A stretch of DNA of 64,000 nt. It comes from Bacteroidia bacterium. Lineage in GTDB: Bacteria; Bacteroidota; Ignavibacteria; SZUA-365. Of the stretch, positions 1-64,000 are shown piece by piece. The stretch covers positions 1,069,131-1,133,130 of the forward strand of contig JAOSJT010000001.1 in the NCBI GenBank assembly GCA_027493955.1. Direction: 5' to 3'. Numbering within the stretch: position 1 is the stretch's first letter; every line of letters starts with the position of its first letter. The notes beneath the pieces are model-generated. The model did not search any database, had not been told where the DNA came from, and saw only the letters and a list, made by a program, of their open reading frames with translations. The translations under genes were made by a program, and so were the position numbers.

Positions 1-861
1 CGTGAACAGATCCTTGTTCGTGGCGGCCAGCACGCGCACGTCCACCGAAATTTTCTTGCCGCCTCCCACGCGCTCGAAGGTGCCTTCTTCGAGAATGCGG
101 AGTACCTTTGCCTGTGCCGGCAGACTCATGTCTCCGATTTCATCGAGAAACAGAATACCGGCGTCGCTCTGCTCGAACTTGCCGATGCGCTGCGCCGTGG
201 CTCCTGTGAACGATCCCTTTTCGTGACCGAACAACTCGGATTCGATCAGTTCATGCGGAATGGCGGCGCAGTTGACCTCCACCATGTCTTTGCCGGCACG
301 GGTGCTCTGCCGGTGGATCGCGCGCGCCACGAGTTCCTTTCCTGTTCCGTTCTCTCCGGTGATAAGAACATACGCTTCGGTAGGTGCAACGCGCGCTATC
401 GTTTCCTGCAATTCACGCATCACGCGTGAGCGACCAATGATCTCGCCGGATGGTTCGATCTGACTGCGCATCTCGCGATTCTCGCGAAGCAATGACGTCT
501 GTGTAATCGCGTTGCGCAGCGTGATGAGAATTTTTTCCCTGTCAGGCGGCTTGGTCAGAAAATCGAACGCGCCTTTGCGCGTGGCCTCCACAGCCGTTTC
601 GATGCTCCCATGCCCGGTGAGCAGAATCACCGGAAGCGTCGGATTACTCTCACGAAGACGTTCCAATGTTTCCATACCATCCATACCCGACATTTTGATG
701 TCGAGAATCACGGCATCGGGTGATCGCCGCTGCACCGCCGCGAGCGCTGCGGGACCGCTGTCTGCATCCTCCACGTCAAAACCTTCGTACTCGAGCGTCA
801 TTCGCAAGGTCTCGCGTATGCTCTGTTCATCGTCAACGATCAGGATGCGTGCTGCTTTCAT
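1..861 (-). CDS. sigma-54-dependent response regulator, NtrC family (3' part cut by window edge)
   Basis: I translated the minus strand from the ATG at 859-861; 287 residues are visible and the reading frame runs off the window start. Residues 1-120 form a receiver domain with the DD pair at 10-11, phosphoacceptor Asp54 (VILDIKM) and Lys104 (TKPP). The sigma-54 AAA+ domain follows, with Walker A GENGTGKE at 169-176, the sigma-54 contact loop as GSFTGA (216-221, Ser in place of the usual Ala) and Walker B ILFLDE at 236-241. The C-terminal DNA-binding domain lies outside the window. Its start overlaps the end of the upstream secreted-protein gene by 29 nt, so the two are probably co-transcribed. 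No partner histidine kinase is visible. Family assignment is secure; the target genes are unknown. Confidence 0.95.
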
Positions 862-1615
862 TGTTTTTTGACCAATGGTGAAAAATGTCCGATGGGCGTA
901 CGGCCCGCTGCCGCTGAAGTTGCATGGCGAAGACTATGCCCATGCGGTTGACCATGATGTCGCGGTCGTCGTGAAAGCCTTCGAGCTTGAACACCTGCTC
1001 GAACCACTCCACACCGTAACCGAGGACGTCAGCCAACGAGGGTTCATTCACGACGGTTTGCAGATATGCCGAGCCGAAAAAATGCGGCAGCTTGTCGCGA
1101 TCCAGCGAAGGCGGCGTATCGGGCAGCAGCAGACCAGGCAGATTGGCCAGCCGTCGCTGAAAGTCGCTCCTGCTCTCTGTGGAAACCGGTACGGTAATCG
1201 TCCAACCGAGCAGCGGTACCACCGCCGGAAAGCGATGATACGGCAAGGTGGCCCAGGTGAGCGCCAGCAGCGCCGCTTGTATGTCGCCCTCCGCGAGATA
1301 CACCGCGTGATCGAACAACGCGTCGAGCAATCTCAGATCTCTCTCCTGCGTTCTGGGCTCCGTCAGCTCGAGATCGGTGATGTATCCCCGCAGTTCGTAC
1401 ATGATTCCCAGCGGCTCCGGCAGCAACGCCCTCCGTAACATCGCCCAGATGCCCGGGAAGGGGACGTCGCCGACCCGTTCGCCGAGCGATGGGATTGCGT
1501 CTTCGGCTGGGACACGCTGCGCCGACGCGGGCGCAACGAACAACAACGGGAGTACGACGACAAGGCGGAATGTACCGGTCCGGAGCGCCCCCTGCCGTGT
1601 CTGGCCTCGCCGCAT
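833..1615 (-). CDS. secreted protein of unknown function, DUF2279/YfiM-like motif
   Basis: This is a 260-residue protein with an N-terminal signal peptide (Arg-rich start, hydrophobic run around residues 17-30, cleavage site ASA|QR). The C-terminal third contains [12 protein letters not shown] followed by [16 protein letters not shown] and a DI-x-VNRMG segment, which resembles the DKxxHF...GFxxxDxxxN pattern of the DUF2279/YfiM periplasmic proteins. That resemblance is by eye only. The ATG at 1613-1615 overlaps the stop codon of the upstream carboxyltransferase (TGATG), implying translational coupling. Its own 3' end overlaps the response-regulator start by 29 nt. Function is unknown. Confidence 0.75.
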
Positions 1616-3279
1616 CAGGTCTGAATCACTCCCGGATTGAAAGGGCGCAGTTCCGGATTGCAGTCCGCGGCGTCTATGCACGTCGAGATCACAGCGCGCG
1701 TATCCACGGGATCGATGATGCCGTCCACCCACAGCCGGGCTGCGGCATAGTAGGGGCTGGTCTGCGCGTCGTAACTTTGCTGAATGGTTTTCAGGAGTTC
1801 CTGCTGCTCTTCCTCGGTGATGCTCCGGCCGCTGTGCTTCATTTGGGAGAGACGGATTTCCAGCAGGGTCTTGCTCGCCTGCGCTCCGCCCATAACCGCG
1901 ATTTGTGCCGTGGGCCAGGCGAAGATGAAACGCGGATCGTAGGCCTTGCCGCACATGGCGTAGTTGCCCGCTCCGTAGCTGTTGCCCACGACGATGGTGA
2001 TTTTCGGCACCACGCTGTTTGCGACCGCATTGACCATCTTTGCGCCGTCCTTGATGATGCCGCCGTGCTCGGCGCGGCTGCCTACCATGAATCCGGTGAC
2101 GTCCTGAATAAACACCAGCGGAATGCGCTTCTGATTGCAGTTCATGATAAATCGTGTGGCCTTGTCCGCGCTGTCGCTGTAAATCACACCGCCGATCTGC
2201 ATTTCGCCTTTGCCGTTTTTCACGATGGTGCGCTGATTGGCGACGATGCCCACCGCCCAGCCGTCTATGCGCGCGTACGCGCACACCAGCGTCTGTCCGT
2301 AGTCCGCCTTGTATTCGATGAATTCCTGATCGTCCACGATGCAGGCGATCACATCCTTCATGTCGTAGGGACGAGCCCTGTCTTTCGGTACTATGCCATA
2401 CAGATCCGAAGCAGGGCGTGCGGGATCCACCGCCGCAATGCGATTGTACCCGGCGCGCGGCCGGGCGCCGAGTTTGGAGACCAGATCGCGGTATCCCCGG
2501 AGGCAACTCGGGTCGTCGGGCATGCGATAATCGGTGACGCCGCTGACCGAGCTGTGAACGTTGGCCCCGCCGAGACTCTCATTGTCTATCTCTTCGCCGA
2601 TGGCGGATTTAACGAGGTGTGATCCGGCGAGAAACACCGAGCCCGTTCCCTCCACAATCATGGCCTCGTCGCTCATGATGGGCAAATAGGCCCCTCCCGC
2701 GACGCAATGGCCCATGATGGCGGAAATCTGCGGGATGCCCATGGAGGACATGATGGCATTGTTGCGGAAAATTCTTCCGAAATGCTCCTTGTCGGGAAAT
2801 ATTTCGTCCTGCAGGGGCAAAAACACACCGGCCGAATCCACGAGGTAGATGATGGGCAGGCGGTTTTCCATGGCTATTTCCTGCGCGCGCAGATTTTTCT
2901 TGGCGGTGATGGGAAACCAGGCGCCGGCTTTCACGGTGGCGTCGTTGGCTACCAGCACGCACAGACGACCGTGAATGTACCCCAGCCCGAACACCGTCCC
3001 CGCCGAGGGCGCGCCACCGTACTCGTTGTACATTTCCCAGGCGGTGAACAGCCCGATTTCCATGAAGGGCGAGCCCGTATCGAGCAGCGCGTCGATGCGT
3101 TCACGTGCCGTCAGTTTTCTCCGGGAGTGATGTTTTTCTATGGCCTTCTTGCCTCCTCCCAAACGTACATGCTCCTCCCGCGCATGCAGCACGCGCAGCA
3201 GATTCTTCATGGCGTCTTCATTGACCAGGGCGGCTTCGTCGATACGGGCGGATCGTGCATCCTGCATGGATTTTTCCAT
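1615..3279 (-). CDS. acyl-CoA carboxylase carboxyltransferase subunit, methylcrotonyl-CoA carboxylase beta type
   Basis: About 554 residues from the chosen ATG at 3277-3279 (MEKSMQDAR); another Met lies four codons downstream, and the frame is open a further 31 codons upstream with no conserved look. The two crotonase-like halves of biotin-dependent carboxyltransferases are visible. In the N half: KKNLRAQEIAMENRLP, the segment LVDSAGVFLPLQDEIFPD, and GHCVAGGAYLP. In the C half: FIQDVTGFMVGSRAEHGGI, GNSYGAGNYAMCGKAYDPRF, and FAWPTAQIAVMGGAQA. The pattern GSVFLAGSHLVKSAIGEE...LGGANVHSSVSGVTDY is typical of methylcrotonyl-CoA carboxylase beta chains (leucine/isovalerate catabolism), but geranyl- or other acyl-CoA substrates cannot be excluded. 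No biotin-bearing subunit is adjacent; accBC sits at 60-62 kb and biotin ligase at 20 kb. Confidence 0.9.
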   Translation of the reverse strand: MEKSMQDARSARIDEAALVNEDAMKNLLRVLHAREEHVRLGGGKKAIEKHHSRRKLTARERIDALLDTGSPFMEIGLFTAWEMYNEYGGAPSAGTVFGLGYIHGRLCVLVANDATVKAGAWFPITAKKNLRAQEIAMENRLPIIYLVDSAGVFLPLQDEIFPDKEHFGRIFRNNAIMSSMGIPQISAIMGHCVAGGAYLPIMSDEAMIVEGTGSVFLAGSHLVKSAIGEEIDNESLGGANVHSSVSGVTDYRMPDDPSCLRGYRDLVSKLGARPRAGYNRIAAVDPARPASDLYGIVPKDRARPYDMKDVIACIVDDQEFIEYKADYGQTLVCAYARIDGWAVGIVANQRTIVKNGKGEMQIGGVIYSDSADKATRFIMNCNQKRIPLVFIQDVTGFMVGSRAEHGGIIKDGAKMVNAVANSVVPKITIVVGNSYGAGNYAMCGKAYDPRFIFAWPTAQIAVMGGAQASKTLLEIRLSQMKHSGRSITEEEQQELLKTIQQSYDAQTSPYYAAARLWVDGIIDPVDTRAVISTCIDAADCNPELRPFNPGVIQT

Positions 3280-3587
3280 CTGTGGAACGTCGTTGAAAAT
3301 ACTCCACCGCAGGTCGAGAGACAAACGGACGTGCGAAGTACTACGAAATGGCGGTGCGACCTTTGTCCGCATTCGTACACGGGCCGACGCGGATTGGGGA
3401 CGGATTCATGCGAAAAGATTTCCCCGAGTTCTCAATGCGAAAAGCTTCGGGGTGCCGCCATACAAACATACTCCGCGTAACCCCTTTCATTTCCGCCTGG
3501 CCCCCTTCTCCGAATGCGTTGAGGCTGTGTCTCCGGGGGGGATTGTACTTGCTTGAATCTAAACGAGACAAGGATGGTCGTAATTAC

Positions 3588-3616
3588 TTGACATTTGCAA
3601 AATTATATTGTAACAT
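3588..3616 (+). promoter_or_regulatory. candidate sigma-70 promoter
   Basis: A perfect TTGACA at 3588-3593 is separated by 17 nt from TAACAT at 3611-3616, in an AT-rich patch that contrasts with the surrounding GC-rich DNA. It points toward the repeat-bearing gene starting at 3813, which would leave a 5' leader of nearly 190 nt. The rest of 3280-3812 shows no gene that I can support. The consensus match is strong, but start-site use is inferred. Confidence 0.55.
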
Positions 3617-3799
3617 AGCTCCCACGGAAGACATCGGAGTCCCATAACCGGAGAAAAAGGTGCATGGGTGCGCGTTTCCCTGAATCCCGTCAATAGTCGC
3701 TTGTGTTCAGAGTTGTCCGCGTTCCGTACTCTTGCCGCCTTCGGAGGTAGTCGCTGATACTGCGGTACACGCCTGTACCGTGTTACATATCACGTTCAT

Positions 3800-3805
3800 G
3801 GAGGA
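3800..3805 (+). promoter_or_regulatory. Shine-Dalgarno site deciding the start of the CCCA-repeat gene
   Basis: GGAGGA at 3800-3805 lies 7 nt before the ATG at 3813. It makes 3813 the best start among the in-frame ATGs at 3732, 3798 and 3813, and places the CCCA repeat inside the coding region four codons after initiation. Confidence 0.7.
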
Positions 3806-3812
3806 CCTTGTT

Positions 3813-6800
3813 ATGGAGCTGTACCACCCACCCACCCACCCACCCACCCACCCACCCACCCACCCGTCCGGACAACTGAAGGGTATCGGCAACGCCCAGC
3901 GCGAGCATTGCCGTCGGGGCAAGCGAAATGCGCAATATAAGCCGGGAGACGCGCGTGTCAAAGATATATCGCATTCCCCGGTCTTGCTTTTTATTGCGGT
4001 CTGCCTGCTCGCTACCATCATGGTTGGGACGGTGCATGCGCAGCAAACCATGATGCTCATGACACACGAAGTCGAGGTTGTCTGCCAGGGGGTACCCGGA
4101 GATAACGTCAGCATCAGCGCTGAGGCGGACGGAGATGTGTATGGCGCAAATTTCAGGTTGTTGGATTCCGGCGATCCCAACAACTACAAGTACTTTTACA
4201 GCGATCAGAGCAGCGCCTTGAGTAACGGACAGAATGTGGATCAATTACTCTGGGATTTCACCGACGACAATACGGCGGGTGCGGGAAAATTGATGTACGG
4301 GTTCTATGAATTCACTGGACCCAATGACACCAAATGCTACCTTAATTACCTGCACTGTTATGCCGGCGGCCCGGATGTCCAATTGCGGTTCTCCTATTCC
4401 GGAGGAGTGTACTCATGGGCCTGGAACGACGGAGGCAACTGGGTCACCTTCACCAACCTCAACCTCTGGGAAATCACAAATGAGAGCCGGGATGTGAGCT
4501 GTTTCCAGGTTGACGTTACCTTGCAAAATGTGTTCCATCTCAAAGCGGGAGGTACACGCAACGATTATGGTTCAATCTTTGTGGACAACATCTCCACCTC
4601 CTACCCTTCTCCATCCACGGTAGAATTCGATCTGGAGTCCAATCACGACTCCTGGCCCAGTCTCAACATCACCAACGCGGTCGAATCAGGTGTGATTCAC
4701 AAGTTCCATGACTGGAATGGCTACGAAGTCTACCACAATGTCATTCACAACTGGGACGCAACAACGATTACAAAAGTAGACGCCAACCACAAACATACCT
4801 CCGGGGGGCTGGGCAAAGTACGCTTCGACGGCACTCCGTCCACCTCCACAGTGGAAATGCGTGATCCATGGAAAGTTGTATGGCCGCAAAATGATCGGCC
4901 GTACTCGGACTTCGACTTCCATCAGATAAGCTTCCCGTACAATGGCTACAACTTCAAGAATGTTGCGGGAATGGGAGGACTGTTTGACGGCGAGGACCCA
5001 ACAAGCCCAGCTCATTCGTACTTCTCCATACGCACTCCGGAATATCTCGAATGGAACGGTTCCTCCTGGGTACTCGCGCAGGCAAGCAACTTTCCGGCTG
5101 TCGGTGATGCGATGCACTGGAAGTTCCGGGGCACCCCGAACGAACACGACATCATGACCTACGCTCCGGTAAATCAGAGTCATGTTGTCTCCGATTATGT
5201 TACGAAGGACCTTGTTCTTCAGACTGAAGAAACGGATGTGCTCGTCGAGTATAAAACCCATCTTCTGTCCAGCACCCCTGTGCAATTCGGCAGCGCATCG
5301 GGACCTCTCGGCGCCAATTCGCAACGTCAGGTAGACATGATGAGCAACGACGGCTATGTGGCCGTGTATGAAAGCAATGAGTATATCTGGCTCATGCGCA
5401 GCGCTCCCGATCCCGTGCAGTGGGAGTGGGAACTGCCACTTGGCCCGGGAATCCGACCTTCTCTGTGGGCAGTCGGCGACTCCGCTTACGTGAGCTGGAT
5501 ACACGACGGCAGGATTCAGGTCGGGAAATACCACGCCGGGCAGTTCAACATGCTCGAAACCTGTACACTGATCAACTACGAACCGGCGGACCATGCCTAC
5601 CCCGTCGTGGCGTATATCGAAGACTTCGTTTGCCTGGTGTATGAGGCTCAGGGCAGGACAGATTTGTTCTACGTGGTCATTCAAAACGATACCTGGTATG
5701 ACGAAGGCATAGTACCCGACGCCCTATCATCCGGCATATCCTGCCTGACTCCGAGCATGACAACGAGCCCGGGTGGATTTCATCTTGCCTGGCGAGAAGG
5801 TGACGATATAGCCACCCGGACAATGACGGTGCAGACGTGGACAAACCCTCCACAGATCGCTTTCGACGCACCAGAGCTGCTTCCGCGTTACAACGAGTGG
5901 TATGTCGGTGCGCCATCCATCACGAAGTATCATTTCGATGCGCAGCCACCGAATGACATCCTTCGGGTCGTAGCCGCCCCATCGCGGGGATCCTTCGGAG
6001 ACGCCAAGATCAACATTTTCAGTATGGACGTGAGCCTTACCTGGTCGCCCATGCAGTCCTTTTTCGGCAACTACTACACGAATGACATTTGGGCTCCCTC
6101 GCTTTCGTCTATCGATCGCGATCCATGCGCGGCGGCATACGACAACGTACGGTGTGCCTTCAATGTCGCCGACCTGACGACAAATCCGGTCTCGTATTCC
6201 ACCCGCGCAGTGGGTGTGAATTGCGGCACATGGCAAGTGAACGACCCACAGGTGTCACAGGCCACACATCCCACTCTCGTGGCTTTTCCGCCAGAGAATA
6301 TGGGTCTGGAACTCTACATCGATCTGGCGTCGAATGATGTACCCACTCCATTAGCAAGCACGTGCAAGCAGATCGGGAGCACACGCAACGCACTGAACAA
6401 GGCCTCCGCCAGCAACGATCTTCTCGCTTCACGGGTGCTGTGGTTGCGGGAGGATACAGCATGGGTTGGGCTCGGTCTCGGTAACATGCTTATGCAGCGC
6501 CCAACAGGAGATGAACCGATAGACTGGCATCAACTCCCGAAACCGGGCACGGCCATTTCGCCGGCCGGAGTTGGCTCCTACATCCTCTCCGATGAGTTTG
6601 TACCCAACGCACAATCCGTGCTGCGATACAGCATTCTGCGCGAGAGACTTGTGACACTCGGCGGTCCCGACGTAGATGCCGTATACATCGAACTGCTCGA
6701 TGCGGGAACGGGCAATGTGCTCGAAATCATTGAAAACATCGATCCATCGGCGTTACAGGTTGGAAGAAACATCACTACAGTGTACAAATCGTTGCAGTCG

Positions 6801-7223
6801 TATTCCGACAGAAATGTTCGTCTCCGCATGCGTCCGCTGTTCAATGTATCAGCGCCTGAATTTGCCGTGGCGGACTACTACAACATCGAGCGGGATTCTA
6901 CCGTTGTCTTTCCGAAGGCGCAAAGCGAGTCCGAGATGCATGTCGCGACTCCCGAAGCTTCGGATATTCGCCTGGAACAGAACTATCCCAATCCGTTCAA
7001 TCCCGTGACAACGTTGCGCTATTATCTCCCCCGCTCCTCATTCGTTACGTTCAGGGTGTACGACAATCTCGGAATCATCGTGACGACGTTAAAGGAAGGT
7101 GACTGCGAAGCGGGTTCGCATAGCGTTACCTTTGATGCAAGGGGTCTGGCCAGCGGCAACTATATAGCGAAGCTTACGGTTGACGGCTACTCGGTGATGC
7201 GGCGCATGACGCTTCTGCGCTGA
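3813..7223 (+). CDS. large secreted T9SS-sorted protein, probably phase-variable
   Basis: A 1136-residue protein when started at the ATG 3813, chosen for its GGAGGA Shine-Dalgarno site. Residues 5-16 are HPPT units encoded by a tandem CCCA repeat. A basic stretch follows (REHCRRGKR), then a signal peptide with hydrophobic core from about residue 55 and cleavage site VHA|QQ (Gln77). The 54-residue extension before the hydrophobic core is unusually long. The body is rich in W, Y, N and S and shows no catalytic domain I recognise. The last 80 or so residues are a T9SS type A sorting domain (NYPNPFNPVTTLRYYLP ... MRRMTLLR). Four-base changes in the repeat would frameshift it: one unit fewer ends at the TGA at 3877, one more ends about 24 codons past the repeat. 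It is presumably displayed on or released from the outer membrane. A start downstream of the repeat is not visible in this frame. Confidence 0.8.
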   Translation: MELYHPPTHPPTHPPTHPSGQLKGIGNAQREHCRRGKRNAQYKPGDARVKDISHSPVLLFIAVCLLATIMVGTVHAQQTMMLMTHEVEVVCQGVPGDNVSISAEADGDVYGANFRLLDSGDPNNYKYFYSDQSSALSNGQNVDQLLWDFTDDNTAGAGKLMYGFYEFTGPNDTKCYLNYLHCYAGGPDVQLRFSYSGGVYSWAWNDGGNWVTFTNLNLWEITNESRDVSCFQVDVTLQNVFHLKAGGTRNDYGSIFVDNISTSYPSPSTVEFDLESNHDSWPSLNITNAVESGVIHKFHDWNGYEVYHNVIHNWDATTITKVDANHKHTSGGLGKVRFDGTPSTSTVEMRDPWKVVWPQNDRPYSDFDFHQISFPYNGYNFKNVAGMGGLFDGEDPTSPAHSYFSIRTPEYLEWNGSSWVLAQASNFPAVGDAMHWKFRGTPNEHDIMTYAPVNQSHVVSDYVTKDLVLQTEETDVLVEYKTHLLSSTPVQFGSASGPLGANSQRQVDMMSNDGYVAVYESNEYIWLMRSAPDPVQWEWELPLGPGIRPSLWAVGDSAYVSWIHDGRIQVGKYHAGQFNMLETCTLINYEPADHAYPVVAYIEDFVCLVYEAQGRTDLFYVVIQNDTWYDEGIVPDALSSGISCLTPSMTTSPGGFHLAWREGDDIATRTMTVQTWTNPPQIAFDAPELLPRYNEWYVGAPSITKYHFDAQPPNDILRVVAAPSRGSFGDAKINIFSMDVSLTWSPMQSFFGNYYTNDIWAPSLSSIDRDPCAAAYDNVRCAFNVADLTTNPVSYSTRAVGVNCGTWQVNDPQVSQATHPTLVAFPPENMGLELYIDLASNDVPTPLASTCKQIGSTRNALNKASASNDLLASRVLWLREDTAWVGLGLGNMLMQRPTGDEPIDWHQLPKPGTAISPAGVGSYILSDEFVPNAQSVLRYSILRERLVTLGGPDVDAVYIELLDAGTGNVLEIIENIDPSALQVGRNITTVYKSLQSYSDRNVRLRMRPLFNVSAPEFAVADYYNIERDSTVVFPKAQSESEMHVATPEASDIRLEQNYPNPFNPVTTLRYYLPRSSFVTFRVYDNLGIIVTTLKEGDCEAGSHSVTFDARGLASGNYIAKLTVDGYSVMRRMTLLR
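3824..3865 (+). repeat. (CCCA)10.5 tetranucleotide simple-sequence repeat
   Basis: Forty-two perfect bases with an A every fourth position from 3826 to 3862. The repeat encodes His-Pro-Pro-Thr in the frame of the gene starting at 3813. Because the unit is not a multiple of three, gain or loss of one unit moves the downstream signal peptide and body out of frame. This is the architecture of contingency loci with tetranucleotide repeats such as those known in Haemophilus and Neisseria. Confidence 0.95.
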
Positions 7224-7272
7224 GTGATTTATCCGGCAACATGAACCTGACACGTATCTCATGACGTCAAAC

Positions 7273-7306
7273 TCCTGGATTCCGGTTGTAGTACCGGAGT
7301 CCAGGA
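7273..7306 (+). terminator. hairpin after the repeat-bearing gene (terminator or leader element)
   Basis: Arms TCCTGGATTCCGG (7273-7285) and CCGGAGTCCAGGA (7294-7306) pair at 12 of 13 positions around an 8-nt loop. There is no T-tract, so it may be a factor-dependent terminator, an mRNA-stabilising 3' structure, or part of the leader of the next gene. It argues against starting the next gene at the ATG at 7261, which would put this stem inside the coding region. Confidence 0.5.
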
Positions 7307-7392
7307 ATATTACACAGATAATTCGGGCGGATTACACAATGAGACGCAACATACATTCTCCAAGTCGTTACGACGCTGTAGTTTGCAACTAT

Positions 7393-8559
7393 ATGCGCCG
7401 GCAGAGCTCTTTGCCGCATGTTTTCGGGATTTGCTTCATATACGCAATAATCGTATCTCTTATTGGATGCGATGATGCACCCGATACACCTTTACCGAAC
7501 ACACCTCTCGATAATCCCACAATTCAATCCGTTGACACCACATCTCATGAATACACCTGGAAGACCTGGCACTTCGGGGATACACCAACGAGCCACTTGC
7601 AATCGGTGAGTGCCATTCACGACGATTTAGCCATCGCGGTAGGTTATATAGTCTTCCGCAATACCGACACCACGAAAAGCGGCCGATGGTCAAGCTATAA
7701 TGCGATGAAGTGGGATGGCGCTGAGTGGCGTCCATTCACAGTGCTGAGGCAATCGATACACGACGCTGAACCAAGAGGAGGAATAAAGAGATACGACACC
7801 GCTTATGTAAGCGCTCGCGCAACACAAGAAAGCGTATGGGGAGAGGCACCAAACAATTGGTCCTTTTATCCTAGTGCGAACTACTGGGATGGTACGACAT
7901 GGGTAACTGAACGCTTCTTCTATCGCAGTGACAGCGTTAGCATATTTCGGTTCTGGGGTCCTGAGCGTGATCGCTGGTACTGGGGTGTCAACGGGTATAT
8001 CGTTCACGGAAGCGGCCGGAACTTTAAAATCCAGCATCGAGTGGTGTATGATGAAATCCGCGGTGTTGCGGGTAACAAGGACGAGGCCTGGGCTGTCGGC
8101 ATTGGTTATCCCTTATGGTCGAATCCCTTCGTGTTGCACTACAAGTACGGAACCTGGCAAAAACTTGATTTTCACCTCGCCTCTTCTCTAAATTCCACCG
8201 AGGCAGTCTGGTCGGATGACATCGGCGCAAACCCCGGCGGCTGCGTGGTCATGGTCGGAAGCCATATCATACTCTATGATAGTACCTGGCAAAATGTTAC
8301 CAGACCGCTGGGGCCCTTAAAGCTTCCGCACACTCGTTCCTTCCGCTGCGTGCATGGCACGGGACGGAATAACATCTGGGTCGGCGGCGATCGCGGCGTG
8401 GTGGCGCATTACAACGGGAAAAGTTGGCGGCATTACCCTGAACTGGACAACGAGGACATATCGTACTACGGCGCCTGGGCAACCAAAACCAGGGTTTTTC
8501 TGGTCGGTAAAGAAGGATACCAGGCCGTTATTACCGTGGGAACGCGTGTGAACAAATAA
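7393..8559 (+). CDS. predicted lipoprotein with propeller-like WxG repeats
   Basis: About 388 residues from the ATG at 7393; this start gives a compact lipoprotein signal (MRRQSS..., hydrophobic core, lipobox LIG|C at residue 26). In-frame ATGs at 7339 and 7261 would add long extensions. The mature part repeats short motifs of the kind MKWDGAEWRPF, YWDGTTWVTE, LYDSTWQNV and HYNGKSWRHY with intervening VWG/AWAVG strands, suggesting a beta-propeller, but no named family is recognised. It lacks the C-terminal sorting domain of its neighbours, so it is probably anchored by lipid. It looks more AT-rich than flanking genes, which may indicate acquisition or relaxed selection. Confidence 0.7.
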   Translation: MRRQSSLPHVFGICFIYAIIVSLIGCDDAPDTPLPNTPLDNPTIQSVDTTSHEYTWKTWHFGDTPTSHLQSVSAIHDDLAIAVGYIVFRNTDTTKSGRWSSYNAMKWDGAEWRPFTVLRQSIHDAEPRGGIKRYDTAYVSARATQESVWGEAPNNWSFYPSANYWDGTTWVTERFFYRSDSVSIFRFWGPERDRWYWGVNGYIVHGSGRNFKIQHRVVYDEIRGVAGNKDEAWAVGIGYPLWSNPFVLHYKYGTWQKLDFHLASSLNSTEAVWSDDIGANPGGCVVMVGSHIILYDSTWQNVTRPLGPLKLPHTRSFRCVHGTGRNNIWVGGDRGVVAHYNGKSWRHYPELDNEDISYYGAWATKTRVFLVGKEGYQAVITVGTRVNK

Positions 8560-8656
8560 TACGCGTCCGACGGATCAGTGCAGGACCGTTGCCCTTGATT
8601 TTCTATGCAGGATATCGGATATTTCGGTTTATTATTACGCACACGACGGAGGTGAC

Positions 8657-11248
8657 ATGACCAAATCGTTCATAGGTGTTTGCCTGATACTCCTCGTTGC
8701 CGAAACCGCTACGGCGCAAACGGGAGCTTTCCAATCCAATCCGGTATTTACCGGCGGAAATATGGAGTTCCATGTATCCCTCAGGGGGCAGCTCGGTCAC
8801 GACACCACACGCGGCGGGCATGGAATAGTCTGGCCCGCAAGCGGGGTCTCCTCCCTCTCTTCGCGCGGCTTGTGCTTCTCCTCCACACCGGTGCTCCTCG
8901 GTCTCGTTCGGGACGGATATCGCGTCGCCGCATCATTTGAGAGGGATGCCTTTCTCCCCGGTCCCATCATCGACGGGCAGCCGGTTGCCAATCCTTTCGA
9001 CGCACGCTTCCGCGCCTACACCATCGAAGAGGGCGATATCGCGGCAATCGATTACCGCGAATGGCCCGCCGAACTCGGCGCGCCCGTGAACGCCGATGGC
9101 TCCCCACTGTTCTATGGCCGCAAGCAGATGTTCTGGGTGATGAACGATCTCGATGCGGACGCTCTGTCGAAGAGCACAGGCACCCCTCCGCTGGGTGTGG
9201 AAATGCGTTGCCTGCTGTACGAACCCTGGCCGGGCATGGCAAGAGAGAATACGCTGCTGCTGCAGGTCACCTATATCAACCAAGGCTCCGAACGTATCGA
9301 AGACGCACTGCTGGGCTATTACATGGATATGGACGTGCGCAACGGTACGCAAAACCTAGCTGGTACGGATTCGCTCCGAGGCATGGCCTGTGTGTACGAC
9401 GCAGGACTGAATACCACCGGGAACGGCATGCCCACCGCCTTCGGGCTCGTGATGCTTCAAACGCCTGTCTTGCCCGCGCCTGGTGAGAAGGCGCGCTGGA
9501 ATGACGGATGGCGCGAAGGATACCGCAACGGTCCCGTCGGCGCCGCCGTACTGCCGACGAAGTCCTCCCCGGCCGCTATACGCGATCCCAGGCAAGGCGA
9601 AGGGGGCGATCAATGGCTGGCTCTGATGCAGGGCCGCGGCACGGGTGGCGTTCGTGTCCTGAATCCGCTCACAGGCCTGCCTTCTGCGTTCTGGGTGTCC
9701 GGCGATCCCGTGAGCGGTACCGGCTGGCTCCCATCACATGGCATCGACCTCGCCACGGGCCAGAACCTGGGGCAGCGAGTGTCGGACGTGCGTGTCATGC
9801 TATCCTCCGGCAAAATCGATCTCGCTCCCGGCGATACGCAGCAGGTGACCTATGCCTTTGTCGCCGCGCGCGGGGCATCGCCCGCCGCTGCAATCGCCGA
9901 CCTTCAGCACCGTGTGGATTTCCTTCGCGCCGATTTCATGAAAACTCCGCTTGCCGCCGCGTACAGAGATGCTTCCATCTCTCTGGACACCTCCCCAGAG
10001 GGAAACACCCGCATTCACGCATCCGCCCTCATGGCCGGCATCGATGCGGAGATGCGTGTCGAAATCACCGACGCGCGCGGAGCGCTGCTCCGGTCGGCTC
10101 CCCTCGCGCGCCAGGCCTCGGGTTCTGATTGGGCTTACAGTGCTGTCGTCACGATGCCGGAACTCCGTCGCGAAGGCGTCAACGCCTCCTTCATCGCCGA
10201 AGCCAATGGTGAAATTCTCCGCATACCCGGACGAGTATCCATTCCGATCGGCGGCACGCTGGAGCTGGACGGCTTCAGCATGCTCGAGGAAGGCGACGGC
10301 AATAACAGGGTCGCGCCGGATGAAGACGCGAAATGGTTTCCCCTCATCCATAACCGAACGCCCTTCGATTACTCTCTGTACGCGCAATCCTACGACTTGC
10401 CGAATTCCGTTTGGTTGCATGTAAGCGGTATCCCCGCAAACAGCACGGTGCCTGAGGTGTCCGGCCCCTGGCAATGGCTTCCGGCCTGGGGATACTGCTC
10501 CGTCTGGAATCCCGGCTTGATCAGCGCGACAGGCAGCCTGCGCTACGATTACGATGTGTATGACCCGGCATGGAATTCCTGGTGGAATCGCGCATCAATC
10601 GTGCCGACCGACACCATCGCACAGGAATGGTACGACGCTCTCATGACGCAAGTCGCCGGAAGCTCGGACGAACGACCGGGTGTTCGCATCATCGACAAGG
10701 CACTGCTGCAAGACCGCTGGTATGTCGCGACCGTCGGCGGCAGCGGCTGGGAAAGGACGCTGTCACTGCGCGATTCCCTCTCCGAGCACCTGTACGTGCA
10801 TCCGTATGGATTGGACCATTTCAACGGAGGCATTCCTGTGACCGATGGATTCAGAATGGTCCGCGGCACCATCACGAGTTACGACAAGAACCGCAACACC
10901 GTGACCGCCGCCGATCGCTTCATCTTCAATCCGCGGCATGTGCTGCTGGGCCGCAGCCGCACGCCGAGTCCGTCGCTGTCCATGAGCGAACCAGGACCGC
11001 AACCATTGACCGACTGGTCAGCGACCTATCTCGACCTTCCCGAAGAATCGCAACTCCGCGTCGAGGTCTACAACGCCGTCGGGCAGCGCGTCAAAGTACT
11101 GCGAAACGAATACGCGCAAGGAGGCCGCCATCTCCTGATCTGGGACGGCTACTGGGCCGACGGCCGTCCTGCTGACACGGGCATGTACCTTCTGCGCGCC
11201 GTGACGAAGAGCGGCGAAGTAACAAGAAAGATTATGGTGCTGCGGTAG
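8657..11248 (+). CDS. large secreted protein with FlgD-like/T9SS C-terminal domain
   Basis: An 863-residue protein preceded by a good ribosome site (GGAGGT at 8648-8653). The signal peptide is residues 1-20, with cleavage ATA|QTG. The body contains a long region of alternating strands without a recognised catalytic motif. The C-terminal 70 residues (LRVEVYNAVGQRVKVL...GRHLLIWDGYWADGRPADTGMYLLRAVTKSG, ending KIMVLR) match the FlgD-like Ig fold used as a T9SS sorting domain in this group, although the NYPNPFNP segment is missing here. Probable outer-surface or secreted protein; substrate unknown. Confidence 0.8.
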   Translation: MTKSFIGVCLILLVAETATAQTGAFQSNPVFTGGNMEFHVSLRGQLGHDTTRGGHGIVWPASGVSSLSSRGLCFSSTPVLLGLVRDGYRVAASFERDAFLPGPIIDGQPVANPFDARFRAYTIEEGDIAAIDYREWPAELGAPVNADGSPLFYGRKQMFWVMNDLDADALSKSTGTPPLGVEMRCLLYEPWPGMARENTLLLQVTYINQGSERIEDALLGYYMDMDVRNGTQNLAGTDSLRGMACVYDAGLNTTGNGMPTAFGLVMLQTPVLPAPGEKARWNDGWREGYRNGPVGAAVLPTKSSPAAIRDPRQGEGGDQWLALMQGRGTGGVRVLNPLTGLPSAFWVSGDPVSGTGWLPSHGIDLATGQNLGQRVSDVRVMLSSGKIDLAPGDTQQVTYAFVAARGASPAAAIADLQHRVDFLRADFMKTPLAAAYRDASISLDTSPEGNTRIHASALMAGIDAEMRVEITDARGALLRSAPLARQASGSDWAYSAVVTMPELRREGVNASFIAEANGEILRIPGRVSIPIGGTLELDGFSMLEEGDGNNRVAPDEDAKWFPLIHNRTPFDYSLYAQSYDLPNSVWLHVSGIPANSTVPEVSGPWQWLPAWGYCSVWNPGLISATGSLRYDYDVYDPAWNSWWNRASIVPTDTIAQEWYDALMTQVAGSSDERPGVRIIDKALLQDRWYVATVGGSGWERTLSLRDSLSEHLYVHPYGLDHFNGGIPVTDGFRMVRGTITSYDKNRNTVTAADRFIFNPRHVLLGRSRTPSPSLSMSEPGPQPLTDWSATYLDLPEESQLRVEVYNAVGQRVKVLRNEYAQGGRHLLIWDGYWADGRPADTGMYLLRAVTKSGEVTRKIMVLR

Positions 11249-11912
11249 GTGTGTATCGTTAATCGTGAAACGTGAATCGTTAATCATTCCACCTGAGGCG
11301 GATAAATCGTAAGTCGTCCCGCCTGAGTGTGCCTACCGATCCGCCGGGGCGGACACCGGCCCATTTCGTAAGTGACATCATCGCACACCAGTACGTGCCA
11401 GCAAACCTCGTCATGCTGAGGGCTGCGACAGCACGGATATTGCTTAAAAACCCGATGTCAGCAGAGCAGCGTCTCGAAGCATGATTCTTTCCGTAACGTA
11501 ATCAGAGCCCCACTTCCATAAGATGTCATTAACCTGATGAGCTGGGGTGCAGGTGGCGCGTGCTCGCGAGTCCCCCGGATGTGGTTGGGGGGGTACACTC
11601 CAGTGTCGTCCTTCGGACTCAGAGTGCGGGTGGGTTGAGCGCATCCCCCAACTGTCGTTGGGCGTTATAGGAGGTGTCGTCCTTCGGACTAAGTTATCGG
11701 GTCGGTTGCGCGTGGCCCCCAACTGACGTTGGGGTCGAAGACTCGCCATGGCGAGCTTAAGGGAAGTGTCGTCAGCCTCAATGTGCCCACCAGTCCGTGG
11801 ATAAATCGTACATCGAAAATCGTAAGTCGTAAATCCTCCTTGTCTCTGCCCGGGTGGCATCGTATTTTTCGATACACTACCACCTGAGGCCATTCAGGGA
11901 CAAAGGAACTTC
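11249..11912. repeat. non-coding mosaic of short repeats and palindromes
   Basis: No gene is supportable in these 660 bases. The segment holds degenerate ATCGTAAGTCGTAAATC-like tracts at both ends (around 11256-11316 and 11813-11840), each near a CCACCTGAGGC motif (11287 and 11880). It also contains the palindromes TCCGCCGGGGCGGA near 11339 and CTCGCCATGGCGAG at 11742-11755. A stretch around 11410-11490 (CGTCATGCTGAGG ... GTCTCGAAGCATG) resembles the degenerate palindromic intergenic repeats common in Bacteroidota-related genomes. It separates the T9SS gene from oppD and probably marks a site of past insertions. Confidence 0.6.
11603..11734 (+). repeat. two direct copies of a ~60-bp hairpin-bearing unit
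   Basis: Copies at 11603-11662 and 11674-11734 both begin GTGTCGTCCTTCGGACT and both end in a small hairpin. In the second copy it is CCCCAAC-TGAC-GTTGGGG at 11717-11734, a perfect 7-bp stem; in the first copy it is CCCAAC-TGTC-GTTGGG. The middles have diverged. Conserved ends with variable centres suggest selection for, or repeated insertion of, a structured element. Confidence 0.7.
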
Positions 11913-12968
11913 ATGGATCGCGGGCTCGCTCAACCCATCGTCAGCGTCAGGAATCTCACGGTTTCTTTCGAAACCCACGAGGGGAAAGCCGACGTCGTGC
12001 AGAACGCCTCGTTCGAGCTGTATCCCGGTGAAACTCTCGGGATAGTAGGAGAATCCGGCTGCGGAAAAACGGTGACCGCGCTCGCCATTATGCGGCTGAT
12101 TCGCCCGCCAGGGGAAATCCGTTCGGGAGAAATCGAGTTCAAAGGGCAGGATTTGCTCACCCTGCCGGAGCGTCAGATGCGCGCAATCCGCGGCCGGGAG
12201 ATCTCGATGGTGTTTCAGGAACCCATGACCTCACTCAATCCGGTGTTCACCATCGGTGATCAACTTCTGGAAGTGCTGCTGTTTCATGAAAGGATTTCGT
12301 GGAACGAGGCCTACGGCCGCTGTCGGGAGCTGTTGTTCCGCGTGGGACTCCATCACCCTGATACGGTCATGCTCTCGTACCCGCATCAACTTTCCGGCGG
12401 CATGCGGCAACGGGTCATGATAGCCATGGGACTTGCCTGCAACCCGCAGGTTATCATTGCCGATGAGCCCACAACCGCCATAGACGTCACCGCACAGTCG
12501 CAGGTGCTTGGTCTTATCAATCAACTCAAGCTCGAGTTCCGTATGGCGGTGCTGCTCATTACCCACGATCTGGGCGTCGTTGCGCAGACCTGCGACAGAG
12601 TCGCCATCATGTACGCCTCGCGGATAGTGGAAACCGGGACGGTGCGCGATATTTTCCATCACCCGCGCCATCCCTACACCATCGGGCTGCTCAAATCCAT
12701 CCCTTCGATGCACTTACGCGGCGAACGTCTCAACATCATCCCTGGGCAGGTCCCCCGCCCCACCATGTATCCCGCCGGATGCAATTTTCATTCGCGCTGC
12801 GACTTTGCCACCGAGACGTGCATCCAACATGAGCCGGAGTTGCGACCCCTCGCCGGAGGGCAGCAGGTCGCCTGCTGGAACTGGGCGGCCGTCCCTGCTT
12901 TCAAGCGACCATCCCGTGCTCCGATCGGCATTTCTCCGGTTGCAGGCGGGGATGCAATTATGCCTTGA
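11913..12968 (+). CDS. oligopeptide/dipeptide ABC transporter ATP-binding protein (OppD/DppD type)
   Basis: A 351-residue protein with the complete ABC ATPase motif set: Walker A GESGCGKT (46-53), Q-loop VFQEPMTSLNP, signature LSGGMRQR (160-167), Walker B IIADEPTTAID (181-191) and the His-switch LLITHDLG. The C-terminal oligo_HPY region with its cysteines (GCNFHSRC...CIQHEPE...VACW) places it in the peptide/nickel importer subfamily. In most genomes it sits with permeases, a binding protein and OppF; here its neighbours are unrelated, so its partners must be encoded elsewhere. A 28-bp dyad follows the gene. Confidence 0.93.
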   Translation: MDRGLAQPIVSVRNLTVSFETHEGKADVVQNASFELYPGETLGIVGESGCGKTVTALAIMRLIRPPGEIRSGEIEFKGQDLLTLPERQMRAIRGREISMVFQEPMTSLNPVFTIGDQLLEVLLFHERISWNEAYGRCRELLFRVGLHHPDTVMLSYPHQLSGGMRQRVMIAMGLACNPQVIIADEPTTAIDVTAQSQVLGLINQLKLEFRMAVLLITHDLGVVAQTCDRVAIMYASRIVETGTVRDIFHHPRHPYTIGLLKSIPSMHLRGERLNIIPGQVPRPTMYPAGCNFHSRCDFATETCIQHEPELRPLAGGQQVACWNWAAVPAFKRPSRAPIGISPVAGGDAIMP

Positions 12969-12992
12969 TTTCCTGCGTGATTTGCCGTAACC

Positions 12993-13020
12993 TGTAAGAT
13001 TGACACGGTGTCATCTTACA
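12993..13020 (+). terminator. strong dyad after oppD
   Basis: Arms TGTAAGATTGACAC and GTGTCATCTTACA are complementary apart from one extra T in the left arm, with almost no loop. It lies 25 nt after the oppD stop codon and 66 nt before the protease start. There is no T-tract, so it could be a terminator stem or an operator for the downstream protease. Confidence 0.5.
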
Positions 13021-13085
13021 AAGATGCATACCATCAAATACTCGACATTGACAGCCCATTTCCACGTACCATCCCCGAGGTCTCA

Positions 13086-16000
13086 ATGAGAATCCTGTTC
13101 CTGGGTTTTCTCCTTCTCCTGAACTTCTTTCAGGTACCTTTTGCGTCTGCGCAGCATGATCATAACGCAGATGAAGGCATAGCCGTCCGTCTACCGGAAG
13201 AGTCGTTCCTGCTTACATCCTCCCATGTACAGGAACGTCAATCTTTGTCCAAGGCGCACAGCGCATTCAGTAGCTTCATTCGCTCTAACGCCGACTGGTC
13301 CTTCGATTACGATGCCCTGCGCAGAACCCCGCACCGCGCCTCGGGAAGTGGTATTCCCATCGAGGGCTTCCAGAACATTTCGCTGCTCAACGCACCGCAG
13401 GCGGGTCGTGCATTCATCCGGCAACACGCGGGCGAGTTGAACGTCAATCCCACGAACCTCCGTCTGCTGTACTCGGAGATCCTGGACGGTAAAGCGTATC
13501 AGAAATACATTCAGACGTACAACGGCATCGACGTGTTGTTCAGTTACGTGGATCTGAGAATATCCTCCACCGGACGCGTCTTCATGTTCGGTTCGGATTA
13601 CCACCCGGCACTCGCCGTAAACACCACGCCGGCGGTCAGCGAAGCGGCCGCCCGGGAATTCGCCAAAGCGGGGCTTCCCTACGTTGACACGCATGAGCAC
13701 ATCACGGATCGCGGTCTGGTGATTCTGCCCGTGCGCTACAGCGACCGCTACGAATACCGTTTGGTGTACAATTTCGAGGTGCACAGCGGCGTCAAAGAAC
13801 GCTGGGACACCTACGTGGACGCCCATGACGGCACTATCGTCTGGCGGAAAAACCTTATCCCGCATTTCGCCTGCAGCGGTCACGAAGGACCGAACGGCGT
13901 CACCAACGTGGTGAACGGCCGCATCATGATCAACATCTTTCAGGAAAGCTATGTCGAAGCACCTGTGACTGTCCCGCTCAAAAATGCCTACGTCTGGGTG
14001 GCAGGAAAGATGTACACCACCGACAGCGACGGACGCTTCACCGTGGATCTGGGTGCCGCCACGACGGGACAATTGATCACAAAATTTACCGGACCCTACG
14101 CCAACGTGCGTCGCGCAGATACGACCCGCGTCAGCGGCGGCACGCCCGTCAACGCGGTACAATCCATGACCGTCGCGGCCGGGCAGAATCTTGAAATCGT
14201 CTGGGACAACACGAATTCCGTGGCCTCGGAGCGCAACACGTTTTATCACATCAATCTCGCCAGGGACTTCTCACGCGCCCTGGATGCCGGTCCGGCCAAC
14301 AATACGCTCGACACGCAGATCCCGGGTATCGTGGAGATCAACAGCGAGTGCAACGCATTCTTTGACGGACGAGGAGTGAACTTTTTCAAATCCAGCTTGT
14401 CCTGCGGCAACACCGGAGAGATTTCTTCCGTCATCCATCACGAACTCGGTCACGGCATCCACATCTGGTTGACGCAGAAGCTCATCGGACGCGCACCCGT
14501 CAACGGCGCCCTGAAGGAAGCGATTGCGGATCTCACGACCAACCTGCTGCGGGACGATCCCCGTATCGGTGTCGGCTTTCTGAAAAACGGCGCGGGCGGC
14601 GGCATCATCCGTAATTCGGACAATACACTGCGCTATCCGGAAAACGTGGTCAATGAAATTCACGACGACGGCATGATCCTGACCGGCGCGGTTTGGGATG
14701 TGCGTCGGGCAATCGGTCTCGAGCAAACAGCCAAGCTGTATCACATGGCGATGTACGGAACACCGGACGGCGCCTCCCTCGGTGTCGCGCTTGCGGATTA
14801 CTTCATTGAATTTCTCGTCGCCGACGACGATGACGGCAACCTCGCGAACGGCACCCCGCATTCCGAAGCAATCATCGCCGCGTTCAATGCACATGGCATC
14901 CCGGGTTCGGCCATCAGCATCACGCATACACCGCTCGGCGACCAGAACAGCGTCACCACTCCGTACGGCATTAGCGGCAGAGCGCGCGTGAGCAACGAAA
15001 TCAATCAGGAGATGATGAGCGTCACGCAGGTAGATGTCGTGTACAGCGTGGACGACTGGAAAAACACCCTGCGTTTCACGACCGCCTATGATGCGGCATC
15101 GAAAAATTTCACCGGTGAATTCCCTCCCCAGCCCGCCGGCACCATCGTACGATATTACCTCGAGGCCTTCGATAATTTCGGCACGAGCGCGAAGGAACCG
15201 ATGAACGCACCGCAATCGAATTACCTGTTCCTTGTGGGCTTCGAGCAAAAATATTTCCATGACGGTGAAACGGCGGATGGCTGGTCTGTCCGCGGAGACG
15301 CCGGGACTGGGGAATGGGTGCGGGAGGATCCTGTCGGTACCTGGAACACCTCGCTCGGCACCCCGCCGGATGTCCCCTACGTTCAACCAAACGAGGACAA
15401 CACTCCCGGAACCGGCAAGACGAAATGCTGGGTGACCGGTAACGCCGCCCGCGGCGCCGGACTGGGTACGAATGATGTGGACGATGGCGAAACGACCATT
15501 TTCACACGGAACTACGATATTTCGGGAATGTCGAATCCTGTGTTGCGGTATTTTCGCTGGTACAGCAACAACGCAGGCGCCGAGCCGAATTCGGACTTCT
15601 GGACGGTGCGCATCAGCAGCACATCCGGAAACTGGGGTATTCTCGAGCGTACGAAGGTCTCCGATGCCTCATGGCAGCCGAAAGTGTTCATTTTGAAGGA
15701 ACACGTCAGCTTCACTCCGGATCTCGTGGTGCAATTCACTGCCGAAGATGCTGAGCCGGGCTCCCTCGTCGAAGCAGCCGTTGACGATTTCGAAATTCTG
15801 GACGTGAATCCTGCGCTCGTCAGCGTCGAAAACGAGCATGCGCTCCCGACAGGTCTCGCGCTGTCTCAGAATTATCCGAATCCCTTCAATCCATCGACAG
15901 TGATTCGCTATCAGCTTCCGACAGCGAGTATGGTCGAGCTTCGCGTGTTCAATGCTCTGGGCGTAGAAGTGGCAGCCCCTGTTCTCGGTCACCGCTCCGC

Positions 16001-16112
16001 GGGCACACACAGCGTCAGCTTCGATGCCGGAGAACTGCCTTCCGGTATGTACCTGTACGAGTTGCGCGCACTGGGCAGCAGACTCACCAGAACCATGCTG
16101 CTCGCACGCTGA
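13086..16112 (+). CDS. secreted gluzincin metalloprotease with T9SS sorting domain
   Basis: A 1008-residue protein from the ATG at 13086 (GAGG 5 nt upstream). The frame is open from 13008, but only this start gives a proper signal peptide (MRILFLGFLLLL..., cleavage ASA|QHD). Residues to about 280 look like an FTP-type propeptide (fungalysin/thermolysin inhibitory region). The catalytic motif HELGH (His452, Glu453, His456) is followed by KEAIADL with Glu478 as the expected third zinc ligand, as in M4/M36-like gluzincins. The region after about residue 620 contains beta-sandwich domains, and the C terminus is the sorting domain NYPNPFNPSTVIRYQLP...RTMLLAR. Probably an exported peptidase that scavenges protein. 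An intrinsic terminator follows directly. Confidence 0.9.
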   Translation: MRILFLGFLLLLNFFQVPFASAQHDHNADEGIAVRLPEESFLLTSSHVQERQSLSKAHSAFSSFIRSNADWSFDYDALRRTPHRASGSGIPIEGFQNISLLNAPQAGRAFIRQHAGELNVNPTNLRLLYSEILDGKAYQKYIQTYNGIDVLFSYVDLRISSTGRVFMFGSDYHPALAVNTTPAVSEAAAREFAKAGLPYVDTHEHITDRGLVILPVRYSDRYEYRLVYNFEVHSGVKERWDTYVDAHDGTIVWRKNLIPHFACSGHEGPNGVTNVVNGRIMINIFQESYVEAPVTVPLKNAYVWVAGKMYTTDSDGRFTVDLGAATTGQLITKFTGPYANVRRADTTRVSGGTPVNAVQSMTVAAGQNLEIVWDNTNSVASERNTFYHINLARDFSRALDAGPANNTLDTQIPGIVEINSECNAFFDGRGVNFFKSSLSCGNTGEISSVIHHELGHGIHIWLTQKLIGRAPVNGALKEAIADLTTNLLRDDPRIGVGFLKNGAGGGIIRNSDNTLRYPENVVNEIHDDGMILTGAVWDVRRAIGLEQTAKLYHMAMYGTPDGASLGVALADYFIEFLVADDDDGNLANGTPHSEAIIAAFNAHGIPGSAISITHTPLGDQNSVTTPYGISGRARVSNEINQEMMSVTQVDVVYSVDDWKNTLRFTTAYDAASKNFTGEFPPQPAGTIVRYYLEAFDNFGTSAKEPMNAPQSNYLFLVGFEQKYFHDGETADGWSVRGDAGTGEWVREDPVGTWNTSLGTPPDVPYVQPNEDNTPGTGKTKCWVTGNAARGAGLGTNDVDDGETTIFTRNYDISGMSNPVLRYFRWYSNNAGAEPNSDFWTVRISSTSGNWGILERTKVSDASWQPKVFILKEHVSFTPDLVVQFTAEDAEPGSLVEAAVDDFEILDVNPALVSVENEHALPTGLALSQNYPNPFNPSTVIRYQLPTASMVELRVFNALGVEVAAPVLGHRSAGTHSVSFDAGELPSGMYLYELRALGSRLTRTMLLAR

Positions 16113-16133
16113 GGCAGCAAGTTTTTCGTTACG

Positions 16134-16165
16134 ACACCCGGAACGCCCTGTTCCGGGTGTTTTTT
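16134..16165 (+). terminator. intrinsic terminator of the metalloprotease gene
   Basis: Perfect 11-bp stem ACACCCGGAAC (16134-16144) / GTTCCGGGTGT (16150-16160) with a 5-nt loop, followed by TTTTTA. Canonical Rho-independent form, 21 nt after the stop codon. Confidence 0.92.
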
Positions 16166-16230
16166 ATTCCCGTTGATTTTTGTTCCATCGTGCGTTTTGT
16201 CTCTCGCGCCGGAATGCGTAGCTTATTCGC

Positions 16231-17229
16231 ATGAGCAATCGATACCTCCGCAACCTGACCGCCATCCCGCTGTTGCTGCTCGCTTCCTGCGGCGGCGGCA
16301 CTAAACAAGACGAAGCACAGATTCCCACCCCGATGTTCAGCCCTCCCGCTTCTCAACCCTCGTTCAGTGGCGAAACCGCTATGCGGTATATCACGGAACA
16401 GGTTACCTTCGGTCCGCGCGTTCCGGGCTCTCCCGCGCATACGGAGTGCCGGGACTACTATGTGAAGCATTTCACAGATCTTGGCTGGGAGACTTCGCTG
16501 CAGTCCTTTTCGATGCCCGGGTACGAAGGAGTGACCCTTGATCTGCATAACGTCGTCGCGCGCTTCCGTCCGGAGGTGCAGCCCCGCGTCCTGCTCTGCG
16601 CGCACTGGGATTCCCGGCCCTTTTCCGACATGGAAACGGATGAGACTCTGAAACTCCTTGCGGTTCCCGGAGCGAATGACGGAGCCAGCGGCGTTGCCGT
16701 ACTGATGCATCTCGCGGAAATCCTGTCCGCCACTCCACCGCAGATCGGAGTGGATATCGTTCTCTTCGATGGGGAGGATTACGGGAAGGACGGCGAAGAA
16801 AGCATGTTCTGTCTCGGTTCCAAATATTACGCCGCATCGCTGGGGACGGAAAGCGCACCGCTCTTCGCAGTGCTGCTCGATCTCGTGGGAGACAAGGAAG
16901 CGGTGTTTCCCCGGGAGGGTTTTTCCGAGCAGTTCGCCAAGGATATCCTGGATTTGTTCTGGTCGCAAGCGGCGGCACTCGGACTGAAGCAATTCGTCAA
17001 CAGCAGGCATTCCCCTATTATCGATGATCACCTTCCGCTGAATACCACAGGCGGCATTAAAGCCATCAATATCATTGACGCCTCGCTTGTCGGTCATGCC
17101 GATGCAAACGAACGCAGAAAATACTGGCACACGCAAAGGGACACCCCTGAGCAATGTTCAGCGGCGACGCTCGAGGCGGTTGGCTCCCTCCTGTTACGTG
17201 TGCTTTTCGGACTGCAACCATCCACCTGA
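16231..17229 (+). CDS. M28-fold lipoprotein, glutaminyl-peptide cyclotransferase-like
   Basis: A 332-residue lipoprotein (lipobox LLAS|C20). The zinc-enzyme motifs fit the M28/glutaminyl cyclase fold: LLCAHWDSRP (His125), GANDGASG (Asp150), FDGEDYG (Glu182), IIDDHLPLNT (Asp266/His267) and YWHTQRDTPE (His300). Asp150, Glu182 and His300 correspond to the single-zinc ligands of type II glutaminyl cyclases, and the IIDDH segment resembles the IEDDH/IDDDH active-site loop of those enzymes. Such cyclases convert N-terminal Gln of exported proteins to pyroglutamate; in this window most signal-peptidase-I substrates expose Gln at position +1. An aminopeptidase role remains possible. The next gene, prmA, starts 6 nt downstream. 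Confidence 0.8.
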   Translation: MSNRYLRNLTAIPLLLLASCGGGTKQDEAQIPTPMFSPPASQPSFSGETAMRYITEQVTFGPRVPGSPAHTECRDYYVKHFTDLGWETSLQSFSMPGYEGVTLDLHNVVARFRPEVQPRVLLCAHWDSRPFSDMETDETLKLLAVPGANDGASGVAVLMHLAEILSATPPQIGVDIVLFDGEDYGKDGEESMFCLGSKYYAASLGTESAPLFAVLLDLVGDKEAVFPREGFSEQFAKDILDLFWSQAAALGLKQFVNSRHSPIIDDHLPLNTTGGIKAINIIDASLVGHADANERRKYWHTQRDTPEQCSAATLEAVGSLLLRVLFGLQPST

Positions 17230-17235
17230 GAACCC

Positions 17236-18084
17236 ATGAGTACAGAACAACCGGACTATATTCGACTGCGCTTTCCCGTCAGTGAACACGACGAGCAGGT
17301 GCAGGCACTGTTGCATTCGCTCGAACCTCTCGGTTTCCTTGAGGAAGAGAGTACCTGGGAAGCGTATTTTCCCTGCGAGGCATGGGATGGAGGAATCTCC
17401 GACGCGTTCAGTGCCTCCCTGCACCGCCTCCGGCTCGATATCGTGTACGATGTGGAACGTTTCGAGAAACAGAACTGGAACAAGGAATGGGAAGACAGCA
17501 TCACCCCCGTCAGGGTTTCCGACCGCATTGTCATCACTCCTTCCTGGCACACCGTTGATACGCGTGAAGATGAGATCCTCCTCGTCATTGACCCGAAAAT
17601 GTCCTTCGGCACGGGTTTTCACGCCACGACACGCCTGATGCTGCGACTGATGGAGCAGACGGTACAAGCGGGCGACACTGTTCTGGATGTCGGCACGGGA
17701 ACCGGTGTACTCGCCATAGCCGCCGTGAAACTGGGTGCGCAGGCAGCGGAGGGAATGGACATTGACGAATGGTCGAAGGAGAACGCCGAGGAAAACTGCA
17801 TTCGCAACGGTGTGCTGTCGCAGGTACGCATACACCACGGATCGCTTGAAACAGTACACGGCCCCTATGACCTGATCCTGTCGAATATCACCAGAAACGA
17901 CAATATCGAAATGCTCCCTGCATTGGCTGCCATGCTGCGGAAAGGCGGACGGATCGTGCTCTCCGGCTTCTATTCCACAGACCGGGGTGATCTGCTTTCC
18001 GCCCTCCACGACAACGGCTTCACGCTGATCGCGGAAATGGCGGAAGACGAATGGCATGCCATCAGCGGAGAAAAGGCATCATAA
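17236..18084 (+). CDS. prmA: ribosomal protein L11 methyltransferase
   Basis: A 282-residue SAM-dependent methyltransferase. The PrmA hallmark DPKMSFGTGFHATT lies at 119-132 (family form DPGxAFGTGxHxTT) and the SAM-binding DVGTGTGVLA at 151-160. LSNITRND takes the place of the NPPY-like/ANI motif. The N-terminal 100 residues match the L11-recognition domain in length. The enzyme methylates lysines and the N terminus of ribosomal protein L11. The stop codon TAA overlaps the ppx start (TAATG), so the two are translationally coupled. Confidence 0.92.
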   Translation: MSTEQPDYIRLRFPVSEHDEQVQALLHSLEPLGFLEEESTWEAYFPCEAWDGGISDAFSASLHRLRLDIVYDVERFEKQNWNKEWEDSITPVRVSDRIVITPSWHTVDTREDEILLVIDPKMSFGTGFHATTRLMLRLMEQTVQAGDTVLDVGTGTGVLAIAAVKLGAQAAEGMDIDEWSKENAEENCIRNGVLSQVRIHHGSLETVHGPYDLILSNITRNDNIEMLPALAAMLRKGGRIVLSGFYSTDRGDLLSALHDNGFTLIAEMAEDEWHAISGEKAS

Positions 18085-19022
18085 TGAGAGTCGCGTCCAT
18101 CGATATAGGAACGAACACCATTCTCATGCTCATCGCGGATCTTGCGGAGAACGGAACGCTGACCGTACTGAGCGACGAACAGCGCATCGCGCGTGTCGGC
18201 AAGGGCGTCGATAAAACCGGCGCCATCGCCTGGGAAGCGTTTTCACGGAGCGAAAGCATCCTCGAGGAGTATCTCGCCACAGCCCGTTCCATGCGTGTGG
18301 ATGTGATCCGTGCGACCGGCACCAGCGCGCTGCGTGATGCGCACAATCGGGAGGACTACCTCAACTACATGCAGCAAAGGCTGGATCTTGATATAGAAAT
18401 TCTGGACGGCGCCGACGAGGCATTATGGACCTACGGTGGCGCGATCTCGGGTTTCACGGAGAGGAAGGGGCGTTTTGCGGTGCTGGACATCGGCGGAGGC
18501 TCGACGGAGCTTACCAGCGGCGAGGGTTTCCGCATTATCGAACGTAAAAGTCTGGATATCGGTTGTGTCAGACTCACGGAAAAATTTCTGCCGCACTCAC
18601 CGCCACGCGAACAGGAACTGCTCGCTCTCATCGATCATGTTGATCACGCGGTCAGACAATTCCCGCATTTCGATGTGCATGACACGGTTTTCGTTGGAGT
18701 TGCCGGCACTGTCACGACACTCGCGGCCGTGGAACTGGGCCTCGAGAGCTACGACAGGAACGCGGTCGCCGGATTCCGTCTGAGCCGCGAGACCATCGAG
18801 AGGCGCTACAGGCAATTCAGTGCTCTGTCGAAAGAGGAATTGCAGCATGCCCTGCGCATCGATCCCGGGCGCGCGGATATCATTCTCGTCGGCGTCGTGA
18901 TCCTCCTGCGCTTCATGACAGCGCGGGGATTGCCGGACGTCACAGTATCGGAGCGCGGACTGCGTTACGGTATCGCCTTGCGTGAATGGGAACGGGAACT
19001 CGAGCGCTCTACCATGTCCTGA
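18084..19022 (+). CDS. exopolyphosphatase / guanosine pentaphosphate phosphohydrolase family
   Basis: A 312-residue Ppx/GppA phosphatase. The actin-like ATPase-fold phosphate motif DIGTNTILMLIAD is near the N terminus, RATGTSALRDAHN follows, the second phosphate loop is VLDIGGGSTEL, and GVAGTVTTLAAVEL comes later. The length matches the short two-domain form without the C-terminal HD extension. Start at 18084 overlaps the prmA stop; an upstream in-frame ATG at 18051 would lie inside prmA. Role: hydrolysis of polyphosphate or pppGpp. Its 3' end overlaps the convergent cysteine desulfurase gene by 58 nt. Confidence 0.92.
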   Translation: MRVASIDIGTNTILMLIADLAENGTLTVLSDEQRIARVGKGVDKTGAIAWEAFSRSESILEEYLATARSMRVDVIRATGTSALRDAHNREDYLNYMQQRLDLDIEILDGADEALWTYGGAISGFTERKGRFAVLDIGGGSTELTSGEGFRIIERKSLDIGCVRLTEKFLPHSPPREQELLALIDHVDHAVRQFPHFDVHDTVFVGVAGTVTTLAAVELGLESYDRNAVAGFRLSRETIERRYRQFSALSKEELQHALRIDPGRADIILVGVVILLRFMTARGLPDVTVSERGLRYGIALREWERELERSTMS

Positions 19023-20152
19023 ACGCTTCGCACAAACACCTCCGCCCCTCGTTCCACCGTTTCCGCCTCCGTGAAGGCGCCAAAGGAAAAACGCACGCTG
19101 CTGCGTGCGGAATGTTCGTCGTGCCCGATTGCACGCATGACATGAGAGGGCTCGATGCTCCCCGCCGTACACGCCGATCCGGCCGAGACGGCACATCCGC
19201 GGAGATCGAGATCCACCAACAGCATACCGCCATCGATGGGATAGTGCGCATATGGAAGCGTGACACTGACAATGTTCGGAAGCGTCCTCACACTCACGTT
19301 TTCCACGATGCCAGGCACACCGTCGCGCAGCCGTCGCAGAAGCTGCTCCCGCAATCGCACCCAGGTAGCATAACGTGTTTCGCGTTCTTCCAGCGCCAGA
19401 CGCGCCGCTTCACCAAAGCCCACAATCGCCGCAACCGCCTCGGTTCCACCCCGACGTGCACGCTCCTGAGCCCCGCCGAGAATCATCGGCCTGAAATCCA
19501 GACCCCTGCGCATATACAGGGCGCCGATTCCTTGCGGGCCATGAAGTTTGTGTGCGGAAAGCGAAGCGAGATCAATTCGGGTATCATGAATCCGTAGAGG
19601 TACCTTGCCCGCGCTCTGCACCATATCGCAGAATAAAAGACCAGTATAACCGTGAAGGACATCCGACACGGCGGCCACGTCGAGCAAGCCCCCGGTCTCA
19701 TTGTTGGCATGCATCAGGGCGATGAGCACGGTATCGCTTCGCAGCGCACGCTCGGTGTCGTCCGGACTCGGGACAGCTCCCCTGTCCACCGGAAGCATGG
19801 AGACGACGCTGTGTCGCCGATTCGCCAACGGCTGCAGCACGGCCTGATGCTCGGCGGGAGAGGTAAGCACATGCGCGTTCTGTTCCGTGCCGGCCAGAGC
19901 GAAATGGATTGCCGTATTGTTGCTCTCCGTTCCTCCACTGGTAAAGACGATCTCCGAAGGGTGGGCGCAGATAAGCGCCGCAACCGATTCCCGCGCACGT
20001 TCGACGGCCACGCGTGCTTCTCTGCCAAAACGGTGTATACTCGACGGATTAGCCGCTTCGCCGCGCATCCATGGCAGCATGGCTTCCAGGACACGAGGAT
20101 GCAAACGGGTCGTGGATGCGTTGTCGAGGTAGTAAGGAGATACCTGCGTCAT
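18965..20152 (-). CDS. cysteine desulfurase (NifS/IscS family)
   Basis: A 395-residue PLP enzyme. YLDNASTT is at the N terminus, TSGGTESNN at 71-79, the PLP-binding motif SAHKLHGPQG carries Lys202, and the mobile catalytic loop AGSACTAGS carries Cys328. AEHQAVL supplies the cofactor-stacking His102. It moves sulfur from cysteine to an acceptor such as an Fe-S scaffold or tRNA thiolation protein; no scaffold gene is adjacent. The start codon overlaps the birA stop (4 nt), so both form an operon reading leftward. The 3' end overlaps ppx tail to tail. Confidence 0.93.
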   Translation of the reverse strand: MTQVSPYYLDNASTTRLHPRVLEAMLPWMRGEAANPSSIHRFGREARVAVERARESVAALICAHPSEIVFTSGGTESNNTAIHFALAGTEQNAHVLTSPAEHQAVLQPLANRRHSVVSMLPVDRGAVPSPDDTERALRSDTVLIALMHANNETGGLLDVAAVSDVLHGYTGLLFCDMVQSAGKVPLRIHDTRIDLASLSAHKLHGPQGIGALYMRRGLDFRPMILGGAQERARRGGTEAVAAIVGFGEAARLALEERETRYATWVRLREQLLRRLRDGVPGIVENVSVRTLPNIVSVTLPYAHYPIDGGMLLVDLDLRGCAVSAGSACTAGSIEPSHVMRAIGHDEHSARSSVRFSFGAFTEAETVERGAEVFVRSVQDMVERSSSRSHSRKAIP

Positions 20153-20901
20153 CCGCCACTGTCCTCCGCCGGGGAAATGGAAACATCGCCCGCTACAACG
20201 GAACTGACCTCTCCCCCTTCTCCACGAACGAGCAAAGAACCGTCATCGGCGATACCCATCGCGACCGCGAAGCGATTCCGGTCGTGCTCCCGAATCTCAA
20301 TCCGCTTTCCGATCATAGACGTGTGTTGCATCCACTGAGCGATGATGGGAGCGTTTCCCTCTTCTTCCCACACGTTGTACAACAGGTCGATCTCACGACA
20401 CAGACGCGCAATCACATCACCGACAGCGAAGGTCGCTCCCGTCAGTAACGCGAGGGACGTCGGCGGCAGGCGATATTCTCCTTCGAAGTGCGTCTGATTC
20501 ACGTTAATCCCAATGCCGACGACAGCCCAGGAACGACTTCCAAGCGATCCCGATTCGACCAGAATCCCGCAAATCTTTTTCCCTCCTGCCATCACGTCGT
20601 TGGGCCATTTGACTTCAGATGAAATATCGGCCAGGCCATTCAGCGTACGAACCACTGCGCAGCCCGCGAGCAGCGGCAATCCTCCCCAATCCTCCAATGA
20701 GCGGGATGGATGCAGAATAAGCGATGCCAGGATGTTGCTGCCGGGCGCGGCGTTCCATGACCTGCTGAGACGACCGCGTCCCGCCGTCTGATAATCGGCC
20801 GTTACAAGCGTGCCATGTCGACCATCCTCCTTCGCGATCTGCTTCGCATACGTGTTGGTTGAATCGATGGACGCAAAATGAATGTGAGCAATGCCAAGCA
20901 T
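20149..20901 (-). CDS. birA: biotin--[biotin carboxyl carrier protein] ligase
   Basis: A 250-residue protein with the class I biotin ligase core and no N-terminal helix-turn-helix, so it acts as enzyme only. Motifs: STNTYAKQIA, ADYQTAGRGRLSRSW (biotinyl-AMP loop), KWPNDVM, KKICGILVE and VVGIGINVN. It would biotinylate the BCCP encoded at 61.6-62.1 kb and the biotin subunit of the carboxylase whose carboxyltransferase is at 1.6-3.3 kb. First gene of a two-gene leftward operon with the cysteine desulfurase. Confidence 0.93.
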   Translation of the reverse strand: MLGIAHIHFASIDSTNTYAKQIAKEDGRHGTLVTADYQTAGRGRLSRSWNAAPGSNILASLILHPSRSLEDWGGLPLLAGCAVVRTLNGLADISSEVKWPNDVMAGGKKICGILVESGSLGSRSWAVVGIGINVNQTHFEGEYRLPPTSLALLTGATFAVGDVIARLCREIDLLYNVWEEEGNAPIIAQWMQHTSMIGKRIEIREHDRNRFAVAMGIADDGSLLVRGEGGEVSSVVAGDVSISPAEDSGG

Positions 20902-21210
20902 GAGTATCTCCGGTACGTTGATTCAATCTACGGTCGCGACATGCCAACGGCAAACGCGTCGTCGAGGACAAAATATGAGAGGCGCCGGACCGAATACACG
21001 CTATGGGTACACGCACGGGTACAAAGCGGAGAGCTATGGCCGCCCCGACATTGGTCCGTGCGTTTTTACCTTGTTTTTATGCAGAAAACCGAAGTAGATT
21101 GAGAGCATAGGATTTTTCCATCTCTTCCACGGATGGGATTCTTCGCACTGATCCCGCATGCAACGAACATAGTGCATAGAGCTGTTATACTTCAAAACAC
21201 GAGGTACTGT
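20902..21210. other. divergent intergenic region between birA and the next T9SS gene
   Basis: These 309 bases must hold the promoters for both flanking transcripts. An AT-rich patch at about 21060-21120 and a TTATACTT at about 21185 are the only promoter-like segments, with no convincing -35 partner. I see no gene here. Confidence 0.5.
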
Positions 21211-24200
21211 ATGAAGCGAACTGCCACCTTATTTCTGCCGATGCTGCTGTTCCTGGCTGTTCAAGCCCAGGCACAACCCTTCGGCGCCGTGATATACGTC
21301 GGTGACAATTCCGCCGATATTCTCATGTTCGATCTTGAGAACACCAATTTTTCCAAAGTCGAATTCTATCGCGGCGCTAAACTCATCGGCACAACCTTTC
21401 TGAATGCGAAAGACGGTGGGATCATTACCGACTACGGGCTCAACAAAGGGACGCAGTATCAGTATCAGTACCGCGCCTACCGTTCCGCCGGTGGTTTTGC
21501 CGACGGCAACCTTATAAACGGGGTCTTCCTCGGTGGTGATATTCAGGGTCTTCTGACCCGTCCCGACACCATTAACATGAGCACCGATGTTGTTGACTCC
21601 GTGTTTATCTATCCCGGCGGTCATATGCATTTTGGCCCCTCCGCAAATATTGGCTGGATTCTCGGAACCGCCGGTACCCTCTCCGGCATTGTTGTCCTCG
21701 GAAGCGCGGATCCCGCAGCAGTCCCGCACGGACAATTCAGCGCCTCCGGCGGTACGTTGAACGACATCAACATTCAGTGCTGGGGAAAAATGGGTCCGCT
21801 CCGCAATTTTATCTTCTACGGGTCGGACGTCGTCATCTACGGCAACGAGGAAACGCTGCTCGACAATGTGAAATTCGACTGGGTTACCGCGAGTGGCCGA
21901 AACGATTACGCCTACATGCGCCACTACGGCAATAATATTACTGCGACGCGCTGTCTGCTCGTCCACGAAGCGCAGGTACTCGGTGTGAAATCAGCCGATA
22001 TCTGCACCATCGAAGGCGACGCCACCATGGGGGTGAGCAACATCTCGAACTCCACCGTGAATAAAGGGCAGATTACAGTACGTCCCCCCGGAGAACCCAC
22101 GACGGTGCGCCACAACACCATCATCGAAGGTGGTGTCACTATTTCCAACAAAACTGTCGCCGAATTCAACACATTCAGCCACAACGCCACAGTCAATATC
22201 TCACCGTCCGCAGGCGGCTTCGATCCCGCGGATGTAAGAGACGTACGGGTCAATTATAATCACTTCACGCGCAACAGCAGCAATCAGGTTGGGAATATTT
22301 CCAACTTCCAGGCTGACACCATAGATGGTACAAAAAACTACTGGGGCGACTGCCATGGTCCCAGCGCCGGTGAACGTGCGACGATGGGCAAGGTGCGTCT
22401 CGATCCCTTCCTGCGTGTGGAGTACCCCCAAGCCAGCTACTGGATGTCGCTGAATCCCAGCAAAACAAAAATTATCGCAAACGACCTCGATGAAATCGAG
22501 TTCAACGGGCATTTCAGCAACGTCCTGTCAGGTCAGGACACTGCCGGTGTGGTGCTCAGCTATCTGATCGTCGTTGCCGGTGATACGGTGTATTCCGGTG
22601 ATCTTGTGTCGGATGCCAACGGCCGCGTGAATTTCAAATTCACCATGCCGGCAAAATACGCGCAGGTCACGGGTTTTGCGGTGTACTTCAAATCCACGCT
22701 GCAGTGCATTGAAAAAGCCTACTTCATGAATATCGAGAAGCAAAGCGGTCCGGATCTCGAAGTGTATCAGGTTGATATCTTCCAGACCCTCGGTCCCACG
22801 CAAACGTTGGTTCCGAACAAAGGCTTTGCCGTCGAGGCGACCATACTGACGACCGAGGCTATAACGACTCCCTTCCGGGTCATCGCCGAGGTGAATGGAA
22901 ATACCTACGACAAGTTCTACGTCAAGAACAAGGATTTCATCAGCGTGGATTACACCATGGAGAATCAGTTGCAGGAAATCGCCATGCCGCGACTGCAACC
23001 GATCATTCTCGTGTTTCTCATCAATGAAACCGGTCTCAATCCCGGATCTGCGGAAATTTCCGTGACCGTGGATCCTGAAGAGGGCGGCGACTTCCGCGGC
23101 CGGATCTTCGAACCGAATGAACTCAACAATTCGAAATCCGCTTTTGCGACGGTGAAAGGCACGAACTTCGGAAACGATGGCGACGCCGATCTGAACGTCT
23201 TTGTCCAGGCCTTCGACAATTACCCCACAGGAACGCTCAACCGGGTCCGTTCGTGGGCCGACAGTGCCGCGAATTTCATGCTGAAGACCTGGCCATTGAA
23301 GGCGGGCCAGTTGACTTTTTCAACAGATGACGTGATCGCCGATTACAGCCACATTCACGCCGACACCTTGCTGCAGGAAACCTATCAGTATTATCTGATG
23401 AAATCCTACAAGGAGATGCGTCGGAAAAACGCCGCCGCTGATCGCTACATCCTGGCCGTTCAGCCGAATTGGTTCACCTATCATCTCCACAGACAACTGT
23501 TCAATCACCGCGCATCACAGACCCTGTCCTGGTCAGGTACCTGGGATCTTATGGTCGCAAGCACCGATCACTACAAGCATGCCGTCCATGCATTGGGTCA
23601 CTCCTTCGGCCTGCGTCGTCAGGACATGGATGCGAGCAATGAGGAGCAAAAAGAGCAGTACATCGATAACTTCATCGCCGCGGACGTCTATTTCGGCATT
23701 GATATCTACGAGGGGCGCTACATGCACGCAAACCTCGACAACAAGGTCTCGCGCCGTCAGAAAGTGAAGTGCTTCATGGGCGGAAGTCAGCTCCCGAATC
23801 CCGGCTATGATTTCTATCTGTGGGTCAGCGAACTCGAGTTCAACAAGCTCTGGTCAGCCGTATCGAGTTTCAATGCCTCAAAATCCGGGCTGAAGAAGGG
23901 CGTGACTCCCAAAGCGCTGTTCATCGAAGGAAATCTGGACGATGCGACACGCAGCTTCAATTTCGGTCCCTGGATGAAACTTGAAAACGCCACGATTTCC
24001 GGAATGGTGGACGAGCTGTATGCGACGCACACATTCAAGGTCCTCGACAGCGGAAATCAGGAAATAGCGAGCTATCGCTATCGCCCCACCTTCCGCGCCC
24101 TCGGTCTCGATGAGATGGATGCGCTCACGAACGACGATCCGCAGATGGCGGTCGAGCATTTCGCATTCGTGGTTCCCTGCCCTGACGATGCACGCAAGGT

Positions 24201-24828
24201 CGTCGTCGAGCATCAGGGGAATGTTGTGGCGGAACGGATTCTTTCGACGAACAAGCCCGTCGTGAGCATCGACTTCCCCGCCAACAATGCCGATGTTCAG
24301 AACGAAAACTTCCTGGCCCGCTGGAGTGCGACGGATCCGGATGGTGAGACACGTTTCTGGTATACAACCTGGTTGAGCACCAACAACGGTCTCACATGGC
24401 AACCACTGACGTACGAAAACGAAGCCGTCGAGGATTCCATCTTCGCAAAGAAGGGTACTTCCGGCTACCGTCTTCGCGTCGTTGCAAATGACGGTGTGAA
24501 CACCTCGGATACTGTCGAAGTGGCGTTCAGTGTGCTCACGTCAACAAAGCAGATCCCGAATCCCGCAGCGTTCGAACTGCGGCAAAACTACCCGAACCCA
24601 TTCAATCCGACGACGACGCTGTCCTTCACATTGCCGGTGGCCGATCATACCAGCCTGATTGTGTATGACGCACTCGGCAGACCGGTCGCGACGGTTATCG
24701 AAGGGTATCGCTCCGCAGGGACGCACTATGTGTCCTTCGACGCCGAGGGTCTCTCCAGCGGTACGTATCTTGCCGTATTGCGCTCAGGAGACCAGACAGC
24801 GACGATTCGCATGACGCTGGCCCGCTGA
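21211..24828 (+). CDS. giant T9SS surface protein with beta-helix and decayed zincin motif
   Basis: A 1205-residue protein from the ATG at 21211, which has GAGG 6 nt upstream and a clean signal peptide (AQA|QPF); the frame is open from 21133. Residues of roughly 100-400 show N-rich, S/T-rich strand repeats ending in KNYWGDCHGPS, typical of right-handed parallel beta-helices. At 793-803 the sequence HALGHSFGLRR copies the metzincin frame HExxHxxGxxH but lacks the catalytic Glu and the third His, so peptidase activity is unlikely. The C terminus is a sorting domain (NYPNPFNPTTTLSFTLP...RMTLAR). It may be an adhesin or glycan-binding protein built on a dead protease. A perfect terminator follows. 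Confidence 0.85.
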   Translation: MKRTATLFLPMLLFLAVQAQAQPFGAVIYVGDNSADILMFDLENTNFSKVEFYRGAKLIGTTFLNAKDGGIITDYGLNKGTQYQYQYRAYRSAGGFADGNLINGVFLGGDIQGLLTRPDTINMSTDVVDSVFIYPGGHMHFGPSANIGWILGTAGTLSGIVVLGSADPAAVPHGQFSASGGTLNDINIQCWGKMGPLRNFIFYGSDVVIYGNEETLLDNVKFDWVTASGRNDYAYMRHYGNNITATRCLLVHEAQVLGVKSADICTIEGDATMGVSNISNSTVNKGQITVRPPGEPTTVRHNTIIEGGVTISNKTVAEFNTFSHNATVNISPSAGGFDPADVRDVRVNYNHFTRNSSNQVGNISNFQADTIDGTKNYWGDCHGPSAGERATMGKVRLDPFLRVEYPQASYWMSLNPSKTKIIANDLDEIEFNGHFSNVLSGQDTAGVVLSYLIVVAGDTVYSGDLVSDANGRVNFKFTMPAKYAQVTGFAVYFKSTLQCIEKAYFMNIEKQSGPDLEVYQVDIFQTLGPTQTLVPNKGFAVEATILTTEAITTPFRVIAEVNGNTYDKFYVKNKDFISVDYTMENQLQEIAMPRLQPIILVFLINETGLNPGSAEISVTVDPEEGGDFRGRIFEPNELNNSKSAFATVKGTNFGNDGDADLNVFVQAFDNYPTGTLNRVRSWADSAANFMLKTWPLKAGQLTFSTDDVIADYSHIHADTLLQETYQYYLMKSYKEMRRKNAAADRYILAVQPNWFTYHLHRQLFNHRASQTLSWSGTWDLMVASTDHYKHAVHALGHSFGLRRQDMDASNEEQKEQYIDNFIAADVYFGIDIYEGRYMHANLDNKVSRRQKVKCFMGGSQLPNPGYDFYLWVSELEFNKLWSAVSSFNASKSGLKKGVTPKALFIEGNLDDATRSFNFGPWMKLENATISGMVDELYATHTFKVLDSGNQEIASYRYRPTFRALGLDEMDALTNDDPQMAVEHFAFVVPCPDDARKVVVEHQGNVVAERILSTNKPVVSIDFPANNADVQNENFLARWSATDPDGETRFWYTTWLSTNNGLTWQPLTYENEAVEDSIFAKKGTSGYRLRVVANDGVNTSDTVEVAFSVLTSTKQIPNPAAFELRQNYPNPFNPTTTLSFTLPVADHTSLIVYDALGRPVATVIEGYRSAGTHYVSFDAEGLSSGTYLAVLRSGDQTATIRMTLAR

Positions 24829-24855
24829 TCGCGATACACATCGCCAGACTACACA

Positions 24856-24886
24856 GGCGCCATCCCGACAGGGATGGCGCCTTTCC
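24856..24886 (+). terminator. intrinsic terminator
   Basis: Perfect 11-bp stem GGCGCCATCCC / GGGATGGCGCC with loop GACA and a TTTCCTT tail, 27 nt after the stop of the giant surface protein. Confidence 0.85.
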
Positions 24887-25016
24887 TTACCGCATACCGC
24901 GAGAACCTACCACTCACTGCTGACGCTGATTTCGTGTGAGACGGATGAGCGAGTCCCGGCAGCTTCCACTCCGCAAGCAAGTGGTCGTGTCGCGCTTTCG
25001 GCAATCTCGAGCAGAG

Positions 25017-25727
25017 CTACATCCATCCGCTCTCCACAAAACTGATGTAGTTGCTTCCACAAATGATCACGTGATCCTGAATCGGGATGCCCATCATCTT
25101 CCCGGCTTCTATGAGTTGCTTGGTGATGACATGGTCCTCTTTACTCGCTTCGCGCACACCTGAAGGGTGATTGTGAAGGAGGATGATGGAGGATGCGTAT
25201 TCCGTCACCGCAGCGCGAAATACCTCACGGGGATGCGCCAGACTGGCATTGACCAAACCCTCTGATACCACATGCTCGCGTAAGACTCGGCCGGAGTTGT
25301 TCATCAGCAATGCGATGAAGCGCTCAGTGGGCCAATCCCGTAACTTCGGAATATAGATGCGCGCTACATCTTCGGGTGCGCGGATACTGTCACGTTCTTC
25401 ATCCCCGGCGGAGGCATAACGCCTCCCGAGTTCGAATGCCGCGAAAATGGTCGCCGCGCGCGCCGGACCTATCCCGGAAAAAGCGCAGAGTTCAGATACC
25501 GGTCTGGTTGCGAGTCGACGCAACGTTTCATGCCGCAGGAGCAGATCGCGTGCGACATCCAGCGCCGTCATTCCCGTACTGCCGGTATTGATGAGAATGG
25601 CCAGCAGCTCACTGTCACTCAATACCTCGGCGCCCTGCCGCAGCAACTTCTCTCGCGGACGCTCATTCTCGGGCCATAGCTTGAGAGAGTGCCGGCGCGT
25701 TCCGCCAATTTCCTCTTTCATTTTCAT
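25017..25727 (-). CDS. radC: RadC family protein (JAMM/MPN domain)
   Basis: A 236-residue protein. An N-terminal helix-hairpin-helix region includes FSGIGPARAATIFAAFELGRR. The C-terminal JAMM metal site is complete: His185 and His187 in LHNHPSG and Asp198 ten residues later. LINTGSTGMTALDVAR and NNSGRVL are also typical. The family is widespread and often labelled DNA repair, but its biochemical role is unsettled. It stands alone here; the start could be the Met at 25727 or 25721. Confidence 0.92.
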   Translation of the reverse strand: MKMKEEIGGTRRHSLKLWPENERPREKLLRQGAEVLSDSELLAILINTGSTGMTALDVARDLLLRHETLRRLATRPVSELCAFSGIGPARAATIFAAFELGRRYASAGDEERDSIRAPEDVARIYIPKLRDWPTERFIALLMNNSGRVLREHVVSEGLVNASLAHPREVFRAAVTEYASSIILLHNHPSGVREASKEDHVITKQLIEAGKMMGIPIQDHVIICGSNYISFVESGWM

Positions 25728-26294
25728 TCTCTTCTCCCTTTGCTTGAATATGTTCCAAAGTTGAATCTGCTTTTACAGCGGAAGACGGAAACGTCACAGA
25801 TCTGGGGTGGTCCGGGGGTTTGATACTATTTCCGACTTCATTTCCCGTTTTCCTTCATAGGATAGTGACGGACTCGGCAACCACGCCGGAAATCCGCGGT
25901 ACGTCACGACTGCCCGGTCAGCACAGCAGGCTGGTGACGTCGCATTTTCCTGAACTCTTCCGTATTGTCCGGACGCAGCGGGATGCACAGAGTCCCTTAC
26001 CCCGCAGTGTTGCGTTGCCGGAGAGCAACAGTGTGCAATATGCGTGCCTGTGGTGCGTTTTACAAGATGGAGACGTATTTTTCCCCTGATCAGCACCATA
26101 TTGCCGAAACGCACCTTGCGTCTCGTTCTGCCGCGCGTAAGCTACCGCTCGGGCGTCTCCTCCTTGCGATCACTCTCAACATCTGCACATCTCCCGCTCG
26201 TCGATGACAACATTAATTTTTGTTAAGGTTATCCAGCACTGTTCGGATGTTCAAGCATTTGTTGTATTTTGATCGAAGCAACGTCGTCGCTCTG
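25728..26294. other. long intergenic region without supportable gene
   Basis: About 570 bases between divergent radC and the archease gene. Short open frames exist on both strands but none has a signal, domain or good ribosome site. A small hairpin (TGTTGC...GCAACA, 26008-26030) and an AT-rich stretch near 26205-26235 that could hold the archease promoter are the only structures I see. Confidence 0.45.
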
Positions 26295-26732
26295 ATGAAA
26301 GTAGATCGCATGATTGTCCGGTTCGAGGAACTCGATCACACCGCTGACTCTGGTATCCGTGCGTTTGGCAGGGATCAGGCGGAGCTGTTCGTAAACGCAG
26401 CGCAAGGAATGATGTCGCTCATCTTCTCCGGTATGATAGACGTGAGCCCCGGGCTGCGTACGGACTTTCACATAACCGGTGACTCGATCGAGAGTCTTCT
26501 GCGTGAGTGGCTTTCGGAAGTGCTCTTTATCCATAACGTCAAACACGTCTATCCTGTCAGTTACCGCGTAAATTCGTGCTCGCCAACGCATTTTCGTGCG
26601 TCGGTGTACAGCCTGCCCATGAGCGACGATATGCGCATCGGTGCAACAGAACTCAAAGCGGTGACCTGGCATGGCCTGCGTGTACACGGTTCTCCTGCCA
26701 GAATGGAGGCGGAAGTCATTTTCGACACCTGA
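26295..26732 (+). CDS. archease
   Basis: About 145 residues from the ATG at 26295 (a Met at 26310 gives 140, the usual family length). FEELDHTADSGIRAFG near the N terminus holds the conserved metal-site Asp/His. The C terminus has the ELKAVTWHGL motif; in archeases a Lys-Ala-xT-x-H segment completes the calcium site. Archease activates RtcB by promoting guanylylation and multiple turnover, and an rtcB gene follows 129 nt downstream. The N terminus before 26295 is open but not conserved in appearance. Confidence 0.9.
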   Translation: MKVDRMIVRFEELDHTADSGIRAFGRDQAELFVNAAQGMMSLIFSGMIDVSPGLRTDFHITGDSIESLLREWLSEVLFIHNVKHVYPVSYRVNSCSPTHFRASVYSLPMSDDMRIGATELKAVTWHGLRVHGSPARMEAEVIFDT

Positions 26733-26861
26733 GAGGTACCGATCAATCTCCTTCGCAATACTGTAAGGAGTTCGTCACAACGCGTCACACGTTGACGGTT
26801 CTTGATCATACTCTTCGAACAACGGTATTCCATACGAATCGGATCGGATAAGGCAAAACGG

Positions 26862-28298
26862 ATGGATGTCAGAAAGCTGACCGAAACAACCTGGGAGATC
26901 CCGAAGAGCGGCAGGATGCGCGTTCCGGGATTGATTTACGCATCAGAACGCATGATGCAGTCCATCCGTGAAGACCAGAGTGTGCAACAGGTCATGAATG
27001 TTGCCCATCTGCCGGGTATCGTCCGATACTCGCTCGCCATGCCTGATATTCATTGGGGGTATGGTTTCCCGATTGGGGGTGTCTGTGCGACACACGCGGA
27101 GGATGGCGTGGTATCGCCTGGCGGCGTTGGGTACGATATCAACTGCGGCGTGCGTTTGGTAGCAACGTCGCTTCTGGCGCGTGAGGTACAACCGCGCATC
27201 CGCCGCCTGCTGGACGAACTGTTCAAATCCGTGCCGACCGGTGTGGGTGCTTCCAAAGCGATACCGAAACTGAGCAGAAAGGAACTGCATGACGTCGCGA
27301 TACAGGGCGCCGGGTGGGCCGTCAAGCGTGGTTTCGGTAGCGCCGATCAACTTGAGTATATCGAAGAACACGGGCATCTTGCACAAGCCGAACCCTCCTT
27401 TGTCGACGAGCGAGCCTGGGAACGCGGCGCCGATCAGCTCGGCACACTCGGTTCGGGCAATCACTTTCTGGAGGTCGGGCGGGTCAGCGAAGTGTTTCAT
27501 CCCGCAGCGGCGAAAACCTTTGGCCTTGAGGAAGACCGCATTGTATTCCTCATCCATTGCGGATCGCGGGGTTTCGGGTATCAGATCTGCGACGACTACC
27601 TGAAAACAGCGATGCGGGCGACGGACAGATACGGTATTGAGCTCCCCGATCGTCAGCTCGCCTGCGCACCGCTGAAAAGCGACGAAGGCCGCCGCTATCT
27701 CGGTGCCATGCGCTGTGCGGCGAATTTTGCATTCGCAAACAGGCAGGTAATCATGCATCTTGCGGCGGAGGCGTTCATGAAAGCGCTCAATGTGACACCG
27801 CGTGAGTTAGGCCTCTCCCTCGTCTATGACATCTGCCACAACATCGCGAAATTTGAGACCCATGAGATTGATGGATCCCCGATGCACGTCTGTATGCATC
27901 GCAAAGGAGCCACACGTTCCTTCGGTCCGGGCAGCGATCACATCCCCAGGAATTACCGCAGCATCGGACAACCCGTCCTCATTCCGGGAGACATGGGAAG
28001 GTATTCCTATCTCTGTGTCGGTACGGAAAAAGCGATGCGCGAAACCTTCGGTTCCTCGTGCCATGGTGCGGGAAGACACATGAGCCGGAAGAAGGCACTG
28101 AGCGTCGCCAAAGGACGCAATATGGTCCGGGAATTGCAGGAGGTTGGTGTGGAAATTCGCGCCACGGGTATGCGCACCATCGCCGAAGAAATGCCTCATG
28201 CCTATAAGGATGTATCAGACGTCGTCAATGTGATGCACGATTCGGGTATCACTCTTAAGGTTGCGAAATTTAAACCACTTGGCGTAATAAAGGGATGA
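26862..28298 (+). CDS. rtcB: RNA-splicing/repair ligase RtcB
   Basis: A 478-residue protein from the ATG at 26862. All active-site motifs are present: PDIHWGYGFPIGG, the metal-binding Cys95 in GVGYDINCGVRL, GTLGSGNHFLEV, HCGSRGFGYQI, HNIAKFE with His326, the RKGATRSFGPG segment, and the guanylate-accepting His401 in SCHGAGRHMSR. It joins 2',3'-cyclic phosphate (or 3'-phosphate) and 5'-OH RNA ends using GTP. The preceding gene encodes its activator archease. Start chosen because upstream residues do not resemble RtcB. Confidence 0.95.
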   Translation: MDVRKLTETTWEIPKSGRMRVPGLIYASERMMQSIREDQSVQQVMNVAHLPGIVRYSLAMPDIHWGYGFPIGGVCATHAEDGVVSPGGVGYDINCGVRLVATSLLAREVQPRIRRLLDELFKSVPTGVGASKAIPKLSRKELHDVAIQGAGWAVKRGFGSADQLEYIEEHGHLAQAEPSFVDERAWERGADQLGTLGSGNHFLEVGRVSEVFHPAAAKTFGLEEDRIVFLIHCGSRGFGYQICDDYLKTAMRATDRYGIELPDRQLACAPLKSDEGRRYLGAMRCAANFAFANRQVIMHLAAEAFMKALNVTPRELGLSLVYDICHNIAKFETHEIDGSPMHVCMHRKGATRSFGPGSDHIPRNYRSIGQPVLIPGDMGRYSYLCVGTEKAMRETFGSSCHGAGRHMSRKKALSVAKGRNMVRELQEVGVEIRATGMRTIAEEMPHAYKDVSDVVNVMHDSGITLKVAKFKPLGVIKG

Positions 28299-28528
28299 GG
28301 CAGCCATGCTCGTGACCATTCACGGATCGCATCCGGAATCCCCTACCTGCCGGAGCAGAACGCGCAGCTCAGGCGTTGTTCTTCTCCCGGATACAGTGAT
28401 TCCCATTCCACGTTCTGTCTGTGCGCCTGCCAGGAACGAAAACGTTTCCCGTATCGTAGAATGAGTTTTGTGCATGAATCCGTTTCCTTTTACCAATTTG
28501 CATGTCCTTTTCACTCATTGAGGTTGTC

Positions 28529-29302
28529 ATGAAAATCCTCCGCGTTCTTTTGCTTCCCCTGCTCGCACTTTCCTTTGTCGCCTGCGACGAGGATAGCACG
28601 ACACCGTCTACCACCGGCACCTTGAGCGTGCGCTTGACGGATGCACCGGCGGATTACGACGCGGTCCGAATCACCTTTGCCGAAATCGCTGCGCATATTG
28701 ATGACAAATGGGTTACTGTCAACGGAAACCCTGTAACCGTGAACCTGCTGGAATGGAACAACGGAAAATCCATCGAAATCGGTCGTGCGGAGTTGGGCCC
28801 CGGGAAATACACGCAAATCCGCCTCATGGTGACGAAGGCGGAACTCGACGTTGACGGAAAGACCTGGAATCTCGATATCCCCAGCGCCGATCAGACCGGT
28901 TTGAAACTCAACGGAAATTTCGATGTTGTCGCGGGCTCCACCTACGAACTGATGCTCGACTTTGATGCGAGTAAATCCATCGTTCGCATGGGACCTCCGA
29001 ACAATCCGAACGGCTATAAGCTCCAGCCGACGATACGTGTCATCGAGAAAGGTATGAGCGGTTCGGTGGGTGGTAAAGTACAGGATACCCCCGTCACTGC
29101 GTTAGCAACGGTCTCACAAAACGGCGCAGATATCACAAGCACGCCCGTGGACGAAATCACCGGCGAGTTCCTTCTCGCTTTCCTCGCTCCAGGGACGTAC
29201 ACCGTGCGCGTGGAAGACGTGAACGGAAAAATCTATACCGCTGCCGATGTGATCGTGGAAGCAGGAAAAAAGACCGATCTTGGGATGGTCCAGCTGCAAT
29301 AG
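28529..29302 (+). CDS. DUF4382 lipoprotein
   Basis: A 257-residue lipoprotein (MKILRVLLLPLLALSFVA|C, GAGG upstream). The sequence GTLSVRLTDAPADYDAVRITFAEIAAHI and the later LLEWNNGKSIEIGRAELGPGKYTQIRLMV fit the DUF4382 family of exported beta-sandwich proteins. The last 80 residues form a carboxypeptidase-regulatory-like domain (TALATVSQNGA...FLAPGTYTVRVED). Function unknown; likely on the cell envelope. A 12-bp-stem terminator lies 56 nt downstream. Confidence 0.88.
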   Translation: MKILRVLLLPLLALSFVACDEDSTTPSTTGTLSVRLTDAPADYDAVRITFAEIAAHIDDKWVTVNGNPVTVNLLEWNNGKSIEIGRAELGPGKYTQIRLMVTKAELDVDGKTWNLDIPSADQTGLKLNGNFDVVAGSTYELMLDFDASKSIVRMGPPNNPNGYKLQPTIRVIEKGMSGSVGGKVQDTPVTALATVSQNGADITSTPVDEITGEFLLAFLAPGTYTVRVEDVNGKIYTAADVIVEAGKKTDLGMVQLQ

Positions 29303-29357
29303 CTGCGGCTATCAGATTTGGTCGCCGGATGCACTATGTGACGACCGGAATACCAAC

Positions 29358-29385
29358 GAGGGCAGAGTGGAAACACTCTGCCCTC
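29358..29385. terminator. bidirectional terminator between convergent genes
   Basis: Perfect 12-bp stem GAGGGCAGAGTG / CACTCTGCCCTC closed by a GAAA tetraloop, between the DUF4382 stop and the convergent heavy-metal-binding lipoprotein stop. No long T-run on either side. Confidence 0.75.
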
Positions 29386-29400
29386 TCCGTTCAGGTATAC

Positions 29401-29625
29401 TCACTTCTCGACGAGATCCATACCGCAGACAGGACAGCTCCCGGCAGCGGTATAGGTTTTCTCGCCCTCGCATTTCATGGGACAATAAAACACGGCAGCA
29501 GTCTGAACAGAATCCTGGACGGCACCTGTCTCCGTGGCCTTTTCCGTGTCTTTCGAGCCGCAAGCGGTGAGCGAGAGAAGTGTCGCAAACGCCATGGCGG
29601 TGGTGATGCGTATGTATCTCAGCAT
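29401..29625 (-). CDS. small lipoprotein with heavy-metal-binding (YHS-like) domain
   Basis: A 74-residue lipoprotein (start at 29625, lipobox LTA|C). Its C-terminal 30 residues, FYCPMKCEGEKTYTAAGSCPVCGMDLVEK, match the heavy-metal-binding domain found in Cu/Ag efflux adaptors and P-type ATPases, with three CxxM/CPxCGM-type metal ligands. It may chelate or chaperone copper-like ions at the envelope. The MacAB-like operon ends about 240 nt further right but no promoter-free linkage is evident. Confidence 0.88.
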   Translation of the reverse strand: MLRYIRITTAMAFATLLSLTACGSKDTEKATETGAVQDSVQTAAVFYCPMKCEGEKTYTAAGSCPVCGMDLVEK

Positions 29626-29864
29626 GAGTATCGTCTCTTCTTGTGATTCGATGAGTGCGACAGCCAAAGTACGAAACTTTGCGCTCAGGGACTACTCAGC
29701 ACGGAATCTCGCAGGAATACCTCGTCCCTCACCGTGCGTTGCGAAACAGGATAACACGCGGAAGAGGACCGGCGGACGTTACCGCGATGCGGGAATGGTC
29801 AACAGTATGGTTGTGGGATACACCGAAACGCAGGGTTGCGCGTTATAGAGCGTCGCACCTGTCG

Positions 29865-31094
29865 CTACTCATAACGCAAGGCGTCTATGGGATCGAGATT
29901 CGAGGCCTTCCACGCAGGATAGGTACCGAAAACGACACCAATCAGGACGCACGCTGCTATACCAAAAGCAATCCAGCCGATCTGTATGATGGGCCGTATG
30001 TCCAACGCCAGGGCAAGGGCATTGCCGGCGGCGAGACCGAGGACGATGCCCAGGATCCCACCGAACACGGTGATTACGACCGACTCGGTGAGAAATTGCC
30101 GTATGATGATGCGCCTGGTCGCTCCCACGGCCTTGCGTACACCGATTTCGCGCGTGCGTTCCGTCACCGACACAAGCATGATGTTCATGATCCCTATCCC
30201 CGCCGCGAGCAGCGCCATCGCCGCGAGCGCAAGAGTGCCGAGACGTACGTACTCCGTTGTTTCATTGAATTGACGAATGACGGACTCATTCGAGAAAATC
30301 GCGAAATCATTATCTTCCCCGGGCTTCACACCGCGAATACCCCGCAGGATACCGATGACTTCATCCTGCACGGCTTCGAAACTTTCGCGCGAAGGTGCCT
30401 GCACCATGATATGTACGGAACGGTTGCGACCAAACTGCTCGAAAAATGTGGTGATGGGAAGGATGAAGTAGCGATCCTGATTTCCGAATAACCCTCCCCT
30501 GCTCTTCAAAATGCCGATCACCTTGTACGGCACGCCTTTGAGCTGCACGGTCTCGCCAACGGGATTGAAGCTCGCGGGAAATATTGCCTTTGCAAGATCG
30601 GCGCCGAGAATCACAACCTTGCGCGTCAGATCGAGATCGGACTGTGTGAGCCCGCGGCCGAGGTCCACTTCCCACTGATTTGTCGGAAGTCCACCCGGTG
30701 TTTCACCGGCGACGGCGATATTCGGATCTGTTTTCTTATTGCGCCAGGAAACCGGTAAACCAAAAGTCCACACTTCGACCCCGATGGTCTTCGCACCGCG
30801 GGTGCGTTCCAGAACGGCTTGACCCTGCTGCCATGTGATGTCCTTGCGGTTTCGGGTTCTGTCCCGCCATCCGGGACCGCCCCCCATGCCACCCTCGTGC
30901 TTCTGCACCTGAAACGTATTGGCGCCGAGCTGACTCAAGCCCCCTTCGATACTTTTTTGCAAAGCCCCGAGCGCTGTCATGACACTGATAATGGAGAACA
31001 CCCCGATGGCGACGCTCAACAGCGTCAGCGCGGAACGCAGGCGATTTCCACGCAGTGTTTGAAACGCGGTCGCTATGCTCTCGCCGATCTGCAT
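29865..31094 (-). CDS. MacB-type ABC transporter permease (second of two)
   Basis: A 409-residue permease: one N-terminal membrane helix, a long periplasmic domain, then three helices with the FtsX/MacB signature AAGIGIMNIMLVSVTERTREIGVRKAVGATRRIIIRQFLTE and the DPIDALRYE tail. It has no ATPase domain of its own. Last gene of the efflux operon, 4 nt after a paralogous permease, so the transporter is probably a heterodimer driven by the single ATPase at 32.3-33.0 kb. Confidence 0.9.
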   Translation of the reverse strand: MQIGESIATAFQTLRGNRLRSALTLLSVAIGVFSIISVMTALGALQKSIEGGLSQLGANTFQVQKHEGGMGGGPGWRDRTRNRKDITWQQGQAVLERTRGAKTIGVEVWTFGLPVSWRNKKTDPNIAVAGETPGGLPTNQWEVDLGRGLTQSDLDLTRKVVILGADLAKAIFPASFNPVGETVQLKGVPYKVIGILKSRGGLFGNQDRYFILPITTFFEQFGRNRSVHIMVQAPSRESFEAVQDEVIGILRGIRGVKPGEDNDFAIFSNESVIRQFNETTEYVRLGTLALAAMALLAAGIGIMNIMLVSVTERTREIGVRKAVGATRRIIIRQFLTESVVITVFGGILGIVLGLAAGNALALALDIRPIIQIGWIAFGIAACVLIGVVFGTYPAWKASNLDPIDALRYE

Positions 31095-31098
31095 GACA

Positions 31099-32325
31099 TC
31101 ACTCGTAACGCAGGGCGTCCACCGGATCCATGCGCGCTGCCGTCCACGCGGGAATGATGCCGGAGATGAGTCCGACGCCGATGGAAATCGTCAGGGAAAG
31201 GACAACCACCCACACGGGCATCTTTGAGGGAAGAACCTCGTCAATGATAAGACTGAGCGGAAAGGACAGAGCGAGACCAATAAGCCCGCCAAGGAGGCAC
31301 AGTGTGGCGGCTTCCACCAGAAACTGAAATAATATGGATCGTCGTTTGGCGCCAAGCGCCTTTCGTGTGCCGATTTCTCTGGTGCGCTCCTTGACGGACA
31401 CGAACATGATGTTCATAATGCCTACACCTCCGACCAGCAAGGAAAGTGAGGTAATGAGGAAGCCCACCACACCAATGGTACTCACCACACTGTCGAAAAT
31501 CTGCTTGAGGAAATCCTGTGTGTTGACACCGAAATCAATTTCTTCGCCGGGCTTGACTCCGCGGATACTCCGGAAGACGCCTATCATTTCTTCTTTCGCA
31601 TCCTCCTTGTCGACACCGGGAAACATCTTCACATGAATGTCGATGGAGCGGTTGCTGCCGAACATCTTGAGGAAGTTTTCCGCAGGTATGAACGCCTGTG
31701 TATCCTTGGAGAAGAAGCTCGTCCCGAGAAATTCACCTTCTTTCTCGAGAACACCGATAATGCGATAACTGAACCCTCCGATTTTGATGGTCTTCCCCAG
31801 CGGATCCTCGCGCTCGAAAAGATTTGACGCAACGTCAGCACCGATCACACACACGGGCCGCCCGGCAGCGGCCTCATACTCGTTGAAGAATCGGCCATCG
31901 GCCGGAACCACACCGGATGTGAGTTCATACGCCGGTTCGGTACCATTGATGTTGCCCTTGACCGATCTGTTGCGGTATTTCATCGTCTGCTGCCACGTGG
32001 ATACGACGGGAACCACGGCTTCTGCGATGTGCAGTTGGTCCTTGAGCAACTCGGCTTCGCGGAACGTCACGTCCTTTCGATTGCGGGACTTCCACCACTC
32101 GGAACCGAACCAGTCCCATTTACTCAGGTAATACACATCGGCACCAAGCGATGAAATACTCTTGTCCAGCGCCATGCCGAGTCCCTCGATAACCGTGGCC
32201 ATGAGAGTCACAACCACCACCCCGATAACGATACCAAGGGTGGTGAGTATCGAGCGCATCTTATTGTCGGCTATCGCGCCGAACGCGATACTGATGCCTT
32301 CCTTGAATTCGTACAGTCGAAGCAT
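31099..32325 (-). CDS. MacB-type ABC transporter permease (first of two)
   Basis: A 408-residue paralogue of the next gene with the same layout: N-terminal helix (MRSILTTLGIVIGVVVVTLM), MacB periplasmic core, and three C-terminal helices with VGGVGIMNIMFVSVKERTREIGTRKALGAKRRSI and the DPVDALRYE tail. It differs enough from its partner to suggest an old duplication with specialised roles. It follows the ATPase gene by 5 nt. Confidence 0.9.
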   Translation of the reverse strand: MLRLYEFKEGISIAFGAIADNKMRSILTTLGIVIGVVVVTLMATVIEGLGMALDKSISSLGADVYYLSKWDWFGSEWWKSRNRKDVTFREAELLKDQLHIAEAVVPVVSTWQQTMKYRNRSVKGNINGTEPAYELTSGVVPADGRFFNEYEAAAGRPVCVIGADVASNLFEREDPLGKTIKIGGFSYRIIGVLEKEGEFLGTSFFSKDTQAFIPAENFLKMFGSNRSIDIHVKMFPGVDKEDAKEEMIGVFRSIRGVKPGEEIDFGVNTQDFLKQIFDSVVSTIGVVGFLITSLSLLVGGVGIMNIMFVSVKERTREIGTRKALGAKRRSILFQFLVEAATLCLLGGLIGLALSFPLSLIIDEVLPSKMPVWVVVLSLTISIGVGLISGIIPAWTAARMDPVDALRYE

Positions 32326-32330
32326 GGCGT

Positions 32331-33041
32331 TTACGCCTCACGTGTGTAAACCTTAGGATCTGTCACCGGTGTGTCACTGGCGATTTTTCCATCAAAGAGC
32401 CGTATGATGCGATGGGCGTGGTCGGCGATGTCCTCCTCGTGCGTAACGAGGATGATGGTATTACCCTGCTGATGCAGGTCGGAAAACAGCTGCATGATCT
32501 CGATCCCGGTTTTCGAATCGAGATTGCCGGTGGGCTCGTCCGCGAGAATGATGGACGGATTGTTCACGAGCGCCCGCGCAACGGCAACACGCTGCCGTTG
32601 GCCACCGGACAGCTCATTCGGTTTGTGCGTCATACGGTCACCCAGACCGACGGAGCGCAGCGCATCCTCCGCGCGGCGTTTGCGCTCCGCAGCGGGTACA
32701 CCGGCATAAATGAGCGGAAGCTCCACGTTGTGCAGCGATGTGGATCGGGGCAGGAGGTTGAAGGTCTGAAAGACGAAGCCGATGCGTCGATTGCGGATAT
32801 TCGCCAGTTCATTGTCATCCATATCCCCGACGTTTTCACCCGCGAATTCATACAAGCCCGCAGTCGGTGTATCCAGGCAACCGATCACATTCATAAGCGT
32901 CGATTTGCCCGAACCCGAGGGGCCCATGATGGCGACGTACTCGTTTTCGTGTATATCCACGGACACCCCGGAGAGCGCGTGCACCAGTTCCGCGCCCATG
33001 TCATACGTCTTGACGACATTGGTTAAATGTATCAGTGGCAT
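32331..33041 (-). CDS. ABC transporter ATP-binding protein (MacB/LolD type)
   Basis: A 236-residue ATPase: Walker A GPSGSGKS (40-47), Q-loop [10 protein letters not shown], signature LSGGQ (144-148), Walker B ILADEP (165-170), and a [10 protein letters not shown]-loop typical of the MacB/LolD/FtsE family. It would energise both downstream permeases as a mechanotransmission-type exporter, pulling substrate from the periplasm into TolC rather than across the inner membrane. Confidence 0.93.
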
Positions 33042-33044
33042 GAG

Positions 33045-34346
33045 CTACTCCGTTACGGTCGCACCGATCTTACGGACTTTCTTGTTGTCCACGCGCACGC
33101 GCATGCTGTCGTTGAGGTCACGGCTGATGGCACGATAACTGCCGGTGATCACCTCTACGCCTTCCTCCAGTCCTTCTCGAATTTCGATGTACGCGTCACT
33201 GCTGATACCTGTTTTCACCGGCATCTTTCTGGCAAGGCCTTCCTTGAGGGCAAACACCACCTCCTGCGGCTTGGTTTTCTTCTCCTTGACATCCGTCACG
33301 CCCTGAATTTCCACGTCGCCAAGGTCTTCGCGTTCGGCGATGGGTTTCTCCTTCTCCTCTCGCGTGGTCACAGACTGCAGCGGAACGACGATCACATCAC
33401 GCCGTGTGTCGGTCTCGATACGCGCGGTGGCGGACATGCCGGGTCGAAACTCGACACCGTCATTCTTCATGACAAGTCGCACTTCGAAATTCGTGACCTC
33501 TTCCTGTGTTCCAAGGCCCTTTGTCAGTGCGGTATTCGCGATCTGATAGACAGTGGCGGTGAATTCGCGGTCCGGCCAGGCATCAACTTCCACGCGGGCG
33601 GTGTCGCCAAGCGAAATGAGAATGACATCGTTCTCGTTCACCTCCACCCGGGCTTCCATAATGGACAGATCGCTCACCGTCATAATTTCCGTTCCCTGCA
33701 TGAAGCTGGATCCCGAAACGCGTTCGCCAAGCTTGGAAATGAGCTGGGTGACCATTCCATCGATGGGTGAATAAATGCTGGTTTTGTTCAATTCCTCCCG
33801 TGCGCGGTTGACGTTTGCCTCGTAGCTCTGTATGTCCGCACGCGCGGCATCAATATTCGCCTTCGAAATTTCATAGGCGCTTTTAATGGATTCGAGCGCG
33901 GATTCGGAGATCAGTCCTTTCTTGAACAGCTCCTGCTGTCTGCGATACTCGGCATCCGTCTTTCGGAAATCCGCTTCCGTCTGAATGAGCTGCGAGCGTG
34001 CCCGGTTCAGCGCGGCCAGGGCCTGATCCCGTTGCGCGGTGTAGGTGTCCGGTTTGATGCGCACAAGCAACTGGCCCTTTTTCACGACATCACCCTCTTT
34101 TACCGGCAGACCGATGATCTCGCCGGATACCTCGGCGTTGATCTTTACCTGCGTCTGCGGCTGGATTTTACCGGTGGCCTCGACCACCTGCGTGATGGTG
34201 CGGCGCGATACCTTTTCCGTCTGCACCGTGATGATCTCTTCCTTACCGCTGCCGATGATCACGGCCACGACCACGATGACGAGCAGTGCTCCCAAAATGG
34301 AGAAAATGATGATTTTTTTCTTTTTTGATTTCCCGTTGCTGGCCAT
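33045..34346 (-). CDS. periplasmic adaptor (membrane fusion protein, MacA/HlyD type)
   Basis: A 433-residue protein: Lys-rich N terminus and one membrane helix (IIIFSILGALLVIVVVAVIIG), a lipoyl/barrel-sandwich half (ATGKIQPQTQVKINAEVSGEI...GDVVKKGQLLVRIKPD), a coiled-coil hairpin of about 100 residues, the second lipoyl half (KTSIYSPIDGMVTQLISKLGERV), and beta-barrel plus membrane-proximal domains. It bridges the ABC complex and the outer-membrane channel encoded just upstream. Confidence 0.92.
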   Translation of the reverse strand: MASNGKSKKKKIIIFSILGALLVIVVVAVIIGSGKEEIITVQTEKVSRRTITQVVEATGKIQPQTQVKINAEVSGEIIGLPVKEGDVVKKGQLLVRIKPDTYTAQRDQALAALNRARSQLIQTEADFRKTDAEYRRQQELFKKGLISESALESIKSAYEISKANIDAARADIQSYEANVNRAREELNKTSIYSPIDGMVTQLISKLGERVSGSSFMQGTEIMTVSDLSIMEARVEVNENDVILISLGDTARVEVDAWPDREFTATVYQIANTALTKGLGTQEEVTNFEVRLVMKNDGVEFRPGMSATARIETDTRRDVIVVPLQSVTTREEKEKPIAEREDLGDVEIQGVTDVKEKKTKPQEVVFALKEGLARKMPVKTGISSDAYIEIREGLEEGVEVITGSYRAISRDLNDSMRVRVDNKKVRKIGATVTE

Positions 34347-34367
34347 GAGATTTCCTCGCTGCCTTTG

Positions 34368-35702
34368 CTAGTATTGAGTACGACCAAGTTGGAATTCCAT
34401 GCCACGCTGCGCTGTCAGATAATTGAAGCGGGCATTGATGACATCGCTTTCCGCCAGACGGAGTCCCGCTGCGGCGGTGATGAGGTCCAGCAGTGTTCCT
34501 GAGCCGAGATTGTATCGTTCGGTAGCGATGCGATGATCCTCACGCGCGGAGATGAGCTTGGTTGCCGCAATCTCCACATTGACGCCGGCGGTTTCCAGAT
34601 TGTTCATCGCCTTGAGTATCTCGGTGGCAATGGTACGCCGTAACTGATCACGCTGCAAGCCGATTTCGCGTACCGCGATTTCGGAGCGCTGTACGGCGGT
34701 CGAGACCTGGAAACCCGCAAAAATAGGGACATCCAGGCTCAGGCCGTAGGAGAAACGGTCGTACACCGTAAAATCCTTCAGTTCGAGATTACTCCAGTTG
34801 TACTGCGCGAAGGCGGAAAGCACCGGATAGTGACCGGAGCGGGCGATACTGATGCCTTTCTCGGCGCTGAGTAAACTCAGTTCCCTCTCGCGGTAATCGG
34901 CGCGCGCTTTAGCCGCTTCGTCAACGAGCGATGGGAAATCTCCGAGATCGGAGTGCCAGCGCGCGATATCACCAGGCGTAATTTCCTGCTCGCTCTGTGC
35001 ATCCGCGATGGTGAAATCCATACGCGGTTCGAGACCGAGCAATGCCTGCATGTCCACAAGCGCATTTTGATAGCTATTCCGCGCGTCGAGCAGCGACAGA
35101 CGGTCCGAACCGACCTGAACCTCCTGTTTGTACACGTCCGCCAGGGGGACCGAACCGACGCGATTCATTTCGCGAATCAACTCGAGCTGCTTGTTACTGC
35201 GCTCGACGTTGGCTTCCTGTACGCGCGTCAGCTCACGCAGCCTGAGCGTGTTGAAATACGCTTGCTGAATCATGAAGACCACGGATTGCGTTGTGCGCGT
35301 GGCAAAATGTTGAGAGGCCTCGTAATCCAGCAGACTTTTATCCACTGTGTTGAAATTCCGCATGCCATCGAAAATGGTCAGTCCCGCATTCACGCCGTAG
35401 CTCCAGGAGTCGCGCGATTCCACCAGTCCGTCTGGACGGATGCGAATCTGGTTCTCATCGGAGCGCACCCAGGTACCCGAGGCATTCACCGAAGGAAGGA
35501 ATTCGCCATAGGCGGATGTGCGGTACGTAGAAGATGATTCAACCTGATTGCGCGCCCGTTGTACGTCGAGGTTGCGCTTCAGGCCCGTGTCGATGCATTG
35601 CTGCAGGGACCATGGGCTTGTCGATTCCTGCTGTTGCGCAGACAGCGCCGGAGCGCACATGCTCAGGAGCAGAAAATACAGACCGACTGAATGTGCTTTC
35701 AT
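34368..35702 (-). CDS. TolC-family outer-membrane efflux protein
   Basis: A 444-residue protein with signal peptide (PALSA|QQQ). Two repeats of the OEP fold are visible: WSLQQCIDTGLKRNLDVQRARNQVESS near the N terminus and long helices with YNLGSGTLLDLITAAAGLRLAESDVINARFNYLTAQ near the C terminus. First gene of the five-gene leftward operon (TolC, adaptor, ATPase, two permeases). Likely exports antibiotics, peptides or signalling lipids; substrate unknown. Confidence 0.92.
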   Translation of the reverse strand: MKAHSVGLYFLLLSMCAPALSAQQQESTSPWSLQQCIDTGLKRNLDVQRARNQVESSSTYRTSAYGEFLPSVNASGTWVRSDENQIRIRPDGLVESRDSWSYGVNAGLTIFDGMRNFNTVDKSLLDYEASQHFATRTTQSVVFMIQQAYFNTLRLRELTRVQEANVERSNKQLELIREMNRVGSVPLADVYKQEVQVGSDRLSLLDARNSYQNALVDMQALLGLEPRMDFTIADAQSEQEITPGDIARWHSDLGDFPSLVDEAAKARADYRERELSLLSAEKGISIARSGHYPVLSAFAQYNWSNLELKDFTVYDRFSYGLSLDVPIFAGFQVSTAVQRSEIAVREIGLQRDQLRRTIATEILKAMNNLETAGVNVEIAATKLISAREDHRIATERYNLGSGTLLDLITAAAGLRLAESDVINARFNYLTAQRGMEFQLGRTQY

Positions 35703-35796
35703 GGAAACCGGGGATTGTACAAATGAGATGGTAATGTACGAAAGAGATTGCAGAATTCACCGCAAAAGAGAATGACGGATTGACAAAGAAAAAGTT

Positions 35797-37293
35797 TCAT
35801 TCACGCAAGTTTTCCGGCAAACCACTGAGCTGACTTTTCCTGGACCGCGGTTTACCGGGATGGGACATGGCGAGCACCTCGTCCTTGATGGATTCGAGAT
35901 ACGCAAGAGCGGCAGTACTGTCGTTGGGGATAATCCCGTCGAGTACGGCATCTTCGATGCGGGTTTTGAGTACACCAACGAGGATACCGGGACGTATGCC
36001 GCAGACGCGCATGATGGTTTCACCATCCAGGGGTGGTTGCCAGTTGCGCAGACGGTCTCGTTCCTCCACTTCGCGGATGCGTAGCACGAGTGCATCGTAA
36101 TTGCGCAAATACTTTTTCACGAGCTTCGGATTTTTCGTGGTGATGTCCGAACGACACAGGTCGAGCAATTCGCCGAGGTGCTCTCCGGCATCCACCACCA
36201 AACGCCGTATCGCGGTGTCCGTTACCTCCTCATTGATCAGCGCGATGGGGCGCAAATGAAGCAAGACCATTTTTTTGACGAACGACACCGGTTCGAGCGG
36301 TAATTTCATGCGACGAAAAATGGGAAGGACCATACGCGCACCGATTTCGGGATGTCCGTGAAAAGTCCATCCCGTTTCCTCGACAAAGGCCTTGGTCCGC
36401 GGTTTGGCGATGTCGTGCAACAGCGCACTGAAGCGGAGCCAGATATCCTCAGTCACACCGCAAAGATTGTCGAGGACTTTCAACGTGTGGTAGAAAACAT
36501 CTTTATGATGGAAGTTTTTTACACCGTCCGGGTATTCCATGGAACGTTGGTCCACGCCGGCAAGCTGCGACAATTCGGGAAACACATGGCTCAGCAAACC
36601 GCATTCCTGCATGGGTGCCAGCCCCACCGACGGCTTCGGCGCGGCTAGTAATTTCAAAAATTCGTCGCGTATCCGCTCCATGGAGACAATCGCGATGCGC
36701 TCACGCATATCGCGTATAGCCGCGAGGGCCGGAGACGCTATCGTGAAATCCAGTTGCGCTGCGAAACGGAATGCGCGCATCATGCGCAAGGGATCGTCGG
36801 AAAACGTGGCGGAGGGCTCGAGCGGCGTCCTCAGGACGCGCAGCGCAAGATCTTCACGCCCGTGAAAGGGATCGATGAGGCGTCCGTAGTCGTCGGGTAA
36901 GAGAGAGGCCGCCATTGCGTTGACCGTGAAATCCCTGCGTCGGAGGTCATCGTCAATGCTCCCTGTGCTTACCACCGGCTTCCGCGAGGTTTCGAGGTAT
37001 TCTTCTCTCCGGGTTCCGACGAACTCTATTTCCGTGTTATCCACGGCAATGCGCGCGGTACCGAATCGCGCAAATTCCACCACCCGTGAGCTGTGCAGTG
37101 CGCTATGCACCGCGTGCGCAAAAGCGATGCCGTCGCCTTCCACGGAGATGTCAATATCCTTGATTTCTTTGCCCAGCAAGATGTCGCGCACCACGCCGCC
37201 TACGACGAACGCACGTTCGCCGCGGGAAGCAGCCAGCGCGCCGATGCGTTGCAGCAAGGGATTCAGGAGCTCTATGTGGGTGATTTCAGGCAC
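35797..37293 (-). CDS. CCA-adding enzyme / poly(A) polymerase family with HD domain
   Basis: About 498 residues from the GTG at 37293; an ATG at 37404 in the same frame would add 37 poorly conserved residues, so the start is uncertain. The class II nucleotidyltransferase head shows FVVGGVVRDILLGKEIKDIDIS (catalytic DxD), then RRDFTVNAMA and LRMMRAFRFAAQLDF. An HD domain (HTLKVLDNL...LLHDIAKP...HPEIGA) follows. It probably adds or repairs the tRNA 3' CCA end; a poly(A) polymerase role cannot be ruled out from sequence alone. A dyad (TCTGAC/GTCAGA, 37452-37468) lies in the divergent region shared with hsp20. Confidence 0.88.
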   Translation of the reverse strand: MPEITHIELLNPLLQRIGALAASRGERAFVVGGVVRDILLGKEIKDIDISVEGDGIAFAHAVHSALHSSRVVEFARFGTARIAVDNTEIEFVGTRREEYLETSRKPVVSTGSIDDDLRRRDFTVNAMAASLLPDDYGRLIDPFHGREDLALRVLRTPLEPSATFSDDPLRMMRAFRFAAQLDFTIASPALAAIRDMRERIAIVSMERIRDEFLKLLAAPKPSVGLAPMQECGLLSHVFPELSQLAGVDQRSMEYPDGVKNFHHKDVFYHTLKVLDNLCGVTEDIWLRFSALLHDIAKPRTKAFVEETGWTFHGHPEIGARMVLPIFRRMKLPLEPVSFVKKMVLLHLRPIALINEEVTDTAIRRLVVDAGEHLGELLDLCRSDITTKNPKLVKKYLRNYDALVLRIREVEERDRLRNWQPPLDGETIMRVCGIRPGILVGVLKTRIEDAVLDGIIPNDSTAALAYLESIKDEVLAMSHPGKPRSRKSQLSGLPENLRE

Positions 37294-37606
37294 GTATGGT
37301 TCGCGCGGTGCTTGAATGAAAGTTCGTGTTGATCCGGATACTACCGCGCTCTCCTCTCTCACCGAATGAAATCCGGATTTTGTGCATGCGCTTCGTTTTA
37401 CCAAACATTAAATGTAGGAAAATCTTTTCGCAGAAACAATGCAGTTTTTCGTCTGACGTATTGTCAGAAAACGCTTCTGCCACTTTGTCACCGTGCTGCC
37501 ATTTTGCGTGGCGAGCGATGCAAAGATGACACAAATGGAGGGAATTTACACTTTGGTACGATACTTGATGAGATTTAACGGAATCATTTCACCAAGGAGG
37601 CACATC

Positions 37607-38044
37607 ATGCCGCATTATCGTTTTGACCCGATGAAGGAATTCGAGAATCTTTCGCAGCGCATGCGGAAATTCGCAGATGAGTTTCCCGAAACCTTTTCCC
37701 TTGAATTCGGCAAAGGCTTCGAGCCCAAAGTGGACGTGTATCACGATGATGCGAGCATCAGCGTGATAGCGGAGTTGCCGGGAATGGCCAAAAATGAGAT
37801 TTCCGTCTCCCTGGCCGACGGAGTGCTGACTCTGAAAGGCGAGAAGAAGCTTCCGGTCAGTGGCGAAGGCACAACCATCCTCCGCTCGGAGCGCTCCTTC
37901 GGTGAGTTCAAGCGCCTGATCGAACTTCCGGGTGAGGTGGACGCGAACAGCATCAGCGCGCACATGGATGCCGGTGTCTTAAGCATCGTCATCCGGAAAA
38001 AAGTGCGCGTGCAGGACAAGGAAATAACGATAGAAATCGGTTAA
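37607..38044 (+). CDS. small heat-shock protein, Hsp20 family
   Basis: A 145-residue alpha-crystallin-domain chaperone, start at 37607 with AGGAGG 7 nt upstream. The core reads PKVDVYHDDASISVIAELPGMAKNEISVSLADGVLTLKGEKK, and the closing AHMDAGVLSIVIRKK holds the conserved A-x-x-x-x-GVL motif. The C-terminal IXI-like anchor (ITIEI) is present. It holds unfolding proteins for DnaK, whose gene follows 30 nt downstream, so the pair is likely one heat-inducible operon. Confidence 0.93.
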   Translation: MPHYRFDPMKEFENLSQRMRKFADEFPETFSLEFGKGFEPKVDVYHDDASISVIAELPGMAKNEISVSLADGVLTLKGEKKLPVSGEGTTILRSERSFGEFKRLIELPGEVDANSISAHMDAGVLSIVIRKKVRVQDKEITIEIG

Positions 38045-38074
38045 CAGTAATTCAACGCAAGGAGTTTTCACACA

Positions 38075-39991
38075 ATGGGCAAAATTATCGGTATTGACCT
38101 GGGAACGACCAATTCGGTTGTCGCTGTGATGGAAGGCAGCACACCGACTGTCATCCCGAACTCGGACGGCGGACGCACTACACCCTCCGTCATCGGTTTC
38201 AAAAAAGACGGTGAACGCGTGATCGGCAATGCCGCCAAGCGTCAGGCCGTTACCAATCCGAAGAACACCGTGTATTCCATAAAACGCTTCATGGGCCGGC
38301 GCTACGATGAAGTTCTCAACGAAATCTCGGAAGTCCCCTACGAAGTGATTCGCGGCGACAACGACACCGCACGTGTGCGCATTGAAGACCGCGTGTACTC
38401 GCCGCCCGAGATCAGCGCCATGGTGTTGCAAGCACTCAAAAAATCCGCCGAAGATTACCTGGGTGAGAAGGTCACCGAAGCGGTGATTACCGTACCCGCG
38501 TATTTCAACGATGCACAGCGCCAGGCGACCAAAGACGCGGGTGAAATCGCAGGCCTTACCGTGCGGCGTATCATCAACGAGCCAACGGCGGCCGCGCTGG
38601 CGTACGGTCTCGATAAAAAGAACAAGCAGCAGAAAATCGCCGTGTACGATCTCGGCGGCGGCACCTTCGATATCTCCATACTCGAACTCGGCGATGGCGT
38701 GTTCGAGGTGAAGTCCACAAACGGCGATACGCATCTCGGCGGCGACGATTTCGATCAGCGACTCATCGATTTTCTGGCGGATGAATTCCAGAAGAATGAG
38801 GGCGTTGATCTCCGCAAGGATGCCATGGCCTTGCAGCGTTTGCGCGAAGCGGCGGAGAAGGCGAAAATGGAACTCTCCTCCCAACTGCAGACCGACGTCA
38901 ATCTCCCCTTCATCACCGCGACGGCGGAAGGCCCGAAGCATCTCAACACGACCATCACGCGTACGAAGTTCGAGCAACTTACCGACGATCTCGTTCGCCG
39001 CACCGTCGATCCCTGCAAGGCCGCCTTACAGGATGCCGGACTCACACCGAACGACATCGATGAAGTCATTCTGGTTGGCGGCTCTACGCGCATCCCGCGC
39101 GTACAGCAGATTGTCAAAGACCTCTTCGGGAAGGAACCGCACAAGGGCGTGAATCCCGACGAAGTCGTCGGTGTAGGCGCGGCCATTCAGGGTGGCGTAC
39201 TCGCCGGCGATGTCAGCGACGTGCTGCTGCTGGACGTCACCCCGCTCTCATTAGGCATCGAGACGCTCGGCGGTGTGATGACGACGCTGATTCCGTCGAA
39301 CACCACCATTCCCACCCGCAAAAGCGAGATTTTCTCCACGGCGGCCGACAGCCAGACCTCGGTGGAAATTCACGTGTTGCAGGGCGAGCGTCCCATGGCT
39401 GCGGACAACCGCACACTCGGACGATTCCATCTCGATGGCATTCCCCCTGCGCCGCGCGGCGTTCCGCAGGTGGAGGTGACTTTCGATATCGACGCCAACG
39501 GCATTCTCCATGTGGCGGCCAAGGACAAGGCCACGAATAAAGAGCAGAGCATTCGCATCACTTCGTCCAGCGGACTCGATAAGGACGACATCGAGCGCAT
39601 GCGCCGCGAGGCGCAGGAACACGCGGCCGACGACAAGAAGCGCAAGGAGGAAGTGGATTTGCGCAATCAGGCGGACAGTCTCGTATTCCAGACCCGCAAA
39701 CAGCTTGAAGACTTCAAGGATCAGCTCGATGCGGACACGAAAGCGAAACTCGAGGATCAGGCCAAGCGACTCGAAGAGGCACTGAAGGCCGGCGTGGCCG
39801 CGGACATCAAGTCGACGATGGATGAACTGAACAAGACCTGGAACGAGGCCTCCACGAAGATGTATCAGAATGCGCAGCAGCCCGGTGCCGGTCCCGATCC
39901 TGGAGCCGCGAATGCCGGAGATGCAAATACGGGTGGTGGATCCTCCGCCACCGATGCAGACTACGAAGTCGTGGACGACGAGAAAAAGTAA
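38075..39991 (+). CDS. dnaK: molecular chaperone DnaK (Hsp70)
   Basis: A 638-residue protein of normal DnaK length. ATPase domain: [16 protein letters not shown] at the N terminus, [23 protein letters not shown] and [14 protein letters not shown]. The substrate-binding domain follows the linker [16 protein letters not shown], with a helical lid and the acidic tail [18 protein letters not shown] precedes the start. No grpE or dnaJ adjoins it; hsp20 is the upstream partner. A GC-rich hairpin follows. Confidence 0.97.
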
Positions 39992-40012
39992 TTTCCCTTC
40001 CATGAAGATGCG

Positions 40013-40044
40013 ACGGCGCGGAGTTCCCATTGGCTCCGCGCCGT
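40013..40044 (+). terminator. terminator-like hairpin after dnaK
   Basis: Perfect 11-bp stem ACGGCGCGGAG / CTCCGCGCCGT with a 10-nt loop, 22 nt after the dnaK stop. No T-run follows; the repeat array begins 14 nt later. Confidence 0.7.
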
Positions 40045-40180
40045 TGCAGTATTACACAGAGAGCAAAGAGCGGAGAGCACGGCCGTGTGGGGGCGCGGCG
40101 CGAAGAGCAGAGAGCTGAGAGCAGAGAGCACGGCCGTGTGGGGGCGCTCGCACCGTACAAGTGCCTCAGTTCGGGAGGAT

Positions 40181-40249
40181 GGCGCCTGCCCGCCGAAGCC
40201 ATTGCACAGCGCTTCGGTATCTCGATACTGTGATTTGGCGCAGGCGGGG
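40181..40249 (+). repeat. hairpin insert A in repeat unit 2
   Basis: About 67 bp beginning GGCGCCTGCCCGCCGAAGCC and ending TTGGCGCAGGCGGG. Nested complementarity: CGCCTGC with GCAGGCG at the ends, CCGAAGC with GCTTCGG inside, and a small TATC-TC-GATA hairpin. The whole could fold as a branched structure in DNA or RNA. Confidence 0.8.
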
Positions 40250-40468
40250 AGAGCGAAGAGCGGAGAGCACGGCCGTGTGGGGGCGCTCGCACGGTACAAG
40301 TGCCTCGGTTCGGGAGGAGGCAGAGAGCGAAGAGCGGAGAGCATGGCCGTGTGGGGGCGCTCGCACCGTACAAGTGCCTCAGTTCGGGAGAACGCAGAGA
40401 GCAAAGAGCGGAGAGCACGGTCGTGTGGGGGCGCTCGCACCGTAGAAGTGGATCAGTTCGGGAGAATA

Positions 40469-40535
40469 GCGCCTGCCCGCCGAAGCCTTTGCACAGTGCT
40501 TCGGCATCTCGATAATGTGATTTGGCGCAGGCGGG
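40469..40535 (+). repeat. hairpin insert B in repeat unit 5
   Basis: A near-identical second copy of insert A (differences such as CCTTTGCACAGTGCTTCGG versus CCATTGCACAGCGCTTCGG), inserted at the equivalent place after TTCGGGAGAATA. CCGAAGC no longer pairs perfectly beyond GCTTCGG but the outer CGCCTGC/GCAGGCG arms are kept. Confidence 0.8.
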
Positions 40536-40746
40536 AAGAGCGGAGAGCACGGCCGTGTGGAATAGCTCAAATCGTACAAGCCCCTCACTTCGGGAGGAGG
40601 CAGAGAGCGAAGAGCGGAGAGCATGGCCGTGCAAGATCGCTCGAATTGCACAAGTGCCTTAGTTTGGGAGGCGGAAGGCGTCGGATGAGCACAAGAGCCA
40701 GACAGCGGTTATAGTTCTTTGTGCGGACATCCGTTACGCACGACCG

Positions 40747-40786
40747 TGCTCTCTGCTCTCTGCTCTCTGCTCTCTGCTCTCTGCTC
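40747..40786 (-). repeat. inverted array unit ending in a TGCTCTC heptamer satellite
   Basis: Five full TGCTCTC units plus one partial. Read on the minus strand this gives GAGCAGAGAGCAGAGAGC leading into GAGAGCACGGTCGTGCG, which is the start of the array unit in opposite orientation to the main array. The segment 40687-40746 between the two is unique sequence. Confidence 0.85.
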
Positions 40787-40908
40787 CGGCCGCACCACCG
40801 CCCGTACAGACGCCCGGCCGCGCGTCTCTACCGCACCACCACCACCCGCGTTGCTTTTCGACGCCTTCGCATGTAGATTATCTGCATGTGCAATCATTGG
40901 AAACGAAC

Positions 40909-41109
40909 ATGATCAGTGAAGATTTGTTGAAGATTCTCGTCTGTCCCATCGGAAAGTCGGAACTGCGGCTGGAGGGCGATACGCTCGTGTGCACGAGCTG
41001 TGGTGTCAAGTACCGCATCGAGGACGATATCCCCATTATGCTCATCGAGGAGGCGGAGCTGCCGGAGGGTGTGACGTCAATCGACGATCTGGAGTGCATG
41101 AAGAAGTAG
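40909..41109 (+). CDS. Trm112/UPF0434-family zinc-ribbon-like protein
   Basis: A 66-residue protein from the ATG at 40909 (an upstream ATG at 40888 adds seven residues). ISEDLLKILVCPIGKSELRL...LVCTSCGVKYRIEDDIPIMLIEEA matches the small bacterial Trm112-like family, with three cysteines (the usual second Cys of the CPxC pair is replaced, CPIG). Relatives activate methyltransferases; the role in bacteria is mostly unknown. It stands between the repeat array and a T9SS gene. Confidence 0.88.
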   Translation: MISEDLLKILVCPIGKSELRLEGDTLVCTSCGVKYRIEDDIPIMLIEEAELPEGVTSIDDLECMKK

Positions 41110-41328
41110 GTGCCTGAAGAGAGTACACTCATCTTTTGATTGCTAAGCCAGCGTGAGAACTGACTCCGTTGTCGATGTAGTACCCCGTCAGTGGCGGCGA
41201 GGAACAAGGTAGGAATCTGATGACGCCATATGGAGGGACAAAACCTCGGTAATTTATTTTCAGGGGATGGGAATTATTTCGCGTTTCAAGTGTCATCAGT
41301 AGTACAAACACTTTTTGCAGGTCGCGAT

Positions 41329-43389
41329 ATGTTCCAACGTTGTGTTATCCGGGCATTCGTCCTCTACGCATTCCTATTCCCTTGCCATACGCATGGACAG
41401 TCCACTTGGGAGGTGTTCTATCCTTCGGGAAGCGGAGCTTCGCAACTCGTCCGGGATTCTGATTCACTGTTCGCGGTGATCGACGACAATCTCTTCATTT
41501 CAGGAGATTGTGGTGAGAACTGGCGGCGGGTGGAGGGATTTCATCCACAGATCTACGCGATGGCGACGGATGACGAGGGACTGTATATCGCAGCCGGAAA
41601 AGCAGGATTATTTATTCGGAAGCACGGCGACGAGAAACTTCGGCGATCGGGAATCGACACTCTCGCCTTCTACGGAATCCTCAATCACGCGGACACGCTG
41701 TTCCTCAATTCGAGAGACGCTCTGTACACGACCATCGATCGCGGAATACATTTTACCAGAGTCTCTGTAATCGAGAAGTTCCGGCGGTTTCTGTTCTCCG
41801 ATGGGATCGCGCTGTACGCGGACATCGGGACGAATTATCTTGCCCGCAGTGAAGACGGCGGTGTTACATGGCTGCAATGTTCGGTCACTCTTGATTATGG
41901 TCAGCAATTTTTAGCCCATCGTGGCAATCTTTACTGCGGAATTTCGGATGTGAGGGCGTTGCAAAGATCCACCGACCGTGGAGCGACCTGGAAGAAGGTA
42001 CCTTCCGTACCTGTGGATCCACGTACGGACCGATTTTTCATGAATCTCAAAGGGATTTCCACTCTGACCGCGGACGAAGAAGCGCTGTACATTAATACAG
42101 GCCGAGGAATATTTCGGAGTACGGATGAAGGCGGAAGCTGGCAGGCGATATCCGATGCCGACACCCGATTCAAATCCATGTTAAAAACTCCGCACTGTCT
42201 TCTTGCCGGCAGCGCGGCCGGAAGTTTCCGTTACATCGAGCAGGCGCGACACTGGCGGCAGCTTCCGTTGTACTGGTTCGACGCGATACCAACGTTACAA
42301 GCGGGAGGGCGCTTCATCTGTGACGGAGGCGGACGCTTCTCTCCCGATGAAGGAAGCAGTTGGTGGGCAGACAGCCACTCTTTTCAGCCAGTCGCTTCCA
42401 GGCCTGACGGGACTCTCTACAGATCTCAGGAAGCCGGCAGTGATTCGGCCTGGCTCATGATGTCGATTGATAATGGTATGCACTGGGAGATTATCGATTC
42501 CTTACCCCGCGGTCGGAGCAGACTTGCCGCAAATGACAGGTATCTGATCGCAGCTCATTTCACAAGCTACCAAACGACGCTGCGTCTCTCCGACGACGGC
42601 GGCGGCATCTGGGTGTCCATTCTCGACCATCCCGTTTCGTTGCCGAATGTTACGATGAATGCCTCGAACCACATTCTTCTCAATTCCGGGAATACCTGGC
42701 TCTTCTCGCCGGACCTTGGTGTAAGCTGGGATTCGGTGCACAGCTACAGCGTCGATACTATACGCAGAGCGACTCTCACCAGCCATTCATTCTTCATCGA
42801 GACGGATAAAGGGATATTCCGCTGGATACGGCCAGGTGAATGGGAGCACGTACTGGTTGATCAATCGATCTCCGATGCGAGGATCGCGGGTGGCTGGCGC
42901 CAATATCTTTGTGTTTTAGGACGTGATTCACTGCACCTGTTGAACGAGGAAAGCCGAGTGTGGGCGGCTGTTCCCCTCCCTGATCCATTCAGAGCATCCG
43001 GAGAGCGTCCGGCATTCGCCACATCGAATTCATACGTCTTCGTCGCGCAGAAATTCGGAATGGCGTACCGGTTGAAACCTGAAGGAATCACCTCGCTCCA
43101 TGTGCGTTCCCTTGCAGGGCTTGACAAACTGCCGATAGTAGTGCACATGTCGCCCCATCCGGCTTGCGGGCAGGTTACGATAGCGTTGGACGGTCAGCAT
43201 GATGCGAGCGTCGAGGTGTCTGTATACGATATGCAGAGCCGCAAGGTCATGGATCTGTATCAGGGTGAGCTTGGCTCCGGATCGCAGACCATCCACGGCG
43301 ATGTTTCCATGCTCCCGGTTGGTGCTTATGTGCTGCACATCGCCAACGAATCGCGGCGAGTATTTCACCCGTTCATCGTTGCGAGGTGA
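41329..43389 (+). CDS. T9SS surface protein with Asp-box repeats (paralogue 1)
   Basis: A 686-residue protein from the ATG at 41329, which gives a signal peptide with cleavage THG|QST; the frame is open from 41230. At least eight Asp-box-like motifs (SxDxGxxW) recur, e.g. SGDCGENW, SEDGGVTW, STDRGATW, STDEGGSW, SIDNGMHW and SPDLGVSW, the turn signature of sialidase/photosystem-stability-factor propellers. No sialidase catalytic Arg triad is evident. The C terminus (EVSVYDMQSRKVMDLYQGELGSG...FHPFIVAR) is a sorting domain without NYPNPFNP. It is followed 5 nt later by a paralogue. Confidence 0.82.
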   Translation: MFQRCVIRAFVLYAFLFPCHTHGQSTWEVFYPSGSGASQLVRDSDSLFAVIDDNLFISGDCGENWRRVEGFHPQIYAMATDDEGLYIAAGKAGLFIRKHGDEKLRRSGIDTLAFYGILNHADTLFLNSRDALYTTIDRGIHFTRVSVIEKFRRFLFSDGIALYADIGTNYLARSEDGGVTWLQCSVTLDYGQQFLAHRGNLYCGISDVRALQRSTDRGATWKKVPSVPVDPRTDRFFMNLKGISTLTADEEALYINTGRGIFRSTDEGGSWQAISDADTRFKSMLKTPHCLLAGSAAGSFRYIEQARHWRQLPLYWFDAIPTLQAGGRFICDGGGRFSPDEGSSWWADSHSFQPVASRPDGTLYRSQEAGSDSAWLMMSIDNGMHWEIIDSLPRGRSRLAANDRYLIAAHFTSYQTTLRLSDDGGGIWVSILDHPVSLPNVTMNASNHILLNSGNTWLFSPDLGVSWDSVHSYSVDTIRRATLTSHSFFIETDKGIFRWIRPGEWEHVLVDQSISDARIAGGWRQYLCVLGRDSLHLLNEESRVWAAVPLPDPFRASGERPAFATSNSYVFVAQKFGMAYRLKPEGITSLHVRSLAGLDKLPIVVHMSPHPACGQVTIALDGQHDASVEVSVYDMQSRKVMDLYQGELGSGSQTIHGDVSMLPVGAYVLHIANESRRVFHPFIVAR

Positions 43390-43394
43390 TTATC

Positions 43395-45494
43395 ATGCGA
43401 ATTATCTGCGGAAAGCGCTTCAGCCTGCTTCGAATGGCCTCCCTGACGGGGATGTTTCTTTTCATGTTCGCGACCGTTTTCGTAGCCAGCCCGGCACACG
43501 CCCAGTATCGAACTCTGCTGACGTTTCCGGATCCCGAGGTCAGCAGCATCATTCATTTCAACGATACGTTGTACGGGCTGCCCGGGATGCTCTATTCAAC
43601 GGACAGAGGCGAACGCTGGTCTCCGTATTCCTGCCGCATCGACTGGGATTTGCATACCTGCCATTCCGCAGCCGGAAATGATTCGCTTTTGTTGATCCTG
43701 ACATCAAGAGGTTTGTTTTCCAAATCCCGCCGCGAAGGAGTATTCCGATGGATCTCCTCCCGAACGGGTCAGCAACTGCACATGACCGGCAGCATCGTCC
43801 ATTTCACCGATGTCAGGGAAGACACAACTGTACTCGCATTTTCGACATCCAACGGTCTCGATGCCAGGGCATACGCGCACCCAGGGAAGAATGCGGAAAT
43901 TCTGTTCTGTGAGGATTCTTCCGTCTGGATACTCGCCGATAACAAAACATTGTATCACAGCACGAATCTCGGCAAATCCTGGACGCCCAAGCTGTCCGGA
44001 AACGGGAACTCAGTCAGGGGTCTTGCTCGCTATCGAGACAAGCTCTACTGCATTCCTTCGATATGGCAGGACAGGCTGCTGGTTTCGCCTGACGATGATA
44101 CATGGACGCCAATGGCCTTGCCGTTTTACACTTCAAATGACACACGGCTTGGGACATTTAACGGACAACTTCATGTCTGGTCTCCAACCCTCGGGATACA
44201 GCGATTTGATGAGGCATTGAATCGTTGGATAAAAATTGCGGATGGTGTTCGTGGTATGAATCGATTAACGATGGAGTACGGAGCGTTTTATTCCACCGGA
44301 GATGGTTTATTTCTCTATGAGCCATCGCGAAGCGCATGGCGATTGCTCGCCGAGCGCAACCCGTACAGTTCCGATCCCCTGCTCTTCACGACGCAAAGTT
44401 CATTTTTCATTTCGGACGACGCAAACAAAGCCATAGTCATGAGGCGGGAGGATAACACATGGTGGAGTATCACCAAACCGAAAAATCTGTATTTCCAGAA
44501 CCTCGCTGAAATCGATAATGTGCTATACAGTGCCTACGACACGACATTCCTGCATTCTGTCGACGGAGGTATACACTGGTCCCAAGCAGGGAGACTTCCC
44601 GTTCGCTGTCGGTTTTTTGGGGCAAGTAATGGAAAATTCGTAATCGTGACAATGGCGAGTTACACCGACACAGCTTTTGTCATGCATTCCGATGATCACG
44701 GTACGACCTGGAAGCGTGAAGGCGGCTTCATCGATGATCAGGGTGTCACAGGCATGTTTTTACGTGATAGCCGGCGTCTGATCAGAACCAGACAAAACGG
44801 CCCTGTGGATCACTGGTATTACTCCGGCGACGAAGGTGGCAGCTGGATTGAACTTAATAGCACCTTGCAGGCGCCGATCAAGCTCATCGTGCTGACCGAG
44901 CAGGCTATCGTAGCACAGACAACGTACGGACTGTGGAAATCGGTGGATCATGGAGCGAGTTGGGAGGGTATTTACATCCCATTTGAGGATTTTTCGCTTC
45001 GACTCGCAATCCCCGGTGGTGTATGTCTCACGGTACCTGATGGCTTTGTATTTGTTCACATGGATAATTCCGCTCCACGTTTTCTCCGATTCCCGTTGGA
45101 ATCCGCTTCCGTGAATCAGCTCGTTTCGAATGGTAAGGAACTCTACTTTTCAGGTTTCAGAAAATTCGTGATCGCACTTGAATTGACGCCTGAAGTTCTT
45201 TCGGTTTTGCATTCCCCTGTCCTGACTGATGACGCTTCCTTTACTGCAGGGGGCATCTGGCCCATGCCAGTGAGGGATGGCGGTTCGATACCAGTAACCG
45301 CGAAGTATGCAATGGATGTCAGCGTATCAATTATGGACTTCCTGGGACGGGATGTAGTGGATGAATACATCGTTGCGCTACAACCGGGTGAGAATATTCT
45401 TGCGCTACCGGGAAAGCGGCTGACCCCAGGAATCTATTTTGTCAGATTGTCGGATGGCGAGACTGTTAGCATCCGTCGATGTATCGTGAAATAG
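43395..45494 (+). CDS. T9SS surface protein with Asp-box repeats (paralogue 2)
   Basis: A 699-residue protein from the ATG at 43395, with GAGGTGA just upstream overlapping the previous stop. Signal peptide cleavage AHA|QYR. Asp-box-type motifs include STDRGERW, STNLGKSW, SVDGGIHW, SDDHGTTW, SGDEGGSW and SVDHGASW. The C terminus (VSVSIMDFLGRDVVDEYIV...LTPGIYFVRLSDGETVSIRRCIVK) is a sorting domain. Organisation and spacing suggest a tandem duplication with the preceding gene. Both look somewhat more AT-rich than the metabolic genes nearby. Confidence 0.82.
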   Translation: MRIICGKRFSLLRMASLTGMFLFMFATVFVASPAHAQYRTLLTFPDPEVSSIIHFNDTLYGLPGMLYSTDRGERWSPYSCRIDWDLHTCHSAAGNDSLLLILTSRGLFSKSRREGVFRWISSRTGQQLHMTGSIVHFTDVREDTTVLAFSTSNGLDARAYAHPGKNAEILFCEDSSVWILADNKTLYHSTNLGKSWTPKLSGNGNSVRGLARYRDKLYCIPSIWQDRLLVSPDDDTWTPMALPFYTSNDTRLGTFNGQLHVWSPTLGIQRFDEALNRWIKIADGVRGMNRLTMEYGAFYSTGDGLFLYEPSRSAWRLLAERNPYSSDPLLFTTQSSFFISDDANKAIVMRREDNTWWSITKPKNLYFQNLAEIDNVLYSAYDTTFLHSVDGGIHWSQAGRLPVRCRFFGASNGKFVIVTMASYTDTAFVMHSDDHGTTWKREGGFIDDQGVTGMFLRDSRRLIRTRQNGPVDHWYYSGDEGGSWIELNSTLQAPIKLIVLTEQAIVAQTTYGLWKSVDHGASWEGIYIPFEDFSLRLAIPGGVCLTVPDGFVFVHMDNSAPRFLRFPLESASVNQLVSNGKELYFSGFRKFVIALELTPEVLSVLHSPVLTDDASFTAGGIWPMPVRDGGSIPVTAKYAMDVSVSIMDFLGRDVVDEYIVALQPGENILALPGKRLTPGIYFVRLSDGETVSIRRCIVK

Positions 45495-45526
45495 CGGCAG
45501 TCGACCACCTACCTTGTGTTTGGAGA

Positions 45527-45550
45527 AAAAGGCGCCGATGGGCGCCTTTT
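45527..45550. terminator. bidirectional intrinsic terminator
   Basis: AAAAGGCGCC / GGCGCCTTTT, 10-bp perfect stem with a GATG loop, A-tract on one side and T-tract on the other. It lies between the stop of the second Asp-box gene (45494) and the stop of the convergent transketolase gene (45575), so it can serve both. Confidence 0.9.
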
Positions 45551-45574
45551 CCTGTATCCTCACAACATATATGC

Positions 45575-46495
45575 TCATCGCAGGAAATCCAGCACCTGTC
45601 GTTTGATCCCGGCTGTGTCGAGGCCGTAATATTCGTACAGACCAGTGGGAGAACCTGAACGGCCGTAGGTGGTCATGCCGATACGCTTCATGCGCGTGGG
45701 CTGCTGCTCGGAGAGGAGTTCCGTCACGGCGCCGCCGAGTCCTCCGACAATGCTGTGATCTTCCACGGTGATGACGCGGCCGGTTTCGCGGGCGGCTCTG
45801 ACAACCGTTTCCGCGTCCAGTGGCGCTATGGTGTGGATATTGTACACGCGAATGTCGAATCCTTCACCCTTGAGGTCCTCCGCCACCCTGAGCGCGTTGT
45901 ACACCACGCCACCGGTCGCGAATATCACAGCATCATTTCCGGCCTTGAGCAGATCCGCCTTGCCGAATTCGAAGCGATAGGTTTCGTCATGGATGTCCTC
46001 CAAACCCTGTCGGGTTAGTCGGAGAAACGCGGGCTGTTGATGCGTCGCGAGGAAATCCACTGCGGCCCGGGCCTCGCGGTCATCCGCCGGCTGAATGATG
46101 GTCATATTCGGCAGCGTACGCATGAGACCGATGTCTTCCAGCGCCATCTGGCTGTACCCGTCCTCGCCGATGGCCACGCCGCAATGCGTGCCGACGATTG
46201 TGACGTTGGCTTCGCTGTAGCCGATGGACATACGAATGGCCTCGAAACGGCCGACAACAAAGGTGGAAAAGGAGCAGATGAACGGTTTTTTTCCGCTGAG
46301 CGCCATGCCTGCGGCCGCACCGATCATGTTGTGTTCCTGTATGCCCATTTCGTAGAAACGTTCGGGATACTTCGCGGCAAAAAGCTGTGATTGGGTGGAC
46401 TTGGAAAGATCGGCGTCAAAAACGACGATATCCGGATGCGTGGCTCCGAGCTCCGCGAGCCGCTCGCCAAAAGATACACGGGTTGCTGTTGCCAT
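45575..46495 (-). CDS. transketolase, C-terminal subunit
   Basis: A 306-residue protein covering the pyrimidine-binding and C-terminal domains of transketolase: RVSFGERLAELGATHPDIVVFDADLSKST, FYEMGIQEHNMIGAAAGMALSGKKPF (catalytic Glu of the Pyr domain), and VITVEDHSIVGGLGGAVTELL. The N-terminal thiamine-diphosphate domain is encoded by the preceding gene 6 nt upstream, as in archaea and many anaerobes with split enzymes. Acts in the non-oxidative pentose phosphate pathway or a related carbon exchange. Confidence 0.93.
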   Translation of the reverse strand: MATATRVSFGERLAELGATHPDIVVFDADLSKSTQSQLFAAKYPERFYEMGIQEHNMIGAAAGMALSGKKPFICSFSTFVVGRFEAIRMSIGYSEANVTIVGTHCGVAIGEDGYSQMALEDIGLMRTLPNMTIIQPADDREARAAVDFLATHQQPAFLRLTRQGLEDIHDETYRFEFGKADLLKAGNDAVIFATGGVVYNALRVAEDLKGEGFDIRVYNIHTIAPLDAETVVRAARETGRVITVEDHSIVGGLGGAVTELLSEQQPTRMKRIGMTTYGRSGSPTGLYEYYGLDTAGIKRQVLDFLR

Positions 46496-46501
46496 GGTGC
46501 G

Positions 46502-47338
46502 CTATGCTTCCTTGGTGAGTTGGGCCTGAAGTTCTTCGATGGCGCGCTGAGCGTCCGCGTCGCCGGGCGCCTTGCCGTGCCATTCGGTGGGATGTTCCAT
46601 GAAGGACACGCCTTTTCCCTTCACGGTGTGCGCTATGATGAAATGCGGCTTGCCATCCAGCCGCTGGGCGTTCGACAGCGCCGTATCTATCTCCTCCACG
46701 TCGTGTCCGTCGATTTCCTGCACGTCCCAGTTGAAGGCACGCAGCTTTTCGGCAAGGGGTTCGAGGTTGATGATCTCGTTCGTGGGACCGTCAATCTGCC
46801 CTTTGTTGTAGTCCAGAATGACAATGAGATTGTCGAGCTTGTACATCGCCGCGGAAAGCAATGCCTCCCAGATCTGCCCTTCCTGCATTTCGCCATCCCC
46901 CACCACGCAATATGTGCGACGGGCACTGCCATCCAGACGCGCCGCCATGGCCATACCCTGGGCGATGCTGAGGCCCTGGCCAAGAGAACCGGTGGGCGCC
47001 TCCACGGCGGGCATGGAGACGTTGTGCGGATGTCCCTGAAGGGGACTGTCTATCTGACGCAGGGTGATCAGATCCTCGTGCTTGATCACTCCGGCGCGAG
47101 CAAGCACGGCGTAGAGCGCCGGAACCCCGTGACCTTTGGAGAGCACAAGCCGGTTCCTGTCGGGATCAAGGACATTGTCCGCCGTACGGCCAACGTATTT
47201 GAGCATGGTGACGGTGAGAATGTCGATCAGCGACAGCGATCCGCCCGGATGGCCGGAGCCGGCGGCGTGCAACATTCGGATGATATCGATTCGCATTTCC
47301 TGTGCGTACCGATGCAGAGCGGGGAGCGAAAGATCCAT
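46502..47338 (-). CDS. transketolase, N-terminal subunit
   Basis: A 278-residue PP domain: RIDIIRMLHAAGSGHPGGSLSLIDILTVT and GHGVPALYAVL. The ThDP/Mg motif GDGEMQEGQIWEALLSAAMYKLDNLIVILDYNKGQ is complete. It pairs with the downstream C-terminal subunit to form one active enzyme. The start is 40 nt after the AtuA-like small gene, so all four genes from 49.1 to 45.6 kb may share a transcript. Confidence 0.93.
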   Translation of the reverse strand: MDLSLPALHRYAQEMRIDIIRMLHAAGSGHPGGSLSLIDILTVTMLKYVGRTADNVLDPDRNRLVLSKGHGVPALYAVLARAGVIKHEDLITLRQIDSPLQGHPHNVSMPAVEAPTGSLGQGLSIAQGMAMAARLDGSARRTYCVVGDGEMQEGQIWEALLSAAMYKLDNLIVILDYNKGQIDGPTNEIINLEPLAEKLRAFNWDVQEIDGHDVEEIDTALSNAQRLDGKPHFIIAHTVKGKGVSFMEHPTEWHGKAPGDADAQRAIEELQAQLTKEA

Positions 47339-47378
47339 TGAGCGGGGATGGATGTATGGTGAACGAAAAGGATTGAGA

Positions 47379-47720
47379 TCAGTCGTAGAGCAATTCTTCG
47401 TCGATGTCGATTTCCATGCGCAGCATGGCGGAGCTGAGAGTCTTGCCCTGCGCGTCGTTTTTCAGCGACACCGTGCCTCCGCCGCCAAGCGTGTTATGGA
47501 GGATGAAATTCAGCGCACCGATATTGGGAAGTTCGAAACGCTCGACGGCACCGAAGCAAATACCCTCAAAGTGCCGCTTCACACGATCAACGGTAAGTTC
47601 TTTTAACAGAATGGGATAGAAGCGTTCATCGCGAGCAATGACTCCCACGTTTCCGGCATCTCCTTTGTCCCCGGAGCGGGCGTGCGCAATTTCTATGAGA
47701 CGGATGCGGCGTAGGGACAT
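47379..47720 (-). CDS. AtuA-like C-terminal (ferredoxin-fold) domain protein
   Basis: A 113-residue protein: IAHARSGDKGDAGNVGVIARDE is the recognisable motif of the domain that ends AtuA-family proteins, and LGGGGTVSLKNDAQGKTLSSAML closes it. Its start overlaps the stop of the DUF1446 gene (TGATG). In Pseudomonas AtuA both parts are one chain; here they are two coupled genes, presumably forming one complex. Confidence 0.88.
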   Translation of the reverse strand: MSLRRIRLIEIAHARSGDKGDAGNVGVIARDERFYPILLKELTVDRVKRHFEGICFGAVERFELPNIGALNFILHNTLGGGGTVSLKNDAQGKTLSSAMLRMEIDIDEELLYD

Positions 47721-49129
47721 CAGCGCTCCTCCACGATAACGTTTGGAGTGACAGCGGCTTTCGGAATGAGCGCCGGCCAGTATGCGATAACGTCGCTGGG
47801 CTTGGGTCGTCCGCCGGCGAATCCTGTCACCGATGGCGGTCCGGTAAGAATAAGCGGCGCGAGTTCCTGCCCGAAGCGGGCGATATGCTCTTTGTTCTTG
47901 CCTCTCACACCGATGCGCAGCAGCACCTCGTTGATCTCGGCGGGCATGGTGGCCAGCGGACCAAGGCAGGAAGAGTGGCCGACGAATTCGCTCAAAATTT
48001 CTTCGAATTCAAGCCCGAGATCCGCCAGACGCGTACGTAAAATAGCATCCGCGGCCTGGGCCTTTTCCAGAGCATCCGGCCAGGCGTAGGTTAGCGTTCC
48101 CGTGGCGGAGTAGCCGTCGTGATAGGAGGCCGATACTTTATAGAACGGCGTGTACGGCCTGCCTTTGACGTCGAAGACCCGCACCCGATTCTCCCCTTCT
48201 TGCCTGAGACGTATGGAGGTGAAATCGGCAATACAGTCCGGGGTGATGTACTCGGTCGGATCGCCGATTTCGTAGAGCAGTTGCTCCTTTACCGTTGCTT
48301 CCGACACAAGTCCGCCGGTGTTCTCGTGCTTGGTGATGACGACCGTGCCGTCGGGATGCGCTTCCGCGATGGGAAAACCGATATGCGCGAGATCCGGAAC
48401 GGATTTCCAGTCACCGAGAAAATTCCCGCCACTGCTCTGTCCGCCGCATTCGAGGATGTGACCGGCGACTGTACCCGCGGCAAGGAGGTCCCAGTCGTTT
48501 TCCGTCCATCCGAATTCGTGAATCATCGGCGCAAGAGTAAGGCCAGTGTCGGTGGTCCTGCCCGTGATGATGATTTGGGCGCCCTGACGCAGCGCCTCGA
48601 CGATGGGCCAGGCACCGAAGTACACATTGGCGGAGACAATGCGATCGCGGATGTCCCGCAGAGGCGCGTCGGTTTCCATGTTGCGCAGTTCGATACCCTG
48701 TGCGAGCAGCGCGTCAATGTCGTCGAGGATGTTGTCACCGAGGACCACGCCAATGCGCAGGCCGCGGATACCCGCTTTGTCCGCTTCACGGAATATTGCG
48801 TCGCGACATGCAAGAGGATTCACTCCCCCACCATTGGTAATCACCCGGACGTTCTTTTCCATGATATGCGGGAGCATACGACCGATTTGTCCAGGCAAAT
48901 CGCGTGCGTACCCGAGGGAGGGATCACGCAGCTTCTGTTTCTGCATGATGGACATGGTCACTTCCGCGAGGAAATCCATCATGAGATAGTCGATCGGTCC
49001 CCGCGTCACCTGATGATACGGAGCATCGATGAGATCGCCCCAGAAGCCCTGTCCGCTTGCGATTCGGATATGCTGTTTCAATGGATCCTTTGCGCTGGAA
49101 AGTGGGAAGCCACGGTTACCGCCATACAT
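47720..49129 (-). CDS. AtuA-family protein (DUF1446)
   Basis: A 469-residue protein with the DUF1446 pattern: [56 protein letters not shown], and [19 protein letters not shown]. Family members act in acyclic terpene (citronellol/geraniol) or related branched acyl catabolism in Pseudomonas, where a geranyl-CoA carboxylase works with AtuA. The exact reaction is not established. The ATG at 49129 yields about 22 residues before conservation begins, so a later start is possible. Divergent from the POT transporter. Confidence 0.88.
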
Positions 49130-49182
49130 TTCGCGTCAATACGCGACAATTATGAATGTACACAATCATGCTTTGAGAAACA

Positions 49183-49258
49183 AAAAATCGGCGGTTTCCG
49201 ACGATTTTTCGGGTGCCGTTGTCGTTTGAAGCGTGCAGAATTCGTATCTTGAATTCTG
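49183..49258. promoter_or_regulatory. two dyads in the atuA-POT divergent region
   Basis: AAAAATCGGCGG (49183-49194) pairs with CCGACGATTTTT (49198-49209) at 11 of 12 positions. CAGAATTC (49236-49243) and GAATTCTG (49251-49258) form a perfect 8-bp inverted repeat, 52 nt before the transporter start. The second looks like an operator for a dimeric regulator. No regulator gene is adjacent. Confidence 0.45.
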
Positions 49259-49310
49259 TGCCGCCCCGGCGAGTATCCACTTTTATTCACTATATCGACG
49301 TTGTGCGCCT

Positions 49311-50723
49311 ATGACAGACACACACGACAAGCCGCGACTCAAGGATTTTCCGAAAACCTACTGGGTCGTCATTCTGTTCGAGTTTTTCGAACGCGGTTCC
49401 TATTACGGGATGATGAGCATACTCTCGGTGTACATGACGGACATCCTTGGATTTTCCAAGGAAGGTGTCGGAGTCATCAAGAGTACGATTCAGCCGCTGC
49501 TGTATTTCCTTCCCATTTTCACCGGGGCGATCGGCGACCGCATGGGCTATCGCAAGACGCTTATGGTGGCCTTTACATTGCTGGGAGGCGGCTACTTCCT
49601 TACAAGCCAGATGACCACATACAGCGCCGTGTTTTTCGGTCTGGTCATCATGGGTTTCGGCGCCGGGACGTTCAAGCCGGTGATTTCCGGTTCGATCGCA
49701 AAAATGACGGACGAGCGTACAAGCACGCTCGGTTTCGGTATTTTTTACTGGACGATCAATCTCGGGGCCTTCCTTTTCCCGCTCATCATCGTCCCGATGC
49801 TGAAGGCCATATCCTGGCATTACGTCATCATCGCCTCCGCGATCGGCACGGGCGCTATGCTCATTCCCACCATTTTCCTGTACAAGGAGCCCATCGAGCC
49901 GCGCAAGGAGAAGGAATCCTTCGGCACGGTCATTCGGGAAATTCTGGGCAAGCTCTGGATGGTGGTCACGGACTGGCGTTTCATTCTGTTCATTTTTATT
50001 TACTCCTGGTTCTGGATTCTGTATTTCCAGATGTTCGACAGTGTACTCTGGTACGTCAAAGCCTTTGTTGACGCTTCACCATTGAACGGCTTCATACAGG
50101 GGACCTTCGGCATCAACTGGAGCTTCGATGTGGAGCACGTGACCGTGATCAACGCCGGCACCATCATCCTGTTGCAACTCTTCATATCACGCATCGTGAG
50201 CAAAACGAAGGCTTTGCCCACCATGATCACCGGCATCTCTCTCGGCACACTGGGCATGGCCATTCTGGCGATCAACACCAATATCTGGGTTTTCATGGCC
50301 GGCATTATCATTTTCTCCATTGGGGAAATGACCGCGCATCCGAAGTTCATCAGCTATCTCGGTCTTATCGCTCCTCCCGACAAGAAAGCGACGTACATGG
50401 GCTTCGGCTTCCTTTATGGCGCCTTCGGTTCGCTTATCGGCGGCGTACTCGGTGCGAAGCTGTACGTGTTGTTCATCGATAATCCGATGATCAACTTTGT
50501 CCGTTCCGTGGCGGTGGAGAGGGGATTCGGCGATTTCCCGGTCAAAGCGACGATTGATCAGGCCCTGGAGATCGGGGCGCAGCTCGGTCTCACGAAAACC
50601 GATATCTCGGCCCACGCCTACACCTCGGAGTTGTGGCTGGTGTTCAGCTGCATCGGCGTCGTCTGTATCGTTGGCTTGCTGCTGTATCAGAAATTCATTG
50701 GTGCACGTACGGCAAGTACGTAG
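49311..50723 (+). CDS. POT/PTR-family proton-dependent transporter (MFS)
   Basis: A 470-residue membrane protein from the ATG at 49311. The POT family hallmark FEFFERGSYYGMMSIL (ExxER proton-coupling motif on helix 1) is followed by GDRMGYRKTLMVAF and GFGAGTFKPVISG, with FGIFYWTINLGAFLFPL later. Around 12 or more hydrophobic helices. Probably imports di-/tripeptides or related small molecules with protons, a good fit beside secreted peptidases. A diverged array repeat and a large palindrome follow directly. Confidence 0.9.
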   Translation: MTDTHDKPRLKDFPKTYWVVILFEFFERGSYYGMMSILSVYMTDILGFSKEGVGVIKSTIQPLLYFLPIFTGAIGDRMGYRKTLMVAFTLLGGGYFLTSQMTTYSAVFFGLVIMGFGAGTFKPVISGSIAKMTDERTSTLGFGIFYWTINLGAFLFPLIIVPMLKAISWHYVIIASAIGTGAMLIPTIFLYKEPIEPRKEKESFGTVIREILGKLWMVVTDWRFILFIFIYSWFWILYFQMFDSVLWYVKAFVDASPLNGFIQGTFGINWSFDVEHVTVINAGTIILLQLFISRIVSKTKALPTMITGISLGTLGMAILAINTNIWVFMAGIIIFSIGEMTAHPKFISYLGLIAPPDKKATYMGFGFLYGAFGSLIGGVLGAKLYVLFIDNPMINFVRSVAVERGFGDFPVKATIDQALEIGAQLGLTKTDISAHAYTSELWLVFSCIGVVCIVGLLLYQKFIGARTAST

Positions 50724-50783
50724 AGGAGCGCGGAGCGCACGTCCGTGCGACATGGCCCATGCTGCACAAGCACCCCGATGCGG
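50723..50783 (+). repeat. diverged copy of the 74-bp array unit
   Basis: GAGGAGCGCGGAGCGCACGT, then CCGTGCGACATGGCCCATGC, then TGCACAAGCACCCCGATGCGG follows the same order of landmarks as the array at 40 kb (GAGCGGAGAGCACGGCCGTG, about 15 variable nt, GTACAAGTGC, CTCAGTTCGG). It starts at the stop codon of the transporter. A second, opposite-strand fragment occupies 50891-50930 (GAGAGCTGAGAGCACGTCC on the minus strand). Confidence 0.65.
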
Positions 50784-50796
50784 TAGACCATAATAG

Positions 50797-50838
50797 ACAA
50801 AACGAAAGCAGAGTCCGCGGACTCTGCTTTCGTTTTGT
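50797..50838. terminator. 42-bp perfect palindrome, bidirectional terminator
   Basis: Every base from 50797 to 50838 is matched around the centre CGCG; the outer arms contain ACAAAACG and CGTTTTGT. It lies between the convergent transporter and Asp-box genes, and each strand ends in a T-rich arm, so it can terminate both. An unusually long perfect dyad for this window. Confidence 0.88.
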
Positions 50839-50939
50839 AGGTCTCGGTATACCGAATCGAGTTTCTTGTGCGGAGTGAGCAAGGTTTTAGGGACGTGCTC
50901 TCAGCTCTCTGTTCCCCGCTCCGCTCTCGCAGTCTCCCT

Positions 50940-53591
50940 CTACCGCAGCAGCATGAGTTTTCGGGTTTGTTTCTGCCGTCCGGAGACCAGTTCGTAGATA
51001 TACACGCCGCTGCGGAGATCGTTGACGTTGATGGCGATGCGGTGTTCCCCTGCTTCGCGGGGTTCGTCGAGCAGTGTGCGGACGAGCCGCCCGTCGGTGT
51101 CGTAGAGGTTGATACGTGCATGACCGGCATGCGAGAGCGAAAATGGTATCACCGAACTCGGATTGAAGGGATTGGGATAATTCTGTCCGAGCTGCATGAC
51201 CAAAGGTTTCGGAACTTCCGGTGTATTGACAACAACACTGGTCATCCACATACCACGACCGTGCGTCGCGGCATAGAGAATGTCGTCCTGCGTGATTTTC
51301 AGATCGTCTATCACCACATTGGGGAGCCCCGTACCGTAGGGAGTCCAGTTCTCTCCCCCATCCTCACTGATATACACGCCCACGTCGGTGCCAACGAACA
51401 CAACGTCCGGTCGTTTTTCATAAATCGCAATGCCACCGACTGGGATGGCAGGCAGGCTGGTCGCCTCGCTACCACCTTTCATATGTCTCCACGTGTTCCC
51501 TCCATCCGTGGTCTTGTACACCCCGGTGGTGGCGGAAAATGCCGCGGTGCCGACATAGGCAATATCCGGATTCGTCGGATGTACCGCCACCTCACCCAGA
51601 TACAGCGGCGGCAGCCCGGCATCGATGCGCGTGTACGTCACACTCCCGGCCTGCGCCATGGCGTTGGTTGTTTTCCAGGCACGCGCCGAAAAACCCGTCA
51701 CCATGTACAGGACGTTCGGATCGGATTTGCAGAAGGCAAGGTCCTGAATCTGTGCGAGCGAACTCGTCGCGTTTGTCAGGTCATCGGAAATCGCCGTCCA
51801 GCTCTGCATACCATTGACAGTGCGATACAGTTTGTTTCCCCCCAGGAACAAGGTTTTCGGTTCTGTGGGATGCATGATGAAGGGCGTGACGAAACTGAAC
51901 ATATAATTGCCGCTCGCATCCGTACGCGTCAGACCCGAGATCGCGCCCTCGAACGAGTTCCCTCCGTTCGTGGTGCGCCCCAGATTGCCATACTGCGAAG
52001 TGACGTAAAATATTGTCGAGTCGGTATAGTCGAAGGCCACATAGCCCCCGTCTCCCCCCCAGCTCAGCCGCCGCCATCCGCCGGGGCTGTTGGAATTACC
52101 GAGATTATTCCGGCGATCCTGCGTTCCCCCGGCGATACGTCTCGTATTGCGTCTGTCGAAATCCATTGCGTAAAACTGCATGCATGCAAGACCGGAGTTC
52201 AACTCCTCGCAGATGACACTCGCGGCCAGACAGTCGTTCGTGCGGAACACACCGCCGTCGCTGGACATGGCCATGATTTTCGGATTTTGCGGATGGAAGG
52301 AAATGTAATGCATGTCCACCCATGAGCTGTTGGTGGCGCCGTCGCGGTTGGTTATGCGCGAGAAGGAATCACCGGAATTCGTACTGCGCCACCATTCGAT
52401 TCCTCCAAGAAAGACGACGTTCGGATTCGTCGGATGAATACGGATGTGCAGATTGTAATCGCCCTGCGAGCGCAGCACCTGCCGCATGTTCGCCTGCGTG
52501 GACGATGCGAGTTTTTCCCACGTGATGCCGTGATCGGTGGAGCGGAACACCCCGAGGAAATCCTCATTTTCGGTCGGCGCGAATTTCGGAGCTCGCGACA
52601 TGGCGCACATGATCAGTCCCGGTTGCGACACACTCGCATCGAGCACGACGCGCCCAATGGAATCGGGATTGGGCAGGTTGGTCACGATTTTGTTGAAGGT
52701 GAATCGCGTGCCGAGCGAGTCCGAGTAATACAGTCCGTTGCTGCTTCGTCCATTGTAATTACCGAAACCCACGATGACGCGATTGCGCTTATGCGGGTCG
52801 ATAAGCACATCGCGCGCCGGACCATTCAATACCGCCTGCCAGGATGCGCCGGCATCGGTGCTGCGAAACAGCGCACCCGTGCCGCCGCCAAAGGATGCAG
52901 CTGCAAAAATGAGATTCGGATTATCCGGATGCACTTCCACATGGTTGATCGCAAGATCATTGTCACGGACGAGGCCGGGCATGAGGTTTGTCCAGGTCTC
53001 TCCCCCGTCAGTGGAGCGATACAGTCCGTCACCATACACCTTATCCCAATTCATCGAACCCTCGCCCGTCCCGATATAGATGATATCGGGATTGACCGGA
53101 TCGAACGCCATGTGGCCGATGGCCAGTGTCGGGAGGTGATCGCTCATCGCACGCCAGGAGCCGCCGCCGTTGGTGGATTTGAACAGACCGCCGGACGCCG
53201 AACCCGCGTACATGATATCCGGATTGGTCGGATGATATTTCACGACACGTACACGTCCGCCGATGGTTGAAGGCCCCACGAACGTCCAGTTCATGCCGAA
53301 TGCCGACTTGCGCAGTCCGATTTGTACGGATTGCAGTGCAATCGCTTCCTGCAAACCGCGCGAGATACTGCGATCGGCATTCCAGGTCCGTGGCAGGATG
53401 TAGTGATCCAGATTCGGGTTGTCGCCCGCCCTTCCTGCGCGTGCATCCGCGCGTCGTTCGGCCTTGAGCGCCTTGTGCTGCGCACGCCAGGACGAGATCA
53501 GCTGTCGCTCATCGGTGGGAATCTGATCGAGCACGAGCACGGTAAGTACAGCGGTAGCTGCGAGTATGGAGATGGAGCTACGAAAGTTCAT
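50940..53591 (-). CDS. T9SS protein with sortilin/Asp-box propeller repeats
   Basis: An 883-residue protein. Nine or so Asp-box units recur (STNGGGSW, STDGGETW, STDAGASW, STDHGITW, TTDGGNTW, SEDGGENW), interspersed with HPTNPDIMYAG/HPDNPNLIFAA phrases, the layout of VPS10/sortilin-like and exo-glucanase/xyloglucanase propellers. The C terminus is a canonical sorting domain (NYPNPFNPSSVIPFSLS...RKLMLLR). The N terminus is hydrophobic but has no AxA|Q site, so cleavage is unclear. A polysaccharide-binding or hydrolase role is possible; catalytic acids cannot be assigned by eye. Confidence 0.87.
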   Translation of the reverse strand: MNFRSSISILAATAVLTVLVLDQIPTDERQLISSWRAQHKALKAERRADARAGRAGDNPNLDHYILPRTWNADRSISRGLQEAIALQSVQIGLRKSAFGMNWTFVGPSTIGGRVRVVKYHPTNPDIMYAGSASGGLFKSTNGGGSWRAMSDHLPTLAIGHMAFDPVNPDIIYIGTGEGSMNWDKVYGDGLYRSTDGGETWTNLMPGLVRDNDLAINHVEVHPDNPNLIFAAASFGGGTGALFRSTDAGASWQAVLNGPARDVLIDPHKRNRVIVGFGNYNGRSSNGLYYSDSLGTRFTFNKIVTNLPNPDSIGRVVLDASVSQPGLIMCAMSRAPKFAPTENEDFLGVFRSTDHGITWEKLASSTQANMRQVLRSQGDYNLHIRIHPTNPNVVFLGGIEWWRSTNSGDSFSRITNRDGATNSSWVDMHYISFHPQNPKIMAMSSDGGVFRTNDCLAASVICEELNSGLACMQFYAMDFDRRNTRRIAGGTQDRRNNLGNSNSPGGWRRLSWGGDGGYVAFDYTDSTIFYVTSQYGNLGRTTNGGNSFEGAISGLTRTDASGNYMFSFVTPFIMHPTEPKTLFLGGNKLYRTVNGMQSWTAISDDLTNATSSLAQIQDLAFCKSDPNVLYMVTGFSARAWKTTNAMAQAGSVTYTRIDAGLPPLYLGEVAVHPTNPDIAYVGTAAFSATTGVYKTTDGGNTWRHMKGGSEATSLPAIPVGGIAIYEKRPDVVFVGTDVGVYISEDGGENWTPYGTGLPNVVIDDLKITQDDILYAATHGRGMWMTSVVVNTPEVPKPLVMQLGQNYPNPFNPSSVIPFSLSHAGHARINLYDTDGRLVRTLLDEPREAGEHRIAINVNDLRSGVYIYELVSGRQKQTRKLMLLR

Positions 53592-53789
53592 CGCTTTCCT
53601 TTTTCATGTCCGCACCCCGTCATGTACATGACAGGGAGCGGTTGATTTCGTATATTCTGCTATCGAGACGTTCGAGTCGTCAATCAGCGGGCGCCAAGCC
53701 AGATTGACGCCAATTCAAAAGATAGATTCCTCGATCTTCAAAGGCAATACAATTCGGTATCAACAACCAACGCAATCAACAGCCAACGC

Positions 53790-54386
53790 ATGATATCAGC
53801 CACTGAACAGCGGCGCCTCGCTCCCGACATTCTCCGCACCGCGCGCACGGTCATCGAGGCGCGTGTACGCGGGGATCGCACGGTAACCCCGCCGGATGTG
53901 CCCGAAAACATCATCGCGAGTGGCGTGTTCGTGACGGTACGTGTGGACGGTGCACTTCGAGGGTGCATCGGTTTTGTGGAGATCAGCGTACCTTTCAGCA
54001 TCGCGCTCGCGGAAGCTGCATCGCGCGCAGCGATGGAAGACACACGTTTCGAGCCTGTTGAGCGCAGCGAGCTTCCCCGGCTGCGCGTCGAGGTGACCCT
54101 GCTCGGTCCTCTCGAGGATATTCATGGGCCGGAAGATATTGAACTCGGCAAGCATGGTATTCGCATAGACCATGACGGCCGACGGGGATTACTGCTCCCG
54201 CAGGTGGCGACGGAGCATCACTGGACCGCAGAGGAATTTCTCTCGGCCCTCTGCCGCAAGGCGTACCTTCCACTGGACACGTGGAGAAGCGGTCGTGCAC
54301 GTCTCTCGCGCTTTTGCGGCATAGTCTTCCGTGAGGAGGACGTTTCAGACATCGTGCAATCAGCACAGGACACGAGGACCACATGA
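53790..54386 (+). CDS. AMMECR1-domain protein (AmmeMemoRadiSam system protein A)
   Basis: A 198-residue protein with LRGCIG at 56-61, the nearly invariant hexapeptide of AMMECR1, and GLLLPQVA at 133-140. The family is found in all domains of life and its reaction is unknown; in prokaryotes it is usually linked to a Memo homologue and a radical SAM protein. Overlaps the Memo gene by 4 nt (ATGA). Confidence 0.94.
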   Translation: MISATEQRRLAPDILRTARTVIEARVRGDRTVTPPDVPENIIASGVFVTVRVDGALRGCIGFVEISVPFSIALAEAASRAAMEDTRFEPVERSELPRLRVEVTLLGPLEDIHGPEDIELGKHGIRIDHDGRRGLLLPQVATEHHWTAEEFLSALCRKAYLPLDTWRSGRARLSRFCGIVFREEDVSDIVQSAQDTRTT

Positions 54387-55231
54387 AAGCAATGCACATT
54401 CGGCAACCCGCCGTGAGCGGCTTGTTCTATCCGGCGGATCCGACGCTGCTCAGCCTGCACATCGACAGTCTGCTCGATGAGCACTCCCAAGCGCATGCGG
54501 GTGCTCTGCCTCTCGGTGTGATCGCACCGCATGCCGGGTACGCCTGGTCAGGATCAGTGGCCGCAGCAGCGTATGCCCGATTGCGCGGACACAACTTCCG
54601 CACTGCGGTTATCGTGTCCCCGAGCCATCGTGAGTATTTCAATGGTATTTCGGTGTTCGAGGGCGATGCCTACCGTACGCCGCTCGGCCTGATCAATGTG
54701 GATGTGGAGTTGCGGGAGAAGCTGCTCGCATCGCGCGGGGTCATTCACGAATCCAGCCTGGGCCACAGAGACGAGCATGCCATCGAAGTACATCTGCCCT
54801 TTCTCCAGCGTGTCAATCCCGACGCCAAAATCCTCCCGATAGTGATGGGAGATCAGCGCGCGGAGCATTGTTCTCTGCTGGCGGATGCGCTTGCCGCGTC
54901 GGTGAATCCGGCGAATACCATCATCATCGCCTCAAGCGATCTGTCGCATTTTCACGACCAGCTCACCGCCGTGGGCCTCGACAACGTAGCGGCGAAGGAC
55001 ATACGGGAGGGTCTGCCCATGAAACTGCTGGACGACCTGGCCACACACCGCTGCGAGGCTTGCGGCGGCGGACCCATTGCCGTCGTCCTTTCCGCTTGCG
55101 CGCAGCTCGGTGCCGACAATGTGTCGGTGCTCAAGCAGTGCACCTCCGGCGATGTGTCGGGCGATACGCAACGCGTCGTGGGGTATCTCAGCGCCATTGT
55201 CAGCGCGGCCATGCCGGGGAAACGTCCGTGA
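54383..55231 (+). CDS. Memo-family protein (AmmeMemoRadiSam system protein B)
   Basis: A 282-residue protein with the Memo metal site: His50 in IAPHAGYAWSG, His82 in SPSHREY, and Cys227 in CEACGGGP. SSLGHRDEHAIEVHLPFL and ASSDLSHF are the other conserved segments. Memo proteins are related to extradiol dioxygenases; human MEMO1 binds copper or iron. Its GTGA stop/start overlap links it to the DUF2520 gene. Confidence 0.93.
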   Translation: MKAMHIRQPAVSGLFYPADPTLLSLHIDSLLDEHSQAHAGALPLGVIAPHAGYAWSGSVAAAAYARLRGHNFRTAVIVSPSHREYFNGISVFEGDAYRTPLGLINVDVELREKLLASRGVIHESSLGHRDEHAIEVHLPFLQRVNPDAKILPIVMGDQRAEHCSLLADALAASVNPANTIIIASSDLSHFHDQLTAVGLDNVAAKDIREGLPMKLLDDLATHRCEACGGGPIAVVLSACAQLGADNVSVLKQCTSGDVSGDTQRVVGYLSAIVSAAMPGKRP

Positions 55232-56112
55232 TCACCCGAAGCTTCGGTCTCGTTGGCGCGGGTCGTGTGGGTCTCGCAATGACGCGGCATGCGATCATGC
55301 AGGGGTTTGATTTTCTTTGGGGAGTGGATCCGCGTCTGGAGGAGCTCTCGGGATTAGATAACGAAATTGTACGGCGCTTGCACGCGCGCGTCGCTGATAT
55401 CCCGGATGTACCCGTTGATGCCTGCGTTATTGCCGTCGGAGACGAGCAGATCGGTATCGTTACGAAGGAGCTGGTGACGCAAGGCACACTCCGCACCGGA
55501 ACGCTCGTATTCCATACCTCCGGTGTTCGAACATCGGCGGAATTGCTTCCCCTGGAAGACGCCGGAATGCTCACCGGTTCGATACATCCGATACAGTCCT
55601 TCATCGCGTCCGCAGGAGAGACCCCGCTCCGCGGAATCGGCTGTGGTATCGAGGGTACGGACGCTTTTTATGCGCGTGCGGTCGCTCTGGCCAGGGATTT
55701 CGGCTGGTCCGCATTGCGCATCGCCACGGATCAGAAGGCACTGTATCATGCGGCCTGCGTCTTTGCCGGCAATTTCCCCACCGTCCTCGCCGCGCTGTCG
55801 GAGGAGCTACTCCGGAAGTCTGCGGTGGAATCTCCGGACAGAACCCTGCCGTTCCTGTTACCAATGATGGAAGAAGTGCTTTCGCGTTTGCAGCACACCG
55901 CTCCGCGGGCCTCCCTTACTGGTCCCGCTTCGCGCGGTCAATCGACCGTGCTTTTGCAGCATTTCGAACAACTCCTCGGGTTCGACTCTCTGAGCGCGGA
56001 AGTGTATCGCTCGCTGAGTCTGGCCGCGGCAAAGCTCGCCGGAGTGTCGCCCGCATCGCTGTCACATCTCCGTGCTGCTCTCGTGGAGAGCGAAGGCCGC
56101 AAGGACATGTAA
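55228..56112 (+). CDS. Rossmann-fold/DUF2520 protein
   Basis: 294 residues starting from a GTG that overlaps the Memo stop; the frame is open further upstream only as a shadow of the Memo gene. SFGLVGAGRVGLAMTRHAIMQGFDF is a dinucleotide-binding glycine motif. HTSGVRTSAELLPLEDAGMLTGSIHPIQSF and LYHAACVFAGNFPTVL are typical of the DUF2520 family, which resembles NADP-dependent oxidoreductases acting near ketopantoate- or F420-type substrates. Third gene of a tight operon; substrate unknown. Confidence 0.9.
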   Translation: MITRSFGLVGAGRVGLAMTRHAIMQGFDFLWGVDPRLEELSGLDNEIVRRLHARVADIPDVPVDACVIAVGDEQIGIVTKELVTQGTLRTGTLVFHTSGVRTSAELLPLEDAGMLTGSIHPIQSFIASAGETPLRGIGCGIEGTDAFYARAVALARDFGWSALRIATDQKALYHAACVFAGNFPTVLAALSEELLRKSAVESPDRTLPFLLPMMEEVLSRLQHTAPRASLTGPASRGQSTVLLQHFEQLLGFDSLSAEVYRSLSLAAAKLAGVSPASLSHLRAALVESEGRKDM

Positions 56113-56204
56113 ATCCGCCCTCCCCCGCATAATCCGTGTCACCTGTCTACGAATCATGTACGGCTATGGTAGGTACAGTTTCCGTACTTGTCTGTAGGTG
56201 CGAT

Positions 56205-56972
56205 TCAGCCGAGATACGCGTTGTGTAAGTCGTACCATGTGGGATCCGGTACCCCGGGATGCGCAATCTGCCGGGGATGCGCTAGAGGCAGAATGTCGAC
56301 TTCCCGGCCGGCAATACTTCTGCGCACAACGGCGCCGTATCCCTGGTCATCCACGAAATCATGCAAATCCCGCCATTCCCAGTCGCCCGTAACGGGACGT
56401 ACAAACCAATGGAGCGCCTGATCTCCGAGAACAATCATTCTTTCGGCGCCCGATTCGTGCAGTTCACCGATGATTTCCTCGCAGCGTTGTTCCGTAATCA
56501 GCTCCGGTACGCCGGGCATGTCCGGCATGGGCAGATGAAACTGCGCCATGCGGTGGAAGTATTGCCGTCGGATCGCTTTTCGCTGTACGTTGTTGAGACA
56601 GGTATGCGGCACACAATCGCATAACCATACATCCGTGCGTGTAAGACCCAACGGCTCGAGTATGCGCCCATCGAGTACGCGTCCGGCAAGTCCGTTAAAC
56701 CCCTCGGCTGTAGCACCAAGCGTACCTGCTCCCGGCGGAACCGCTATTGCACGAACGATGTCTTCTGATGTGATCCCGGACTTGTCACCGGTCCAATACA
56801 TCTCCGGCTCGCTCGCTACGGCGAGGGCCTTTACCAGTATCTCGCCCTCCGCATCAGTCCAGCATGCATGCACCGCTCCGGCGTACGCACCGAGTATGAA
56901 AGTGGATTTGGGAGACCTGTCCTGTTGTGTCCGAATGGAAAGGGGCTGGCCAAAGGGGAAACGGTAATCCAT
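56205..56972 (-). CDS. possible uracil-DNA glycosylase superfamily protein
   Basis: A 255-residue protein of uncertain family. ILGAYAGAVHACWTD near the N terminus resembles the first active-site loop, and LPLAHPRQ near the C terminus resembles the HPS/HPR leucine-loop motif of uracil-DNA glycosylases of the TDG/Mug group. RMIVLGDQALHWFV supplies a plausible middle strand. Other nucleotide-binding folds remain possible. Stands alone between the Memo operon and a gene-poor stretch. Confidence 0.55.
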   Translation of the reverse strand: MDYRFPFGQPLSIRTQQDRSPKSTFILGAYAGAVHACWTDAEGEILVKALAVASEPEMYWTGDKSGITSEDIVRAIAVPPGAGTLGATAEGFNGLAGRVLDGRILEPLGLTRTDVWLCDCVPHTCLNNVQRKAIRRQYFHRMAQFHLPMPDMPGVPELITEQRCEEIIGELHESGAERMIVLGDQALHWFVRPVTGDWEWRDLHDFVDDQGYGAVVRRSIAGREVDILPLAHPRQIAHPGVPDPTWYDLHNAYLG

Positions 56973-57321
56973 GGGTAGTGGTGGATGAAAGGTGAAAAAT
57001 GAAAGGAAAAATGAACAACGGTTGAAATACGTTCCGGAGAAGAGAATCCGTATCCCCGGAGTTTCACGTTACAACCATGATGGCGTGCCTCGGAAGATAG
57101 TTCGTGCGCCCAATGCTCGTCACGTCAGTCCGCACATTCCATCAATCACAGAACCCGGGCCTCGCCCTGTATGATCGACGTGCAGCATTTCATCGAACAC
57201 CGGTACACGCGATGCCATAGAGACGGGTATGGAGCGACATCATCGTGCGTACCGGCGAAGCACGGACACGACAGCGCGGGTACTCGCACCGAATGCACAG
57301 CGGGCTCACGGTAACACATCG
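56973..57321. other. intergenic region without recognised feature
   Basis: About 350 bases. GAAAAATGAAAGGAAAAATGAA at 56995-57016 is a short A-rich direct repeat near the promoter side of the glycosylase-like gene. No gene, hairpin with T-run, or repeat family is otherwise visible. Confidence 0.4.
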
Positions 57322-58203
57322 TCACTGCGGAAGCTTGCCGTGCGGGGCAAGATATTGCAATTGTTCGAGCGCTTCTTCGTTCTCCGGGTCGATTTCGAGC
57401 ACACGGGTGAAATATTCCTCCGCACGCACGCGGTTGGATTTGAGAAGGGCAACCCGCCCGAGTCCTAAAAGCGCGGCTTCACGATGGCTCTCTTTTTGCA
57501 GCACTTCCTTGTACACCTGTTCGGCTTCGTCCGGAAAACCTGCACGGAGCATGGCTCCCGCAAGTGGAAGCAACAGCTCGGCCTTGCCCGGTTCGATGAG
57601 CAGGGCGCGCTCGAGAGCGTTCATTGCGGCGGTCCACTGTCTCGCCGCAAGATGTGCGGAAGCCAGTGCGGCGAGTGCCACGGTGGAGCGTGGATCGATC
57701 TGCGTCGCTCGCTGCAATGCCTCGATGGCGGACCTGTTCCTCCCGTTGCGCAGACGGGTTTCGCCCAGAGCGAGAGCCGCGTCGAGATGATTGTCCTGCA
57801 GCTCCAGCGCGCGATGAAAATGACGCTCGGCATGCTCCAGTTCACCGCGCTGCCAGTACACCATCCCCAGCGAGTAATGCGCCTTTGCATCATCGCTCGG
57901 CGCCAGTCGTTCAAGATAAAAGAGCGATCGCTCGTAATTTCCGCTCTGATAGCAGATGACACCCAGGGAATACAGAATCTCGTGGTTACGGGGTTCATGC
58001 TTCAGTGCGCGGAGCAGCACCTGCTCTGATGCGTTGAGATTTCCCATTTCCAGGTACACCTGACCAAGCCGAATGCGGTAACGAATATCATCGGGCACCA
58101 TTTCGATCACCCGCTGATACATCTGCACCGCGTGCAGCCACATACGGTGTTGCTCGAAGTAGCGCGCTTCGTCCAGCAATTGCTGTACGCGGTGTTCGTT
58201 CAC
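57322..58203 (-). CDS. tetratricopeptide-repeat protein
   Basis: A 293-residue all-helical protein; GTG at 58203 is chosen because it avoids overlap with guaA (whose stop lies 5 nt before) and keeps the first TPR. At least seven 34-residue TPR units, such as RMWLHAVQMYQRVIEMVPDDIRYRIRLGQVYLEMGN and AKAHYSLGMVYWQRGELEHAERHFHRALELQ. No signal peptide or other domain, so a cytoplasmic scaffold. It closes the efp-accBC-gcvH-guaA cluster. Confidence 0.88.
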   Translation of the reverse strand: MNEHRVQQLLDEARYFEQHRMWLHAVQMYQRVIEMVPDDIRYRIRLGQVYLEMGNLNASEQVLLRALKHEPRNHEILYSLGVICYQSGNYERSLFYLERLAPSDDAKAHYSLGMVYWQRGELEHAERHFHRALELQDNHLDAALALGETRLRNGRNRSAIEALQRATQIDPRSTVALAALASAHLAARQWTAAMNALERALLIEPGKAELLLPLAGAMLRAGFPDEAEQVYKEVLQKESHREAALLGLGRVALLKSNRVRAEEYFTRVLEIDPENEEALEQLQYLAPHGKLPQ

Positions 58204-58207
58204 GCTG

Positions 58208-59749
58208 CTATTCCCATTCGATGGTCGAAGGCGGCTTGGAACTGATGTCGTACACGACACGATTCACACCACGTACCTCATTGATAATCCTGTTGGAGAT
58301 ACGCTCCAGAACATCGTACGGAATGCGCGCCCAATCGGCGGTCATCCCGTCGAGACTGGTGACGGCCCGGAGAGCCACGGTGTACTCATAGGTTCTTGCG
58401 TCTCCCATCACCCCTACCGAACGGACGGGCAGCAGCACGGCAAAAGCCTGCCAGATATTGTCATACTCTCCCGCTTTACGGATTTCCTGCATGTACACTT
58501 CATCCACATCGCGCAGGAGGTCGAGGCGCGGTTTCTCTACCTCGCCCAAGACACGTATGGCGAGTCCGGGGCCGGGAAAAGGATGACGGTCGAGAATATG
58601 CGCCGGCATGTCGAGTTCGCGTCCGACACGACGCACTTCGTCCTTGAACAATTCTCGGAAGGGTTCGATGAGCTTGAGATGCATGCGCTCCGGCAACCCC
58701 CCGACATTGTGATGGGATTTGATGGTGGCCGAGGGACCTTTGAAGCTCACGGATTCGATCACATCCGGATACAGGGTGCCCTGTGCAAGCCAGGCGGCGT
58801 CGCTGAATTCTTTCGCTTCCTTCTCGAAGACCTCGATAAAGGTCACGCCGATGATTTTTCTTTTCTCTTCGGGATCGGTCACACCGGCGAGACGGCTGAG
58901 GAATAAATCCGTGGCATCCACGAATTTAAGCGGAATGTGAAAGACGTCGCGGAAGGTCTCGACCACTTTCGCGCTCTCATTCTTGCGCATCACGCCGTTG
59001 TCGATATGGATGCATTGCAGTTGATCACCGATGGCGCGATGCAGCAGCACGGCAGCAACAGCGGAATCCACCCCTCCGCTCAGCGCGCAGATGACGCGTC
59101 CGTCGCCTACGGTTGCGCGAATGTCCTCGATGGAGCCTTCGATGAAGGAACGGGGATTCCATCCGCCTGCCGCACCGCAGATGCCGTACACGAAATTCGA
59201 GAGTATGGACGCGCCCTCGGCAGTATGCACGACTTCCGGGTGGAACTGCACACCGTACTGGCGCTTCGCGCTGTTGCGTATAGCGCAGATGGGTGCGTTG
59301 GGTGTGTGCGCGATAGTCTCAAAGTCACGCGGGATGCGGGTGAGCGCATCGCCATGGCTCATCCAGACCACGGTTTCCTGACTCACCCCTTTGAATAAAT
59401 CGTCGCCGCTGTCAATGATGAGCTCGGCTTTGCCGTATTCCCTGCGCGCGGCGGGATCCACCGCGCCTTCGTTGTGTACGGCGATGAGCTGCAATCCGTA
59501 GCAGATGCCCAGAATCGGAATGTGCAGGTTGAATACCGACGCATCGATGCCCGGAGCCCCATCCTCGTACACACTGCTGGGTCCGCCCGAAAGAACGATC
59601 CCCTTCGGATTGTTGGCGTTGATAGCCGTGAGAGCGGTGTGGCAGGGATGGATTTCGCAGTATACGCCGAGCTCCCTGACGCGGCGAGCGATGAGCTGCG
59701 TGTATTGTGACCCGAAATCAACGATGCAGATCCATTCGGTATGATGCAT
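58208..59749 (-). CDS. guaA: GMP synthase (glutamine-hydrolysing)
   Basis: 513 residues, the normal length. The class I glutaminase half has GICYGLQLI with catalytic Cys83 and QFHPEVVHT; the ATP-pyrophosphatase half has [16 protein letters not shown] and the dimerisation domain ends [11 protein letters not shown]. Converts XMP to GMP. A 75-nt gap with a hairpin separates it from gcvH, so it may have an independent or attenuated transcript. Confidence 0.97.
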
Positions 59750-59775
59750 GGCGACAAATATGGAGGGATAATGAA

Positions 59776-59806
59776 TGACCGGTCGGATACGTTGTCCGAC
59801 CGGTCA
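59776..59806 (-). terminator. hairpin between gcvH and guaA
   Basis: Perfect 12-bp stem TGACCGGTCGGA / TCCGACCGGTCA with a 7-nt loop. Located between the gcvH stop and the guaA start; it could terminate the efp-accBC-gcvH transcript or act as a leader element for guaA. The minus-strand sequence after it (TTCATTATC) is only weakly T-rich. Confidence 0.65.
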
Positions 59807-59824
59807 GGAAATTGTTGCGTTACG

Positions 59825-60202
59825 TTATTTGCCGATGAGTGCTTTGTATTCGTCCGCACTGAGCAGCGCGTTATACTCGTCCATCGAAGCGATGGTCATT
59901 TTCACCATCCAACCCTTGCCATAGGGATCGGAATTGACTATTTCGGGGCTGCCATCGAGATCGGGATTGATTTCGGTGATGGTGCCACCGAGCGGCGCGA
60001 TGATGTCGGAGACGGTCTTCACAGCTTCGATGGAACCAAAGCTTTCACCCGAGACGACGGAGCGCATTTCAGGAATGTCGATAAACACGACATCGCCAAG
60101 CTCGCCTTGCGCGTACTCTGTGATGCCGACAACCGCGGTACCGTCTTCGAGACGGACCCATTCATGCGAATCGGTATACTTGAGATTTTCCGGGAATTGC
60201 AT
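59825..60202 (-). CDS. gcvH: glycine cleavage system H protein
   Basis: A 125-residue lipoyl-domain protein, normal GcvH length. KYTDSHEWVRLEDGTAVVGITEYAQGELGDVVFID opens it, and the lipoylation site SIEAVKTVSD places Lys62 as the modified residue. It shuttles aminomethyl groups or donates lipoyl groups. Genes for the P, T and L proteins are not adjacent; instead it follows accC by 29 nt. Confidence 0.95.
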   Translation of the reverse strand: MQFPENLKYTDSHEWVRLEDGTAVVGITEYAQGELGDVVFIDIPEMRSVVSGESFGSIEAVKTVSDIIAPLGGTITEINPDLDGSPEIVNSDPYGKGWMVKMTIASMDEYNALLSADEYKALIGK

Positions 60203-60231
60203 ACTAGCTCCTGGGTTGAAATGAGAACGTT

Positions 60232-61572
60232 TTATGCTATGTCGAGGCGTTCGATAAAATGCGTGTCCACATCACCATCGATAAACGCCGGATGCTCCAT
60301 CACTTTTCTATGAAACGGAATCGTCGTGTGTACCCCCTCGATCACGAACTCTTCCAACGCCTGACGGGCGCGAGCGAGAGCTTCAGCGCGGTCTTTGCCG
60401 TGCACGATGAGCTTGCCGATCATGGAATCATAATACGGCGGTATGGCATACCCCTGGTACACATGAGAATCGACACGGACGCCGTAACCACTGGGCATGT
60501 GCCATGTTGTGATGAGGCCAGGCGAGGGCCTGAAGTCGTGCGCGGGATCCTCGGCATTGATGCGGCACTCGATTGCGTGCCCCTGATGCCCCTTGAACAT
60601 GTGGGGATCTATTTCCTCACCTGCGGCGATACGGATTTGTTCGCGGATGAGATCGATGCCGGTTACCGCTTCGGTGACGGGGTGCTCGACCTGTATGCGT
60701 GTATTCATTTCCATGAAATAGAAATCGCCGTTGGCATCGAGGAGGAACTCGATGGTTCCCGCTCCCTCGTAGGCGATGCTCCTCGCAGCGGCAACAGCGG
60801 CCTCGCCCATGCGCTGACGCAACTCCGGCGTGACGGCGGTGGAGGGGGCTTCTTCGATGAGTTTCTGATGGCGGCGCTGCACGGAACAATCGCGCTCGCC
60901 GAGATGCACGACGTTGCCATGCTTATCACCCAGCACCTGAATCTCGATATGCCGGGGCCGATTGATGTACTTCTCCATGTACAAGTCGCCGTTGTTGAAG
61001 GCGGACTCGGCTTCGGCCTTGGCCATCAGGAACTGTTTCTCGAATTCCTCGCGGTGACGAACGATGCGCATGCCCTTTCCTCCGCCACCAGCGGAGGCCT
61101 TGATCATGACAGGCACGTCCATGCTGTCGAGTAGCCGCAGCGCGTGATCCATATCCTCCACCACACCATCGCTGCCGGGTACCGTTGGCACGTTGACAGC
61201 CGCGACCGTCTCCTTTGCCAGCGACTTATTGCCCATGCGGTGAATCATTTGCGGTGACGGACCGATGAAAACAAGGCCGGAATCGGTACAGATTTCGGAA
61301 AATCCGGGATTCTCCGCCAGGAAGCCATAGCCCGGGTGAATGGCATCGGCACCCGTGATGGCAGCCGCACTGATGATGCGGGGGATGTTGAGATAGCTCT
61401 CCCTGCCCTGGGGCGGACCGATACACACCGCTTCATCCGCAAAACGGACATGCAGGGAGTTTTCGTCGGCCGTCGAGTACACCGCGACGGTTTTAATGCC
61501 CATAACCTTGCAGGTACGGATGATGCGGAGGGCTATTTCGCCTCTGTTCGCGATTAAAATTTTAGAAATCAC
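60232..61572 (-). CDS. accC: biotin carboxylase subunit of acetyl-CoA carboxylase
   Basis: A 446-residue ATP-grasp enzyme. [17 protein letters not shown] at the N terminus, the glycine-rich ATP loop [33 protein letters not shown], and the active-site [30 protein letters not shown] are all intact. Carboxylates the biotin on AccB, encoded 39 nt upstream, the first step of fatty-acid synthesis. Confidence 0.97.
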
Positions 61573-61611
61573 GGCAGTCTCGGTTTAGTCGAAATGGTAT
61601 CGGCCCGGACT

Positions 61612-62082
61612 TCAGGACGGGTCGATAAGAAACAGAGGCTGGTTGTATTCGACGGCCTGTCCGTTCTCCACAAGCACTTTCACGACCCGGCCGGAAATAT
61701 CGGACTCGATGTCGTTCATGATTTTCATTGCTTCGATAATGCAGAGCGTGTCACCGGCGGTCACGTTTTGTCCGACCTGCACGTAGGGATCTGCATCGGG
61801 TGATGAAGAGCGGTAGAAGGTTCCGACGATGGGTGAGCGCACCTCGTGATAGCTACCGGCAACAGCGGGCTGCGGAGCCGCGGGGGGAATCTCGGCCTGG
61901 CCGGTCGGGACAGGAGAAACGGAGGGGGCAGCTGCCGCGACATGCTGGACGGCAGGAAGCACGGCTTGTGCGGCCACGGCACGAGTGATACGGACGCGCT
62001 TGCCGTCCTCCTCTATCTCGATTTCTGCGATTTCCGACTCGTTGACTATTTTTATCAGTCGTTTGACATACTGAAGATCCAT
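61612..62082 (-). CDS. accB: biotin carboxyl carrier protein of acetyl-CoA carboxylase
   Basis: A 156-residue protein: N-terminal helical segment, an Ala/Pro-rich linker (residues 35-75), and a C-terminal biotinyl domain with [12 protein letters not shown], where Lys120 carries biotin. [27 protein letters not shown] and [13 protein letters not shown] frame it. Substrate of BirA (20.1-20.9 kb). Lies between efp and accC with gaps of 29 and 39 nt, the common efp-accB-accC order. Confidence 0.97.
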
Positions 62083-62111
62083 TGCGGCTCCTGTGTGTGA
62101 AAGGAGGAGAA

Positions 62112-62672
62112 CTATTTCACTCGTTCGAGGTATGCGCCGGTGCGCGTATCGATTTTCAGTTTTTCGCCCTGTTCGATGAAGAGCGGTACGACCACCGCGG
62201 CACCCGTTTCGACGATGGCGCGCTTGCTGCCGCCTTGCGCCGTATCACCGCGCACGCCGGGTTCGGTTTCCGTGACGACAAGTTCTACCGTGATGGGGAG
62301 CTCACCGGAAATCGGTGTGTCGCCATCCATGAGTATTTCGCACACTTCTCCTTCACGCAGGAAGCGAACGGAATCACCGAAAGTCACGGCGTCTACGTGT
62401 ATCTGCTCGTAATTCTCCTGATCCATGAAGCAGAGATAATCGCCTTCAGGGTAGAGGAACTGGAATTTGCGGCGATCCACACGCACGACATCCACGTTCT
62501 CCCCAGGGCGGAAGCGTTGCTCAAAGGCGGAACCGGTACGCATATTGCGCAGCTTGGTGAGAACCATCGCCCCGCCCTTTCCCGGCTTGTGGTGGCGCCA
62601 CTCAACAATAGTGTGAAGATCGCCGTTGAAGCGAATGATAAGACCGTTGCGAAAATCAGTCGTAGAACCCAT
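62112..62672 (-). CDS. efp: elongation factor P
   Basis: A 186-residue protein from the ATG at 62672; upstream in-frame residues are not EF-P-like. The tip loop HHKPGKGGA presents Lys32, the position modified by beta-lysylation in E. coli (or left unmodified or otherwise modified in other groups). Domains II and III follow, ending TGAYLERVK. It rescues ribosomes stalled at polyproline; the CCCA-repeat protein at 3.8 kb begins with PP-containing repeats and could be one client. First gene of the leftward cluster. Confidence 0.96.
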
Positions 62673-63054
62673 ACAAATAGTTACTCTGAACAATGATGAA
62701 TATCCGATACAGAACTTTAAGTTAGGCAGGAACAGCCATAAAATCAAGAAATGCAGGTTTTACGGAAACGTGCGGAGATTGCTCCGCGGGTGGACACGGA
62801 TGATGACGGTTTGCCGCGAATGATTTCGTTGGTGGTACGTTGATTCCGGGTACACCTTGGGATTCGGAGTTGATCATTCGAGGACGTTGTACACTGCCTG
62901 CGCCACGTCTTCCCCGCGCTCCGTCCATCCGCGAAGGACCATGACCTTCCGTATCAACAGCGCGGCGGTCCGCGCCGCAGATCCGCTCCGATCCATGCAA
63001 TCCGCGCAGCGAAACTCAATTTTTCCACGCGGTGAATTTGCATATTTTATCAAA
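62673..63054. other. divergent intergenic region, no gene supported
   Basis: About 380 bases between efp and the final lipoprotein gene. An AT-rich segment (63040-63055, TTTGCATATTTTATCAAA) just before the lipoprotein start may hold a promoter. Short frames on the minus strand have no signal or domain support. Confidence 0.4.
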
Positions 63055-64000
63055 ATGGACAGAATAGCACGCATCACAGCATTCCCCTTTCTGATCGCAG
63101 CATTGCTCGCGCTCGTCGCAACAGGCTGCGGTAACAATGAGAAGGAAATTCCCAAGGAGGAGCGCGGGGAGCCGAATGTGCTGCCGGAAGAAATCGTGCT
63201 CTACCGCGAAGCGCGTGACGCCTTTCGGGAGTGGGTGCGCGTCTTTGACGCACAGCGTTCCTTTCAATCCGCATTCGGCCTGCTCTCGCGTGTCAGCAGG
63301 TCGCGACTGCGAGAAGAGGGAGTAAACGACGCTGCCGGCTTCGAACGTTGGTTCGTGGAGCGGGCCAATGCGGGTGTGCCGCCCTTCTCCTATACATTCT
63401 CACGTTTCGACATCATCGACATAGAGATGCGCGACAGCAGCGAGGCGCTGCTCACCGGCACCTTCATTGTGCAAGTGCATTCGACGACGTTCGAGAGCGT
63501 CGGCACGTTCCGTCTGCGGCGACAAGGCGGTCGCTGGGTGGTACCGTTCGCGGAAAGCGGTGATTTCGAAGCATCCTGGTGGCAGAAGGAACGACAGTTC
63601 TCCACACGTGTGCGCGAAGAAGGCACATCCACATACACAGCGCAGAAACTCGGACTGTCCGTACGCTACCCCATTACCTGGGATGTCTCCACCCGCGGCA
63701 CGCTCGGCATACCAGGGCACGGAAGCGCAGGCGCAGGCATCGAACTCACGTACATTGATCCGACAACCTTACTCCCGCAGGCCATTATGCGCATCGCGAC
63801 GCTCCCTGTGCCCGTGCCCGACAGCGTCTTTGCACTATCCGGTAATGGCGGATCAACGGATCCGGTCGTCCTGCGCCGTGAGAATGCGACCGTAACGGAA
63901 GGCGGCACACTGTCCGGCAAACTGACGATTCTCGCCGATGTCCTCAACAACAGACAGATCGCCGTGCTTGCGGTCGTTGATGAGAACAGCAGCTTCCAGT
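63055..64000 (+). CDS. lipoprotein of unknown function (3' end beyond window)
   Basis: I translated the plus strand from the ATG at 63055; 315 residues are visible and no stop appears before the window ends. A signal of the lipoprotein type (MDRIARITAFPFLIAALLALVATG|C) is followed by a lysine/glutamate-rich spacer. The body begins LPEEIVLYREARDAFREWVRVFDAQRSFQSAFGLLSRVSRSRLREEGVNDAAGFERWF, which may be a DUF4878-like or NTF2-like helical-beta domain, and the second half has YPITWDVSTRGTLG. Family not recognised. Confidence 0.75.
   Translation, partial: MDRIARITAFPFLIAALLALVATGCGNNEKEIPKEERGEPNVLPEEIVLYREARDAFREWVRVFDAQRSFQSAFGLLSRVSRSRLREEGVNDAAGFERWFVERANAGVPPFSYTFSRFDIIDIEMRDSSEALLTGTFIVQVHSTTFESVGTFRLRRQGGRWVVPFAESGDFEASWWQKERQFSTRVREEGTSTYTAQKLGLSVRYPITWDVSTRGTLGIPGHGSAGAGIELTYIDPTTLLPQAIMRIATLPVPVPDSVFALSGNGGSTDPVVLRRENATVTEGGTLSGKLTILADVLNNRQIAVLAVVDENSSFQ

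Follow-up and report, generated by a model that had tools for sequence, protein, structure and literature searches.

Can the length of a short tandem repeat decide whether a bacterium makes one of its exported proteins? The question is raised by a locus in the window, a stretch of 64,000 nucleotides from the chromosome of a member of the Ignavibacteria (genome G000). The locus carries a perfect (CCAC)10.5 repeat of 42 nt (100% match) at positions 3824-3865 of the plus strand, which begins within codon 4 of an open reading frame (ORF) starting at ATG 3813. With the tract at its present length, the ORF has 1136 codons and ends at a TGA at 7221-7223. We rebuilt the frame with altered copy numbers. 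One unit less brings a stop after 20 aa at TGA 3877-3879 and one unit more a stop after 43 aa at TAA 3938-3940. Removing two units leaves 39 aa and adding two leaves 24 aa, while adding three restores the frame at 1140 aa. The locus thus meets the criterion that a contingency locus has its tract inside the coding sequence, with a unit that is not a multiple of 3 and length changes that lead to early stops. A reading made earlier from the sequence alone had described a perfect 42-base CCCA tract just after a Shine-Dalgarno (SD) site and ATG in a 1136-residue frame, running into TGA 3877 with one unit less and into a TAA about 24 codons past the repeat with one unit more. The tract and frame were confirmed at 3824-3865 and both stops by the rebuilt frames.

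A switch of this kind also requires that no in-frame start downstream bypasses the tract, and this holds at the window locus. No in-frame ATG, GTG, or TTG lies between the tract and the signal-peptide core of the window gene; the first such codon 3' of the tract is a TTG within the hydrophobic core itself. The in-frame starts 5' of the tract (ATG 3813, ATG 3798, and TTG 3732) all read through it. With no bypass start and early stops in two of the three length classes, production of the exported protein depends on the length of the tract. The ATG at 3813-3815 follows an SD sequence, GGAGG, at 3800-3804, 8 nt upstream, and a matching SD-ATG is found in the ortholog described below (GGAGGAACTTATG). 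The leader or spacer coding region from the tract to the signal-peptide core (3866-3977) has no usable in-frame start, and across homologs it is similar in length and little conserved in sequence. The leader is unusually long, with 54 residues preceding the core. The left neighbour, an acyl-CoA carboxylase-type gene on the minus strand (1618-3372), is divergent, so the switched locus appears to have its own promoter region. A sigma-70-like match, TTGACA-17-TAACAT, at 3588-3616 (plus strand) is a candidate only; four promoter-like matches were found versus 3.2 ± 1.8 in shuffled sequences, making it weak evidence.

The product carries the marks of type IX secretion system (T9SS) cargo. A signal-peptide hydrophobic core and cleavage region, PVLLFIAVCLLATIMVGTVHA followed by QQ, is encoded at 3978-4040 on the plus strand, with corresponding cores in genomes G002 and G007. 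The core is clear and an Ala-X-Ala-like site follows, both judged by eye only; read in this way, cleavage between VHA and QQ makes Gln77 a plausible first mature residue. The mature protein of 1060 aa (4041-7220) ends in a T9SS type A C-terminal sorting domain (6984-7208). TIGR04183 matched this domain with E 8.5e-7 and 28.9 bits, above its cut-off of 23, and PF18962 matched below its cut-off (E 3.6e-5). The genome also encodes the T9SS translocon protein SprA (about 1050 bits), which was found in none of 14 control genomes, satisfying the criterion for T9SS machinery. Both the sorting domain and SprA bear out the T9SS attribution of the sequence-only reading. Pfam and NCBIfam searches of the protein recovered nothing besides the sorting tail, the best hit in a PDB profile search was no better than E 0.2, and an AlphaFold2 model from the single sequence was unusable (pLDDT 29.5). 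The second half of the protein is common to other T9SS cargo of G000, G003, and G005 at about 27-30% identity. Where this downstream module recurs, in G003, in G005, and at other places in G000, the homologs start without a simple sequence repeat (SSR). A stem-loop without a T run, read from the sequence at 7273-7307 (plus strand) after the stop codon, is a candidate terminator.

To place the tract against its background, we surveyed repeats in 2.19 Mb of the 5.24-Mb, one-contig chromosome. Exact period-4 tracts of 11, 12, 13, and 14 nt occur 84, 17, 7, and 1 times, respectively, and then none is found before 42 nt. As the next-longest period-4 tract in the 2.19 Mb is 14 nt, the 42-nt tract is not chance or an accident of composition, and the locus meets the criterion of a perfect SSR far above the genome background. 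The tract is also the only one in the whole chromosome with at least five CCCA units. An iterated profile identified 134 ORFs with a T9SS tail in the same 2.19 Mb, 131 of them without an SSR. Since most T9SS cargo lack a repeat, the switch is selective. Of the 17 non-heptamer SSRs, three lie within the 300-nt start regions of T9SS cargo, which account for 1.8% of the bases (P = 0.003), although this positional test was chosen after the loci had been seen. A Fisher test of cargo against non-cargo over all SSRs was weaker (odds ratio 4.4, p = 0.057).

Other repeats were recorded as well. The third SSR in a cargo start region, an (AC)13.5 tract at G000:C1:4911594-4911620 on the minus strand, follows an ATG upstream of a 1422-aa T9SS cargo. 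We rejected it as a clean switch: ATG and signal peptide share a frame, but that frame meets an amber codon between the tract and the signal peptide. Directly after another SD-ATG, (CCCAG)8.6 at G000:C1:4724187-4724229 opens a leader ORF, both open frames of which end at the ATG of the next ORF in an ATGA-type overlap; this arrangement suggests a putative phase-variable translational coupling. Heptanucleotide arrays (TGCTCTC, GTGAATC, TAAATCG, CGATTCC, and others) number 29 in the 2.19 Mb, mostly outside the start regions of long ORFs, and one is in the window at 40747-40786. Repeats of 74 nt at 40110-40670 of the window lie upstream of a T9SS cargo gene (41230-43386). At locus L217, (GT)7 occurs at 16087-16100 and 17089-17102, in two similar ORF copies about 1 kb apart.

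Homologs of the window gene were gathered by protein search within the family. The search found one full-length ortholog, G002_C13, from another genus (51% identity), and one partial homolog, G007_C4, comprising the N-terminal part only, from a second species of that genus. Counting CCCA units in related genomes had been proposed as a check on the switch. The CCCA repeat is absent from both homologs, but poly-C tracts stand in the corresponding place: each gene has an SD, an ATG, about ten codons, the tract (C10 in G002_C13, C8 in G007_C4), a spacer, and a signal peptide. The frame opened by the ATG does not match that of the signal peptide in either gene, and it closes after 35 (G002_C13) or 14 (G007_C4) residues. 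The criterion that length or state differ among related genomes is met, at the level of species only and not of strains. Bypass candidates do exist in these two homologs, a TTG in G002_C13 and an ATG in G007_C4, both in frame 3' of the tract, so the predicted OFF state may be leaky there. G002 has six C or G runs of at least 9 in 4.1 Mb, and at that frequency the chance of one in a given 250-nt start region is P about 4e-4. It is hard to see what other than selection for a slippable tract would place a different repeat, with apparently the same function, at the same site. The homolog sequences are taken from draft assemblies of many contigs, in which homopolymer length is error-prone. Class-wide, a search for an SD-ATG followed by poly-C found the pattern in 18 of 149 genomes, a modest excess over a reversed-pattern control that we did not treat as a main line of evidence.

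A second candidate switch, on a cargo unrelated to the window-type cargo, lies in the same chromosome. A G11 tract at G000:C1:1473695-1473705, one of 10 C or G runs of at least 9 in the chromosome, lies 36 nt after an SD-ATG and inside the signal peptide of a 1160-residue open frame. This frame has a T9SS tail at its end and is similar to M6 metalloproteases, with an HEFLH motif. The M6 domain model TIGR03296 scored 23-37 bits against a curated cut-off of 110.8; that criterion is not met, and we call the protein M6-like only. In the assembly the gene is one base out of frame. The M6-like homologs, all gathered through protein searches only, include eight with a readable start, and in seven of the eight the leader or signal peptide contains a perfect frame-gating repeat. 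Two of these are in frame, G11 in G005_C134 and (CAAG)8 in G010_C295. The others are out of frame: G11 in G000, G12 in G010_C312, (AAGC)6 in G005_C164, C10 in G007_C191, and a 13-nt unit repeated four times in G007_C121. In the eighth homolog, G002_C84, which is in frame, an interrupted G run, GGGAGGGGGG, occupies the corresponding place. At the homologous M6-like site, too, the tract differs between species (G11, G12, G11, and interrupted). Beyond G000, SSRs are present in the same region of M6-like homologs in four other genomes from two other genera. A pattern search added one further homolog, G008_C325 (minus strand), with G11 out of frame. At this locus the G11 signal peptide is joined almost directly to the T9SS tail in a 96-codon frame, representing either an internal deletion of an M6-like cargo or a misassembly.

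Over both families there are 12 gated loci, the window included, and both ON and OFF states are observed among the genomes. Four loci are in frame (the window, G005_C134, G010_C295, and G002_C84, whose interrupted run we counted as in frame) and eight are out of frame, a 1:2 ratio equal to the random-phase expectation. The recurrence of poly-C tracts at the same site in homologs and the second gated cargo in the chromosome support the phase-variation reading first proposed from the window alone. Homopolymers were also seen inside signal peptides outside the family. One is a G9 in a 178-aa exported ORF (G013:C450, same order but another family) and one a C10 in a 301-aa exported ORF (G131:C44, a genome of the same class); they are possible switches.

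The 5' regions of gated genes have more in common than their tracts. A palindrome, CGGTAC-ACGCCT-GTACCG, lies at 3763-3780 on the plus strand of the window, 32 nt before the ATG. Matching palindromes are found 38-39 nt before the ATG at G002_C13 and G007_C4, and an imperfect one at the M6-like locus G007_C191. The exact stem has three copies in the chromosome versus five for a control, which is chance frequency, and we rejected CGGTAC-N-GTACCG as a regulon signal. With its stem at chance frequency genome-wide, the palindrome is a feature shared at the level of the three window-type loci, and it suggests that their 5' regions have a common origin, not that they form a regulon. The window-type gene of G007 has a leader (ATGAAAGCGTTACTTGAA..C8..GGACTTACG) homologous to that of an M6-like gene in the same genome (ATGAAAGTGTTACTTGAA..C10..GGGACTTACG). 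The homologous stretch also takes in about 60 nt of upstream sequence, whereas the two mature proteins are unrelated. The simplest reading would be that copying placed one 5' cassette ahead of a second cargo, with direction and mechanism not resolved. Searched for as a wider element, the leader motif ATAAGGANTTACGG gave just the two known loci among 16 genomes. We give even odds to a broader reading: that a bacterial family with T9SS maintains a stochastically switched set of its cargo, that a movable 5' cassette (palindrome, SD-ATG, slippable tract, and spacer) has come to precede mature proteins unrelated to one another, and that tract types give way to others over evolution without loss of the switch.

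We consider it highly probable that the CCCA tract is a translational phase-variation (contingency) switch working by slippage; length variation within populations and its effect on expression are inferred. CCCA units within codons 4-18 would be gained or lost through slipped-strand mispairing. The ribosome binding site and ATG would be in frame with the signal peptide, and with the 1060-residue T9SS cargo behind it, only when the unit count matches the present one modulo 3. In either of the remaining length classes translation would end within 43 codons, and from this we infer that no cargo would be exported in the OFF phase. The leader would presumably be removed along with the signal peptide, in which case tract length need not alter the mature protein. 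The advantage, also inferred, would be a variable cell surface. The window locus would then be one member of a family-wide set, with related species gating the same gene and the M6-like family through poly-C, poly-G, AAGC/CAAG, and 13-mer repeats. Judged from genomes alone, such switching across genes and related species looks like a bet-hedging strategy of a bacterial family.

The tract could instead encode a neutral or protein-level low-complexity N-terminus (a PTHP repeat) that is in frame by chance and leaves translation ungated. There are no expression data to set against this, and a period-4 repeat gives the same THPP peptide in any frame. The DNA repeat, however, is perfect over 42 nt without synonymous drift, in a genome sample with no other period-4 tract above 14 nt. 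The homologs have different repeats in the same place that encode other peptides (Pro, Gly, KQAS), many of them out of frame. Because the encoded peptides differ over the 12 loci while position and frame-gating are kept, we hold a neutral low-complexity peptide to be very unlikely.

A slippage switch would also be mistaken if translation truly began downstream or at a non-canonical codon (CTG or ATA), with the ATG and tract untranslated or regulatory. The 54 residues ahead of the core make an unusually long leader, and G002 and G007_C4 do offer an in-frame TTG or ATG between tract and signal peptide. No ATG, GTG, or TTG is found between tract and core in the window, the G000 M6-like gene, G010_C312, G008_C325, or G005_C134, however, and in three of the four perfect poly-G M6-like loci the tract codes for part of the signal peptide itself. 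With an SD-ATG ahead of the tract recurring in homologs as well, we find such a start slightly harder still to credit than the neutral peptide. Least likely of all is that sequencing or assembly artefacts, or decaying genes whose frameshifts mimic the OFF state, account for the pattern. Errors are common in homopolymers of 8-12, both G008_C325 and G007_C292 have the appearance of remnants, and the amber codon just after the (AC)13.5 tract would fit decay. The window tract, though, is a tetranucleotide repeat, in frame, in a one-contig genome. Most post-tract frames are long and unbroken (about 1140-1230 aa), unlike those of decayed genes, and independent assemblies show a repeat at the same position.

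If the slippage switch is real, secreted and surface proteins of T9SS bacteria can be bet-hedged singly, at translation, in several genera of the same family. It would become testable why part of a population needs an OFF state for such proteins, which may be phage receptors, adhesins, or costly proteases. The replacement of one repeat type by another at a fixed site would offer a natural experiment on selection for evolvability, and the repeat-at-start layout is a simple sequence signature for finding further switches. In the phylum with T9SS, phase variation is known chiefly through inversions driven by recombinases, and most known slippage switches belong to host-adapted bacteria of other phyla. 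In a literature search that did not extend to subscription literature, we found nothing joining type IX secretion, phase variation, and tandem repeats, or joining Ignavibacteria and phase variation. Judged by titles and abstracts, T9SS and phase variation co-occurred only in general reviews within that search.

Several known systems resemble the window locus. In the contingency loci of Haemophilus influenzae, a tetranucleotide tract lies just after the ATG of a surface-related gene and two of three lengths are OFF, as at the window tract. Those loci gate mainly lipopolysaccharide enzymes, iron receptors, adhesins, and methyltransferases; we know of none among the tetranucleotide loci that is a T9SS cargo. 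The repeat of the Neisseria opa genes sits in the signal-peptide region. Like opa, the loci described here have an SSR near the start of a surface-protein ORF and occur as several paralogs in a genome, with repeat number setting the frame of each one on its own. The opa genes have one repeat type, CTTCT (PMC5320596), and encode an integral outer-membrane beta-barrel, whereas here the product is T9SS cargo and repeat type varies by locus and genus. The AAGC/CAAG and G9-G13 repeats, with translational frame gating, are of the same types as those of the AAGC-type autA and virG and poly-G pilC and pgtA contingency loci of Neisseria (PMC5320596). Interrupted G-run alleles are found in both, GGGAGCGGG in pgtA (PMC5320596) and the run in G002_C84, though the secretion routes and the phylum differ. 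Bacteroides, from the phylum with T9SS, likewise turns surface components ON and OFF at random. There phase variation is described as inversion-mediated (2025 review, PMC11868660), by a recombinase, while repeat slippage is proposed here and no inversion is needed to explain the window locus. The type of switch is already known. What appears to be new is its placement on T9SS cargo, together with the turnover in repeat type and the sharing of a leader.
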